DNA of 47,259 bases from an uncultured Clostridiaceae bacterium (GTDB taxonomy: Bacteria; Bacillota; Clostridia; Lachnospirales; Lachnospiraceae): assembly GCA_946185495.1 (NCBI GenBank), contig CAMHJT010000002.1, positions 1-47,259 on the forward strand, in the 5' to 3' direction. Position 1 is the first letter of the stretch. Each line of letters starts with the position of its first letter. Shown here one piece after another: positions 1 to 47,259 of this stretch. Under the pieces are notes generated by a model, which was given only the letters and a program-made list of their open reading frames with translations, ran no database searches and was not told where the DNA came from. The translations under genes and the position numbers were made by a program.

Positions 1-54
1 TTAAGACATCGCCCTTTCACGGCGGTAACACGGGTTCGATTCCCGTTGGGGTCA
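1..54 (+). tRNA. tRNA-Glu (TTC), 5' end cut by the window edge
   Basis: The anticodon arm (GCC-CTTTCAC-GGC, anticodon TTC), T arm with GGTTCGATTCC and a 3' acceptor strand are present. The D arm is mostly outside the window. It is the first visible member of a five-tRNA cluster. No CCA is encoded. Confidence 0.9.
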
Positions 55-71
55 TTCCTGCAAAGGAAAAT

Positions 72-144
72 GCCGATATGGCTCAATTGGCAGAGCAGCT
101 GATTTGTAATCAGCAGGTTGAGGGTTCGAGTCCCCCTATCGGCT
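72..144 (+). tRNA. tRNA-Thr (TGT)
   Basis: Complete cloverleaf. The acceptor GCCGATA pairs with TATCGGC, the anticodon loop TTTGTAA reads TGT between GCTGA and TCAGC, and the T loop is TTCGAGT. Discriminator base is T and CCA is not encoded. It lies 17 bp after tRNA-Glu and is probably co-transcribed with it. Confidence 0.95.
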
Positions 145-172
145 TGACAAAGTGAAAAGAGTGTGTTATAAT
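144..172 (+). promoter_or_regulatory. consensus sigma-A promoter for tRNA-Tyr-fMet-Phe
   Basis: A perfect -35 TTGACA (144-149) and perfect -10 TATAAT (167-172) are separated by 17 bp, with an extended -10 TG. The -35 starts on the last base of tRNA-Thr. The three downstream tRNAs therefore have their own strong promoter. Confidence 0.85.
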
Positions 173-220
173 AGCATACATGATGTGAAAAACATAGATT
201 TCACTGAGTCAATTGAATAT

Positions 221-302
221 GGATGGATTCCCGAGTGGCCAAAGGGGACAGACTGTAAATCTGCTGCATTTTGCTTCGGTGGTTCGAATCCACCTCCATC
301 CA
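221..302 (+). tRNA. tRNA-Tyr (GTA)
   Basis: Complete class II tRNA of 82 nt with a long variable arm. The acceptor GGATGGA pairs with TCCATCC. The anticodon loop CTGTAAA reads GTA. CCA is not encoded. Confidence 0.95.
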
Positions 303-315
303 TTTATTTTATTGA

Positions 316-389
<74 letters not shown>

Positions 390-412
390 CTACTTGGAGG
401 AATCCAAGATAT

Positions 413-485
<73 letters not shown>

Positions 486-505
486 TCTTTTTTATTTCAA
501 TTTTC

Positions 506-533
506 CTAAAAACGCCCACTGGGTGTTTTTTTT
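506..533 (+). terminator. rho-independent terminator of the tRNA cluster
   Basis: The stem AAAACGCCCA / TGGGTGTTTT with a very short loop is followed by eight T residues, about 20 bp after tRNA-Phe. Confidence 0.85.
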
Positions 534-568
534 ATAATTTGCAAATATTGTTATTTTTTGGAAAAATA

Positions 569-597
569 TGGACATATAAAATGAATATAGATATAAT
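569..597 (+). promoter_or_regulatory. sigma-A promoter of the DUF1189 gene
   Basis: A -35 TGGACA (569-574) is followed after 17 bp by a -10 TATAAT (592-597). The predicted start of transcription is about 27 nt before the start codon at 631. Confidence 0.7.
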
Positions 598-630
598 GAT
601 AAAGATGATAATATAGAAGGAGATTACGAG

Positions 631-1440
631 ATGAATGAAAAAAAAGTGAATGTGCTTGCGATACCGGTATTGACATTTATACCTAATTCTTATCGAAGGC
701 TTGTAAAAGAAAGCGGAGGTAAGATTTTTCTGGCTTTTCTTATATGGTTTATTGTGCTTTATGTCATTTCATGTATTCCGGCCGTGAATAGTTTAAATGA
801 TTTTTTGGAGATGGCAAAGCAGGAATGTCCGGAGTTTGATATCAGCAATGGAAAGCTTTCAATGCCGGAACCGTATAAAGTGGATGGCGACGGCAGCTAT
901 TTTGAGATCGATGAAACGCTTGAAGATGTTTCAGCTGCAAGAGTTGAGGAGATCATCAAAACAGGAAAGTATGATTCTGTCATGATTGCGGGCAGAGAGA
1001 CAGCAAGTATCTATTCAAACGGCCGTATACAGGTGATGAAGTATTCTGATATTCCAGGCTTTTCCCTGTCGAAGGATTCTTTGTGCAATCACTGGCTGCC
1101 GTTGATCAAGCCTTTTTTGGTGGCGGTCTTTGTCATTGTTGCCTTTTTTGCAATTGGCGTTTACTATCTGGCGGCACTGATCCTGCAGTTTGTGACAGAT
1201 CTTTTGGCAAAAGGCATTTACCATACGGTATTCGGGTTTGGCGCGCGTTTCCAGATCACTTTGCTGGCAAAATTTCCGGTATTTCTGATCATTTTTATAG
1301 TGAAGAAATTGAATCTGTCTGTCAGCTTTCCTGTCAATGTCATATGCCAGGTCGCGGCAATCGCTTGCGTACTTTATTTTTACTGCAAGAAAGGCCAGGA
1401 AGATAAGATGATAGAACAGGAGGATGGTAATACCTTCTGA
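631..1440 (+). CDS. DUF1189-family integral membrane protein
   Basis: 269 aa, start fixed by a GAAGGAG ribosome binding site. The first hydrophobic helix is at about residues 31-50. A roughly 110-residue hydrophilic region with a YFEIDE segment follows, probably outside the membrane, and then four C-terminal hydrophobic helices (about 160-250) with a charged tail. One helix, an extracytoplasmic loop and a C-terminal helix bundle is the DUF1189 layout (relatives include Bacillus YvdJ). The molecular function of the family is not established. It has its own promoter after the tRNA cluster, and the DMT transporter follows 65 bp later on the same strand. Confidence 0.75.
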   Translation: MNEKKVNVLAIPVLTFIPNSYRRLVKESGGKIFLAFLIWFIVLYVISCIPAVNSLNDFLEMAKQECPEFDISNGKLSMPEPYKVDGDGSYFEIDETLEDVSAARVEEIIKTGKYDSVMIAGRETASIYSNGRIQVMKYSDIPGFSLSKDSLCNHWLPLIKPFLVAVFVIVAFFAIGVYYLAALILQFVTDLLAKGIYHTVFGFGARFQITLLAKFPVFLIIFIVKKLNLSVSFPVNVICQVAAIACVLYFYCKKGQEDKMIEQEDGNTF

Positions 1441-1505
1441 TTGCAGTGAAGAAACAAAACGTGATTTCTGAATGTGATGTTTTGGATTGAGAAAAGGATA
1501 TAACC

Positions 1506-2402
1506 ATGACAGAGAAGAACAGACAGATATTAGACGCTTTTTTGATCATTGTGGCAGGATGCTTTTGGGGCAGTATGGGCATTTTTGTAAGAAGGCTGGG
1601 CACATACGGGTTTCGTCCGATCCAGATCGTTTGTGTACGTGTGACACTTGCTGCGCTGATCTTTGCGCTGGTGCTGTATGCCAAAGACCGGGCCGGATTC
1701 AGGATATCGATCAGGGACATACCGCTGTTTCTTGGTCTGGGGTTTGGAAGTATTTTGTTTTTTACGGTATGTTATTTTACGGCTATTGAGATGATGTCAT
1801 TATCCGCTGCGGCGATTCTTTTATATACATCTCCGGTGTGGATTATGCTCATGTCGGTTGTTTTCTTTCATGAAAAGCTGACAAAAGAGAAAATAATTGC
1901 GCTTGTACTTGCATTTGGAGGCTGCGTCTTTGTCACGGGAATCTCCGGGGCAGGGGTTACGCCCTTTGGTTTGCTGGCAGGTCTTGGCTCCGGTATCGGA
2001 TATGGGCTGTATAGCATTTTAGGTACGGTGGCATTGCGCCGGTATTCTCCGTACACCGTTACTGCTTATACATTCATGTTTGCTGCAGCTGGTTCGTGGG
2101 TGATCTGTCGTCCAGTGGAGCTGCTCACAATATTCCATAATGCAGGGAGTTTTGGAGGCTTGCTCGCTTTTTGCTGCCTGACGGCTTTGATTACAGCGGT
2201 GATCCCTTTTTTGGCATATACGCTTGGCCTTCGCACTGTGGAGGCAAGCAGGGCGGGGATCATCGCTACCATTGAGCCAATGGTAGCGACATTGATCGGA
2301 GTTGTTGTTTTTTCTGAACCGCTGACGGTTCTGTCGGGATTGGGCATTCTTTTGATACTGTCTGCTGTCATCCTGTTGAATTGGAAGCAGGGGGGAACCT
2401 GA
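1506..2402 (+). CDS. EamA/DMT-superfamily transporter
   Basis: 298 aa with ten hydrophobic helices arranged as two EamA repeats (about 10-145 and 155-292). This is the drug/metabolite transporter fold, usually an exporter of amino acids or other small metabolites across the cytoplasmic membrane. The first repeat has the GCFWGSMGIFVRR N-terminus and an ILLYTSPVW segment. The second has the typical IIATIEPMVATLIGVVVFSEPL signature helix near the end. The start is preceded by AAAAGGATATAACC. The gene converges with the minus-strand epimerase at 2466. The substrate cannot be inferred. Confidence 0.85.
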   Translation: MTEKNRQILDAFLIIVAGCFWGSMGIFVRRLGTYGFRPIQIVCVRVTLAALIFALVLYAKDRAGFRISIRDIPLFLGLGFGSILFFTVCYFTAIEMMSLSAAAILLYTSPVWIMLMSVVFFHEKLTKEKIIALVLAFGGCVFVTGISGAGVTPFGLLAGLGSGIGYGLYSILGTVALRRYSPYTVTAYTFMFAAAGSWVICRPVELLTIFHNAGSFGGLLAFCCLTALITAVIPFLAYTLGLRTVEASRAGIIATIEPMVATLIGVVVFSEPLTVLSGLGILLILSAVILLNWKQGGT

Positions 2403-2465
2403 TCCGTCATTTAACAGTTTCATCCGGCATGCGTTTTTGTCCATAATATTTCAGAACGCATTGCA

Positions 2466-3380
2466 TCAGGATAGAAGGCTTTTGTGCTGGTCAAGAAATT
2501 CCAGATACGGCTTTCGATTATAAATACTGTCTGGGTTATGGCTGTACCATTCGTATTCCTGTTTCAGCCCGTCGGCAAGCGGAATGGTATCAGCCATCAG
2601 TGCTGTCTGTCTGCTGACATCGAGCATGTACTCATAATTGTGGAAACAGAAATAATTCCATAGAGGGATGGATGTATCTTCGATGCGGGCAAATTGCGCG
2701 GTCTTGCCGGCGGCTTCATAGCATAGCGTTACCCAGTCCCTGATCGAGACAGCCTCCGGATTGCCGACATTAAAGATGTGATCGGAGGGATGCTTCCCGA
2801 TCAGAATCTCAATGAAGCGGCATAAATCCGCGACATGGAAGAACTGAAGCTTCATCCCGTTGTTCGGCGGGAGATAAAAGATCCTGTCCTGCATTGCGCA
2901 GTCAAAGGGAAAGGCTTCCCTGTATAAATTTTCATAGATCCCATAAAAATAAGGCGGACGCAGTATATATGCGCCAGGAACATGCTGGAGCAGATACTGT
3001 TCAGCCTTTACCTTATTTGCGCCGTAATCGCCCCAGATCGAGTTAAATCCAATGGCCTGCTCCTCGGTAAAGGGCTGGGGGTTCGTTTCAGGGTAAACAG
3101 CGCTGGAGCTGATGAAGACATAATCCGTAAACTGTACGCCGGAATCTAATAATGTCTGTATATGCTCTGCGGTATAAGCGGTGATATCCAGGATCACGTC
3201 AAAATGCCTGCCGGTTAAAGCGGAGCCTAACTGTGTGCGGTCGATTTGTATCAGTTCGGTGCCGGGAATCTGCTCCCTGCTTCCACGATTGATTACGGTG
3301 ACATGGTCGTTTCTTCTGACAAAATGTTCTGCAGTATATTTGCTTACAAAGGTTGTGCCGCCTGTGATCAGGATTTCCAT
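2466..3380 (-). CDS. NAD-dependent epimerase/dehydratase (extended SDR)
   Basis: 304 aa from the ATG at 3380, chosen because GGAGGAAAAC lies just upstream; the upstream in-frame ATG at 3419 falls in the repeat element and has no ribosome binding site. The N-terminus has the nucleotide-binding turn ILITGGTTFVSKYTAEHF, a GGTxFVS variant of the Rossmann glycine motif. The catalytic Tyr and Lys are in YGANKVKAE, preceded by the Ser-rich strand VFISSSAVYPE. The C-terminal half is a substrate domain with FFHVADLCRFIEIL and IFNVGNPEAVSIRDW. This resembles sugar-nucleotide epimerases and CSP41-like reductases. The substrate is unknown. It has its own promoter at 3488-3516. Confidence 0.8.
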   Translation of the reverse strand: MEILITGGTTFVSKYTAEHFVRRNDHVTVINRGSREQIPGTELIQIDRTQLGSALTGRHFDVILDITAYTAEHIQTLLDSGVQFTDYVFISSSAVYPETNPQPFTEEQAIGFNSIWGDYGANKVKAEQYLLQHVPGAYILRPPYFYGIYENLYREAFPFDCAMQDRIFYLPPNNGMKLQFFHVADLCRFIEILIGKHPSDHIFNVGNPEAVSIRDWVTLCYEAAGKTAQFARIEDTSIPLWNYFCFHNYEYMLDVSRQTALMADTIPLADGLKQEYEWYSHNPDSIYNRKPYLEFLDQHKSLLS

Positions 3381-3412
3381 AGAGTGTTTTCCTCCAGTTC
3401 TAAAAAAGTATT

Positions 3413-3472
3413 TAGGCAATTTATATTTTGCCCAAAGCCGGTCGAAAAAGAAGATTGCTTCGCGATTGCCTG
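3413..3472. repeat. family-1 inverted-repeat element, copy F (internally deleted)
   Basis: A short 60-bp copy keeps both ends (AGGCAAT at left, GATTGCCT at right) and the right-arm block AAAGCCGGTCGAAAAAG, while most of the left arm and loop are missing. It lies inside the 5' leader of the minus-strand epimerase, 33 nt before its ATG. A-rich imperfect repeats (AAAAAAGTATTT / AAAAAATGCATT) flank it. The rest of 3517-3640 shows nothing recognisable. Confidence 0.6.
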
Positions 3473-3487
3473 AAAAAATGCATTACC

Positions 3488-3516
3488 ATTATATATCAGC
3501 AGATACAGGAATTCAA
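3488..3516 (-). promoter_or_regulatory. sigma-A promoter of the SDR epimerase gene
   Basis: On the minus strand TTGAAT (3516-3511) is followed after 17 bp by TATAAT (3493-3488). Transcription should start near 3481, so the leader begins almost exactly at the edge of repeat copy F and reads through it. Confidence 0.65.
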
Positions 3517-3665
3517 GTTAAAACGCCCTTTACGGCGAAGCAACCGGATCCAGCCGCGCGGCGGGCGGAAACGGATGCGCAGGTTTTTCCAACTGCGTAG
3601 CTGTTGATATCCATCTGAACGGCTGCATATTATCTATGATAGATGTGGTAAAAAAACAGTCGGTG

Positions 3666-3674
3666 TGATATACT
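3666..3674 (+). promoter_or_regulatory. possible extended -10 promoter of the GGDEF gene
   Basis: TGATATACT is an extended -10 (TGnTATACT form) about 60 bp before the chosen start. The -35 position (TGGTAA) is weak. Confidence 0.35.
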
Positions 3675-3733
3675 GTTTTTATAACAAATATATAGGGCAA
3701 AATGGTTCACCGGTAATAGTCAGAGGATACAAT

Positions 3734-5386
3734 ATGAAGATATTAAATCGATGGGGCTACAGACCGTTAATAGAATGTATTTTTTTAATCATGATACTCC
3801 TGTTGACGATCATTGAAATTCTGAATAGCAATTCAATAGAAAAAAAATACCATATTACCATATACGATATGACGAATGGCTGGGTTACGCCTGACGGGGA
3901 GGTGGTATCGCTGGATCAGCCGCCGCAGGGAGATCTTGTGCTGACGCATTCGCTGGAGGGCATGGACAAGGATAACAAGCGGTTCTGCATGACGAGTACG
4001 GACACGCACATCAGGGCGGTATTTGACAGCAAGCAGACCTATCAATACATACCGAAGCTTTCCAGCCTGCTGGGGGAGTCCTATGGCATGTATATCCACA
4101 TGATTGTGATTCCACCTAATGCGGAGGAGGTGACGCTGTACCTGCATTCCATCTACGAGTTTAAGCCGGTCTGTGTCGGAAATTTGGCAATAGAGGATGC
4201 GGGAATGTTTATGGGTGATCTGTATCATGAGAATTTGCCTGGGTTTGTGTTCTGCCTGTTGATCGTATTATTTGGCGCATTGATGCTGGTGATCGGGTTT
4301 ATTGAATATGGCGCGGGCAACAGGGACGCCCTTCAGTTTTTCTCATTGGGAACCTTTGTTGTGTTGATCGGAGTCTGGTCTTCCAATGATACTTTGATTC
4401 TCCAGATCTTTACACAGAGGCCGGAGCTGATCAGATTCATAATCTATCTGTGCATCATTTTTGTGCCATATCCGCCGGTTTCCTTTATCGCGAACATTAC
4501 GAACCGGAAAGATACGGCGCTGCGGTATGTCATGCTGTTTCTGGTGATGTTGAATTTTATCGTTACGATGGCGCTGTCCCTGCTGGAATTGTCCGACATC
4601 CGGCGCATGCTGTGTTTTTCGCATGCAAATGTGATCATCGCGATTGTGATCCTGGTCTATCTGCTGGCCACTGCGGTCAGGCACAGGGAGATTGACAAGC
4701 GGATGCTGAATATGATCCTGATCGGAATGGGAGCTGTGATAGTGGGCGCATTGCTGGATATTATACGTTTTCAGCTCTTTCCGAGCGGCATTTATACCTC
4801 AAGCCTTTATACAAGGATCGGTGTTTTCATCTTTATTGTGATGGTGGGGCTTCATCTGCTGCGGGAGCGGAGACGCGAGGCGGTGGAGCGCGGACAGGCC
4901 GAGCTGATGAAGATTATGGCGTATACGGACGGGCTGACCGAGCTTGCCAACCGTGCGGCCTTTCATGAGAGGGAAAAGGAAATAGCCGATGAGGGAAGGG
5001 CTTGTCATATTGTACAGCTTGATGTGAACCTGTTGAAGCAGGTGAATGATGTGTACGGGCATGCGGAGGGGGACAGGCATATTGTCAGCGCCGCCCATGC
5101 GATCCGGGACAGCTTTGCCGGTATTGGAACCGCTTACCGGACCGGCGGGGATGAGTTTATCGTGATTGTGGAGGATGTGGATGGTGACGGGGTTGCACAG
5201 GCGCTGGAGGGGCTGGAGCAGGCTGCAGCTACCTATAATGAGAATGAGCGACCACCCGTCCCGCTTCAGATCGCCTATGGCTTTGCGAGGTACCAGCCTG
5301 AGGCGATGAAGCTCAAGGAGGCAGAGAAGCTGGCAGATGAGAGGATGTATGAAAAGAAGAAAGCGATGAAAGCGGCACAGGACTGA
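3734..5386 (+). CDS. membrane-bound diguanylate cyclase (7TM-type sensor plus GGDEF)
   Basis: About 550 aa from the ATG at 3734, preceded by AGAGGATACAAT; an earlier in-frame ATG at 3665 has no ribosome binding site. One N-terminal helix (about 12-30) is followed by a roughly 135-residue extracytoplasmic region rich in beta-forming sequence, then about seven hydrophobic helices (170-385). The C-terminal GGDEF domain starts at AYTDGLTELANRAAF and contains YRTGGDEFIVIVEDV, so the active site is intact. No RxxD inhibitory site precedes the GGDEF motif. The layout resembles 7TM-DISM receptors, and the predicted role is c-di-GMP synthesis in response to an external ligand. No EAL or HD-GYP partner is in the window. 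Confidence 0.85.
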   Translation: MKILNRWGYRPLIECIFLIMILLLTIIEILNSNSIEKKYHITIYDMTNGWVTPDGEVVSLDQPPQGDLVLTHSLEGMDKDNKRFCMTSTDTHIRAVFDSKQTYQYIPKLSSLLGESYGMYIHMIVIPPNAEEVTLYLHSIYEFKPVCVGNLAIEDAGMFMGDLYHENLPGFVFCLLIVLFGALMLVIGFIEYGAGNRDALQFFSLGTFVVLIGVWSSNDTLILQIFTQRPELIRFIIYLCIIFVPYPPVSFIANITNRKDTALRYVMLFLVMLNFIVTMALSLLELSDIRRMLCFSHANVIIAIVILVYLLATAVRHREIDKRMLNMILIGMGAVIVGALLDIIRFQLFPSGIYTSSLYTRIGVFIFIVMVGLHLLRERRREAVERGQAELMKIMAYTDGLTELANRAAFHEREKEIADEGRACHIVQLDVNLLKQVNDVYGHAEGDRHIVSAAHAIRDSFAGIGTAYRTGGDEFIVIVEDVDGDGVAQALEGLEQAAATYNENERPPVPLQIAYGFARYQPEAMKLKEAEKLADERMYEKKKAMKAAQD

Positions 5387-5420
5387 GATAGGCGTTGAGT
5401 TTGGCTGCTGTAAAAAATGC

Positions 5421-5449
5421 TTGACAGATCCTGCTTCCTGTGGTACTGT
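5421..5449 (+). promoter_or_regulatory. sigma-A promoter of the trp operon
   Basis: A perfect -35 TTGACA (5421-5426), 17-bp spacer and -10 TACTGT (5444-5449) with an extended-10 TGG just before it. It sits directly upstream of the T-box leader. Confidence 0.75.
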
Positions 5450-5464
5450 ATTACCAGTTTATTC

Positions 5465-5740
5465 AAACCGTTGATGCGGAGATAACGGCAATGATGCCTT
5501 TACAGAGAGCCTGTGGTGCTGAGAATCAGGTGAGAAACAAGTTGTCAAATGGACCGCTGAGGGCGCAGTCAAATGGAGAGCTCCAGAGTATTCTGCGACG
5601 TTGCAGGCAGACGTTACATTGCCGGGGATATGTTGGTATCCTGCAAAGCGCATGGTTTCCCATGAATCAAGGTGGCACCGCGGATTGTTATGTATACATT
5701 CGCCCTTGACAGAAAGAATATTTCTGTCAGGGGTTTTTTT
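5465..5740 (+). promoter_or_regulatory. T-box riboswitch, tRNA-Trp specific, controlling trpEGDCFBA
   Basis: Stem I landmarks are present: ACAGAGAGCC followed by GTGGTGCTGAGAA, then the specifier region CAAATGGACCGCTGAG with codon TGG (Trp) at 5550-5552. The T-box sequence AAGGTGGCACCGCG is at 5669-5682. Its bulge reads TGGC, whose last base C pairs with a G discriminator, which is the base found at position 73 of tRNA-Trp. Specifier and discriminator therefore agree. A terminator follows at 5703-5740. Uncharged tRNA-Trp should stabilise the antiterminator and switch on the operon. The 5' boundary is approximate. Confidence 0.93.
5703..5740 (+). terminator. T-box regulated terminator
   Basis: Stem CCCTTGACAGAAA / TTTCTGTCAGGGG with loop GAATA, then seven T residues. 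It competes with the antiterminator that contains the T-box sequence. Confidence 0.9.
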
Positions 5741-5843
5741 GTGCAGGAAATATGTGTTTTTCGCCGGTATTAGGAACGTTAGCCCTCAAAATATATCCTG
5801 CATAAAGCCGATCGAAAAAGTATATTGTTTGAAAATTGCTTGA
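5741..5843 (+). repeat. family-1 inverted-repeat element, copy A (left end missing)
   Basis: The apical and right-arm blocks match the family: TTTTTCGCCGGTATTAGGAA, AACGTTAGCC, GCCGATCGAAAAAGTATATTG. The left terminal repeat is absent and the element abuts the T run of the T-box terminator. The arms GTGCAGGAAATAT and ATATATCCTGCAT pair. It ends 26 nt before the trpE start, so it is transcribed only when the T-box is read through. Confidence 0.75.
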
Positions 5844-5868
5844 TTAAATGCAAAAAGGGAGGACAGCT

Positions 5869-7332
5869 ATGATGAACTTATTGCCTGAGCTTGAGGAGGT
5901 TAAACGAATCGCAGAGAGCGGCCGGTACAGCGTGCTGCCGGTAAGCTGCGAGATCCTGTCGGATTTTACGACGCCGATTGAGACTGTGCGGATCCTGAAG
6001 GGCGTGTCGAAGCATTGTTATCTGTTGGAGTCCGCGCAGGCCAATGATACCTGGGGGAGGTATTCTTTTCTGGGATTTGATCCCGTCAACTGTGTGACCT
6101 GCCTGGACGGCGTGCTGAAGGATGGGGAGCAGGAGTTTACGGACAGGAATCCGTCAGAGTATCTGAGGAGCCTGCTTGCGCAATACCGCAGTCCGCGTTT
6201 TTCTTATCTGCCGCCCTTTACAGGGGGCTTTGTGGGATATTTTTCCTACGATTATATCGGATACAGCGAACCGGAGGCCCGGTGCGCGGTGGAGGATACC
6301 GAGTCCTTCCAGGATGTGGATGTGATGCTGTTTGACAAGGTGATCGCGTTTGACCATGTCAAGCAGAAGATTATCCTGATCGTCAACATGAAGCTGGATG
6401 AACCGGAGAAGGCCTACAGGGAGGCCGAAGAAGAGCTTGGGAAGCTTGTGCGGCTGCTGCAGGGTGGTCAGCGGAAGGAGGAGCCGGGAGGAAGGCTGAC
6501 CGGAGAGGTGACGCCGTTGTTTTCGAAAGAGGAGTACTGCCGGATGGTGGAGCGCGCAAAGCACTATATCCGTGAGGGAGACATTTTTCAGATCGTGTTG
6601 TCCAACCGCCTGTCCGCGCCGTATGAGGGCAGCCTGTTAAACAGCTATCGGATTCTGAGGACCATGAACCCGTCGCCATATATGTTTTATTTTGCCGGGA
6701 CGGATGTGGAGGTCGCGGGTGCTTCGCCGGAGACGCTGGTAAAGCTGGACAGAGGGGTGCTGCACACATTTCCGCTGGCGGGAACCAGGCCGAGGGGATA
6801 TACGCAGGAGGAGGATCTCAGGCTGGAGCGGGAGCTTCTGGCGGATGAAAAGGAACTGGCAGAGCACAATATGCTGGTGGATCTGGGCAGAAATGATCTG
6901 GGGAGGATCAGCAGATTTGGAACGGTGCAGGTGGAGAAGCTTCATTCGATCGAGCGGTTTTCCCATGTCATGCATATCGGCTCGACGGTGCGCGGACAGA
7001 TCCGGGAGGATAAGGACGCGCTGGATGCTATCGAGTCGGTATTGCCGGCCGGCACGCTGTCCGGTGCGCCGAAGGTCCGAGCATGCCAGCTCATCGGCGA
7101 GCTTGAGAATAATAAGCGCGGGATTTACGGCGGCGCCATTGGTTATATTGATTTTACCGGCAACATGGATACCTGTATCGCGATCCGGCTCATTTACAAG
7201 AAGAACGGTAAGGTATTTGTGCGCAGCGGAGCCGGGATCGTGGCGGATTCCGTTCCCGAAAAGGAGTATGAGGAGTGCCTGAATAAAGCCAAGGCTTCCC
7301 TCCGGGCCCTTGAGATTGGAGGTGCGCTATGA
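5869..7332 (+). CDS. trpE: anthranilate synthase component I
   Basis: 487 aa from the ATG at 5869, placed after GGGAGG; the upstream ATG at 5848 precedes that ribosome binding site. It makes anthranilate from chorismate with ammonia supplied by TrpG, in the cytoplasm. The feedback-binding motif LLES is present near residue 50 ([20 protein letters not shown]), so inhibition by tryptophan is likely. The chorismate-binding half contains [57 protein letters not shown] and [16 protein letters not shown]. First gene of the trp operon, with a 4-bp ATGA overlap with trpG indicating translational coupling. Confidence 0.97.
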
Positions 7333-7895
7333 TTTTATTGATAGACAATTATGACAGCTTTTCCTATAACCTGTATCAGATGGCTGGCGAGCTGGAACCG
7401 GAGATCAACGTGATCCGGAATAACGAGATGACCGTGGAGGAGATCGCGGCGCTAAAGCCGTCCCGGATCATTCTTTCGCCTGGCCCCGGCAGGCCGGAGC
7501 ACGCCGGCGTGATCATGGAGGTGGTACGGAGGCTGGGCGGGCAGATCCCGATCCTGGGCGTGTGCCTCGGACATCAGGCCATCTGTGCCGCTTATGGCGC
7601 GGAGATTACCTATGCAAGGGAGCTGATGCATGGCAAACAGTCGGAGGTCTTGTTTGATACGTCCTGCCCCTTGTTTGCGGGCTGCCCGGAGAGGGCAAAG
7701 GTCGCGAGATACCATTCGCTTGCGGCGGATCCGGATACCATGCCGGAGTGCCTTTGCGTTACCGCGAAAACCGTGGACGGAGAGGTGATGGCGGTTTCAC
7801 ACCGCGAATATCCTGTTTACGGGGTGCAGTTTCATCCGGAATCCATTATGACGCCGGATGGAAAACGGATGCTGGCGAATTTTCTTAAGAATTGA
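7329..7895 (+). CDS. trpG: anthranilate synthase component II (glutamine amidotransferase)
   Basis: 188 aa class I amidotransferase that releases ammonia from glutamine for TrpE. Motifs are the N-terminal LLIDNYDSFSYNL, the oxyanion segment SPGPGRPEHAG, the nucleophile elbow GVCLGHQAI (Cys near residue 79) and the C-terminal VQFHPES carrying the His and Glu of the triad. At this length it is a stand-alone TrpG, not fused to TrpD. It overlaps trpE by 4 bp. It could also serve aminodeoxychorismate synthase, but no pabB is nearby. Confidence 0.96.
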   Translation: MILLIDNYDSFSYNLYQMAGELEPEINVIRNNEMTVEEIAALKPSRIILSPGPGRPEHAGVIMEVVRRLGGQIPILGVCLGHQAICAAYGAEITYARELMHGKQSEVLFDTSCPLFAGCPERAKVARYHSLAADPDTMPECLCVTAKTVDGEVMAVSHREYPVYGVQFHPESIMTPDGKRMLANFLKN

Positions 7896-7928
7896 GTAAA
7901 TGGATGAACATTGAAAGGAGAATAAATC

Positions 7929-8960
7929 ATGATCAAGGAAGCAATCGTAAAAATCGTAAACAAAGAGGATCTCACCTATGATGAGGCGTATGCAGTGATG
8001 AATGAGATTATGGACGGACAGACCAGCCCGACGCAAAACGCGGCGTTTCTGGCGGCCCTGTCCACCAAGAGCGCGAGGGCGGAGACCACAGATGAGATCG
8101 CGGGCTGCGCGGCGGCTATGCGGGACCACGCGACAAAGGTGGAGACGGGAATGGATGTTTTTGAGATTGTGGGAACCGGCGGGGACAACGCCCACAGCTT
8201 CAATATTTCAACCACCTCTGCGCTGGTGGCCGCGGCGGGCGGCATGAAGGTGGCGAAGCATGGAAACAGGGCGGCCTCCTCCCAGTGCGGTACCGCTGAC
8301 TGCCTGGAGGCGCTGGGCGTCAATATCCAGCAGAGCCCGGCGAGATGCGTGGAGCTTTTGAAGGAGGCAGGAATGTGCTTTTTCTTCGCACAGAAATACC
8401 ACACCTCCATGAAATATGTGGGCGCGATCCGCAAGGAGCTGGGATTTCGGACAGTATTTAATATCCTTGGACCGTTGACCAATCCCGGCACGCCGTCCAT
8501 GCAGCTGCTCGGCGTTTATGACGATTATCTTGTAGAACCGCTGGCGCAGGTGCTGATCAGCCTGGGCGTAAAGCGCGGCATGGTGGTCTATGGCATGGAT
8601 AAGCTCGATGAGATTTCCTTAAGCGCGCCGACGAAGGTCTGCGAGATTAAGGACGGATGGTTCAAATCCTATACGATCTGCCCGGAGGATTTCGGTTTTG
8701 AGCGCTGTGCGAAGGAGGATCTGAAGGGAGGATCTCCGCAGGAAAACGCCGAGATCACAAGAAAGATCCTGCAGGGCGGGAAGGGACACAAGCGCAACGC
8801 GGTGCTGCTCAATGCGGGAGCGTCTCTTTATATCGGCGGGAAGGCGGATACCTTTAAGGAGGGCGTGGCGCTGGCGGCAGAGCTGATCGATTCCGGAAAG
8901 GCCCTGGAGGTACTTGAGAAGCTGATCGAGGTCAGCAACCGGCCGGAGGCAGAGGCATAA
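7929..8960 (+). CDS. trpD: anthranilate phosphoribosyltransferase
   Basis: 343 aa, start after GAAAGGAGAATAAATC. It joins anthranilate to PRPP to give phosphoribosylanthranilate. The PRPP-binding glycine loop [15 protein letters not shown] (about residues 78-92), [15 protein letters not shown], the anthranilate-binding helix region and DEISLSAPT are all intact, and the length is normal. It follows trpG by 33 bp. A 138-bp gap without an ORF separates it from trpC. Confidence 0.97.
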
Positions 8961-9098
8961 ACCACGTCGTTAAGGCGCGACGCTGCTGTTTCCGGGGAAC
9001 TGCGAATGGCACAAGTGTGAATTGGAAATGTGGCAGGATGGTCAATGCGGTGAGACAGAAGAGACACCGCGGGAACGGAGCAGAATGGAGGAGAGGCA

Positions 9099-9887
9099 AT
9101 GACGATATTGGATGAACTGGCAGCTTATGCTATGCAGAGGGTGCAGGAGGCGCAGCAGAAAATGCCTCCGGCCCGGATCAGGGAATGCGCGCAGGCGCTT
9201 CCCAAGGGGGATTTCTCATTTGAGAAAGCCTTGAAAAAAGAGGGACTTTCCTTCATTTGTGAGTGCAAGAAGGCGTCCCCGTCAAAGGGGATCATCGCGG
9301 AGGTATTTCCCTATCTGGAGATTGCGAAGGATTATGAGGCGGCCGGGGCGGACTGCATTTCCGTCCTCACAGAGCCGAAATGGTTTCTGGGAAGCGATGA
9401 CTATCTGCGGGAGATTGCCGCGGCTGTCAGGATCCCCTGCCTCAGAAAGGATTTTACGGTGTCGCCCTATATGATCTATGAGGCAAAGCTGCTGGGCGCT
9501 TCCGCGGTATTGCTGATCTGCTCGATCCTGACGCAGGATCAGCTTGAAACCTGCCTGGGGATCTGTGATGAGCTGGGCTTGTCCGCCCTAGTGGAGGTTC
9601 ATGACGGGGCTGAGGTGGACAGGGCGTTGTCCGCGGGCGCGAGGATCATAGGCGTGAATAACCGCAACCTCAGGGATTTTTCTGTGGATACGGACAACAG
9701 CAAAAGGCTCAGGGAGCGGATTCCAGAGTCGGTGCTGTTCGTGTCGGAAAGCGGCGTGAGGTCTGCTTCGGATGTTGGAAGACTCAGAGAGATCGGGGCG
9801 GATGCGGTGCTGATCGGGGAGGCCTTGATGCGGGCGCCCGACAGAAGGGAAGCGCTTGCAAAGTACCGCGAGGCTGCAATCGGTTAA
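9099..9887 (+). CDS. trpC: indole-3-glycerol-phosphate synthase
   Basis: 262 aa TIM barrel, monofunctional (TrpF is separate). Ring closure of CdRP to indole-3-glycerol phosphate. Diagnostic motifs are FICECKKASPSKG with the catalytic Lys, LTEPKWFLGSDDYL, VRIPCLRKDF, ALVEVHD, GVNNRNLRDFSVD and FVSESGVRSASDV. The start follows GGAGGAGAGGCA. Fourth gene of the operon. Confidence 0.97.
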   Translation: MTILDELAAYAMQRVQEAQQKMPPARIRECAQALPKGDFSFEKALKKEGLSFICECKKASPSKGIIAEVFPYLEIAKDYEAAGADCISVLTEPKWFLGSDDYLREIAAAVRIPCLRKDFTVSPYMIYEAKLLGASAVLLICSILTQDQLETCLGICDELGLSALVEVHDGAEVDRALSAGARIIGVNNRNLRDFSVDTDNSKRLRERIPESVLFVSESGVRSASDVGRLREIGADAVLIGEALMRAPDRREALAKYREAAIG

Positions 9888-9905
9888 AGCTTTGCAGACC
9901 GGACG

Positions 9906-9983
9906 GTGTTCGCAAATAGCCCTTCGTTGCAAATAAACCATCCTTTGGAAGCCTGTGCACTGGCTGAAGGGTGGAGTGTTACA
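9906..9983 (+). repeat. family-2 intergenic repeat, copy R1 (half element)
   Basis: It matches the right half of the copy at 19548-19833: GTTCGCAAATAGCCCTTCG, then TTGCAAATAAAC, TGGAAGCCTGTGCACTGG and a GTTAC end. The left half is absent. It fills most of the trpC-trpF gap. Confidence 0.7.
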
Positions 9984-10000
9984 TCAGGCAAGGAAATGAA

Positions 10001-10073
10001 AAGGATCAAGCTTTGCGGAATGGCAAGGAAAGGAAAGAACATGACAAGGATCAAGCTTTGCGGATTGACAAGG
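10001..10073 (+). repeat. in-frame duplication at the 5' end of trpF
   Basis: A 28-bp segment beginning AAGGATCAAGCTTTGCGGA occurs at 10001-10028 and again at 10046-10073, with three mismatches or fewer and a 45-bp period (15 codons). Both copies encode KRIKLCG or TRIKLCG in the trpF frame. Confidence 0.85.
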
Positions 10074-10646
10074 GAGGAAGATATCGATGCGGCCAACCGG
10101 CTGATGCCGGAATATGCGGGCTTTGTGTTCGCGAAGAAAAGCCGCCGTTATATAAATGAAAACAGGGCATATGAGCTGAAAAAGAGGCTGTCCGGGGAAA
10201 TAAAGGCGGTGGGCGTTTTTGTGGACGCGCCGGCAGCATATCCCATTGAGCTGCTGCGGCGCGGCGTGATCGATCTGGCCCAGCTCCATGGAAATGAGAG
10301 CGAGGAGGAGATCCGGATGATCCGGCAGGAGACCGGAAGACAGGTGATCCGGGCGTTCAGGGTGACCGGACCGGAGGATGTGCTGCGGGCACAGGAAAGC
10401 GACGCGGACTATCTGCTGTTTGACGCGGGCGCGGGAGACGGCAGGGTGTTCGACTGGGCGCTTCTGGAAAAGTGCGGGCGGCCGTATTTCCTTGCGGGAG
10501 GGCTTGACGCGGACAATGTCAGGGAAGCGGTCGGTCGGCTTCATCCATATGCGGTGGATGTCAGCTCCGGCATAGAGACAGGCGGGTACAAGGATCCGGA
10601 AAAGATGGCGGCGTTTGTGGATGCAGTCAGGAAAATGGAACAATAA
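10041..10646 (+). CDS. trpF: phosphoribosylanthranilate isomerase
   Basis: 201 aa from the ATG at 10041 ([15 protein letters not shown]), which gives the normal family N-terminus and follows AAGGAAAGGAAAG. An in-frame ATG at 9996 gives a second, duplicated start (MKRIKLCGMARKGKN) and a protein 15 aa longer. Amadori isomerisation of PRA to CdRP. Motifs are KLCGLT with the catalytic Cys, [53 protein letters not shown] and [13 protein letters not shown] with the catalytic Asp. The next gene, trpB, starts 88 bp later. Confidence 0.95.
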
Positions 10647-10734
10647 CAGACAGATCGGGATGACAGACGGGAACTGCTGCGACAGAAGAACCGAACGGGA
10701 ACGGCAGGAACAGCTGCAGGAGAGGAGACAGGAT

Positions 10735-11925
10735 ATGGCAGATACAGATGGAAGATTTGGCGTACATGGAGGCAGGTACATACCGGAAACCCTGATGAAC
10801 GCTGTGATCGAATTGGAGGAGGCGTACGAGCATTACAAGGCGGATCCGGACTTTAACCGGGAGCTTACAGAGCTCTTCAATGAGTACGCGGGGAGGCCGT
10901 CGAGGCTTTACTACGCGAAGAAGCTGACAGAGGCACTTGGCGGCGCGAAGATCTATTTAAAGCGTGAGGACTTAAACCATACAGGCGCGCACAAGATCAA
11001 CAATGTGCTGGGACAGGCGCTGCTTGCGAAAAAAATGGGCAAGACGCGCCTGATCGCCGAGACGGGAGCAGGGCAGCATGGGGTTGCGACCGCGACGGCC
11101 GCTGCGCTGATGGGCATGGAATGCGTGGTGTTCATGGGAGAGGAGGATACGAAGCGGCAGGCGCTCAATGTGTACCGCATGCGGCTGCTGGGGGCTTCGG
11201 TGGTTCCGGTGAAGACGGGAACGGCGACGCTCAAGGACGCGGTGTCGGAGGCAATGCGCGAATGGACGAAGCGGATCTCAGATACACATTACTGCCTGGG
11301 CTCCGTGATGGGACCGCATCCGTTTCCGACCATTGTGCGGGATTTTCAGGCGGTCATTTCCAGGGAAACTAGGGAACAGATCCTTGAGAAGGAGGGACGC
11401 CTGCCGGACGTGGTGATGGCCTGTGTGGGAGGAGGCTCCAACGCGATCGGCAGCTTTTATCATTTTATCGGAGATCCGGGCGTGCGCCTGATCGGCTGTG
11501 AGGCTGCCGGGAGGGGGATCGATACCTTTGAGACGGCGGCCACCATTTCCACAGGCAGGCTTGGAATCTTTCACGGCATGAAATCCTATTTCTGTCAGGA
11601 TGAGTTTGGACAGATCGCTCCGGTCTATTCCATTTCCGCCGGGCTGGATTATCCGGGCGTCGGGCCGGAGCATGCGTATCTGCATGATATCGGCAGGGCG
11701 GAGTATGTGGCGGTGACGGATGAGGAGGCTGTGTGCGCATTTGAATATCTGGCGAAGACGGAGGGCATTATCCCTGCCATTGAATCCGCCCATGCGGTGG
11801 CTTACGCCATGAAGCTCGCGCCGAAGATGGGTAAGGACCAGCTGATGGCTGTGACGATCTCCGGCAGGGGGGACAAGGACTGCGCGGCCATTGCAAGGTA
11901 CAGAGGGGAGGATATTCATGAGTAG
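10735..11925 (+). CDS. trpB: tryptophan synthase beta chain
   Basis: 396 aa from the ATG at 10735, just after AGGAGAGGAGACAGGAT; the open frame continues upstream but without family similarity. PLP enzyme that condenses indole with serine. The PLP lysine is in [15 protein letters not shown], the catalytic Glu in [13 protein letters not shown], the phosphate loop is [12 protein letters not shown], and the C-terminal TISGRGDKD is intact. It is of the TrpB1 type that pairs with TrpA. It overlaps trpA by 8 bp. Confidence 0.97.
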
Positions 11926-12694
11926 GATACACGAAGCGTTTGAACACGGAAAAGCATTTATTCCATTTATCACCTGCGGGGATCCGGATCTTGCGACAAC
12001 CGAAGCCTGCGTGCGGGAGGCGGTGAAAAACGGGGCGGACCTGATCGAGCTGGGGATTCCGTTCTCGGATCCTACGGCGGAGGGACCGGTGATTCAGGGG
12101 GCAAATATGCGGGCACTGGCCGGGGGTGTCACAACAGACCGGATTTTTGAGTTTGTGGAGCGCCTTCGCAGGGATGTCACAATCCCCCTGGTCTTCATGA
12201 CCTATGCCAATGTGGTATTTTCCTACGGCTCGGAGCGGTTTATCGAAAGATGCCGGCAGGTGGGGATCGACGGGCTGATCCTGCCGGATGTGCCGTTTGA
12301 GGAGAAGGAGGAATTTGCGGTGTACTGCAGGCAGTATGACGTCGACCTGATCTCCCTCATCGCACCGACCTCCGAGAACCGGATCGCGATGATCGCGCGG
12401 GAGGCAGCGGGATTTCTCTATATCGTGTCGAGCCTGGGCGTGACGGGGGAGCGGAGCGAGATCCGGACGGATCTTGGAGCCATCATTGAGGTTGTCAGAA
12501 AGAATACGGAAGTTCCCTGTGCCATCGGATTTGGGATCTCCACGCCGGAGCAGGCGAAGAAAATGGCAGGGCTGGCGGACGGCGTGATCGTCGGCTCGGC
12601 AGTTGTCAGGTATCTGGAAAAGTACGGGACGCAGGCGGCTGCTCCGATCGGGGAATATGTTAGGTCGATGAAGCAGGCGGCAGCGGAAGCGTAA
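11918..12694 (+). CDS. trpA: tryptophan synthase alpha chain
   Basis: 258 aa from the ATG at 11918, behind GGGGAGGATATTC inside the trpB 3' end. TIM barrel that cleaves indole-3-glycerol phosphate and channels indole to Trp[31 protein letters not shown] (holding the catalytic Glu and Asp), [26 protein letters not shown] and [11 protein letters not shown] are all present. Last gene of the trp operon; no clear terminator follows, but a hairpin element lies at 12741-12872. Confidence 0.97.
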
Positions 12695-12740
12695 GCATGG
12701 CGTTAAGTCGGAAAAATGCCAGACAGAGAAAAGAGGATAT

Positions 12741-12872
12741 GTAACTGCTCAGCAGGGCTAAACAGTTGTGTGACAGGTGAAGCTGGCGCATCCTGATTCG
12801 CCCGCCGCACGGCAAAGCATACTGTTTTGGAACGGTCTGCGCAGTGAATGCGAAAACATGCTGAGCAGTAAC
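12741..12872. repeat. inverted repeat after the trp operon
   Basis: Arms GTAACTGCTCAGCA (12741-12754) and TGCTGAGCAGTAAC (12859-12872) are complementary at 13 of 14 positions and enclose 104 bp. No coding potential was recognised inside. It may be another small palindromic element. No second copy was seen in the window. Confidence 0.5.
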
Positions 12873-12922
12873 GGGAAAACAAAAGAAACACACCGGAATG
12901 ATCAGACAGGGAGGTACGGAAC

Positions 12923-13654
12923 ATGTCGGAATATTTTTGCAGAACGGAAATGCTGCTGGGGACGGAAGCCATGGAGTGCTTGGAACTTGCCCATGTGGCG
13001 GTATTCGGTCTTGGGGGCGTGGGCGGCCATGCGGTGGAGGCGCTGGCAAGAAGCGGCGTGGGGGCACTTACTCTCATCGACGGGGATACGGTCAGTCCCT
13101 CCAACTTAAACCGGCAGCTTCTGGCGACCCGGAGCACGATCGGCAGGCAGAAGGCCGAGGTCATGCGGGAGCGGGTGCTGGATATCAATCCGGACTGCCG
13201 GGTGGAGGTACGCCCCTGCTTTTTTGTTCCGGACAGTTGCGGGGAGTTTGATTTCTCCGCTTATTCCTATGTGGTAGACGCGGTCGATATGGTGACGGCC
13301 AAGCTGTTACTCATACAGATGGCGCAGGAAAAGGGTGTTCCTGTGATCAGCAGCATGGGAGCAGGGAACAAGCTGGATCCGACGCGGTTCGAGGTGGCGG
13401 ATATTTACGACACCTCGGTCTGCCCGCTGGCAAAGGTCATGCGGAGAGAATTGAAGAAACGCGGAATCTCACATCTGAAGGTCGTGTATTCCAGGGAACA
13501 GCCCTGTGTGCCGCAGCCCTGCGGGCTGGAGGAGCCTGCACAGGGAAAACGGCAGATCCCCGGCTCGCTGGCCTATGTGCCTTCGGCAGCCGGGCTGATC
13601 CTGGCGTCGGAGGTGGTGAAGGATATCATTAACAGACAGAAGGGAGACATGTGA
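12923..13654 (+). CDS. tcdA: tRNA threonylcarbamoyladenosine dehydratase (ThiF/E1-like)
   Basis: 243 aa, start after AGGGAGGTACGGAAC. ATP-dependent cyclisation of t6A37 to ct6A in tRNA. The E1-like Rossmann loop VFGLGGVGGHAVEALARSG, the LIDGDTVSPSNLNRQ signature, the catalytic-Asp segment SYVVDAVDMVTAK and the TcdA-type C-terminus with SSMGAGNKLDPTRFEVADI and GSLAYVPSAAGLILASEVV are visible. The CsdL/TcdA subgroup is favoured over MoeB/ThiF by the GAGNKLDP motif and the absence of CxxC zinc pairs. It overlaps the next gene's region by a few bases. Confidence 0.9.
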   Translation: MSEYFCRTEMLLGTEAMECLELAHVAVFGLGGVGGHAVEALARSGVGALTLIDGDTVSPSNLNRQLLATRSTIGRQKAEVMRERVLDINPDCRVEVRPCFFVPDSCGEFDFSAYSYVVDAVDMVTAKLLLIQMAQEKGVPVISSMGAGNKLDPTRFEVADIYDTSVCPLAKVMRRELKKRGISHLKVVYSREQPCVPQPCGLEEPAQGKRQIPGSLAYVPSAAGLILASEVVKDIINRQKGDM

Positions 13655-13656
13655 AA

Positions 13657-14052
13657 ATGAGAAGATTGGTATTGAGTCTGCTATTCTTTTTGGCAGGCGT
13701 TGGGATGATTGGGTATGGAATTTATAACATTTTTTTTTATAACCGCGGAATGACAGAGTCGACTGCTGTGATCGACCATATCGAGAGAACGATGACAGGG
13801 TATGATGAGGATGGATCTGCGGAATACGATTACGAGGTACTTGTGAGCTATACCGTGGACGGGAAACAGTATCAGTCCGAACTGGGTTACCATGAGGATG
13901 GATTCAAGGAGGGACAGGAGATCAAAATCTACTATGATCCGTCTGATCCGGAAAAGCTGCATGCGGACACAAAAAAAATGGGAATCTGTCTGGTGATCTC
14001 CGGACCGGCTCTTTGGCTGGCAGCTCTTGGAACACTGCTCAAAGCAAGGTAG
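13657..14052 (+). CDS. DUF3592-type small membrane protein
   Basis: 131 aa from the ATG at 13657, 10 nt after AGGGAG; a GTG at 13651 overlaps the tcdA stop and is too close to the ribosome binding site. An N-terminal helix (about 4-25) precedes a soluble beta-rich domain with AVIDHIERTMTG, YEVLVSYTVDGKQYQSELGYH and IKIYYDPSDPEKLHA, followed by a C-terminal helix. The pattern of VxYxVdGk and vYYdPxNP between two helices is typical of DUF3592. The function of the family is unknown. Probably translated from the tcdA transcript. Confidence 0.75.
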   Translation: MRRLVLSLLFFLAGVGMIGYGIYNIFFYNRGMTESTAVIDHIERTMTGYDEDGSAEYDYEVLVSYTVDGKQYQSELGYHEDGFKEGQEIKIYYDPSDPEKLHADTKKMGICLVISGPALWLAALGTLLKAR

Positions 14053-14085
14053 AAAAGGGAAAACATGCCGGGAAATAATAGTTAA

Positions 14086-14128
14086 CGAGCCGCAAACGCT
14101 GAATGCATCAGGGTTTGCGGCTTGTTTG
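14086..14128 (+). terminator. terminator after the DUF3592 gene
   Basis: AGCCGCAAAC and GTTTGCGGCT form a 10-bp stem with a 15-nt loop, followed by TGTTTGT. The T tract is imperfect. Confidence 0.65.
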
Positions 14129-14215
14129 TCAAAATGGGGCAAATTTTGGTTGACGGGTTTTCCGGAAAAATGATTCATAAAAAGGAGATCAGAGATATGC
14201 AGGGCAGGCGGCAGA

Positions 14216-14833
14216 TTACAATTTGAGCTGGTCAAGCTTCCGGAGGATCGTCTTGCCGCTGATGGAGTCCTTCTGCGGGATCAGGTCATAGAGCCGCTCA
14301 AAGGCGTCTGTCCTTCCGTGCTCCAGATAATACTGTCCCAAAAGCGCGTAGGTGCCGGAGATGTCCGTACCGGTCTGGATGCAGTATTCCAGCACGGATA
14401 CGGCCTTTTCCGGATATTCCTCATAGATCGTCTCCGCAAAAAGCTGAAGCGTCCGGAGATATTTGGCGTAGCACTGGTCGTAGTTGGATAGAAGCTCTAA
14501 GTTGGCGGGACCGTAGCGTTCCTTCAGTTCCGTGTTGCTGATGCCGATGAGATTGAGCATCCGGACGCCGGCAAGGTTTTGAATTATTTTTTGATATTCC
14601 GCAATCTTTGATTGCTTTTTTTCATCAGATAGGGTAATATCAAAGGGAAACTGATCGAGGGGAACCTGAATATAGGGCAGATCCGAGAGATCCTTCCGCC
14701 TTGTGGCGTTTGCCCTGTCCTCTCTGGCCAGATAAGAATGTACCCTGTCCGGATCATGGCTGTTGTTTTTGCGGATATTGTGATTCAGCACCCAGACCAG
14801 CATGACGATGGAGGGCAGTACGAGCAGCTTCAT
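14216..14833 (-). CDS. unrecognised membrane-anchored protein
   Basis: 205 aa; the start follows AAAGGAACTGTTTT on the minus strand. One N-terminal hydrophobic segment (KLLVLPSIVMLVWVL) is followed by a basic stretch and a cytoplasmic-looking helical domain. The C-terminal 100 residues (YAKYLRTLQLFAETIYEEYP, AVSVLEYCIQTGTDISGTYALLGQYYLEHGR) have the spacing of two or three TPR-like helix pairs. I do not recognise a family. It is divergent from the 37-aa miniprotein, with only 32 bp between the start codons. Confidence 0.7.
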   Translation of the reverse strand: MKLLVLPSIVMLVWVLNHNIRKNNSHDPDRVHSYLAREDRANATRRKDLSDLPYIQVPLDQFPFDITLSDEKKQSKIAEYQKIIQNLAGVRMLNLIGISNTELKERYGPANLELLSNYDQCYAKYLRTLQLFAETIYEEYPEKAVSVLEYCIQTGTDISGTYALLGQYYLEHGRTDAFERLYDLIPQKDSISGKTILRKLDQLKL

Positions 14834-14865
14834 AAAACAGTTCCTTTCAGAAAAGAGGTGTCTAT

Positions 14866-14979
14866 ATGTTTAATTTCGGCAACAAGAAGACGCAGCGTGT
14901 CATTTCTACAGTGATCGCGATCGTTCTTGTGATCGTCATGGTGCTGAGCTGTATCATCACCACAGTGGGAACCTTTTGA
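14866..14979 (+). CDS. 37-aa single-pass membrane miniprotein
   Basis: The ORF begins MFNFGNKKTQRVISTV and continues IAIVLVIVMVLSCIITTVGTF. A basic N-terminus (KKTQR) is followed by one strongly hydrophobic helix. AGAGGTG lies 5 nt before the ATG and a good terminator follows 5 bp after the stop, so it is a compact stand-alone unit. Size and layout recall the Prli42 and DUF4044 miniproteins of Firmicutes, but sequence identity was not tested. Confidence 0.7.
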   Translation: MFNFGNKKTQRVISTVIAIVLVIVMVLSCIITTVGTF

Positions 14980-14983
14980 CCGG

Positions 14984-15025
14984 GAGCCGGAGTTTTGACA
15001 GGGAACTCCGGCTTTCTTCCTTTTC
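14984..15025 (+). terminator. rho-independent terminator of the miniprotein gene
   Basis: Stem AGCCGGAGTTT / GGAACTCCGGCT with a short loop, then TTCTTCCTTTT. Confidence 0.8.
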
Positions 15026-15150
15026 ATACTATACAGAACTATTTAAAAAATGTCAAATATAAGAAACCTGACAGTCATTGGAAAAACTGCTAAAGGATTG
15101 TGGGATTGGCTTTCTTTTATGGACAATATGACAGTATTGGTTTGAAACGC

Positions 15151-15179
15151 TTGAAAACCGTTGTTTCCCGTGTTATCAT
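15151..15179 (+). promoter_or_regulatory. sigma-A promoter of the VanW-like gene
   Basis: -35 TTGAAA (15151-15156), 17-bp spacer, -10 TATCAT (15174-15179) with an extended-10 TGT. It lies 90 bp before the start codon. The remainder of 15026-15150 holds nothing recognised. Confidence 0.65.
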
Positions 15180-15269
15180 GATCATTGGAATTATGCGGCG
15201 GTTCCCCAATATTTATGAGCGGACCGCGGTAAAATAAGCACATTTAGTGCGGAATAAAGGAATGATGAT

Positions 15270-16799
15270 ATGAAGAAACAAAGGATTGTTTTATGGCTGC
15301 TTTTGCTGCTTGGAATTGCCGGCCTGCCGGGGAGGGCGCAGGCTCAGACAGAACAGCTCATTCTTCCGGGCGTCTACCTCGACGGCGTATGCGTGGGCGG
15401 GATGACAAGGGAAGAGGCGGTTGCGAAATACTCGGAGTATATCGATAAGATTGCGGACTGCAGACTGAGCTTTACCACAGAGCTTGGCGCCTATACGACG
15501 ACGCTCGGGGAGCTGCATATCTCGGTCTCTCCGGAGGAAGCGGTGCGGGAGGCTATGGAGTACGGGCATCAGGGCAATATCCTCTGCCGCTATAAGGACA
15601 TCGCGGCGCTGGATGAGGAAAATGTGGTTCTGGTACCCCGGAAGCGGATCGACAAGGGAGCCTTGCGCAACAAGCTGGAGCATGAGACGGGTGAGATTGT
15701 CCTGCCGGCGAAGGATGCGGAGCTTAAGAGAGAAAATGGTGAGTTCGTTGTGACGGATGGCACGGAGGGAACCTGCATCCAGATGGAGGAGACGATCTCC
15801 AGGGTGGAGACGCTGCTTGCCAAAGCCTGGAAGCAGAAGGATCTGACGGTAGAAGCGGCGATCATCGAGCAAAAACCCCGGTATACCGCGGAGGATTTTG
15901 CGAAAGTGGACAGCGTGATGGGGCGGGCGGAAACCGGCTACAATCAGGGCAATGCCAACCGCGCGCAGAATCTGGTCACGGGCGCTGGAAAGATCAGCGG
16001 CACGGTGCTGATGCCGGGTGAGCAGTTCTCCGTGTACAATGCCGTATCTCCTTTCACGGAGGAAAACGGTTACGCCAATGCCGGGCAGTATGTTAACAAT
16101 GAGCTGGTTGACGGCCTTGGCGGAGGAATCTGCCAGGTCTCCACGACGCTTTACAATGCGGTGTTGAAGGCAGAGCTGCAGGTTGACGAGAGGTATCCGC
16201 ACTCCTTAAGCGTGAGCTATGTGGACGCCTCCAGGGACGCTGCAATCGCCGGCACCTACATGGATTTTAAGTTTACGAACAACTCGGCCTATCCTGTTTA
16301 TATTGACGGCTACGCGGGAGGCGGCACCATCGCCTTTGCAATCTATGGCCATGACGAGCGGCCCGCTGACCGGACGCTGGAGCTGGAGTCTAAGGTGATC
16401 GAGACCTATGAGCCGGGAGATCCGGAGATCATCCACGACGATACGCTGCCGGAGGGAACCAGGATCGTTGAGCAGGACGCACATACAGGATGCTACGCGG
16501 AGCTGTGGAAGAATATTTTTATAGATGGAGTTCAGGTGGATTCGGTCCGTGTAAACTCCAGCAAATACAGCGCGCAGCCGGCGAAGGTGCGGGTTGGTAC
16601 TATGAAGGTGGAGAAACCGGAGAAAAAGGAAGAGGAAAAAGAGACAGAGGAGAAGACGGAGGAACACACTGAGGAAAAAACCGGAAAGAAAAAGAACACC
16701 GCAGTCCCGACAGAGGCAGCCAGGGAAGAGGAAGAGCCTGCAGAGGAGCCTGCGGTGGAGGAACCGGAACCTGAAGAGAGTGAGGAAGAGACTGAATGA
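15270..16799 (+). CDS. secreted or anchored VanW-family protein with PG-binding-4 domain
   Basis: 509 aa. A signal peptide (MKKQRIVLWLLLLLGIAGLPG, likely cleaved after AQA) is followed by a PG-binding-4-type region (about 30-215). The VanW domain (about 220-370) has VLMPGEQFSVYNAVSPF, GGGICQVSTTLYNAVL and PVYIDGYAGGG. A beta-rich segment follows, then a roughly 65-residue Lys/Glu/Thr-rich low-complexity tail beginning KKEEEKETEEKTEEHTEEK. The family is linked to the cell wall and to vancomycin-resistance loci, but its biochemical role is unknown. It overlaps the next gene by 4 bp (ATGA). No vanA/H/X genes are here, so a resistance role is not supported. Confidence 0.88.
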   Translation: MKKQRIVLWLLLLLGIAGLPGRAQAQTEQLILPGVYLDGVCVGGMTREEAVAKYSEYIDKIADCRLSFTTELGAYTTTLGELHISVSPEEAVREAMEYGHQGNILCRYKDIAALDEENVVLVPRKRIDKGALRNKLEHETGEIVLPAKDAELKRENGEFVVTDGTEGTCIQMEETISRVETLLAKAWKQKDLTVEAAIIEQKPRYTAEDFAKVDSVMGRAETGYNQGNANRAQNLVTGAGKISGTVLMPGEQFSVYNAVSPFTEENGYANAGQYVNNELVDGLGGGICQVSTTLYNAVLKAELQVDERYPHSLSVSYVDASRDAAIAGTYMDFKFTNNSAYPVYIDGYAGGGTIAFAIYGHDERPADRTLELESKVIETYEPGDPEIIHDDTLPEGTRIVEQDAHTGCYAELWKNIFIDGVQVDSVRVNSSKYSAQPAKVRVGTMKVEKPEKKEEEKETEEKTEEHTEEKTGKKKNTAVPTEAAREEEEPAEEPAVEEPEPEESEEETE

Positions 16800-17830
16800 G
16801 GACTGGTAAATTACCAGAGCATACCCTGAAGCGTTCCGTATTGCATCCGATCCGCTACCGTTCCGGGAGGAACGGGCTTTGGCCTGGAATCGGATTTGAT
16901 GGGGCAGTGTCTGGCAGCATGGTAACAGCCATGGCCGGCACTGCCTTTTATTATCATGGAAACGAATTGTATGCTCTTGATGGCGCGCTGAATAACGTGA
17001 TTGCTGCGGGAGGAAAACCGTACGGGATCGGGGTGGCAATCCTGCTGCCCGAACACAGTGAAGAGGCACTGCTTGCGGATATTACGGGGAATCTGTACAG
17101 GAGGGCGGAGCAGTATCGCCTGGATATCCTGACCGGACATACAGAGCTGGTGCCTGTGGTGACGGAGCCTGTGGTGATGATCACCGCGTATGGCACAAAA
17201 ATATGGGAAAACAGGCATGAGCTTGTCAGGCCGGGAATGGACATCGTGATGACAAAATGGTGCGGCCTGTATGGCGGCGCGATCCTGGCGCAGCTGAAAA
17301 TGGAACAGCTGCTTTCCAGATATCCGAAAAGCTATATCCGCGGCACAGCCGCGTATCTGGAGCAGACAGGCCTGTTCACGGAGCTTGCGGTGCTGGAAGC
17401 GCTTGCAGGACAGGAAGGACAGGAGCAGGATCATAACTCAATTGACGGCAGGCCGGTGGTTTACGCGGCGCATGATGTCTCAAACGGGGGCGTATTCGGG
17501 GCGCTGTGGCAGCTGCTTGACGCGTGCCGGAGCGGCGGTGAGATCTGGCTTGACAGGATTCCGGTCAGGCAGGAGATCATTGAGGTCAGCAATTATTTTG
17601 ACATCAATCCGTACCTGATGAACGGGCAGGGAAGCCTGCTGCTTGTGACAGACAGGGGACAGCAGCTTGTGGAGGCTTTCCGGGCGCAAGGACTTACAGC
17701 AGAGGTGATCGGAGCCACAAGGGCCGGGAAGGACAGGAAGGTGATCCTGGAGGAGGAAGAAAGATTCCTGACGCCGCCGAAGGGAGACGCACTCCACGCG
17801 GTGATGTACGGACAGCCGCTTCCCGCATAG
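16796..17830 (+). CDS. AIR-synthase-related protein (PurM/HypE/ThiL superfamily)
   Basis: 344 aa. The ATG overlaps the VanW stop codon. The N-terminal AIRS domain contains ALDGALNNVIAAGGKPYGIGVAILLPE in place of the usual ATP-binding Asp-rich motif. The C-terminal AIRS_C half has GQGSLLLVTDRGQQLV and VVYAAHDVSNGGVFGALWQLL, which matches HypE-like AHDVSxGG. No hyp operon or hydrogenase genes are nearby, so a true HypE role is unlikely. Members of this group occur as orphan genes of unknown substrate. Confidence 0.75.
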   Translation: MRTGKLPEHTLKRSVLHPIRYRSGRNGLWPGIGFDGAVSGSMVTAMAGTAFYYHGNELYALDGALNNVIAAGGKPYGIGVAILLPEHSEEALLADITGNLYRRAEQYRLDILTGHTELVPVVTEPVVMITAYGTKIWENRHELVRPGMDIVMTKWCGLYGGAILAQLKMEQLLSRYPKSYIRGTAAYLEQTGLFTELAVLEALAGQEGQEQDHNSIDGRPVVYAAHDVSNGGVFGALWQLLDACRSGGEIWLDRIPVRQEIIEVSNYFDINPYLMNGQGSLLLVTDRGQQLVEAFRAQGLTAEVIGATRAGKDRKVILEEEERFLTPPKGDALHAVMYGQPLPA

Positions 17831-17831
17831 A

Positions 17832-17872
17832 GGGGAGCCAATCAAAAACGTATATTGTTTCGCAATCATTTA
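17832..17872 (+). repeat. family-1 inverted-repeat element, copy G (right end only)
   Basis: GGAGCCAATCAAAAACGTATA followed by TTGTTTCGCAATCATTTAG matches the right arm and right terminus of the family. It begins one base after the upstream stop codon and ends 32 nt before the Lrp start. Confidence 0.6.
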
Positions 17873-17903
17873 GTTTTCAATAGACAGGAGGAGGTCTGGA
17901 AAA

Positions 17904-18395
17904 ATGACAGATATCAGAAATAAGATTTTGAAATTGATCCAGCATAACGCGGGGCTCAGCACCCGTGATATTGCGGTGATGCTGGGGTTGGACGAATCGC
18001 TGGTGATCCATACCATCAGCGATATGGAGCAGGAGCAGATCATCTGCGGATATCACACCATCATCAACTGGGATAAGACGGGGGACGAGAGGGTGACGGC
18101 GCTGATTGAGGTCAAGGTGGTGCCCCAGCGGGGCGAGGGTTTTGACCGGGTCGCGGAGCGGATTTACAATTATGAGGAGGTCACTTCCCTCTACCTGATG
18201 TCCGGCGGCTTTGACATGGCGGTCTTTATTGAGGGCAAGACCATGAAGGAGGTCGCGCAGTTTGTGGCGAGAAAGCTGGCGCCCATGGAGGGCGTGCTCA
18301 GCACCTCCACCCATTTTGTGATGAAAAAATACAAGGAGGCCGGAACCAGAATGGAGCAGCAGAAGAAAGATGAAAGGCTGGTGGTGACAGCATGA
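17904..18395 (+). CDS. Lrp/AsnC-family transcriptional regulator
   Basis: 163 aa, start after AGGAGGAGGTCTGG. The N-terminal winged helix (about 5-60: KILKLIQHNAGLSTRDIAVML, then GLDESLVIHTISDMEQEQII) is followed by an AsnC ligand-binding domain (about 70-145: ALIEVKVVPQRGEGFDRVAERI, SLYLMSGGFDMAVFIEG). Such proteins sense amino acids as dimers or octamers. It overlaps the aminotransferase by 4 bp, so it probably regulates that gene or shares its signal. Confidence 0.9.
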   Translation: MTDIRNKILKLIQHNAGLSTRDIAVMLGLDESLVIHTISDMEQEQIICGYHTIINWDKTGDERVTALIEVKVVPQRGEGFDRVAERIYNYEEVTSLYLMSGGFDMAVFIEGKTMKEVAQFVARKLAPMEGVLSTSTHFVMKKYKEAGTRMEQQKKDERLVVTA

Positions 18396-19570
18396 AAAAC
18401 CCGATTTCTGATAAGGTGATGGGGATGAAGCCATCCGGAATCCGTAAATTTTTTGATATTGTCAGCGAGATGCCGGATGCCATCTCGCTTGGCGTGGGAG
18501 AGCCTGATTTTGACACGCCCTGGGCCGTGAGGGAGGAGGGCATTTATTCTCTGGAAAAGGGGCGTACCTTTTATACCTCCAATGCGGGCCTGCTGGAGCT
18601 AAGACAGGAAATCTGCAGGTACATGGACAGGCGGTATCATGTAAGCTATGATGCGAGGAGGGAGGTGCTTCTCACAGTCGGGGGCAGTGAGGGCATTGAC
18701 GTGGCGCTTCGCGCCATGCTGAATCCGGGAGACGAGGTGATCATCCCCCAGCCCTGTTATGTGTCTTATGTGCCCTGCGTTGAGCTTGCAGGCGGCACGC
18801 CGGTCACCATCTCCCTGAAAAATGAGAATCAGTTCCGGCTTACGCCGGAGGAGCTGGAGGCAGCCATCACTGAGAAGACGAAGCTTTTGCTGATCTCCTA
18901 TCCCAATAACCCGACTGGGGCGATCATGGAGCGGGAGGATCTGGAAAAGATCGCGGAGGTGGTAAAAAAGCATGATATCTTCGTGATCTCGGATGAGATT
19001 TATTCGGAGCTTACCTATAACAGCGGACATGTAAGTATTGCCTCCCTGCCGGGTATGCAGGAGAGGACCATTGTGATCAACGGTTTCTCCAAGGCGTTTG
19101 CCATGACGGGCTGGAGGCTCGGATACGCGATGGGACCTGCAGCGGTCATTGAGCAGATGACGAAGGTACACCAGTTTGCCATCATGTGCGCGCCAACGAC
19201 CAGCCAGTACGCTGCCATTGCGGCGCTGAGGGACTGTGACCGGGAGGTTGCCCAGATGCGGGAGGCCTACGACCAGAGGAGAAAATTCCTGCTGGCGGAA
19301 TTCAAGGAGATGGGGCTTCCCTGCTTTGAACCCTATGGCGCGTTTTATATGTTCCCGTTTATCCGGGAATTTGGTATGCGGTCGGAGGATTTCGCGACGA
19401 GCCTGCTGAAGGCCAAGAAGGTCGCGGTTGTTCCGGGGGATGCCTTCGGGGACTGCGGAGAGGGATTTTTGCGGATCTCCTACGCGTATTCGCTGGAGGA
19501 GCTGAAGGTCGCGATCGGGCGGATCCGGGAATTTATAGAGGAGTTACGTAACAGTTCACCTTTTGGCTGA
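18392..19570 (+). CDS. PLP-dependent class I/II aminotransferase
   Basis: 392 aa, fold type I, similar to PatA/AspC-type enzymes. It has the N-terminal SLGVGEPDFDTP and the central LISYPNNPTGAIM. VISDEIYSEL carries the PLP-binding Asp, INGFSKAFAMTGWRLGY the Schiff-base Lys, and FLRISYAYS the substrate-carboxylate Arg. Substrate is not fixed by sequence; aspartate or aromatic amino acids are likely. The start overlaps the Lrp stop (ATGA). The last eight codons and the stop lie inside a family-2 repeat, so the tail RNSSPFG is repeat-derived. Confidence 0.92.
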   Translation: MKNPISDKVMGMKPSGIRKFFDIVSEMPDAISLGVGEPDFDTPWAVREEGIYSLEKGRTFYTSNAGLLELRQEICRYMDRRYHVSYDARREVLLTVGGSEGIDVALRAMLNPGDEVIIPQPCYVSYVPCVELAGGTPVTISLKNENQFRLTPEELEAAITEKTKLLLISYPNNPTGAIMEREDLEKIAEVVKKHDIFVISDEIYSELTYNSGHVSIASLPGMQERTIVINGFSKAFAMTGWRLGYAMGPAAVIEQMTKVHQFAIMCAPTTSQYAAIAALRDCDREVAQMREAYDQRRKFLLAEFKEMGLPCFEPYGAFYMFPFIREFGMRSEDFATSLLKAKKVAVVPGDAFGDCGEGFLRISYAYSLEELKVAIGRIREFIEELRNSSPFG

Positions 19571-19833
19571 TTTGTTACCTGCCGGACGGCTCCCGGCAGA
19601 TAGTTCATTTGCACTCCGGGCACGAGCTAAAGCATACCTTCGAACTAAGCGCGCCCGGCGCCTATGGCTTGGGCTTGCTAAGGTCTCAGGCATTGCTCTT
19701 AGTTGCTCACGCAGCGGTACTAGGTTCGCTTCCTTCGTCAGTTCACCAAGGACCGGCGTTCGCAAATAGCCCTTCGTTGCAAATAAACTATCCTCTGGGA
19801 GCCTGTGTATTGGTTGAAAGGTGATTTGTTAAG
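19548..19833. repeat. family-2 inverted-repeat element, copy R2 (complete)
   Basis: The left end, GTAACAGTTCACCTTTTGGC then GATAGTTCATTTGCACTCC, is the inverted counterpart of the right end TTGCAAATAAACTATCC, GGGAGCCTG and GAAAGGTGATTTGTTAA. The interior (about 19640-19760) contains no gene. Copies R1 (9906) and R3 (43681) share the ends. It begins inside the aminotransferase coding region. Confidence 0.75.
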
Positions 19834-19871
19834 GCATTACGGCGGAGGCTGTTAAATGTAATGAAAAGAAA

Positions 19872-19900
19872 ATGACAAGCGGTAGGATCTGTGTTATGAT
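19872..19900 (+). promoter_or_regulatory. sigma-A promoter of the trmL-mutS2 unit
   Basis: -35 ATGACA (19872-19877), 17-bp spacer, -10 TATGAT (19895-19900) with an extended-10 TGT. It lies between repeat R2 and repeat B, so repeat B is inside the leader. Confidence 0.65.
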
Positions 19901-19943
19901 ATAAGGCAGCGGCAATAATTAGTCTGTACGGATGCTTGGTGAA

Positions 19944-20084
19944 AGGAAATTACGGAACTTGAAATGTAAATTGAGGATCCTGGCAGGATATATGTTTTTT
20001 CGCCGGCATTAGGAACATCGGCCAAGAAAAAATATATATCCAGCCAGGAGCCGGGAAAAAAGTGTATTGTTTCGCTGCTGTCTG
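19944..20084 (+). repeat. family-1 inverted-repeat element, copy B (complete)
   Basis: Left end AGGAAATTACGGAAC and right end GTTTCGCTGCTGTCTG are degenerate terminal repeats. The inner arms ATCCTGGCAGGATATATG and ATATATCCAGCCAGGAG pair around the loop CGCCGGCATTAGGAACATCG. Imperfect 12-bp direct repeats (ATGCTTGGTGAA / GTGATCAGTGAA) flank it. It ends 32 nt before the trmL start. Confidence 0.8.
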
Positions 20085-20115
20085 GTGATCAGTGAAAAGG
20101 AAGGAAGATCGTAAA

Positions 20116-20607
20116 TTGCTCAACATTGTCTTGCATGAGCCGGAGATGCCGGCCAATACCGGAAATATAGGAAGAACCTGCGTTGCGGCGGGAGTCAGGC
20201 TGCACCTGATCGAACCGCTTGGATTTCTGTTAAATGACAGGATGATCAAGCGGTCAGGGATGGATTATTGGGAAAAACTGGATGTGCATACCTATCTGTG
20301 CTTTGAGGATTTTTTGGAAAAGAATCCGGGCGCTAAGCTCTATATGGCTACCACAAAGGCGCAGAAGCTTTACACAGAGGCGCGGTATGAGGAGGACTGC
20401 TACATCATGTTTGGAAAGGAGAGCGCCGGCATTCCGGAAGAAATCCTGTTGGATTACAGGGATAGCTGTATCAGGATTCCCATGGGCGGGGAGATCCGGT
20501 CGCTGAACCTGTCCAATTCTGTTGCGATCGTATTGTATGAGGCGCTGAGACAGCAGGGCTTTCCGGGCTTTCAGTTGAAGGGGCAGCTGCATCATCACAC
20601 ATGGTGA
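20116..20607 (+). CDS. trmL: tRNA (cytidine(34)-2'-O)-methyltransferase
   Basis: 163 aa from a TTG at 20116, chosen because AAGGAAG lies about 10 nt upstream and the protein then starts with the family N-terminus LNIVLHEPEMPANTGNIGRT. A GTG at 20092 is in frame but sits in the flanking repeat of element B without a ribosome binding site. SPOUT fold with the trefoil-knot motifs NTGNIGRTC, FGKESAGIPEEIL and IPMGGEIRSLNLSNSVAIVLYE. It methylates the wobble base of tRNA-Leu using SAM. It overlaps the mutS2 upstream region; mutS2 starts 11 bp later. Confidence 0.92.
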   Translation: MLNIVLHEPEMPANTGNIGRTCVAAGVRLHLIEPLGFLLNDRMIKRSGMDYWEKLDVHTYLCFEDFLEKNPGAKLYMATTKAQKLYTEARYEEDCYIMFGKESAGIPEEILLDYRDSCIRIPMGGEIRSLNLSNSVAIVLYEALRQQGFPGFQLKGQLHHHTW

Positions 20608-20618
20608 GGGGAATGGAC

Positions 20619-23000
20619 ATGAATAAACGGACATTAAGAGTTTTGGAATATTATAAGATCATAGAGCAGCTGACAGGATTCGCGACCTGTCCGGCCGGGA
20701 AGCGTCTGTGTGAGAAGCTGAAGCCCTCCGCGGAGATTGCAGGGATCCGCAGGGAGCAGGAGGAGACGGGTGCGGCGCTTTCCAGGGTATACAGGCATGG
20801 AAGTCTTTCGTTTTCGGGCGTATACCCGATCGGCGAGTCGTTGAAACGGCTTGCGGTGGGAGCCTCCCTGTCCGCTCCAGAGCTTTTGGATGTCGTGAAG
20901 CTTCTGAAGGTAGCAGAGCGGGCCAGAAGATACGGCGAGCAGGAGGATGACAGGGATCAGGCTGTGGAAGACTGTCTGACAGGGTATTTTGAAACGCTGA
21001 TGCCGCTGGAACACCTGGCGCGGGAGATTAGCCGCTGCATCCTGACAGAGGAGGAAATTGCGGATGACGCATCCTCCGAGCTTAAGGATATCAGGAGAAG
21101 CATCAAGGCGGCCAACGCGAAGGTGCATGATGTCTTAAGCGGGATTGTGTCGAATCAGAACAACCAGTCCATGCTGCAGGACGCGATCGTCACAATGCGC
21201 AACGGCAGGTACTGCATTCCGGTAAAGGCGGAGTACAAGGGACAATTTCCGGGCATGGTGCATGACCAGTCCTCGACGGGCTCTACGTATTTCATAGAGC
21301 CCATGGCAGTTGTGAACCTGAACAATGAGCTGAAGGAGCTGGCGGTGAAGGAGGAGCTGGAGATCGAGAAGATCCTGGCCGCCTTGAGCGAGCAGACCGC
21401 ATTGTACAGGGAGAGCATTGAGATGGATATGGAGCTTTTGACGAAGCTGGATTTCATCTTCGCGAAGGCCGCCTACGCGAAGTCTTATGACGGAACCGAG
21501 CCGGAGCTCAATGACAGGGGCGTTGTGGAGATCCGGCAGGGAAGGCATCCGCTGCTTAACAAGCACGCAGTCGTCCCGGTGGATATCCGGCTGGGAGAGG
21601 ATTTCACGATGCTGATCATCACAGGCCCCAATACGGGCGGCAAGACGGTCTCTTTGAAGACGCTTGGCCTTTTCACGCTGATGGCTCAGTCCGGACTGCA
21701 TATTCCGGCCTTTCAGGGCTCAAAGCTGGCGGTATTTCGTGATGTGTTCGCGGATATCGGGGATGAGCAGAGCATAGAGCAGAGCTTAAGTACCTTTTCC
21801 TCGCATATGACCAATATTGTCTATATCATGAAACATGCGTCGAGGGATACGCTGGTGCTGTTTGATGAGCTTGGAGGCGGAACTGATCCGGTAGAGGGCT
21901 CGGCCCTGGCCATCGCGATCCTGAAGGATCTGCATGACAGGGATATCCGATGCATGGCGACAACGCATTACAGTGAACTCAAAACCTTTGCCATGACAAC
22001 GGAGGGGATTGAGAACGCCTGCTGCGAATTTGATGTGGAGACCTTAAGCCCGACCTATCATCTGCTGATCGGCATTCCGGGCAAATCCAATGCGTTCGCG
22101 ATCGCGAAAAAGCTTGGATTATCGGATCAGATTATTTTGCAGGCCAGGGAACGGATCGGCACGGATACGGTGGACATGGAAACCCTTCTGGCAGACCTGG
22201 AGCAGGCAAAAAGGGATCTGAAGCAGGAGATGGAGGAGATCGCGCAGAGCAGGTCGGAGATTGAGAAGCTGAAGGAGCGGCTGTCCTCCAAGAATGAGAA
22301 TATCGAACAGCGAAAGCAGGACATCCTGCGCAATGCCAGGGAGGAAGCCAGGGAGATTCTGGAGGATGCCAAATCGTTTGCGGACCAGTCGATCCGCAGA
22401 TACAATCACTGGGAGAAAAAGCCGGAGACGGCCAGCAATAAGGAAATGGAAAAGGAGCGAAGCCAGATCCGCTCAAGGCTTGACGCGGTGAATGAGAAGC
22501 TGTCCGACCGCACGCCCCGGCGTAAGGGATCCAACAAGGCGGAGGATTTCCGTATTGGAGCGCCTGTGCATGTGATCAGCTTAAACCTCGACGGAACGGT
22601 AAAAAGCCTGCCCAACCAGAAGGGTGAGCTCACCGTTTCCATGGGCATTTTGCAGAGCACAGTCAAGATGACGGATGTGGAGCTGTTAAAGCCTGAGAAA
22701 AAAACCGTGAAGGAATCCAAGGTTACTGTTTTCCGGGCTTCCTCGGAGAAGTCTAAGAGCATTAAGCCGGAGATCAATCTGCTGGGACTTACAGTGGATG
22801 AGGCGATCATGGAGCTGGATAAATATCTGGATGACGCCTGTCTCTCACACCTTGATCAGGTGCGGGTGGTGCATGGAAAGGGAACCGGTGCCCTGCGGAA
22901 GGGCGTCCATGAATACTTGAAGCGGCAGCCCTATGTGAAGTCCTTCCGGCTTGGGGAATTCGGGGAGGGGGACAGCGGCGTGACCATTGTGGAATTGTAG
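20619..23000 (+). CDS. mutS2: MutS2 endonuclease / ribosome-rescue ATPase
   Basis: 793 aa from the ATG at 20619 behind GAGGGGAATGGAC. It lacks the mismatch-binding domain of MutS. Core helical domains (1-310), then an ATPase domain with Walker A GPNTGGKTVSLKT, Walker B LVLFDELGGGTDPVEG and TTHYSELKTFA. A long charged coiled coil (about 510-600) precedes the KOW-like segment, and the C-terminus is an Smr nuclease domain (LLGLTVDEAIMELDKYLDDA, VRVVHGKGTGALRKGVHEYL). The family suppresses homologous recombination and in Bacillus also splits collided ribosomes. It forms an operon with trmL. Confidence 0.95.
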   Translation: MNKRTLRVLEYYKIIEQLTGFATCPAGKRLCEKLKPSAEIAGIRREQEETGAALSRVYRHGSLSFSGVYPIGESLKRLAVGASLSAPELLDVVKLLKVAERARRYGEQEDDRDQAVEDCLTGYFETLMPLEHLAREISRCILTEEEIADDASSELKDIRRSIKAANAKVHDVLSGIVSNQNNQSMLQDAIVTMRNGRYCIPVKAEYKGQFPGMVHDQSSTGSTYFIEPMAVVNLNNELKELAVKEELEIEKILAALSEQTALYRESIEMDMELLTKLDFIFAKAAYAKSYDGTEPELNDRGVVEIRQGRHPLLNKHAVVPVDIRLGEDFTMLIITGPNTGGKTVSLKTLGLFTLMAQSGLHIPAFQGSKLAVFRDVFADIGDEQSIEQSLSTFSSHMTNIVYIMKHASRDTLVLFDELGGGTDPVEGSALAIAILKDLHDRDIRCMATTHYSELKTFAMTTEGIENACCEFDVETLSPTYHLLIGIPGKSNAFAIAKKLGLSDQIILQARERIGTDTVDMETLLADLEQAKRDLKQEMEEIAQSRSEIEKLKERLSSKNENIEQRKQDILRNAREEAREILEDAKSFADQSIRRYNHWEKKPETASNKEMEKERSQIRSRLDAVNEKLSDRTPRRKGSNKAEDFRIGAPVHVISLNLDGTVKSLPNQKGELTVSMGILQSTVKMTDVELLKPEKKTVKESKVTVFRASSEKSKSIKPEINLLGLTVDEAIMELDKYLDDACLSHLDQVRVVHGKGTGALRKGVHEYLKRQPYVKSFRLGEFGEGDSGVTIVEL

Positions 23001-23006
23001 GGGACA

Positions 23007-23150
23007 TAGGTAATTGTGAAACTCAAAATGTAGATGGAGGCTCCTAGCTGGCGATATGTTTTTTCGCAGGCATTAGGAAACGTTAGCCAAGAAAAAATAT
23101 ATAGCCTGCTGGGAGCCGATCAAAAAAGTATATGGTTTCGCAAACGCCTG
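23007..23150 (+). repeat. family-1 inverted-repeat element, copy C (complete)
   Basis: Ends AGGTAATTGTGAAAC and GTTTCGCAAACGCCT are inverted repeats. The inner arms GGAGGCTCCTAGCTGGCGAT and CTGCTGGGAGCC pair, and the loop contains CGCAGGCATTAGG and AACGTTAGCC. Possible worn flanking repeats are TTGTAGGGGACAT and TTGCAGGGTATAG (9 of 13). It ends 28 nt before the response-regulator start. Confidence 0.8.
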
Positions 23151-23177
23151 TTGCAGGGTATAGATTTGGAGGATTGG

Positions 23178-23885
23178 ATGGATAAAAAGCGTATTTTGAT
23201 CGTAGATGATGACGAAAACATCGCGGAGCTGATCTCACTGTATCTGGTCAAGGAATGCTTTGACACGGAGATTGCGGGGGATGGAGAGCAAGCGGTACAA
23301 AAATTCAAGGAGTACCAGCCGCATATGATCCTGCTAGACATCATGCTGCCCGGCATGGACGGGTATGATGTGTGCAGGGAGATCCGCAAGGTGAGCAATG
23401 TCCCTATCATCATGCTGTCAGCGAAAGGGGAAGTGTTTGACAAGGTATTGGGACTTAAAATCGGGGCGGATGACTATATGGTCAAGCCCTTTGACTCCAA
23501 TGAGCTGGTGGCGCGGGTGCAGGCAATCCTGCGCCGCATGGAACAATCCGATAGCAGCCGGAACCAGGCGCAGAGGGAAGAGACCGGCGAGATTGTAAGG
23601 TTTGAGGGACTGACGGTGAATCTGACGGGATATTCCGTCATTTATCTGGGAAAAAGCGTGGAGATGCCGCCCAAGGAGCTTGAGCTTTTGTTTTTCCTTG
23701 CCAACAGGCCCAACCAGGTCTTTACCAGGGAGCAGCTTCTGGACAAGATCTGGGGGTATGACTATATGGGAGATACCAGGACGGTGGATGTCCATGTGAA
23801 ACGGATCCGGGAGAAGATCAAGGATTACGCCAACTGGGCGATCACAACGGTATGGGGAATCGGCTATAAGTTTGAAGTAAAGTAG
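23178..23885 (+). CDS. OmpR/PhoB-family response regulator
   Basis: 235 aa from the ATG at 23178 behind TTTGGAGGATTGG; the in-frame ORF extends upstream through repeat C but without similarity. Receiver domain with acidic pocket ILIVDDDEN, phospho-acceptor Asp54 in MILLDIMLPGMDGYD, and Lys in DYMVKPFDS. The C-terminal winged helix contains LTVNLTGYSVIYLG, MPPKELELLFFLANRPNQVFTREQLL, DKIWGYDYMGDTRTVDVHV and WGIGYKFE. Paired with the histidine kinase 10 bp downstream. The PhoB/WalR/ResD-like type cannot be narrowed further. Confidence 0.93.
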   Translation: MDKKRILIVDDDENIAELISLYLVKECFDTEIAGDGEQAVQKFKEYQPHMILLDIMLPGMDGYDVCREIRKVSNVPIIMLSAKGEVFDKVLGLKIGADDYMVKPFDSNELVARVQAILRRMEQSDSSRNQAQREETGEIVRFEGLTVNLTGYSVIYLGKSVEMPPKELELLFFLANRPNQVFTREQLLDKIWGYDYMGDTRTVDVHVKRIREKIKDYANWAITTVWGIGYKFEVK

Positions 23886-23894
23886 GGTGGAAAA

Positions 23895-25331
23895 TTGAGA
23901 AGGACATTTTTTGACTATGTGATCCTGGTGGTGATCGTCCTACTGCTTTTGGTATGCATCGGGCTTGCCGGATATACAACCTACGGTACAAGGCGCGCGC
24001 TGATCGAGGAAAAACAGAATAATCTGATCAATGAGGCGGAGCTTTTGTCAGAGCAGAGCATATCGTCCTATATGCAGGGGATTACCTCCCTGGAATACCT
24101 GCAGATCCGGTTTAATGAGTTTGAAGATTCCCTGAAGGCCAAGGTCTGGTTTTATTCCGAGGACGGAAGGCTCATTGTTGCCTCCCTGAAGGACAGGATT
24201 TACAATATACCGCAGGATATTCGCAAGATCGATCCGGGGATTGACATGAACAAGGGTTTTACCATGACCGGAGATTTTTACGGCATGTTTGAGGGCACCG
24301 TGATCAGCATCGGTATTCCGGTTTATATCGGGAATGAGCTTGGAGGATACCTGATCCTGCACACATCCATGTCGGAGCTGGACAGGCTGCAGGGAGATAT
24401 GCTCTCTGTGCTCTATATGCCCTTTGTGGTCATCATGCTGCTGGTCGGGCTGGTGCTTGCCTACCTGTCCAAGATGGTGCTGCGGCCGATTGCCAGGATC
24501 AATGAGGCGGCCAGGGAATACGCGAAGGGGAATTTTGAAGCGAAGACAGGCGTCAAGAGCAAGGATGAGATCGGCCAGCTTGCGGACTCGCTGGAATACA
24601 TGGCGGGCGAGCTGAATAAGATGGAGGAGTACCGGAAAAATTTCATCGCGAATATCTCGCACGATTTCCGGTCGCCGCTTACATCCATCAAGGGCTATCT
24701 GGAGGCCATGCTGGACGGAACGATACCGCAGGAAAAATATGAACGCTATCTCCGCATTGTGCTGAATGAATCTGCGAGGCTGACCAAGCTGACCAGCGGG
24801 CTGCTGGAGCTGAATGAGTTTGATAACCATGAGCTGGTGCTGAACCGCCAGAGCTTTGATATCGTGGATGTCATCCGTTCCACCAGAAATACCATGGAGG
24901 GATTGTGTGAGAATAAGCATCTGGATTTTCGCATCAACTGCCCTGCCGAGAATACGATTGTCTATGCGGATAAGATGAAGATCGGGCAGGTGGTGTACAA
25001 TCTGGTGGACAATGCTATTAAGTTCAGTCCGGAAGGAGGGCGGATTCAGGTCACGGTGTCTGAGAAGGCTGACAAGCTGCTGGTTTCTGTGAAGGATGAG
25101 GGTCCTGGCATTGAGAAGGATAAGCAGAATAAGGTATGGGTCCGCTTCTACAAGACGGATTCCTCCAGGGGAAAGGATAAGAAAGGAACCGGGCTTGGCC
25201 TTGCAATCACAAAGGAGATCATCAAGGCGCACGGGGAGCACATTAACCTCGTCAGCAAGGAGGGAGAGGGCAGTGATTTTATTTTTACGCTCAGCCGCGG
25301 AAAGAAGGAAGGCAATAATCTGGAAGAATAG
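23895..25331 (+). CDS. membrane sensor histidine kinase
   Basis: 478 aa from a TTG start behind AGGGTGG. Two transmembrane helices (about 8-28 and 172-192) enclose a roughly 140-residue sensor region. A HAMP linker follows (LRPIARINEAAREYAKGNF), then HisKA with the phospho-His in NFIANISHDFRSPLTSIKGY and a HATPase domain with N box YNLVDNAIKFSPEGG, G1 VKDEGPGI and G2 KGTGLGLAI. It phosphorylates the preceding regulator. The signal is unknown. Confidence 0.93.
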   Translation: MRRTFFDYVILVVIVLLLLVCIGLAGYTTYGTRRALIEEKQNNLINEAELLSEQSISSYMQGITSLEYLQIRFNEFEDSLKAKVWFYSEDGRLIVASLKDRIYNIPQDIRKIDPGIDMNKGFTMTGDFYGMFEGTVISIGIPVYIGNELGGYLILHTSMSELDRLQGDMLSVLYMPFVVIMLLVGLVLAYLSKMVLRPIARINEAAREYAKGNFEAKTGVKSKDEIGQLADSLEYMAGELNKMEEYRKNFIANISHDFRSPLTSIKGYLEAMLDGTIPQEKYERYLRIVLNESARLTKLTSGLLELNEFDNHELVLNRQSFDIVDVIRSTRNTMEGLCENKHLDFRINCPAENTIVYADKMKIGQVVYNLVDNAIKFSPEGGRIQVTVSEKADKLLVSVKDEGPGIEKDKQNKVWVRFYKTDSSRGKDKKGTGLGLAITKEIIKAHGEHINLVSKEGEGSDFIFTLSRGKKEGNNLEE

Positions 25332-25366
25332 GTAAGGAGGGGCGGGAAGGAGCCGCCGTAAAAAAG

Positions 25367-26314
25367 ATGAGATATATCAGAGATTTGAGGGAGGGAGACA
25401 TGATCTCCTCCATTTATTTATGCAAGGACAAAAAAACACTGCAGACAAAGGCTGGAAAGAGCTATTATTCCATGCAGCTGCACGACAAGACAGGATCAGT
25501 AGACGGCAAGGTATGGGATCTGTCCAACGGGATTGGTTATTTTGAGTCGATGGACTACATACAGGTAGACGCGCAGGTGATCAGCTTTCAGGGTGCGCTG
25601 CAGCTGAATATCCGCAGGGTGCGCAAGGCTGGAGAAGGGGAGTACGATCCCATGGACTATATGCCCTGCTCCAGGAAAAATGTGGAAGAGATGTACGCAG
25701 AGCTCACGGCCCTGATCGGGACGGTGAAGGAGCCACATCTGCTGGCGCTTTTAAAGGCGGTATTTATGGAGGATGCGGAGTTTATCAAGGCGTTTAAGCT
25801 GCATTCGGCCGCGAAGACGATCCATCACAGCTTTGCAGGCGGGCTTTTGGAGCACAGCCTCTCAGTGGCAAAGCTGTGTGAGTTTTACACTGTACAGTAT
25901 CCGGTGCTCAACAGGGATCTTCTGGTGACAGCCGCCCTGTGCCATGATATCGGAAAAATGCGGGAGATATCCGCGCTGCCGGAGAATGATTATACGGATG
26001 AGGGACAACTGATCGGACATATTGTGATGGGAACAATGATGCTGGAGGAGAAGATCAGCCGGATTGAGGGATTTCCGGTAAAGCTGGCTAACGAGCTTAA
26101 GCACTGCATTCTGGCTCACCACGGGGAACTGGAATATGGTTCGCCCAAGAAGCCGGCTCTGATCGAGGCGGTGGCGCTGGCCTTTGCCGACAATACGGAC
26201 GCGAAGCTGGAAACCTTTATCGAGGTTTTGGACAGCAATGCGGCGAAGGGAGAGGAATGGCTGGGCTTTAACCGGATGTTTGATTCGAACGTGCGCGCGA
26301 CGTCAGGACACTGA
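25367..26314 (+). CDS. yhaM: YhaM-family 3'-5' exoribonuclease (OB-fold plus HD)
   Basis: 315 aa. The N-terminal OB-fold nucleic-acid-binding domain (about 1-90) contains DKTGSVDGKVWDLSNGI. A linker and an HD metal-dependent domain follow, with HHSFAGGLLEHSLSVAKLCEF, ALCHDIGKMREIS, GHIVMGTMML and HCILAHHGELEYGSPKKP. This order and the C-terminal EAVALAFADNTDAKLE match YhaM, which degrades RNA and can act on DNA. It follows the kinase by 35 bp, an operon partner in some Clostridia. Confidence 0.88.
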   Translation: MRYIRDLREGDMISSIYLCKDKKTLQTKAGKSYYSMQLHDKTGSVDGKVWDLSNGIGYFESMDYIQVDAQVISFQGALQLNIRRVRKAGEGEYDPMDYMPCSRKNVEEMYAELTALIGTVKEPHLLALLKAVFMEDAEFIKAFKLHSAAKTIHHSFAGGLLEHSLSVAKLCEFYTVQYPVLNRDLLVTAALCHDIGKMREISALPENDYTDEGQLIGHIVMGTMMLEEKISRIEGFPVKLANELKHCILAHHGELEYGSPKKPALIEAVALAFADNTDAKLETFIEVLDSNAAKGEEWLGFNRMFDSNVRATSGH

Positions 26315-26437
26315 ACCGGTTGGTCAGTTGTGCTGGCATCTGGGGGATTTAAGCTGGACGAAAACGGTGGTTTACAGGGGAGAATGGTATGGGAACAGGT
26401 GGCGAAGAAACGAATAATGTAAAGGAGGGCTTGCAAT

Positions 26438-28060
26438 ATGGCGGAGTTTCCGGAAAGACTGCTGTATCCGGACGGATATGATTATAAAAGTGAACGAAAA
26501 TTCAGGGATTTTGGGTTTATCAAGCCCCTGCAGATTGAGGACATGATCATCTTAGTCAAGCAGAGCTACAGGGGGTTTCATGACCTGAAGCTGCAGGACT
26601 ATTTTTTGACCGATCCGGAGGTGCTGGAGTACCGGATGCAGATTGTGGAGGATCTGGTGAATAATCCGGCGTTATACGAGGTGTTTGTGAAGGCCATTCC
26701 GATGCTGCAGAACGTCACGGATATGCGGCAGACGATGGACCGGATGTTTACGGTGGAATCTTCCCTGACCTCCGTGCGGTATCTGGAGTCCTACCAGGAG
26801 GTGGTGGAGCTGTTCGCCTGCGGGCTTAAGGGAGCCAATCTGACCTCAGAGGGACTTGGCAGGCTGCGGGATGCGGTGCTTGCCATCTATGAGGGGGAGG
26901 AATACGCGAATCTTGTGAAGGAGCTCGCCACTGTGGAGGTGCGTTTCGGAGACCTGAAAAGCCTGACGATAGGGATCAATCTCGACGGTGACATGTCGGT
27001 GCAGGAGGCGGGGATCGTCTCTGTGGATACCCGGCCGTTCCATGCGGGAACGCTGATGGAGAAGCTGCTCAAAAAGGATCCGGAAAAGACCGGTTCTCTG
27101 ATGTCGCCGATCTATCCGCTGCAGAGGGGGCTGCACGGGGAGGAACTGAAAGCACTCAATTACTCCGTCCAGTCGGCGCTCAATACCATCTATTCGAAGG
27201 CGGTTAAGAGCTTCGGCCCGGTGGTGCGGAATTTCTTCAATGTCAATACGGCTGTGTTTACCGGGCTCCTGGATGACATCCGTTTTTTGACTGCGGGCGT
27301 GAAGTTTATTTTGTCCATGAAGGAGAAGGGGTTTTCGATGTGTCGTCCTGTCATCGCCCCGGTGGAGGAGAAGCGGTGTGACCTTGTCGGGGTCTATAAC
27401 CCTGTCCTTGCGGACAAGCTGATTGAGAAAACGGTGGTGGGAAATGCCTTTTCCTATGATGAAAACGGGAGATTTTATCTGGTGACAGGCCCTAATCACG
27501 GCGGAAAATCCATCTTTCTCTATTCTGTCGGGATGTGCCAGGCACTGTTCCAGCTTGGATTTTTTGTGCCTGCGCAGAGCGCGGTGATGAGCCCTGTGAC
27601 TGGAATCTATACGCATTTTCCGTCTTCTGATGAGGGAAATTATGGAAAGGGGCGCCTGGAGAGTGAATGTGCCCGTCTCGCGGCGATCATGGAGCAGCTT
27701 ACGGAGACGGACCTGCTTTTGATGGATGAATCCTTTTCCAGCACGAGCGGGCTGGAGGCGAGCTATATCGCGACAGAGGTCATCACAGGCATTGGCGTGA
27801 TCGGGTGCGGCGGACTGTTTGTCACGCACATCCACGACCTGCCACAGAAGCTTGAGATCTATAACAGCCATCCGCAGAATAAGGGAAAGATCGATAATCT
27901 TGTCGCACTGATGGAGAATAAGGACAGCGGGACCCGCAGCTACCGGATCGCGAGAACCACGCCGGACGGCTTAAGCTACGCGAAGGATATCGCCGGACGG
28001 TACGGGCTGGATCTGGAAGGGATTTTGCGGCATAACAGTTCCACTGCCGCGCCGCATTAA
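26438..28060 (+). CDS. MutS-like ATPase lacking the mismatch-recognition domain
   Basis: 540 aa, start behind AAAGGAGGGCTTGCAAT. The N-terminal half is helical and resembles MutS core/clamp regions; no domain I mismatch wedge (FxE) is present. The C-terminal ATPase has Walker A GPNHGGKSIFLYSVGMCQ, Walker B DLLLMDESFSSTSGLEAS and GLFVTHIHDLPQK. There is no Smr or coiled-coil tail, so it is distinct from MutS2. Similar stand-alone MutS-like proteins are common in Firmicutes, with unclear function. It converges with the minus-strand Tim44-like gene with a 41-bp gap. Confidence 0.85.
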   Translation: MAEFPERLLYPDGYDYKSERKFRDFGFIKPLQIEDMIILVKQSYRGFHDLKLQDYFLTDPEVLEYRMQIVEDLVNNPALYEVFVKAIPMLQNVTDMRQTMDRMFTVESSLTSVRYLESYQEVVELFACGLKGANLTSEGLGRLRDAVLAIYEGEEYANLVKELATVEVRFGDLKSLTIGINLDGDMSVQEAGIVSVDTRPFHAGTLMEKLLKKDPEKTGSLMSPIYPLQRGLHGEELKALNYSVQSALNTIYSKAVKSFGPVVRNFFNVNTAVFTGLLDDIRFLTAGVKFILSMKEKGFSMCRPVIAPVEEKRCDLVGVYNPVLADKLIEKTVVGNAFSYDENGRFYLVTGPNHGGKSIFLYSVGMCQALFQLGFFVPAQSAVMSPVTGIYTHFPSSDEGNYGKGRLESECARLAAIMEQLTETDLLLMDESFSSTSGLEASYIATEVITGIGVIGCGGLFVTHIHDLPQKLEIYNSHPQNKGKIDNLVALMENKDSGTRSYRIARTTPDGLSYAKDIAGRYGLDLEGILRHNSSTAAPH

Positions 28061-28101
28061 TTGACCGGCATGCTCCAACGAAACGACATGAATCCGAACA
28101 G

Positions 28102-28863
28102 TTACCTGATCTCCTCAATATGGCTGAAATTCCAGGCATGGATGTTGAATTCGATAATGGGGCTGCCACAGTACGCGCATACCTTCGCGCCGAGCCCGGA
28201 CAGGGGCGCGCCGCAGTTGGGGCAGTTGAGGCCGAGGGCATGGTCCGCTTCATGCTCCACGAGCTGGCGGTCCTGGATATAGATCAGGTCGGTATTGAAT
28301 TTGGTCTGGTATTTGTAATCCCTGGAGCCTTCCAGCAGTTCTCCCTGTTCTGAGGTAATGTAGTGGAAGCTCTCAAGCGAAGACTGGAAGGTGATGGTAC
28401 ATCTTCCGGCTGTTTTCCGGTACTGGCAGATCTCGGTTCTGTGAATCCTGGCCTGTTCAAAATGTTCCTGCCGCATGCTGGCGGCCAGCATCCCAAGATG
28501 GTTTTCCAGCTGCTGCTGAAGCTCTGAGCTGCCTTCCGAAAGCAGGCCGGGATTGGAGCTTGTAACAGCCTGCAGATAGCTGGTCAGCAGGTTTTCAGCC
28601 CGTTCCTTCATCTCGTCATAATGAAATTCAGGGAAATCCTTTACAATCTTCGGAAGCAGAAGGCTTGTCATGGCAGAAACCGATTTCGGTGTGGTGGAAT
28701 ACTCCTGCTGCATCTGTCCGGCAGCTTCGGATATGCTGTCCGTGCCAAACAGAGTGCTGGTGACCTGGGATATCCTCTTTTTGGCGTACAGGTAGGCACA
28801 GAAGATAGCGATCAATATAGCAAGGATCAGAACCAGAATAATGATAACAGGTATAAAACGCAT
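28102..28863 (-). CDS. membrane protein with Tim44-like domain and zinc ribbon
   Basis: 253 aa, start behind AAAGGAGAATATT. One N-terminal helix (FIPVIIILVLILAILIAIFCAYLY) is followed by a linker. A domain then has the Tim44/MlaC-like pattern PKIVKDFPEFHYDEMKERAE, YLQAVTSSNPGLL, ARIHRTEICQYRKTAGRCTITFQ and VEHEADHALG. A single C-terminal zinc ribbon has LNCPNCGAPL and KVCAYCGSPI. Probably anchored with the folded part in the cytoplasm. The SPFH gene lies directly upstream on the same strand, and both proteins share zinc ribbons. Confidence 0.75.
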   Translation of the reverse strand: MRFIPVIIILVLILAILIAIFCAYLYAKKRISQVTSTLFGTDSISEAAGQMQQEYSTTPKSVSAMTSLLLPKIVKDFPEFHYDEMKERAENLLTSYLQAVTSSNPGLLSEGSSELQQQLENHLGMLAASMRQEHFEQARIHRTEICQYRKTAGRCTITFQSSLESFHYITSEQGELLEGSRDYKYQTKFNTDLIYIQDRQLVEHEADHALGLNCPNCGAPLSGLGAKVCAYCGSPIIEFNIHAWNFSHIEEIR

Positions 28864-28913
28864 AATATTCTCCTTTAAAAACGCCAGCTATGATGTGGCA
28901 GGATTGCAATAAG

Positions 28914-28963
28914 AAACCCATCTCACACCGCCTTCCGGGGAAGGCGGGTGAATGGGTTTTTTG
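28914..28963 (-). terminator. terminator between the SPFH and Tim44-like genes
   Basis: The stem AAACCCA / TGGGTTT with inner CCGCCTTCC / GGAAGGCGG gives a strong hairpin. On the minus strand it is followed by TTTCTTATT and on the plus strand by TTTTTTG, so it may work both ways. The rest of 28964-29054 holds nothing recognised. Confidence 0.6.
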
Positions 28964-29054
28964 TGCGTAAGGGCGCATTAGGAATATTCCGGGCAGAGCC
29001 GGACGTGCCCCCGCGCGTCGGGCAGGGGGTAACCCCTCTGCCTGATCGGATATG

Positions 29055-30386
29055 TTACTGAATATCATTCTCGTCAAATACGTCTCCGCACTCCGGACAG
29101 AATTTCGGCGGATGATGCGGATCCTCCGGCTGCCAGCCGCACTTGTCACAGCGGTATAACGGAGCGTCTGCAGGTTTCTTCGCACCACATTCCTGGCAGA
29201 ACTTGCCTTCATTGACAGCGCCGCAGGAACAGGTCCAGCCCTGTGAGGGAGCGGGTTTCTTGGCACCGCATTCTTTGCAGAACTTGCCGGTGTTCATCGC
29301 GCCGCAGGAACATTTCCATTCCGCCGCGCCTCCGGCAGCAGGTGCAGCTGCAGGTGCCGGAGCGGCCTGCTGTTGCTGTCCCATGGCGAACAGGCTGGCT
29401 GCGTTCATGCCTCCTGCGTTGGTGGCCATATTCATGCCCGCAAATGCCATCATCGGACCTGTGGAGGTGTTGGAAGCGGCTGCTTTCATTGCCTCTGCCT
29501 GAGCGCCGACTAAGGTTGCGGCTGCCATATTCGGGTTGCGGTATACGGCGGTCTTCTGAAGCTCGGTGATCATCTTCTGATCCTCTGGCGGCAGTGTGAG
29601 AGGCGCCATATTGAAGCTTACGATCTCGATGCCGCGGAGCTTGCTCCACTTTTCATCCAGCAGCTTGTTCAGGATGCCGGTGAGTTCCACAGCGTGCGCG
29701 TTGACCTGATTGTAACGGATTCCAAGGTCGGAGATCTGTGCCAGCGCCGGTCCTAACTGGGTGACGATCTCGGCTTTTAACATCTTGTCCATTTTGTCCT
29801 TGGTATAGGTCTCTGTGACATTGCCGCATACATTGGTGTAGAAGAGCAGCGGATCAATGATGTGGTATGAGTAGTCGCCGTGGCAGCGGACAGACACATC
29901 CACGTCAAGTCCGATATTGTTGTCTACCACGCGGAATGGGATCGGATTCTGGCTTCCGTAGGTATTGTTCATGATCTCCTTCGTGTTGAAGAAGTAGATA
30001 CGCTGATCCTTTCCGGTATCTCCGCCGAAGGTAAACCTTCTGCCAATCTGGGCGAAGGTCTTCTTGATGTTCTCCCCTAAGCTGCCGTAGAGCAAACTCG
30101 GTTCGGAGGAGGTGTCATAGAGAAATTCTCCTGCTTCCGCGCAGAACTCCGCTACCTTGCCCTGATCCACGATGATCATGCACTGGCCTTCATTGATGGC
30201 GATCACGGAACCGTTCGTGATCAGGTTGTCGTTGGAATCATTCTTCGTGCCAAATTTGCTGGAGGTACGGTGATGACCCTTGGTGACTAAGACGTTGTCC
30301 GGCAGGGAGTCACAATAGAAATACTCTCTGTACTGGTCAGCGGCAACGCCCCGGATGGAACCTGAAATTGCTTTAATTAATGACAT
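29055..30386 (-). CDS. SPFH-domain protein with three C-terminal zinc ribbons
   Basis: 443 aa, start behind AAAAGGAGAACATT. The SPFH/Band-7-like region (about 15-290) contains QYREYFYCDSLPDNVLVTKG, GSVIAINEGQCMIIVDQGKV and FYTNVCGNVTETYTKDKMDKM. A Met/Ala/Gln-rich linker (about 295-355) leads to CSCGAMNTGKFCKECG, CSCGAVNEGKFCQECG and a last pair CDKCG and CPECG. This is the virion-core-like SPFH group, related to Bacillus YdjI which works with PspA at the membrane (family knowledge). No pspA is in the window. No signal peptide is present. Confidence 0.85.
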   Translation of the reverse strand: MSLIKAISGSIRGVAADQYREYFYCDSLPDNVLVTKGHHRTSSKFGTKNDSNDNLITNGSVIAINEGQCMIIVDQGKVAEFCAEAGEFLYDTSSEPSLLYGSLGENIKKTFAQIGRRFTFGGDTGKDQRIYFFNTKEIMNNTYGSQNPIPFRVVDNNIGLDVDVSVRCHGDYSYHIIDPLLFYTNVCGNVTETYTKDKMDKMLKAEIVTQLGPALAQISDLGIRYNQVNAHAVELTGILNKLLDEKWSKLRGIEIVSFNMAPLTLPPEDQKMITELQKTAVYRNPNMAAATLVGAQAEAMKAAASNTSTGPMMAFAGMNMATNAGGMNAASLFAMGQQQQAAPAPAAAPAAGGAAEWKCSCGAMNTGKFCKECGAKKPAPSQGWTCSCGAVNEGKFCQECGAKKPADAPLYRCDKCGWQPEDPHHPPKFCPECGDVFDENDIQ

Positions 30387-30410
30387 AATGTTCTCCTTTT
30401 TTTATATATT

Positions 30411-30442
30411 TGCGGCAGTACAGAAAGATTCCGTCTGCCGCA
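30411..30442 (-). other. hairpin in the SPFH leader
   Basis: TGCGGCAG and CTGCCGCA form an 8-bp stem with a 16-nt loop between the MCP stop and the SPFH start on the minus strand. A-rich, not T-rich, sequence follows it in that direction, so a terminator role is not supported. Confidence 0.4.
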
Positions 30443-30466
30443 TGGTTTGCGTTAGGTAGGAATGGC

Positions 30467-32224
30467 TTAAATCTGGAAGTTGTTGATGATCTCCTGCAGG
30501 CGGTCGGAAGAGGCTGTCACCTCGTCGCTGCCGTCCTTGACGGTACCCATCGCGGAATTGATGTTCTCGGAGGTTTCTGTTACAGCCTCGGCGGAAGCGG
30601 CGTTTTGCTCCGCGATTGCGGACAGATCCGCAACCAGATCCGTAATGCCGGAGAAGTCCGCAGTCAGGGCTTCGTTTATCTGTTCCAGAGTCTTGATCTG
30701 TACCTCTATGCTCTGTACGCTCCGCACGATCACGTCGAACTTCTGTCTGGTATTGGTAACGCTGTTTGACTGCTTCTCGGAAGCATCCTTCACGATCTGG
30801 CTCTTCTTGAACGCTGTTTCAGAGTTTCGCTGAAGCTCTTCGATCATGTCCGTGATAATATGTACCGACTGGGAGGACTGGATCGCCAGTGCGCGCACCT
30901 CGTCGGCAACCACCGCAAAGCCCTTGCCGGCTTCCCCGGCCCTGGCTGCCTCGATGCTGGCGTTTAGGGCCAGCAGGTTGGTCTGGCTCGAGATCTGTGA
31001 GATCATGGCGCTTGCCTCGCTGATCCGCTCCGTTGTGGTACCGATCGTATCGATAACCTTGAAGATCGCGTCCAGCGCGACATGTGTATGTTTGGTGGCT
31101 TCCATCAGTTCCCGGATCGCGTCGCGGCCTTCATTGGTGGCCGCCTCAATCTGGCTGTTCTCGGTGAGCAGCTGGGTTGCACACTGCGCGGAATCCTCTA
31201 CAATTTCGTACATGGAGCGTGTGGATTGTGATATCTTCTCGGTGTCATCTGCCTGATGGTTGGCTGCCTGAGCAAGCTCTCCCAGAGCCTGGCTGATATT
31301 CCTTACGGATTTCTGCGTGGAGTCCACGGTACCGGTCATGTTCGTGGAAGAGTGAGACAGGTGGTCGGAGGAATCCATCAGGACGCCTACGATCTCACGA
31401 AGCTCGTTTTGCAGATTGTTGACCGCGGAAGCCATATGTCCGAATTCATCCCTGGAGTCTATATTCAGCGGAGCGGTTGTCAGATCATTCTCCCGGAGGG
31501 AGTTCAGCTTGGTGTGGATTCCCAGCGCCGCGCGCGCCATATACCTGGTCATGATGATACTGAAGATACCTACAATGACGATGACGATGACGATCACGAT
31601 GCTGGTTATGATAATCCGCTCCCGGATTTTCTGGTTCATGGCCTCTGTCTGATGCTCCTTGTAAAGGTTGACAATATATTGCATGGAGGCGAGGGATTCC
31701 CTGGTCGCAGCGAAGGAGTCCATCTGTTTGTCGATGGAGCCGCGGCGGCTCTTCATGGAATAGGTTCTCTGCCAGAGGGAAAAGCCGACTGTAAAGGAGG
31801 AGATCAGGTCAGCCAGACACTCTTCGTTCTCTGTCAGCGTCTCGTAGTAGAGCTCAGGATATTCTACTGTGACATCCGCGAAGTCGTTGATCTCGTCCTG
31901 GACATGGACGATCTTTTCATCATACAGATCCATCTGTTCCTTCTGCCGGTCGGAGATTTCGCTGGTAGCCTTCTTGTCCTCCGGAATTCCCTGTTCATAG
32001 TCGATGACACAGAAATTCAAGCAGGCCTGGGAAGCCTGGTAGTAGTCGCGGTCGGCACTGATCAGGTCGTTGTTCAATCGGAAAGTCAGGTCATTTAATT
32101 TTCTTGTGGTATCGTCTACCCACTTGATCTCCCAAATGAATACGCCGGCCACCGCAATAGTAAGAATGATCAATGGAACGGATACCAGGGCAAGTTTGGT
32201 CCGCAGTTTGAGATTTTTTAACAT
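30467..32224 (-). CDS. methyl-accepting chemotaxis protein with extracellular sensor
   Basis: 585 aa, start behind GAGGAGGGATGAC. Helix 1 (about 12-32), a roughly 165-residue extracytoplasmic helical sensor of four-helix-bundle type (with [19 protein letters not shown]), helix 2 (about 205-230, [17 protein letters not shown]), a HAMP linker, then a long coiled-coil signalling domain. The hairpin tip, [20 protein letters not shown] followed by [15 protein letters not shown], is canonical. No C-terminal NWETF pentapeptide and no che or flagellar genes are present, so the output may not be motility. Confidence 0.92.
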
Positions 32225-32266
32225 GTCATCCCTCCTCTTGTAGTACGCTCAAAAATAATTATATCT

Positions 32267-32295
32267 ATTATAACATTTATCTTGATATTCGTAAA
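32267..32295 (-). promoter_or_regulatory. sigma-A promoter of the MCP gene
   Basis: On the minus strand a weak -35 TTTACG is followed after 17 bp by TATAAT with an extended-10 TGT, about 43 bp before the MCP start. Confidence 0.55.
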
Positions 32296-32335
32296 GAAAA
32301 ATTGTGCAGATTAACAATAACACATCACAACAATC

Positions 32336-32364
32336 TTGTTTTCTGCCGTAAAATCATATATAAT
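32336..32364 (+). promoter_or_regulatory. sigma-A promoter of the TIR gene
   Basis: -35 TTGTTT (32336-32341), 17-bp spacer, -10 TATAAT (32359-32364), 71 bp before the start codon. It is divergent from the MCP promoter. Confidence 0.6.
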
Positions 32365-32435
32365 AAGAGCAGGAATTGTAGGGAGAACCGTAAAAATGAC
32401 AGCTTTGGCTAACGCATCGGAAGGAGATGACTGGA

Positions 32436-33344
32436 ATGATGGACAAGTATGTGTTTATCAGCTATTCTTCTAAGGATCTTTCAAGCGTGGAGAAGGTTCT
32501 GGGAGTATTGGAGAGAATGAAGGTTCCCTATTGGAAAGCGCCGGAGCGCATACCTGCGGGATCGAGCTACGCGAGGGAGATACCTGCGGCGATCCGGAAC
32601 TGTGAGGCGTTTCTTCTGTTTGTATCGGCTTCTTCACAGAAGTCTGTCTGGGTGGAGAAGGAGATCGATACGGCTGTGTGGTTTCACCGCCGGATCATTC
32701 CGATCCAGCTGGATCTGGAACCGTTTAACGACACGTTTCGATTTTATTTGAACAATGTGCAGATGCTGCCGTATTGCGTGAACCTGCCGACCTCCATCGC
32801 GGAGCTGAAGAACCTGATGGACCTGCTGATCCTGTCCGGCAGCGGGAAGGATGAGGAAGAGCAGGAGGCAAGACGCCGCAGGCAGAGGGAGGAACCCGGG
32901 ATCAGGAGCGCTCCGTTGAAAAAGGCCGGCCCGGCAGACCGCCGCAGGATCTTTACAAATGATCCCATGCCGGAGTACTGCAGGTACTGCGGGGGCACGC
33001 TGGAAAAGACGGATGCAGGAGACTGTATCTGCCAGCAGTGCGGGAAGATGAATTACGACGATCTGCAGACTATCCGCATGTTCCTGGAGAAGAACGGTCC
33101 CAGCTCCGCGGTTGTGATCGAACAGGCAACAGGGATCAGGCGCAATGTGATCAACCGGTATTTCCGGGATGAGTATCTGGAGATACCGCAATTCTCAACG
33201 GTCATGCGTACCTGCACGCAGTGCGGCAGAGCGATCCGGACAGGCAGCCTGTGCGATAACTGCAAATTAAAGCCGAAGACATCTTCTGGCATCTATGTGA
33301 ATGAGGAGTACCGAGGGAAATGGCGTTCCAGCGGACCGAGATGA
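32436..33344 (+). CDS. TIR-domain protein with two zinc ribbons and an HTH
   Basis: 302 aa from the ATG at 32436, 9 nt after AAGGAG; the ATG at 32427 overlaps that site. The N-terminal TIR domain (about 4-135) has YVFISYSSKD, the loop PERIPAGSSYAREI and the segment SVWVEKEIDTAVWF. Glu76 aligns with the catalytic Glu of NAD-cleaving TIRs such as SARM1 (WVHKEI). A basic linker is followed by zinc ribbon 1 (CRYCGG..CQQCG), a helix-turn-helix-like block (IRMFLEKNGPSSAVVIEQAT, INRYFRDEYLEIP) and zinc ribbon 2 (CTQCG..CDNCK). The HTH between ribbons recalls the YvyF type. No Thoeris ThsA or other known defence partner is adjacent. Confidence 0.85.
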   Translation: MMDKYVFISYSSKDLSSVEKVLGVLERMKVPYWKAPERIPAGSSYAREIPAAIRNCEAFLLFVSASSQKSVWVEKEIDTAVWFHRRIIPIQLDLEPFNDTFRFYLNNVQMLPYCVNLPTSIAELKNLMDLLILSGSGKDEEEQEARRRRQREEPGIRSAPLKKAGPADRRRIFTNDPMPEYCRYCGGTLEKTDAGDCICQQCGKMNYDDLQTIRMFLEKNGPSSAVVIEQATGIRRNVINRYFRDEYLEIPQFSTVMRTCTQCGRAIRTGSLCDNCKLKPKTSSGIYVNEEYRGKWRSSGPR

Positions 33345-33385
33345 CAGATTGCAAACCGGTGATCGTTAAGTTTGCTTCGAAGTAT

Positions 33386-33526
33386 CAGGCGATTGCGAAA
33401 CAATACACTTTTTGACCGGCTTTGTGCAAGTTCTATATTTTTTTCTGGCTAACGTTCTTGATGCCGGCGAAAAATATATATCATGCACAAATCCTTGATC
33501 TGCATTTCGGGTTTCGCAATTGCCTG
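33386..33526 (-). repeat. family-1 inverted-repeat element, copy D (complete, reversed)
   Basis: Ends CAGGCGATTGCGAAAC and GTTTCGCAATTGCCTG are 16-bp inverted repeats with one mismatch or two. The family loop sequence reads on the minus strand (CGCCGGCATCAAGAACGTTAG). The inner arms TTTGTGCA and TGCACAAA replace the GC-rich arms of other copies. TTCGAAGTATC (33376-33386) and TTCAAAGTATC (33527-33537) are flanking direct repeats with one mismatch. It ends 30 nt before the cyclase start. Confidence 0.85.
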
Positions 33527-33555
33527 TTCAAAGTATCAGAAGGAGGAATTGCCGG

Positions 33556-36120
33556 ATGAGACGCGCGGTATGGGTGGTTGGCAGAGATAGAAAACAGATG
33601 CTGGAGCTACAAAGACAGGTCAATTCTACCGGCAGCATGAAGGCGCTGTGCATGCTTTCCATGGAGGCGGTGGAGCGTGCGCTCTGCCTGGTGAAGGAGC
33701 AGCCGGAAAACCCTATGTATGATCCATCCCTGATCCTGCTGGATTATGATGTGGAAAAGGGGGAAGGATTCCGGACGACGGCTCTTTTGGCAGACAGCGA
33801 GCGGATCGCGGGAGTGCCTGTCTTTTACAGTGTCGGCAGGGGGCAGGAGCAGGCGGAGACCGAGTGCTATGAGAGGGGCGCGGCCATGGTGGTGTGCAAG
33901 CCGTTTTCAGCGTTGGAAATTTCACGGATCGAGCACATCGCGTGGCAGTATGAGAAGTCTAGAAATTATGAGAAGCTGCTGCAATCACAGGCGTCCAATC
34001 TGCAGGCTGCGAGGGAGATCCTGAACCTGAACCGGCAGCTGCAGATGAGAAATGAACTGTTATATCAGGTTTTTGGAAAGTATTTTTCAGATGAAGTGCT
34101 TCATAAAATCCTCGAGCATCCTGAACTGGCGTCCATCGGCGGCGAGAAGCGCGAGGTGACAATATTGATGTCGGATCTGAGGGGATTCACTTCAACCTGC
34201 GAGGATATGGAGCCGGAGGAGGTGACAGAGCTCCTCAACTATTATTTTGGAAGGATGGCACAGCTGATTTCAGAGTACCACGGCACGGTGATTGAATATC
34301 TGGGAGATGGAATCCTTGCGGTTTTTGGCGCGGTGATGGATTCCGGACAGCATACGGCGGATGCCATTGCGGCAGGGATAGCCATGCAAAATGCCATGAA
34401 GGAGATACATGGCTTTTGTGAAGAAAAGGGATATCCGGTGCTGGAAATGGGCATTGGCATTCACAGGGGCATGGTGTTTATCGGCAATGTCGGATCGGAA
34501 AAGCTGATGCGCTACAACGTGATCGGAAAGGCGGTCAACGAGTGTTCCAGAATAGAGAACTGCTCGGTAGGGGGGCAGATTCTCGTATCGGAGGAAACCA
34601 TCCGGAAGGCAGGATGCCCCATTGCGGTGGAGGAGGAATTTGAGGTCAGGGTCAAGGGACTCAGGCATCCGGTCATGGTCTGTGAGGTCAGGGGAATGGG
34701 AGGCAGCTATGGGTTAAGCCTTGTGGAAACGGATATGGAGGAGCTTCGGGTCGTAGGCATCCCGGTCTTTTTCTGTATCCATATAATAGAAGGAAAGCTG
34801 GTGAAGAAGCAGGCGTTCCGGACAAGGCTTAAGAAGCTGTCGGACAAGCGGGCTGTTGTGGAACAGACGGAGGCGGTGATCCCGCTGTATGCGGATGTGG
34901 AGATAGAGATTGAGGAGCCCGACAGGCAGGTGTTCCGGGGGGTTTACGCGAAGGTGGTCGCAAATCGCGGAACGGATGTGTGCCTGCATTTTACACATGC
35001 CAACCGGAGGTTCAGGGAATTTTCGGAGCGCATGATCAGTGAAGTAGAGCATTATATTATAGATGGAAGGACAGGCGGGAACGGAAAGAGAAAACTGTCC
35101 GGGGAAGCGGAAGGAGGATATGACAGGATGGCACAGAGATATGGCTTTGAGGATACGCGTATCGTCGGAAGAATACATCAGGGGGAATCCATGTTTTACA
35201 GCAGGGAGGATTCCTTTGGGATCATTCCGCTTACAGGAGAATCAGACCCTGCCGGTACAGAGGATCCTGTTTTATACAGGCAGCTGGCTGAGGACCAAAA
35301 CTGCAGGTATCTTTTGCTTGTATCCCTTGGAAAGGGAGAATTCAGACTTCAGGCAGTGAGCAGGTCGCCGGAGGTGCGGGCTGTGGAGTTTCTGGATTCC
35401 TTTCTTGGTGATTACGGCCTGGTCAGGGGAGGCGCGGATTATGCGGAGGCGAGAATTCCGGAGGCCATCCTCAGGGTTATGATGACGGGGCAGGGGATTT
35501 CTGAACCGATGGAGTTTTTCTTTCACTGTACACGGGATTATTTCGAACAGTGTGAGTGCATTGACGCATCTGCCGGAAATACAGAAGGCATACCGGGAAG
35601 GGATAAGATGCGGCATTACAGGAAAAAACGCAGGCCGTGGGCGTATGTGAGATCCTGCGATGTGGTGCCGGAGGGAGAACAGTTCCGGATCCGGTCGCTT
35701 GAAAATGAATCCGGGCTTATATTTGCCGCGAGCCCGGAGCTATATGTCATGGTCGGCTGCCGGGGAGAGATCTACCATATTGAAAGGTCAAAATTTGAAA
35801 GCACTTATGAGGCGACCTCGGAGCCATTTGATGTTTTTACACAGATGACGGAGTTTCTGCCGGAGGTCGAGACGATTCCGGACCACCGTTTTATCAGCCT
35901 GGACGAGCTGGCTGTGCTCTGTTATCCGAAGACGTCAGGGGGAATTTACGCAAGGCAGCTTGAACGGAGGGCGAAGGTGTTTCCTGTGGGAGGCGACGGG
36001 GAATACTATCTGGGACACCCTGGAGATTATCTTGTTGTGCGGGCGGATGATCCCTGCGACTGCTATATCGTGAGGAAGGATGTTTTTCTGGAGACATATG
36101 AGGAAGCATTGGATTTGTGA
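33556..36120 (+). CDS. receiver-like/class III nucleotide cyclase multidomain protein
   Basis: 854 aa from the ATG at 33556 behind AAGGAGGAATTGCCGG. Residues 1-130 form a receiver-like domain (Asp63 in LILLDYD, Lys115 in VVCKPF), but the N-terminal acidic pair is replaced by VVGRD, so phosphorylation is uncertain. A coiled coil (130-170) leads to a class III cyclase domain (195-385) with metal Asp207 (MSDLRGFTS) and Asp251 (YLGDGILAVFG) and transition-state Asn328/Arg332 (AVNECSRIE). The base-selecting positions are Glu247 and Asn321, unlike the Lys and Thr/Asp of most adenylate cyclases. A PilZ-like beta region (about 395-490) and about 350 unassigned residues follow. The end has two similar blocks, SPELYVMV..YHIERSKFESTY and PGDYLVVR..YIVRKDVFLETY. 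Confidence 0.85.
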   Translation: MRRAVWVVGRDRKQMLELQRQVNSTGSMKALCMLSMEAVERALCLVKEQPENPMYDPSLILLDYDVEKGEGFRTTALLADSERIAGVPVFYSVGRGQEQAETECYERGAAMVVCKPFSALEISRIEHIAWQYEKSRNYEKLLQSQASNLQAAREILNLNRQLQMRNELLYQVFGKYFSDEVLHKILEHPELASIGGEKREVTILMSDLRGFTSTCEDMEPEEVTELLNYYFGRMAQLISEYHGTVIEYLGDGILAVFGAVMDSGQHTADAIAAGIAMQNAMKEIHGFCEEKGYPVLEMGIGIHRGMVFIGNVGSEKLMRYNVIGKAVNECSRIENCSVGGQILVSEETIRKAGCPIAVEEEFEVRVKGLRHPVMVCEVRGMGGSYGLSLVETDMEELRVVGIPVFFCIHIIEGKLVKKQAFRTRLKKLSDKRAVVEQTEAVIPLYADVEIEIEEPDRQVFRGVYAKVVANRGTDVCLHFTHANRRFREFSERMISEVEHYIIDGRTGGNGKRKLSGEAEGGYDRMAQRYGFEDTRIVGRIHQGESMFYSREDSFGIIPLTGESDPAGTEDPVLYRQLAEDQNCRYLLLVSLGKGEFRLQAVSRSPEVRAVEFLDSFLGDYGLVRGGADYAEARIPEAILRVMMTGQGISEPMEFFFHCTRDYFEQCECIDASAGNTEGIPGRDKMRHYRKKRRPWAYVRSCDVVPEGEQFRIRSLENESGLIFAASPELYVMVGCRGEIYHIERSKFESTYEATSEPFDVFTQMTEFLPEVETIPDHRFISLDELAVLCYPKTSGGIYARQLERRAKVFPVGGDGEYYLGHPGDYLVVRADDPCDCYIVRKDVFLETYEEALDL

Positions 36121-36137
36121 CGAAAATGAAATTTGTG

Positions 36138-36166
36138 TTGAAAAATGTTTCAATTCAAGATATAAT
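36138..36166 (+). promoter_or_regulatory. sigma-A promoter of the second MCP gene
   Basis: -35 TTGAAA (36138-36143), 17-bp spacer, -10 TATAAT (36161-36166). It starts just after the cyclase stop codon and leaves a leader of roughly 150-200 nt in which no known riboswitch was recognised. Confidence 0.75.
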
Positions 36167-36324
36167 ACTGTATAGGTTTTCATGCAAGTGATTTCAACAA
36201 GGGATATCTGCGTCAGAGTGGAACGGATCGTCCGGACATCGGGACATAAGACCGCGAAGGGTCATGCACAAGGCGGCTGTGCGCAGGATGCAGGGCAGGA
36301 TCTTTTATGGCAGATATCTGAAAA

Positions 36325-37632
36325 ATGAGGAAAGGAGCGCGTAGCAAAGGACAAAATCTACGCAAAGGAGCCATGAGAGTTAAGACAAGATTTATTATGT
36401 GCGGTATTGTGCCGGCCATTGTCATGACGATCGTTTTTGTTGTGCTTACCGTGAAGAGGGCAGGCGGAATCGGCGGTGCCGTCAAGGACTGTCTCTGGGT
36501 GCTTCCGTTTCTGGTCGCGTGTATCGTGATGGAGATCATCATGTCCAAAAAGACTGTGAGGGGGATTGAGGAAGAGACCAACATGATCGCGAAGATGGCA
36601 GACGGTAACCTGGATTTCAATCTTCATGAGGAGGGCAAGCTCGGCCATGACGAGATCGCACAGATCCGCCATTCTGTGATCCACCTTCAGCAGGAGATCA
36701 GGCAGCTAGTGGAGGGACTGAATGTGGACGCTGAGAAGCTGAAGTCGGACAGTATGGATTTCTCTTCCAAGTTCGCAAGCATTCAGGAGAGCGTGGAGAA
36801 TATCAATGTAGCCGTCAGGGAGATCGCGGAGGGCAATACGATCCTCGCGCAGGAGGCGACCTCCGAGGCGGAGCAGATCATGAATATGTCCATGAGCATT
36901 GATGGCAATATTTCCAGCATTAAGGGACTGGATTCCTCTGTGAAAAACATGACCCGTTTCGCAGAGTATGTAAAAGGCATTCTGAATGAGCTCAAGGAGA
37001 TCAGTGATAAGGTGAATGAGAACATTATCGCTGTGACACAGAAGACGCTTGAGACCAATGAGTCCGCTGACAACATCAATAAGGTTGTTCAGATGATCCA
37101 GGAGATTTCCGAACAGACCAACCTTTTGTCCCTGAACGCGAGCATTGAGGCAGCCAGGGCGGGTGAAGCAGGCAAGGGCTTCTCGGTTGTTGCCGGCGAG
37201 ATCATGAAGCTGGCGCAGGAGTCTTCCGACAACGCGACACAGATCAACGCCATTGTGGAAGAGCTTTCAAGAAATTCGCTGGAGAATGTGGACATGATGA
37301 AGGAAGTGGATGAGATCTCCAGTCTCCAGAAGGAGAAGCTGGTCGAGACGCTTCACGCTTTTGTGGATCTGGAGAAAGAGGTATCCATCGTGGATGACGC
37401 CAGCCACAGCATTTCAGAGAGTATTGAAGAACTGAATAAGCAGAAGGTAGCGATCAACGAGTCGATCGAGCAGCTTGCGGCCATTTCGGAGGAGAACGCC
37501 GCATCGACCGAGCAGACCAGCGCAAGCATGCATGAAGTGACAGATATTCTGGATATTCTGCTTTCAGAATCTCAGGAGCTTCTGCAGATTAGCGAGGATA
37601 TTCACAAACAGACAGAGGTGTTCAGCTTTTAA
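36325..37632 (+). CDS. methyl-accepting chemotaxis-like protein with short membrane anchor
   Basis: 435 aa from 36325. An alternative ATG at 36373 ([11 protein letters not shown]) gives a more typical N-terminus, but its AAAGGAG is only 2 nt away; the start is therefore uncertain. Two helices (about 22-42 and 52-70) are separated by only a short loop, so there is no real external sensor domain. A HAMP-like segment and a long coiled coil follow, with the tip [20 protein letters not shown] then [19 protein letters not shown]. It probably relays an intracellular or membrane-state signal. It follows the cyclase gene, from its own promoter. Confidence 0.9.
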
Positions 37633-37663
37633 CAGGTCGTTTGTACAGATAAAATGGAAGCAG

Positions 37664-37696
37664 GATAAAAGGAATCACGTCGTGATTCCTTTTATC
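37664..37696. terminator. perfect 33-nt palindromic terminator
   Basis: GATAAAAGGAATCACG, a single T, then CGTGATTCCTTTTATC: 16 complementary positions around one central base. It follows the MCP stop by 31 bp. The T-rich end of each arm suits termination in both directions. Confidence 0.75.
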
Positions 37697-37800
37697 ATAT
37701 CATCTGACGTATATGGGAAGTTATATAGACCGGCCGGTGTCAGCCGGTGTTGAAAAATCCGTTTTCATGGAAACCGGCTTAATGATCAGGAGGAAGAGGA

Positions 37801-39819
37801 ATGAAGACCGCGGGAAAACATTTGCTGCATGATTACCGTTTGAGCCATATTTTCAAGAGAAGCATGCTTGTGATTGGTATATTATCACTGGCATGCGGGT
37901 ATCCTGCGAAGGAGAGTGTGAACGCCGGGGAGATGGACAGGGAGCATCCGGTTTCATCTTACTGGCTGAAGCCATCCAGCCTGCACTATGCGGAGGATGA
38001 CGATGTCCTGCCCCAAAGGGGCGCTGCGCTTTCCTATGTCTATGACGCGAGGGATAATGGCTGGATCACGCCTGTGAAGGATCAGGGACGCAATCAGACC
38101 TGCTGGGCTTTCTCATCCCTTGCGGTCATGGAGGCCAATCTGATCAAGAACGGAAAGGCTGATGCTTCGATTGACCTGTCAGAGAATCAGTTTGCGTATT
38201 TCTTCTACAACCGGAAGACGGATGCCCTTGGATACACGAAGGATGATTACAACCTCAATAGAAATGGAAATTACCTGTCGGGAGGCGGAACCCTGTGGGG
38301 CTCCGGGCTGGCGCTTGCAACATGGGCCGGCGTGACAACAGAGGACAGATGCCCTTACCTGTCCCTTCCGTCCGGAGATCTGTGTTATGAGGCTCTGTAT
38401 TCTGTACGGGATGTGTATATGTATGAATACAACGCGCAGAAGCTGAGCAGTACGATCGCGACCGTTAAGCAGGCGGTTCTGGCTCACGGCGCAGTCGCTG
38501 TCGGCATCAATTTTGATACCGACAACTACTATAATGAAGAGACCGCTGCCTATTACTATCCGGATAAGGATCAGAGCGGAAACCATGCGGTGACAATTAT
38601 CGGCTGGGATGACGGCTATTCCAGGGATAATTTTGTCGTGAAGCCTTCAGGCAACGGTGCATGGATCGTAAAAAACAGCTATGGCACTGACTTTGGGGAT
38701 CAGGGATACAATTATGTCTCTTATGAGGACGCGTCCCTCGGCGAGATGATGTCCTTTGAGGTTGTGACGAAGGAAGAACAGTATGACAACAATTACCAGC
38801 ATGACGGAACAGCCAATCCGGCCTTCAGCTACAATAAGGCAGACTGGTATGCCAATGTCTTTACGGCCAAGGGAGCTGACGGGTATAATGAAGAGCTGAA
38901 GGCGGTGGGAATCGATGTGAGATCGGTAGGCACCAGGTATGAGGTACAGGTCTATACAGGCCTTTCCAGCATATCCAAGCCTACCAGCGGAACCAAGGTC
39001 TTTTCCTCATCGGTTAAGGGGACTTTCGCTGAAGCCGGATATCATACCGTTGTTCTTCCGAAGACAGTTTCCCTGACGGCAGGGGAGAGGTTTTCTGTTG
39101 TGGTACGGTTGACAGACCAGTACGGCGGCCTTGGATATCTTGGGATCGATTCATCCCTTGTCAACAGGTGGATCAACTTTGTCGCAAGCACCAAGGAGAA
39201 CCAGTCCTTTATCAAGGTAGACGGGAACTGGTATGATCTGGGAAATGAGCTGAACGCGAACGCAAGGATCAAGGCCTATACCAACCGGACCAGGGAAAAA
39301 TCCGTGTTTCAGCTGAGCAGCAAGACGCTGGGCGTGTCAAAGGGCAGTTCGGAGAAGCTTTCTCTGAAGACAAAGGTTTCCGGGGTTTACAGGGATGTCA
39401 CCTGGAAATCCCTTAATAAAAAGGTTGCCGAGGTTTCCGGAAATGGAACTGTAAAGGGCAAATCTGCCGGTACCACGACGGTGACGGCCGTGTTTGTACA
39501 GGGGGCAAAGAAAAAGGCGTTAAAATGCAAGGTCACAGTCGGTCCCTCCAGGATCAAGGGCTTCTATGTTACAGGTGGAAAGAAGCTGACGCTCAGATGG
39601 AACAAGCATGAGGAGGCGGACGGCTTTGAGGTCTATTACGCGAAGAAGAAGGACGGCACCTTCAAGAAGCTGATGACGGTTGGAAATGGCAGTAAGACGC
39701 GTGCTGCCAAAAAGCTGGGCTCCGGCAAGTATTATTTTAAAATGCGTCCCTACGCCAGCCAGAAGAAGAGTAAGCTGTACGGAAGCTTTACGGCAGTAAA
39801 GAGCGCGGTTTTAAAATGA
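37801..39819 (+). CDS. secreted papain-family (C1) cysteine protease with lectin-like and Ig-like domains
   Basis: 672 aa. N-terminal signal/anchor helix (about 19-34), then a short propeptide. The protease domain (about 75-325) has Gln95 in PVKDQG, nucleophile Cys101 in QTCWAFSS, His262 in GNHAVTIIGWDD and Asn292 in IVKNSYG. A lectin-like beta domain follows (about 345-490, NKADWYANVFTAKG, VQVYTGLSSISKP). Then comes a Big_2-type Ig-like repeat (about 497-575, SSKTLGVSKGSSEKLSLKTK, ATGTT-like SAGTTTVTAVF) and a fibronectin-like C-terminus. This is the usual clostridial cell-surface C1 protease layout. Extracellular peptide or mucin-associated substrates are plausible. Confidence 0.9.
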   Translation: MKTAGKHLLHDYRLSHIFKRSMLVIGILSLACGYPAKESVNAGEMDREHPVSSYWLKPSSLHYAEDDDVLPQRGAALSYVYDARDNGWITPVKDQGRNQTCWAFSSLAVMEANLIKNGKADASIDLSENQFAYFFYNRKTDALGYTKDDYNLNRNGNYLSGGGTLWGSGLALATWAGVTTEDRCPYLSLPSGDLCYEALYSVRDVYMYEYNAQKLSSTIATVKQAVLAHGAVAVGINFDTDNYYNEETAAYYYPDKDQSGNHAVTIIGWDDGYSRDNFVVKPSGNGAWIVKNSYGTDFGDQGYNYVSYEDASLGEMMSFEVVTKEEQYDNNYQHDGTANPAFSYNKADWYANVFTAKGADGYNEELKAVGIDVRSVGTRYEVQVYTGLSSISKPTSGTKVFSSSVKGTFAEAGYHTVVLPKTVSLTAGERFSVVVRLTDQYGGLGYLGIDSSLVNRWINFVASTKENQSFIKVDGNWYDLGNELNANARIKAYTNRTREKSVFQLSSKTLGVSKGSSEKLSLKTKVSGVYRDVTWKSLNKKVAEVSGNGTVKGKSAGTTTVTAVFVQGAKKKALKCKVTVGPSRIKGFYVTGGKKLTLRWNKHEEADGFEVYYAKKKDGTFKKLMTVGNGSKTRAAKKLGSGKYYFKMRPYASQKKSKLYGSFTAVKSAVLK

Positions 39820-39963
39820 CGGGTGCGGTTTTGAAGCGCTGTAAGAAATGAGACGAAGCGCTCAGATGCAGTTGATGTTTGATGGAAAACGCGGTGTTTC
39901 ATCCAGGGTTGAATTGCTGCGAAGAGTTTACAGATTATCAGGATTTAAATAAGGAATGGAGAT

Positions 39964-41061
39964 ATGGAAGATAAAAAAATTGTATTGCTGATCGATGCCG
40001 AGAATACAAGCGCGAAATATGCGGACTGTATCATGCATTATCTGGAAAAACAGGGCATTATTATCAGCGCCAGAATTTATGGGGATTTTATTAACAATAT
40101 CAATGTGAAGGGTTGGAATCAGAAGGCTGTCCAGTATGAGATGGAACAGAAGCAGCAGCTGACTACGAGCGCGGGAAAAAACGCGTCCGATATCGCGCTT
40201 GTCATTGACGCGATGGATCTGCTCTATTTGAAGACCATCGATACTTTCTGCATTGTCACATCAGATGGTGATTTTGTCAATCTGGTAAAACGCATCCGGG
40301 AAAATGGCATTGAGGTCATTGGCATGGGTAAGGCAGACGCCTCCAGACGTCTTGGAAGGGTATGCGACCAGTATCTGGATTTCGAGGAGATGGAGGAGGA
40401 GATGAAGGAGGAGATGAAGGAGGAATTAAAGGAAAAGACGAAGAATTCCTCCAGGAACAGGAAGGCGGACGGCAAGGGTGAAAAGGCGTCCGCGAAGGGG
40501 AAGAAACCGGATGACAGGCAGTCCGGGAAAAAAGCTGAGCCGGAACAGCAGGAAAAATATGTGGAACCTCTGAAAAATATTAAGATGGCGATGAACGAAC
40601 TGATACAGCAGGATGAGAATTCCGGCAAGACATCAGAGCCGGGGAGCATCAAGAGCCGGTTGCAGCTCAGGTATCCGGGCTTTGACGAGAGGGATTACGG
40701 GTACAAGTCCATCGGGGAGCTGATTGACAAGGAGACGAAATTCGAGATCTGCCAGGATGGAAAGCACATCTATGTGCGCTCCGCCAAAAGAAACATGGAA
40801 AAGGAAGAGGCGGAGAACCTCCTGCTGGAGCAGGTCTGCACATTTCTTTTGGAGACCTTCCCGGAGAAGGTGATCAGCATGCAGGAGCTGCCCGCTTTTG
40901 GAAAGAAGCTGCATGGCGCGTATCCGGATTTCCATTACAAGGATTACGGGTATGGGAAGCTGTCGGTGTTTTTGGAGGAGCTGGGGTTTGTGATCTACCA
41001 CAGCGAGGCGAAGGAAACCGGGGAAGCCGGCGGAAATGATTCAGCAGATGTTCAGGAGTAA
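39964..41061 (+). CDS. NYN-domain nuclease with two OST-HTH/LOTUS domains
   Basis: 365 aa, start behind AAGGAATGGAGAT. The NYN (LabA/DUF88, PIN-like) domain (about 1-145) has Asp11 in LLIDAENTS, Asp76/Asp82 in SDIALVIDAMD and Asp101/Asp103 in TSDGDFVNL, the acidic set expected for metal-dependent RNA cleavage. A Lys/Glu-rich linker (about 145-200) follows. Two LOTUS winged-helix domains come last: one at about 205-275 with LRYPGFDERDYGYKSIGELI, one at about 285-350 with AYPDFHYKDYGYGKLSVFLE. LOTUS domains bind RNA, including G-quadruplexes, in characterised relatives. The gap 39820-39963 holds nothing recognised. Confidence 0.9.
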   Translation: MEDKKIVLLIDAENTSAKYADCIMHYLEKQGIIISARIYGDFINNINVKGWNQKAVQYEMEQKQQLTTSAGKNASDIALVIDAMDLLYLKTIDTFCIVTSDGDFVNLVKRIRENGIEVIGMGKADASRRLGRVCDQYLDFEEMEEEMKEEMKEELKEKTKNSSRNRKADGKGEKASAKGKKPDDRQSGKKAEPEQQEKYVEPLKNIKMAMNELIQQDENSGKTSEPGSIKSRLQLRYPGFDERDYGYKSIGELIDKETKFEICQDGKHIYVRSAKRNMEKEEAENLLLEQVCTFLLETFPEKVISMQELPAFGKKLHGAYPDFHYKDYGYGKLSVFLEELGFVIYHSEAKETGEAGGNDSADVQE

Positions 41062-41107
41062 GCTATAACAGGAATGCGCATTTATCGAGGAGGAAGGGGG
41101 AGGACAG

Positions 41108-42667
41108 ATGAATCAGAAGCTCAAGGAAAAGATTGTGGAGTCGCTTTCATCTGTCCTCCCCATTACCCTGATCGTGCTGGTAGTGGGCGTGATACTGATT
41201 CCGATCGATCTTGGCGCACTGGTGCTCTTTATTACCGGGGCGGTGATGCTGATCTTTGGCATGGGTTTTTTCCAGCTGGGAGCGGAGATGGCGCTGTCAC
41301 CGCTAGGAGAGGGAATCGGCGCGGCGCTTTCCAGAAAAAAGAGGCTGAGATCAGTCCTTGCCATCATGTTCCTGATGGGCGTGATCATTACTATTTCCGA
41401 GCCTGACCTGCAGGTGCTTGCCGGCCAGGTTCCCGCTGTTCCAAACCGTATCCTGATCTGGACGGTAGCGGGCGGCGTGGGAGTATTTCTTGCTATGGCA
41501 GTGTTCCGGATCTTTCTCCAGATCCGGCTGTCTGATATTCTGATCGTTCTGTACGCTGTTGTGCTGATAGCGTCTTTTCTGGTTCCCCGGGATTTTGTAG
41601 CCGTAGCGTTTGATTCCGGCGGCGTCACGACAGGGCCGATGACAGTACCGTTTATTATGGCGACCGGAATCGGGCTGGCCTCTGTGCGCGGTGATAAAAA
41701 TGCGGCAAATGACAGCTTCGGACTGGTGGCGCTGTCCAGTGTGGGACCTGTGCTGGCGGTGATGGTTCTGGGGTGCTTTTTTCGACCTGCGGGCGCCCGG
41801 CTTTCCGGCGTGACGCTTGCCGAGGTGGTTACCACGCGCGATGTGGTCAGGGTGTTCCTCCAGAACCTTCCACGGTATATGCATGAGGTGATGATATCCT
41901 TTGTGCCGGTTCTTCTGGTATTCCTGGTATTCCAGCTATGCTCTGCCCAGTTTAAGCCGCGTCAGGTCATGAGAATTCTGATCGGGTTTACATATACCTA
42001 TATCGGTCTGGTGCTGTTTCTATGCGGCGTAAATGTCGGATTCGCGCCTGTGGGGACTTTTCTGGGCAGGGCGCTGGCGGGCCTGGAACAGCGCTGGGTG
42101 CTGGTTCCCATCGGAGTGCTGATCGGGTATTTTATTGTAAAGGCAGAGCCGGCCATACAGGTATTAAACCGGCAGGTTGCAGCAGCGACAGACGGTGCGA
42201 TCCCGGCACAGGATATGAACCGCTGCCTGTCGGCTGGCGTTGCCATCAGCGTCGGGCTGGCCATGCTGAGGGTGTTGACCGGGTTGCCGCTTTACTGGAT
42301 CGTCATTCCGGGATATTTGTCTGCCCTGCTGCTGTCCAAGCTGGTGCCGGGCATGTTTGTCGGCATTGCGTTTGATTCCGGAGGTGTTGCCAGCGGACCG
42401 ATGACCACAACCTTCCTGCTGCCCCTAAGCATTGGCGCGAGCGAGGAACTGGGAGGGAGCATTTTGACAGACGCGTTTGGAGTGGTGGCGCTGGTGGCGC
42501 TGACGCCGCTGATCGCTGTACAGTTGATGGGCTTCAAATACCAGATGGAGGAGAAGCGGCAGCTAAAAACGGGGATAAAGCAGGAGGCCGCAGCACAGGA
42601 TGTCTATTATTTTGACGGGCCGGAGACTGCACAACGGGATGCCTGCTGCCCTGACGGGCAGGATTAG
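41108..42667 (+). CDS. DUF1538 multi-pass membrane protein
   Basis: 519 aa with at least twelve hydrophobic helices in two homologous halves. The signature AFDSGGVTTGPMTVPFIMA in half 1 (about residues 175-195) recurs as AFDSGGVASGPMTTTFLLP in half 2. These broken, Gly/Ser-rich repeats with DSGG are the kind found in ion-coupled transporters. The substrate is unproven. The start follows AGGAAGGGGGAGGACAG. The PII-like gene lies 296 bp downstream, a pairing known for this family, which implies regulation of transport by PII. Confidence 0.88.
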   Translation: MNQKLKEKIVESLSSVLPITLIVLVVGVILIPIDLGALVLFITGAVMLIFGMGFFQLGAEMALSPLGEGIGAALSRKKRLRSVLAIMFLMGVIITISEPDLQVLAGQVPAVPNRILIWTVAGGVGVFLAMAVFRIFLQIRLSDILIVLYAVVLIASFLVPRDFVAVAFDSGGVTTGPMTVPFIMATGIGLASVRGDKNAANDSFGLVALSSVGPVLAVMVLGCFFRPAGARLSGVTLAEVVTTRDVVRVFLQNLPRYMHEVMISFVPVLLVFLVFQLCSAQFKPRQVMRILIGFTYTYIGLVLFLCGVNVGFAPVGTFLGRALAGLEQRWVLVPIGVLIGYFIVKAEPAIQVLNRQVAAATDGAIPAQDMNRCLSAGVAISVGLAMLRVLTGLPLYWIVIPGYLSALLLSKLVPGMFVGIAFDSGGVASGPMTTTFLLPLSIGASEELGGSILTDAFGVVALVALTPLIAVQLMGFKYQMEEKRQLKTGIKQEAAAQDVYYFDGPETAQRDACCPDGQD

Positions 42668-42789
42668 CTCCCGCATGAAAAATCTGCCTTATCTAAACCT
42701 ATACGGATTGAAAGATGGCGCGCCGGACGACAGAGGAGCTTTTGTTCAGCAGCGGAGGGTTCAGCAGCTGGGTAATTACTTGAAAAAAA

Positions 42790-42932
42790 CAGGTAATTGC
42801 GAAACTCAAAATGTAGACTGAGGCTTCCGGCAGGATATATGTTTTTTCGCCGGCATTAGGAACGTTGGCCAAGAAAAAATATATATCCAGCAGGAACCCG
42901 ATCGAAAAAGTACATTGTTTCGCAAAAGCCTA
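42790..42932 (+). repeat. family-1 inverted-repeat element, copy E (complete)
   Basis: Ends AGGTAATTGCGAAAC and GTTTCGCAAAAGCCT are inverted repeats. Inner arms GGATATATGTTTTTTC and GAAAAAATATATATCC pair nearly perfectly. ACTTGAAAAAAAC (42778-42790) and ACTTGAAATAAAC (42933-42945) are flanking direct repeats, 12 of 13 identical. It ends 32 nt before the PII-like start. Confidence 0.88.
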
Positions 42933-42963
42933 ACTTGAAATAAACCTATGGAGGGATCAGGGC

Positions 42964-43674
42964 ATGCTCACATTTCATAAGGATTCGGAATACAGGATAC
43001 TATTTCTCATTGCGGTGCCGAAGGTGGTGGTGAAGGCTGCACATCTGCTGGAGGAGGAGAAGCTGCCAGTGCATTATCAGTTCTTTGCCCAGGGCACCGC
43101 TTCCAGCAGGATCATGGACCTGCTGGGATTAGGCGGCGTGGACAAGCTTGTGCTTTGCGCGCTGGCGCCGGAGCCTTTCGCAAAACGGATTCTTGGGCTG
43201 ATGCGGGAGAGGCTGCAGCTTAAAAAGCCGAACAGCGGGGTGGCGTTTACGGTTTCCCTAACTGCTGGGACAGCGGGGCTGATGCGGCTGGTTGATCCGC
43301 TGAAACCGGATGGGGAAACGATGCAGAATGAAAGGATGGGAGAAATGATGAAGGAACAGGAATACAGCATGATTGTGGCGCTTGTCAACCAGGGCTTCAG
43401 TGAGGACGTGATGAAGGCGGCGAACCGGGCTGGCGCGAAGGGCGGGACGGTATTTCACTGCCGCAGAACCGGAAGTGAGGAGGCAGCGAGGTTCTGGGGC
43501 ATCACGATCCAGCAGGAGCGGGAGGTGGTCATGATCCTTGCGCCAAGGGCGGAGAAGGCGGGCATCATGGAGGCGGTCAATGCGGACTGCGGCGTACAGA
43601 GTGAGGCGCAGGGGATGGTGTTTTCTCTTCCGGTGGACGATATCGCAGGTCTGGCGCCGGCGGGCGGAGCCTGA
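42964..43674 (+). CDS. tandem PII-like regulatory protein
   Basis: 236 aa, start behind GGAGGGATCAGGGC. Two ferredoxin-like PII-type halves. Half 1 (about 8-108) carries LFLIAVPKVVVKAAHLLEEEKLPVHY, and half 2 (about 125-232) carries YSMIVALVNQGFSEDVMKAANRAGAKGGTV. The second half matches GlnB/PII-like EYSMIVaxVNqGfsd..M.aAr.aGA.GGTv. The classic uridylylated T-loop Tyr is not evident in either half. With the upstream DUF1538 transporter it likely forms a transporter-regulator pair. Confidence 0.85.
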   Translation: MLTFHKDSEYRILFLIAVPKVVVKAAHLLEEEKLPVHYQFFAQGTASSRIMDLLGLGGVDKLVLCALAPEPFAKRILGLMRERLQLKKPNSGVAFTVSLTAGTAGLMRLVDPLKPDGETMQNERMGEMMKEQEYSMIVALVNQGFSEDVMKAANRAGAKGGTVFHCRRTGSEEAARFWGITIQQEREVVMILAPRAEKAGIMEAVNADCGVQSEAQGMVFSLPVDDIAGLAPAGGA

Positions 43675-43680
43675 TCTTTC

Positions 43681-43826
43681 TTCTGCCAATTAACAGGCTC
43701 CTGGAGGATAGTTTATTTGCAACGGAGGGCAAGTCTGATCCGAAGGTATCCGTCAGCCCGTGCCAGGAGTGTAAATGAACTATCCGTCGGGTATGTAACA
43801 GATTAGTCAAAGGTTAAACTGTCACG
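43681..43826 (-). repeat. family-2 inverted-repeat element, copy R3 (complete)
   Basis: The arms GAGGATAGTTTATTTGCAAC (left) and GTGTAAATGAACTATCC (right) are inverted. The outer right end GTAACAGATTAGTCAAAGG then TTAAACTGTCACG is the reverse complement of the left end of R2. It fills most of the 262-bp gap before the Fic genes. Confidence 0.72.
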
Positions 43827-43866
43827 TCCGGATGGCAGAAAGGAGCTTGTGGACGCAACGATAAGA

Positions 43867-43895
43867 TTGACTTTTTGCTGTGTTTTTGATATGAT
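43867..43895 (+). promoter_or_regulatory. sigma-A promoter of the Fic antitoxin-toxin operon
   Basis: -35 TTGACT (43867-43872), 17-bp spacer, -10 TATGAT (43890-43895), 42 bp before the antitoxin start. Confidence 0.75.
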
Positions 43896-43936
43896 GAACA
43901 AGAGGAAAAGCAATTTTGGTTCATTGGAGGCGTGAT

Positions 43937-44116
43937 ATGAGCAGAAATGAATATATCATTGAGAATGTGAATGCGACGATGGCGATGGAGAACATGCCGC
44001 TGACTCCGGATGACAGAAGGCTTTTAAGCGACTGCCTGGAGGGCAGGCTGAGCTGTCAGGAAGCGGTGGAACGGCTGATCCGGCAGTATAAGAAGAAGCC
44101 GGCAGTTGCGCAATGA
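43937..44116 (+). CDS. VbhA-like antitoxin of a Fic module
   Basis: 59 aa, start behind GGAGGCGTGAT. It contains NATMAMENMPLT near residues 12-23, whose T-x-x-x-E-N is the (S/T)xxxE(G/N) inhibitory motif of class I Fic antitoxins. The Glu blocks productive ATP binding in the toxin. The C-terminal LLSDCLEGRLSCQEAVERLI is the usual antitoxin-VbhA helix pattern. It overlaps the toxin start by 4 bp (ATGA). Confidence 0.88.
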   Translation: MSRNEYIIENVNATMAMENMPLTPDDRRLLSDCLEGRLSCQEAVERLIRQYKKKPAVAQ

Positions 44117-44718
44117 CCGGCTTTGATCACTATGAGTACGACGAGGATCATTATTACTGCTATCCCGGTACCCATATCCTAAAAAACAAACTGAATATCA
44201 TGGATGAGGCGGAGCTTCATGAGGCGGAACGCAGGATTACGGCTGTGCGCGCCGCGGAGCTTATGAAGCAGCCCCTGAAGGGAAGGCTGGATTTTAATAT
44301 GTTAAGGAGAATCCATGCCTTTTTATTTGGTGATATTTATGAATGGGCGGGCAGAATCCGTACCGTGAACATCTCGAAGGGAACCTGCTTCTGCCGCTGC
44401 GAGTATATTGAGCAGCAGATGGAATACCTGATGCGGCAGCTTGCGAGAGAACCGGAGCTTAAACGCGGCGGAAGGGAACACCTTGCACAGAGGCTGGCCT
44501 ATTATATGGGCGAGATCAACGCGGTACATCCGTTCCGGGAGGGGAATGGAAGGACGCAGCGGGAATTTATCAGAATGATGGCTTTTGAGAACGGGTACTG
44601 GCTGGATTTCATGAAGATCACAACGGAGGAAATGATCGAGGCCAGCAGGGCTACCTTCCTGCAGGATTATGAGATTCTGTCCGGCCTGCTGGAACAGGCG
44701 CTGGAAGAACGCGTGTAG
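44113..44718 (+). CDS. Fic/DOC AMP-transferase toxin
   Basis: 201 aa. The canonical Fic motif HPFREGNGRTQR (His139) is intact, with the beta-hairpin target-dock YEWAGRIRTVNISKGT upstream. It is predicted to AMPylate a cytoplasmic protein (DNA gyrase and topoisomerase IV are the targets of VbhT-type toxins). No internal N- or C-terminal inhibitory motif was found, so inhibition comes from the upstream 59-aa protein. Its last codons lie in the first unit of a degenerate tandem repeat. Confidence 0.93.
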   Translation: MTGFDHYEYDEDHYYCYPGTHILKNKLNIMDEAELHEAERRITAVRAAELMKQPLKGRLDFNMLRRIHAFLFGDIYEWAGRIRTVNISKGTCFCRCEYIEQQMEYLMRQLAREPELKRGGREHLAQRLAYYMGEINAVHPFREGNGRTQREFIRMMAFENGYWLDFMKITTEEMIEASRATFLQDYEILSGLLEQALEERV

Positions 44719-44910
44719 CATTGCGACTGGCTGCTGCCCTGTAAAGCGCTGCAAGCGGATTCAGAGTGTGCCGGGAGCAGCGCGTGTAACAATGCATTTG
44801 GCTGACGCATGGTGAAAGGCTGCGGCTTGCCGGAGCGAGTGCCGTGGGGCAGCGTGCAGCATTGCGCCTGGCTGCGGGATGCAATGGATTGCAGCGTGCA
44901 GATGGCTGGC
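44712..44910 (+). repeat. degenerate tandem repeat at the 3' end of fic
   Basis: Units begin at 44712, 44783, 44853 and 44895 with CGTGTAGCATTGCG, CGTGTAACAATGCA, CGTGCAGCATTGCG and CGTGCAGATGGC, each continuing with a CTGGCTG-like segment. Spacing is 71, 70 and 42 bp; units 1 and 2 end GGAGCAG and GGGGCAG. No ORF with support occurs here. Confidence 0.65.
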
Positions 44911-44912
44911 AA

Positions 44913-44953
44913 TAAAAAATCGGCAGGATTCTGATTTAGAACACTGCCGATCT
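44913..44953 (-). terminator. terminator of tRNA-Gly
   Basis: On the minus strand ATCGGCAG and CTGCCGAT form the stem and TTTTTTATT follows, about 10 nt beyond the tRNA 3' end. Confidence 0.85.
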
Positions 44954-44962
44954 GGTTATAAA

Positions 44963-45033
44963 AGCAGATGACGGGAGTCGAACCCGCCTAGCCAGCTTGG
45001 GAAGCTGGAATTCTACCGATGAACTACATCTGC
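44963..45033 (-). tRNA. tRNA-Gly (CCC)
   Basis: 71-nt cloverleaf. The acceptor GCAGATG pairs with CATCTGC, discriminator T; the anticodon loop TTCCCAA between CCAGC and GCTGG reads CCC. T loop TTCGACT. CCA is not encoded. Confidence 0.93.
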
Positions 45034-45041
45034 ATGACTCT

Positions 45042-45070
45042 ATTATACAATATTGGGAAAGAAAATGCAA
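45042..45070 (-). promoter_or_regulatory. sigma-A promoter of tRNA-Gly
   Basis: On the minus strand -35 TTGCAT (45070-45065), 17-bp spacer, -10 TATAAT (45047-45042). The expected start of transcription is within 2-3 nt of the mature tRNA 5' end. Confidence 0.75.
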
Positions 45071-45128
45071 GCACTTTATAAAAAAAACAGATGATTGCAA
45101 AAAAATTATAGATAGAAGGAGGAAACAC

Positions 45129-45962
45129 ATGAAATTTACAAAAATGGAAGGTCTTGGAAATGATTATGTATATGTCAACTGTTTTGAGGAGCGGATACCG
45201 GATCCATCTGCGCTGGCGGTAAAGGTCAGTGACAGGCATTTTGGAATCGGTTCAGACGGGCTGATCCTGATCAAGCCGTCGGAGGTTGCCGATTTCTGCA
45301 TGGACATGTATAACGCGGACGGTTCAAGATCGGAGATGTGCGGCAACGGGATACGCTGCGTGGGAAAATATGTCTATGATTACGGACTGACAGACAAGAC
45401 GCAGATTACGGTGGAGACACTGGCAGGAATCAAGTATCTGGATCTGCATACGGAGGATGGAAAGGTGAAGCTGGTCACGGTCAATATGGGCGCGCCGGAG
45501 CTTCGGCCCGCGCGGATTCCGGTAGCCTCCGACAAGGAGCTGCTGGTGCGGGAGCCGATCGAGGTGCTGGGGCAGCGGTATGAGATGACCTGCGTATCCA
45601 TGGGCAATCCGCACTGCGTGGTATTTGTGGAGGATACCGCGCATTTCTCGCTTGAACAGGTGGGACCCTGCTTTGAACATCATGAGGTGTTCCCGAACAG
45701 GGTGAATGCGGAATTTATCCAGGTTCTGGACCGGACAAGTGTAAATATGCGTGTCTGGGAGCGCGGTTCGGGGGAGACACTGGCCTGCGGAACCGGAGCC
45801 TGTGCTTCGACGGTTGCCTGCGTGCTGAACGGCCTGACAGAGAATGAGATCACGCTGCACCTGCTGGGAGGAGACCTGAAGGTGCGGTACGATCAGGAGG
45901 CCGGGCTTGTCTACATGACGGGGCCTGCAAGGGTTGTATTTGACGGGGAATTGTATCTGTGA
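45129..45962 (+). CDS. dapF: diaminopimelate epimerase
   Basis: 277 aa from the ATG at 45129 behind AGAAGGAGGAAACAC; the ORF extends upstream across the tRNA on the other strand, which is spurious. Converts LL- to meso-diaminopimelate for lysine and peptidoglycan, in the cytoplasm. The start FTKMEGLGNDYVYVN is typical. The two catalytic cysteines are in EMCGNGIRCVGKY (Cys71) and ETLACGTGACAS. HFGIGSDGLILI and the substrate-binding NPHCVVFV and WERGSGETLACG segments are intact. Stand-alone; no other dap genes nearby. Confidence 0.97.
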   Translation: MKFTKMEGLGNDYVYVNCFEERIPDPSALAVKVSDRHFGIGSDGLILIKPSEVADFCMDMYNADGSRSEMCGNGIRCVGKYVYDYGLTDKTQITVETLAGIKYLDLHTEDGKVKLVTVNMGAPELRPARIPVASDKELLVREPIEVLGQRYEMTCVSMGNPHCVVFVEDTAHFSLEQVGPCFEHHEVFPNRVNAEFIQVLDRTSVNMRVWERGSGETLACGTGACASTVACVLNGLTENEITLHLLGGDLKVRYDQEAGLVYMTGPARVVFDGELYL

Positions 45963-45994
45963 GGAATGGCCGATTGCGGCAGGACAAATAAAAA

Positions 45995-46038
45995 ATGCGT
46001 CGAAGGAGCCGGATCGGCAGCATGCTTCGTCAGCGCAT
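45995..46038 (+). other. hairpin between dapF and the AIM24-like gene
   Basis: ATGCG..CGAAG and CTTCG..CGCAT form an interrupted stem. No T tract follows, so a leader or processing structure is as likely as a terminator. Confidence 0.35.
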
Positions 46039-46063
46039 ATATCATTTAGGAGGATTAAATAAT

Positions 46064-46849
46064 ATGGTTGAATTTCAGGTGGAAAACGGACTGAGAAAGG
46101 TCACAGAGATGAAGGGATGTTTCAGCGTGATCGAGTATGAGCGGGATGCCAGCGTCTCATCCGCTAACGCGCAGAATGAGTATTTCATGCAGCATATGGG
46201 TGTGCGGAGGAGACAGGTGCTGTGCAAGATGAATGGCAGTGTGCCGGTTATCACACAGGCTGGCGCCATGCAGTGGATGGCAGGAACAGTAGAGGCCACC
46301 ACCGGAATCAAGGGAGCGGGGGACTTTCTTGGCAAGATGATGAAGGGAGCGGTTACTAAGGAGTCAGCGATCAAGCCGGAGTATACAGGGGAAGGGTATC
46401 TGATGCTGGAACCTACCTACAAGCATATTCTGCTCGAAAATGTAGCGGACTGGGAATCCGGAATCGTTGTGGAGGACGGCATGTTTTTGGCCTGTGAGGG
46501 CTCAGTCAGCAGGGATGTCATTATGCGCTCCAGCATTTCCTCTGCTGTTGCGGGCGGGGAGGGACTGTTCAACCTCTGCATGCGGGGCAAGGGCGTGGCT
46601 GTGCTTGAGAGCAATGTTCCGAGAAGCGAGCTGATCGAGATCGACATGGAAGACGATGTCTTAAAGATTGATGGCAGCATGGCAATCTGTTGGTCTGCAT
46701 CTCTCAAATTCACCGTGGAGCGTTCCGGCAAGAGCCTGCTTGGATCTGCAGCCAGCGGGGAGGGCCTGGTAAATGTGTACAGGGGAACCGGCAAGGTGCT
46801 GATGAGCCCGGTGGCGTTGACAAGCTCCTTTGCGGCTGCGACGATGTAG
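46064..46849 (+). CDS. AIM24/TIGR00266-family protein
   Basis: 261 aa from the ATG at 46064 behind TTTAGGAGGATTAAATAAT; the ORF extends upstream without a ribosome binding site. Predicted all-beta, no signal peptide or helix. It is of the TRAP-like AIM24 fold: FQVENGLRKVTEMKGCFSVIEYE, GYLMLEPTYKHILLENVA, MFLACEGSVSRDVIMR, GEGLFNLCMRGKGVAVLES, WSASLKFTVERSG and GEGLVNVYRGTGKVLMSP. Biochemical role in bacteria is unknown. The Dabb gene follows 25 bp later. Confidence 0.85.
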   Translation: MVEFQVENGLRKVTEMKGCFSVIEYERDASVSSANAQNEYFMQHMGVRRRQVLCKMNGSVPVITQAGAMQWMAGTVEATTGIKGAGDFLGKMMKGAVTKESAIKPEYTGEGYLMLEPTYKHILLENVADWESGIVVEDGMFLACEGSVSRDVIMRSSISSAVAGGEGLFNLCMRGKGVAVLESNVPRSELIEIDMEDDVLKIDGSMAICWSASLKFTVERSGKSLLGSAASGEGLVNVYRGTGKVLMSPVALTSSFAAATM

Positions 46850-46874
46850 ATTTCATGGATCAGGAGGAAAAGAT

Positions 46875-47177
46875 ATGGTAAAGCATGTGATACTCTGGCA
46901 GCTGAAGGACGAGCTGACACCGGAGGACAAGAGAAAAGTGAAAACGGATATCAAGGCGGAACTGGAGGGGCTGGCCGGACAGATTCCAGGGCTTTTGGAG
47001 ATCAGGGTGCAGACGGAAGGCCTTGCGTCCTCCAATGCGGATCTGATGCTGGATTCATCATTTGAGGATGAGGCTTCGCTCAAGGGCTATGCGGTTCACC
47101 CGGCGCATGTCGCAGTAGCAGACGGCGCTGTGCGGCCTTACACAAAAGCAAGAGTCTGCATGGATTATGCCGTGTGA
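46875..47177 (+). CDS. Dabb-domain (stress-responsive A/B barrel) protein
   Basis: 100 aa from the ATG at 46875 behind GGATCAGGAGGAAAAGAT. It starts MVKHVILWQLKD, which is the Dabb consensus, and has GLLEIRVQTEGLASSNADLML and a C-terminal GYAVHPAHVAVADGAVRPY. Small dimeric ferredoxin-like barrel. The function in bacteria is generally unassigned. The 3' end of the gene is duplicated in the next 64 bp. Confidence 0.88.
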   Translation: MVKHVILWQLKDELTPEDKRKVKTDIKAELEGLAGQIPGLLEIRVQTEGLASSNADLMLDSSFEDEASLKGYAVHPAHVAVADGAVRPYTKARVCMDYAV

Positions 47178-47259
47178 TGGCACAGGGCAGGCGGCGCGGC
47201 CTTGCACAAAAGCAAGAGTCTGCATGGATTATGCCGTGTGATGGCACAGGGCAGGCGGC
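47132..47259 (+). repeat. 64-bp tandem duplication at the right edge
   Basis: Unit 1 is 47132-47195 and unit 2 is 47196-47259; both run from GCGGCCTT to GGGCAGGCGGC and differ at one position (A to G). The unit covers the last 46 bases of the Dabb gene, including its stop. The period is not a multiple of three and the window ends exactly at the unit end. Confidence 0.9.

Follow-up and report, generated by a model that had tools for sequence, protein, structure and literature searches.

A transposon lineage in Lachnospiraceae and other Clostridia that very probably targets the Shine-Dalgarno motif and so places its MITEs just upstream of genes

By relating the genome-wide positions of a short hairpin repeat to the insertion sites of an IS in related bacteria, our work here suggests that a transposon lineage, comprising both the IS and its MITEs, very probably uses the Shine-Dalgarno (SD) motif as its target. 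The repeats, referred to here as family 1, are MITEs: short, non-coding, bounded by TIRs and present in many copies. We posit that 1.75-kb ISs with the same ends would supply the DDE transposase, a distant relative of that of IS1182, by which they move, and that the transposase complex would recognise an AT-rich stretch followed by an SD-like purine motif (AARGGAGR), inserting the element some 18 nt before the GGAG core and duplicating about 10–13 bp. Of the two ends of the autonomous IS, the one facing the motif is the left, on the 5' side of the transposase gene. Because GGAG would precede the start codon by about 12 nt in most genes of these bacteria, insertions would end about 30 nt before starts, and those within genes would mostly be lost to selection.

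The window, which is the whole 47,259-nt stretch analysed, is contig C2 of a 2.91-Mb draft assembly of 257 contigs (92% complete). The original prediction had seen in it seven hairpin copies at a fixed distance before start codons, and this is borne out: all seven are present, and from copy 3413 to copy 42790 the gap between element and start codon measures, in order, 32, 27, 32, 32, 28, 30 and 32 nt, thus 27–32 nt, with some ends extrapolated from the profile match and the trpE distance taken to ATG 5869 rather than to the in-frame ATG 5848. The genes behind the copies had been called unrelated, and a Pfam scan of those behind six copies (the gene behind copy 3413 was left out) indeed returned different families, namely trpE, Lrp/AsnC, SpoU methylase, response regulator, cyclase and P-II. 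The copies first placed at 3413, 5741 and 17832 are partial, and that at 33386 is inverted relative to its gene, with flanks TTCGAAGTATC / TTCAAAGTATC. In the cleanest copy, the last base of the far duplication copy is also the first base of the element. The features are as follows.

3413–3470, plus strand: partial MITE copy, 32 nt before the predicted start (3380) of a minus-strand gene, 2466–3380
5738–5841, plus strand: partial MITE copy with extrapolated right end, 27 nt ahead of the trpE ATG at 5869
17830–17871, plus strand: MITE 3' fragment, 32 nt before the ATG (17904) of an Lrp/AsnC-type gene
19944–20083, plus strand: MITE copy with decayed left end, 32 nt before the TTG (20116) of a SpoU methylase gene
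23008–23149, plus strand: full MITE copy, 28 nt before the ATG (23178) of a response-regulator gene
33387–33525, minus strand: full MITE copy in the opposite orientation to its gene, 30 nt before the ATG (33556) of a cyclase gene
42778–42790, plus strand: far copy of the target-site duplication, ACTTGAAAAAAAC, matching the near copy at 12 of 13 positions
42790–42932, plus strand: full MITE copy, the cleanest in the window, TIRs CAGGTAATTGCGAAAC / GTTTCGCAAAAGCCTA
42933–42945, plus strand: near copy of the target-site duplication, ACTTGAAATAAAC
42950–42954, plus strand: SD sequence GGAGG ahead of the P-II-like gene, proposed as the target address, a role inferred from IS sites
42964–43674, plus strand: P-II-like gene (Pfam) behind the cleanest copy

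Across the assembly, with start codons taken from our own gene caller rather than from annotation, the same position recurs. A profile HMM scan of 440 kb, which included the window and consisted mostly of stretches chosen for earlier search matches, found at least 98 family-1 places, a lower bound for the copy number. The best 40 of 111 BLAST candidates were scored, a covariance model gave at least 129 rows from 150 of 1452 candidates, with many places counted on both strands, and a pattern search found 80 TIR-like sites in the assembly versus 46 in a reversed control; an exact-pattern scan of the genome contigs for the inner hairpin had no matches. The distribution of distances from element end to start codon, proposed as the check on the prediction, has a tight peak in these 440 kb: 72 of the 76 element/start pairs no more than 60 nt apart lie at 22–38 nt, with a mode of 31. 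If each element were placed uniformly within the intergenic gap that holds it, 21.5 of the 91 testable places would be expected at 22–38 nt, and 70 are found there (P ~2e-33; seven of the 98 were skipped, having no gene on one side). The remaining 21 places lie off the peak and seem to comprise, among others, copies cut in two by another element, truncated copies and missed gene calls.

Such a distribution could also arise if insertion were loosely random in AT-rich DNA and copies survived only just upstream of the SD sequence, where promoter, ribosome-binding site and coding sequence are all spared; none of the family-1 copies was placed by the scan within a predicted gene, and starts seem to be favoured more strongly by the old MITE copies than by the IS sites described below, as this reading would have it. 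Yet where the gap measures 150 nt or more, 27 of 40 places still lie at 22–38 nt against 3.4 expected, and none of the 21 places that a second repeat family occupies in these stretches is at that distance from a start. Given also that the polarity of the IS is fixed, with the motif outside its left end only, and that non-start and intragenic IS sites have both motif and spacing, we regard survival as the source of the pattern as very improbable.

Other repeats were noted along the way. The second family (GTTGCAAATAAACTATCC...) occupies 9904–9981, 19592–19642, 19754–19831 and 43680–43791 in the window, and 21 places in the scanned stretches. A third family, with the motif GTAACTACTCAGCAGGTCTGCGCATTCAC and GTAACTACTCAGCAGG ends, occurs at L091, L097, L113, L117 and other loci, in several places inside or beside family-1 copies, and accounts for some of the off-peak distances. 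At the contig end, window positions 47127–47254 hold a 64-bp direct tandem duplication, 95% identical.

The family-1 consensus is about 143 bp long with ends (C/T)AGGYAATTGCGAAAC...GTTTCGCAAACGCCT(G/A); its TIR is TAGGYNNTTGCGAAAC, its target duplications are about 10–13 bp, and it occurs in both orientations. Flanking repeats scoring at least 8 were found at 14 of 53 full copies compared with 0.16% in shuffled pairings, and in 12 of those 14 they are 10–13 nt long. The inner hairpin is nearly invariant and the stem varies with compensation, 14 of 38 stem pairs having changed on both sides; folding three copies, five strands in all, gave energies far lower than those of shuffles (z −5.5 to −8.3). 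This stability and these two-sided changes favour the other reading offered by the prediction, in which the hairpin is kept at that distance as a 5'-UTR regulator or mRNA stabiliser, but as the cause of position it fails on several counts and we hold it to be extremely unlikely. The elements lie 53 one way and 23 the other relative to the gene among the 76 pairs, not in the fixed orientation of a cis-regulatory 5'-UTR RNA, and the same place is taken by a coding IS, by a 207-bp MITE without this interior and by five TIR-only elements of 38, 39, 44, 55 and 57 bp, which lie 30–36 nt from starts. Because the TIR-only elements and the 207-bp MITE, whose interior is unrelated, share the place, the hairpin does not set the position and was ruled out as its cause.

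A riboswitch or other known RNA was likewise ruled out, there being no Rfam match above threshold, and a G-U strand asymmetry in the stem, judged by eye, was too weak to use. An inner hairpin core, GACAGCATTAGGAACGTTAGCCGAG, similar to that of family 1, is found also in repeats with quite different outer ends (L152, L158, L161, L165 and L167 in genome G014, L149 in G016), as if this core were a module common to several MITEs.

Beyond its own assembly, the family-1 model matches 8 of 59 related genomes, all eight of the same genus, and the TIR pattern occurs in 23 of the 26 genomes of that genus, the present one included. One congener, G015, carries at least 35 near-complete copies of the 207-bp MITE with its different interior; these 35 and six more from the congener G020 make up a sample of 41. 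Every one of the 41 has an SD-like 4-mer that starts 12–26 nt from an end of the element, the left in 21 and the right in 25, and 36 have a predicted start at 27–40 nt: 16 on the left only, 19 on the right only and one on both sides, its left one at 50 nt. Duplications of 10–15 bp flank 30 of the 41 as compared with 0.19 in shuffled pairings.

Congeners also carry an IS with the same TIRs as family 1; in G001 and G007 its paired TIRs are separated by 1,751 and 1,768 bp. In these genomes it encodes a 491-aa transposase with a DUF772 match above its cut-off and DDE matches below theirs. The NCBIfam IS1182 model gives the two scanned transposases 77.5 and 70.8 bits, the cut-off being 270, and matches all 18 aligned transposases (best E 1.9e-23). 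D147, D288 and E433 are invariant in these 18, down to 35% identity, and may form the catalytic triad; a sequence search against solved structures gave nothing useful. Scanning the named genomes yielded 78 transposase loci, labelled mostly Lachnospiraceae or other Clostridia, and in a sample of the class 26 of 391 genomes have matches. The window's own 257-contig draft, 92% complete, has no match to the transposase, and we infer that the transposase of the congeners' IS is what would move the MITEs of this genome.

The target sites of this IS are the most direct record of how the lineage would choose its place. We assembled 55 distinct left flanks, 41 from the 78 named-genome loci (the rest being truncated, not tried or with an unrecognised left end) and 14 from further sites, those of the class sample among them; of the 30 loci of that sample, 18 were scanned for ends, and several, including L268, L272, L276, L281, L282 and L283, gave no usable site. 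Counted outwards from the IS, positions 1–12 of the left flank average 9.7 A/T and a purine block comes next: GGAG, GAGG, GGGG or AGGA starts 13–24 nt outside the left end in 53 of 55 flanks, against a mean of 9.8 (s.d. 2.9) for shuffled flanks, and GGAG or GAGG alone accounts for 47; only L190 and L210 lack the motif. Outside the right end, the same motif occurs in 1 of 41 flanks, and GGAG or GAGG in none of the 41. Duplications of 10–13 bp were found at 29 of 41 sites as opposed to a mean of 0.14 in shuffled pairings. Distant members at 35–52% identity whose ends could be recognised, L277, L296, L279, L280 and L271 among them, have 10–12 bp duplications and the motif as well, and a Roseburia plasmid copy outside these counts (L431) has GGAG outside its left end and, by eye, no matching duplication. 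The end that faces the motif is TAGGCGTTTGCGAAAC, and in 53 of 76 pairs it is the corresponding MITE end that points towards the gene, so the IS polarity is partly kept in this genome's own MITEs; the 207-bp MITE is without polarity (right 20, left 17).

By rule, 33 of the 55 IS sites have a ribosome-binding site, a start and an ORF at 25–35 nt, and 20 of the 22 that fail the start rule still have the motif. The rule errs in both directions: starts were probably missed at some of the 22, L191, L222 and L226 among them, and L215 was counted though it is no gene start. In genome G241, IS copies split two ORFs (at L297, and at L293, of which L300 is the same site), lying upstream of in-frame TTTGGAGGTGATCC and TGGGAGGAGG with both halves open at the junction, and both intragenic motifs are on the sense strand. 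At L216 and L227 the IS lies before hairpins that look terminator-like by eye, and at L285 before a tRNA-like 5' sequence, the Rfam tRNA starting about 90 nt further on. L215 sits within the leader of a different IS copy, where it is antisense to the CTCCTCAC segment; there, the left end of the outer copy faces the complement of CTCCTCCT about 20 nt off. The arrangement may be an assembly fault, as the contig stops at the right end of the inner copy. Thus the non-start sites (two intragenic ones, the terminator-like hairpins and the other IS copy) keep both motif and spacing. Across the 39 IS sites with a start, the distance from the end to the GGAG core is 17.8 nt (s.d. 1.95) and that to the start 29.9 nt (s.d. 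2.70; P 0.008), and the G015/G020 set shows the same trend towards tighter spacing to GGAG than to the start, which is not significant (P 0.33). Tandem IS copies, or copies abutting another copy's end, were seen at L299 (G241) and L430 (a Butyrivibrio proteoclasticus plasmid), each with one target-like repeat between the adjoining copies.

We suggest that recognition would be of the DNA sequence itself, read by the transposase. One might instead suppose that targeting follows translation or transcription initiation, through a 30S complex, an open promoter or an R-loop; most of the sites are, after all, real ribosome-binding sites by the 33-of-55 count, and the two intragenic motifs lie on the sense strand. 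Some insertions, however, sit between tandem genes too close to leave space for a promoter (for instance on contig C230, where the upstream gene is 1 nt away); these, together with the sites at terminator-like hairpins, at the tRNA-like sequence and antisense of an IS leader, speak against this alternative and leave it very unlikely.

A second departure from direct reading would be a base-pairing guide, in which an anti-SD-like RNA, either the leader CTCCTCAC or the ribosome-bound 16S rRNA 3' end, directs the transposase to GGAG. The IS leaders (e.g. at L169 and relatives) do have a conserved CTCCTCAC segment upstream of the transposase gene. Judged by eye, this segment covaries with the transposase's own SD (AATAACTCCT/AGGAGTTATT and variants), which favours a simpler role: it is likely an inverted repeat that hides the ribosome-binding site of the transposase. 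As an obvious target guide the leader was therefore set aside, its covariation looking like sequestration, and we consider guidance by base pairing improbable; were it true, this would be a guide-like transposon that borrows the cell's translation code.

Direct reading of the motif by the transposase leaves a share for selection. When a motif model built on the IS sites was run on the genome's own DNA, the top 100 sites comprised 39 at starts, 43 within genes and 18 in other intergenic DNA; since only 39 of these 100 are at starts, selection or a further cue is needed for the old MITEs, and selection presumably contributes to the start preference. Taken together, motif reading and the removal of insertions from genes account for the larger part of the start preference seen in old MITEs, though not for the whole of it. 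Of the two halves of the earlier proposal that the element either targets or survives only at that position, it is targeting that gains: the IS, a MITE of unrelated interior and TIR-only elements share the place, and IS sites away from starts keep motif and spacing. Targeting of the start-proximal place by the element is thus strongly supported, while the role of 5'-UTR regulator that had been offered beside it falls away as the cause of position, both orientations being found and elements that lack the hairpin sharing the place.

With the IS1182 family, and IS1272 in it, the IS described here shares DUF772 and a DDE transposase, and it differs in its 10–13 bp duplications of AT-rich DNA before an SD motif. 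IS1272 reportedly replaces inverted repeats and makes no target duplication (PMC5678879). A control set of 30 loci of the NCBIfam IS1182 family, with ends found de novo, gave 19 with TIR-bearing ends; the SD motif occurs at 2 of 19 left and 1 of 19 right ends, and duplications of 7–12 nt at only 7 of 19, some ends being uncertain. Four of these 7 curated IS1182 loci (L400, L401, L404 and L425) have, by eye, 12-bp duplications that are inverted repeats and no SD motif, in agreement with the IS1272 targets given in the same source (PMC5678879). The target of the lineage studied here, judged by eye, is AT-rich DNA before GGAG and not an inverted repeat or palindrome of the IS1182 type. An IS256 control had usable element boundaries at 0 of 26 loci.

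Tn7 and the yeast elements Ty1 and Ty3 also have addresses near genes: Tn7 at attTn7, Ty1 and Ty3 upstream of Pol III genes, recognised through a specific gene end or through bound protein factors. The present lineage resembles them in using a conserved near-gene feature as a host-sparing address, and differs in that a short motif before most genes appears to be read. The MITEs themselves are like ERIC, Correia and RUP/BOX in being short, non-coding, intergenic and high in copy number, with TIRs, duplications and a hairpin. The pneumococcal BOX, RUP and SPRITE are overrepresented between convergent genes, as stated in their description (PMC3049150). A 2024 review of prokaryotic MITEs names intergenic or 3'-UTR preferences, and 'start codon', 'ribosome binding' and 'Shine-Dalgarno' never occur in its main text (PMC10969869). 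ISs in general are often within 100 bp of gene starts in a large survey, whose relevant passages give closeness to starts and no fixed distance (PMC9208149).

The SD motif as a transposition target is apparently undescribed in the open-access literature, in which we found no report of SD-targeted transposition, itself weak evidence of absence. Many ISs disrupt genes or have narrow targets. With the SD motif as its address, a transposon would have a landing site before most genes and do little damage, and it would make it possible to test directly how short, degenerate motifs are read by a transposase, with a possible use in tagging or tuning genes at their ribosome-binding sites. A lineage that targets this motif would put hairpins into 5' leaders genome-wide, and would explain the crowding of short repeats at gene starts in these bacteria.
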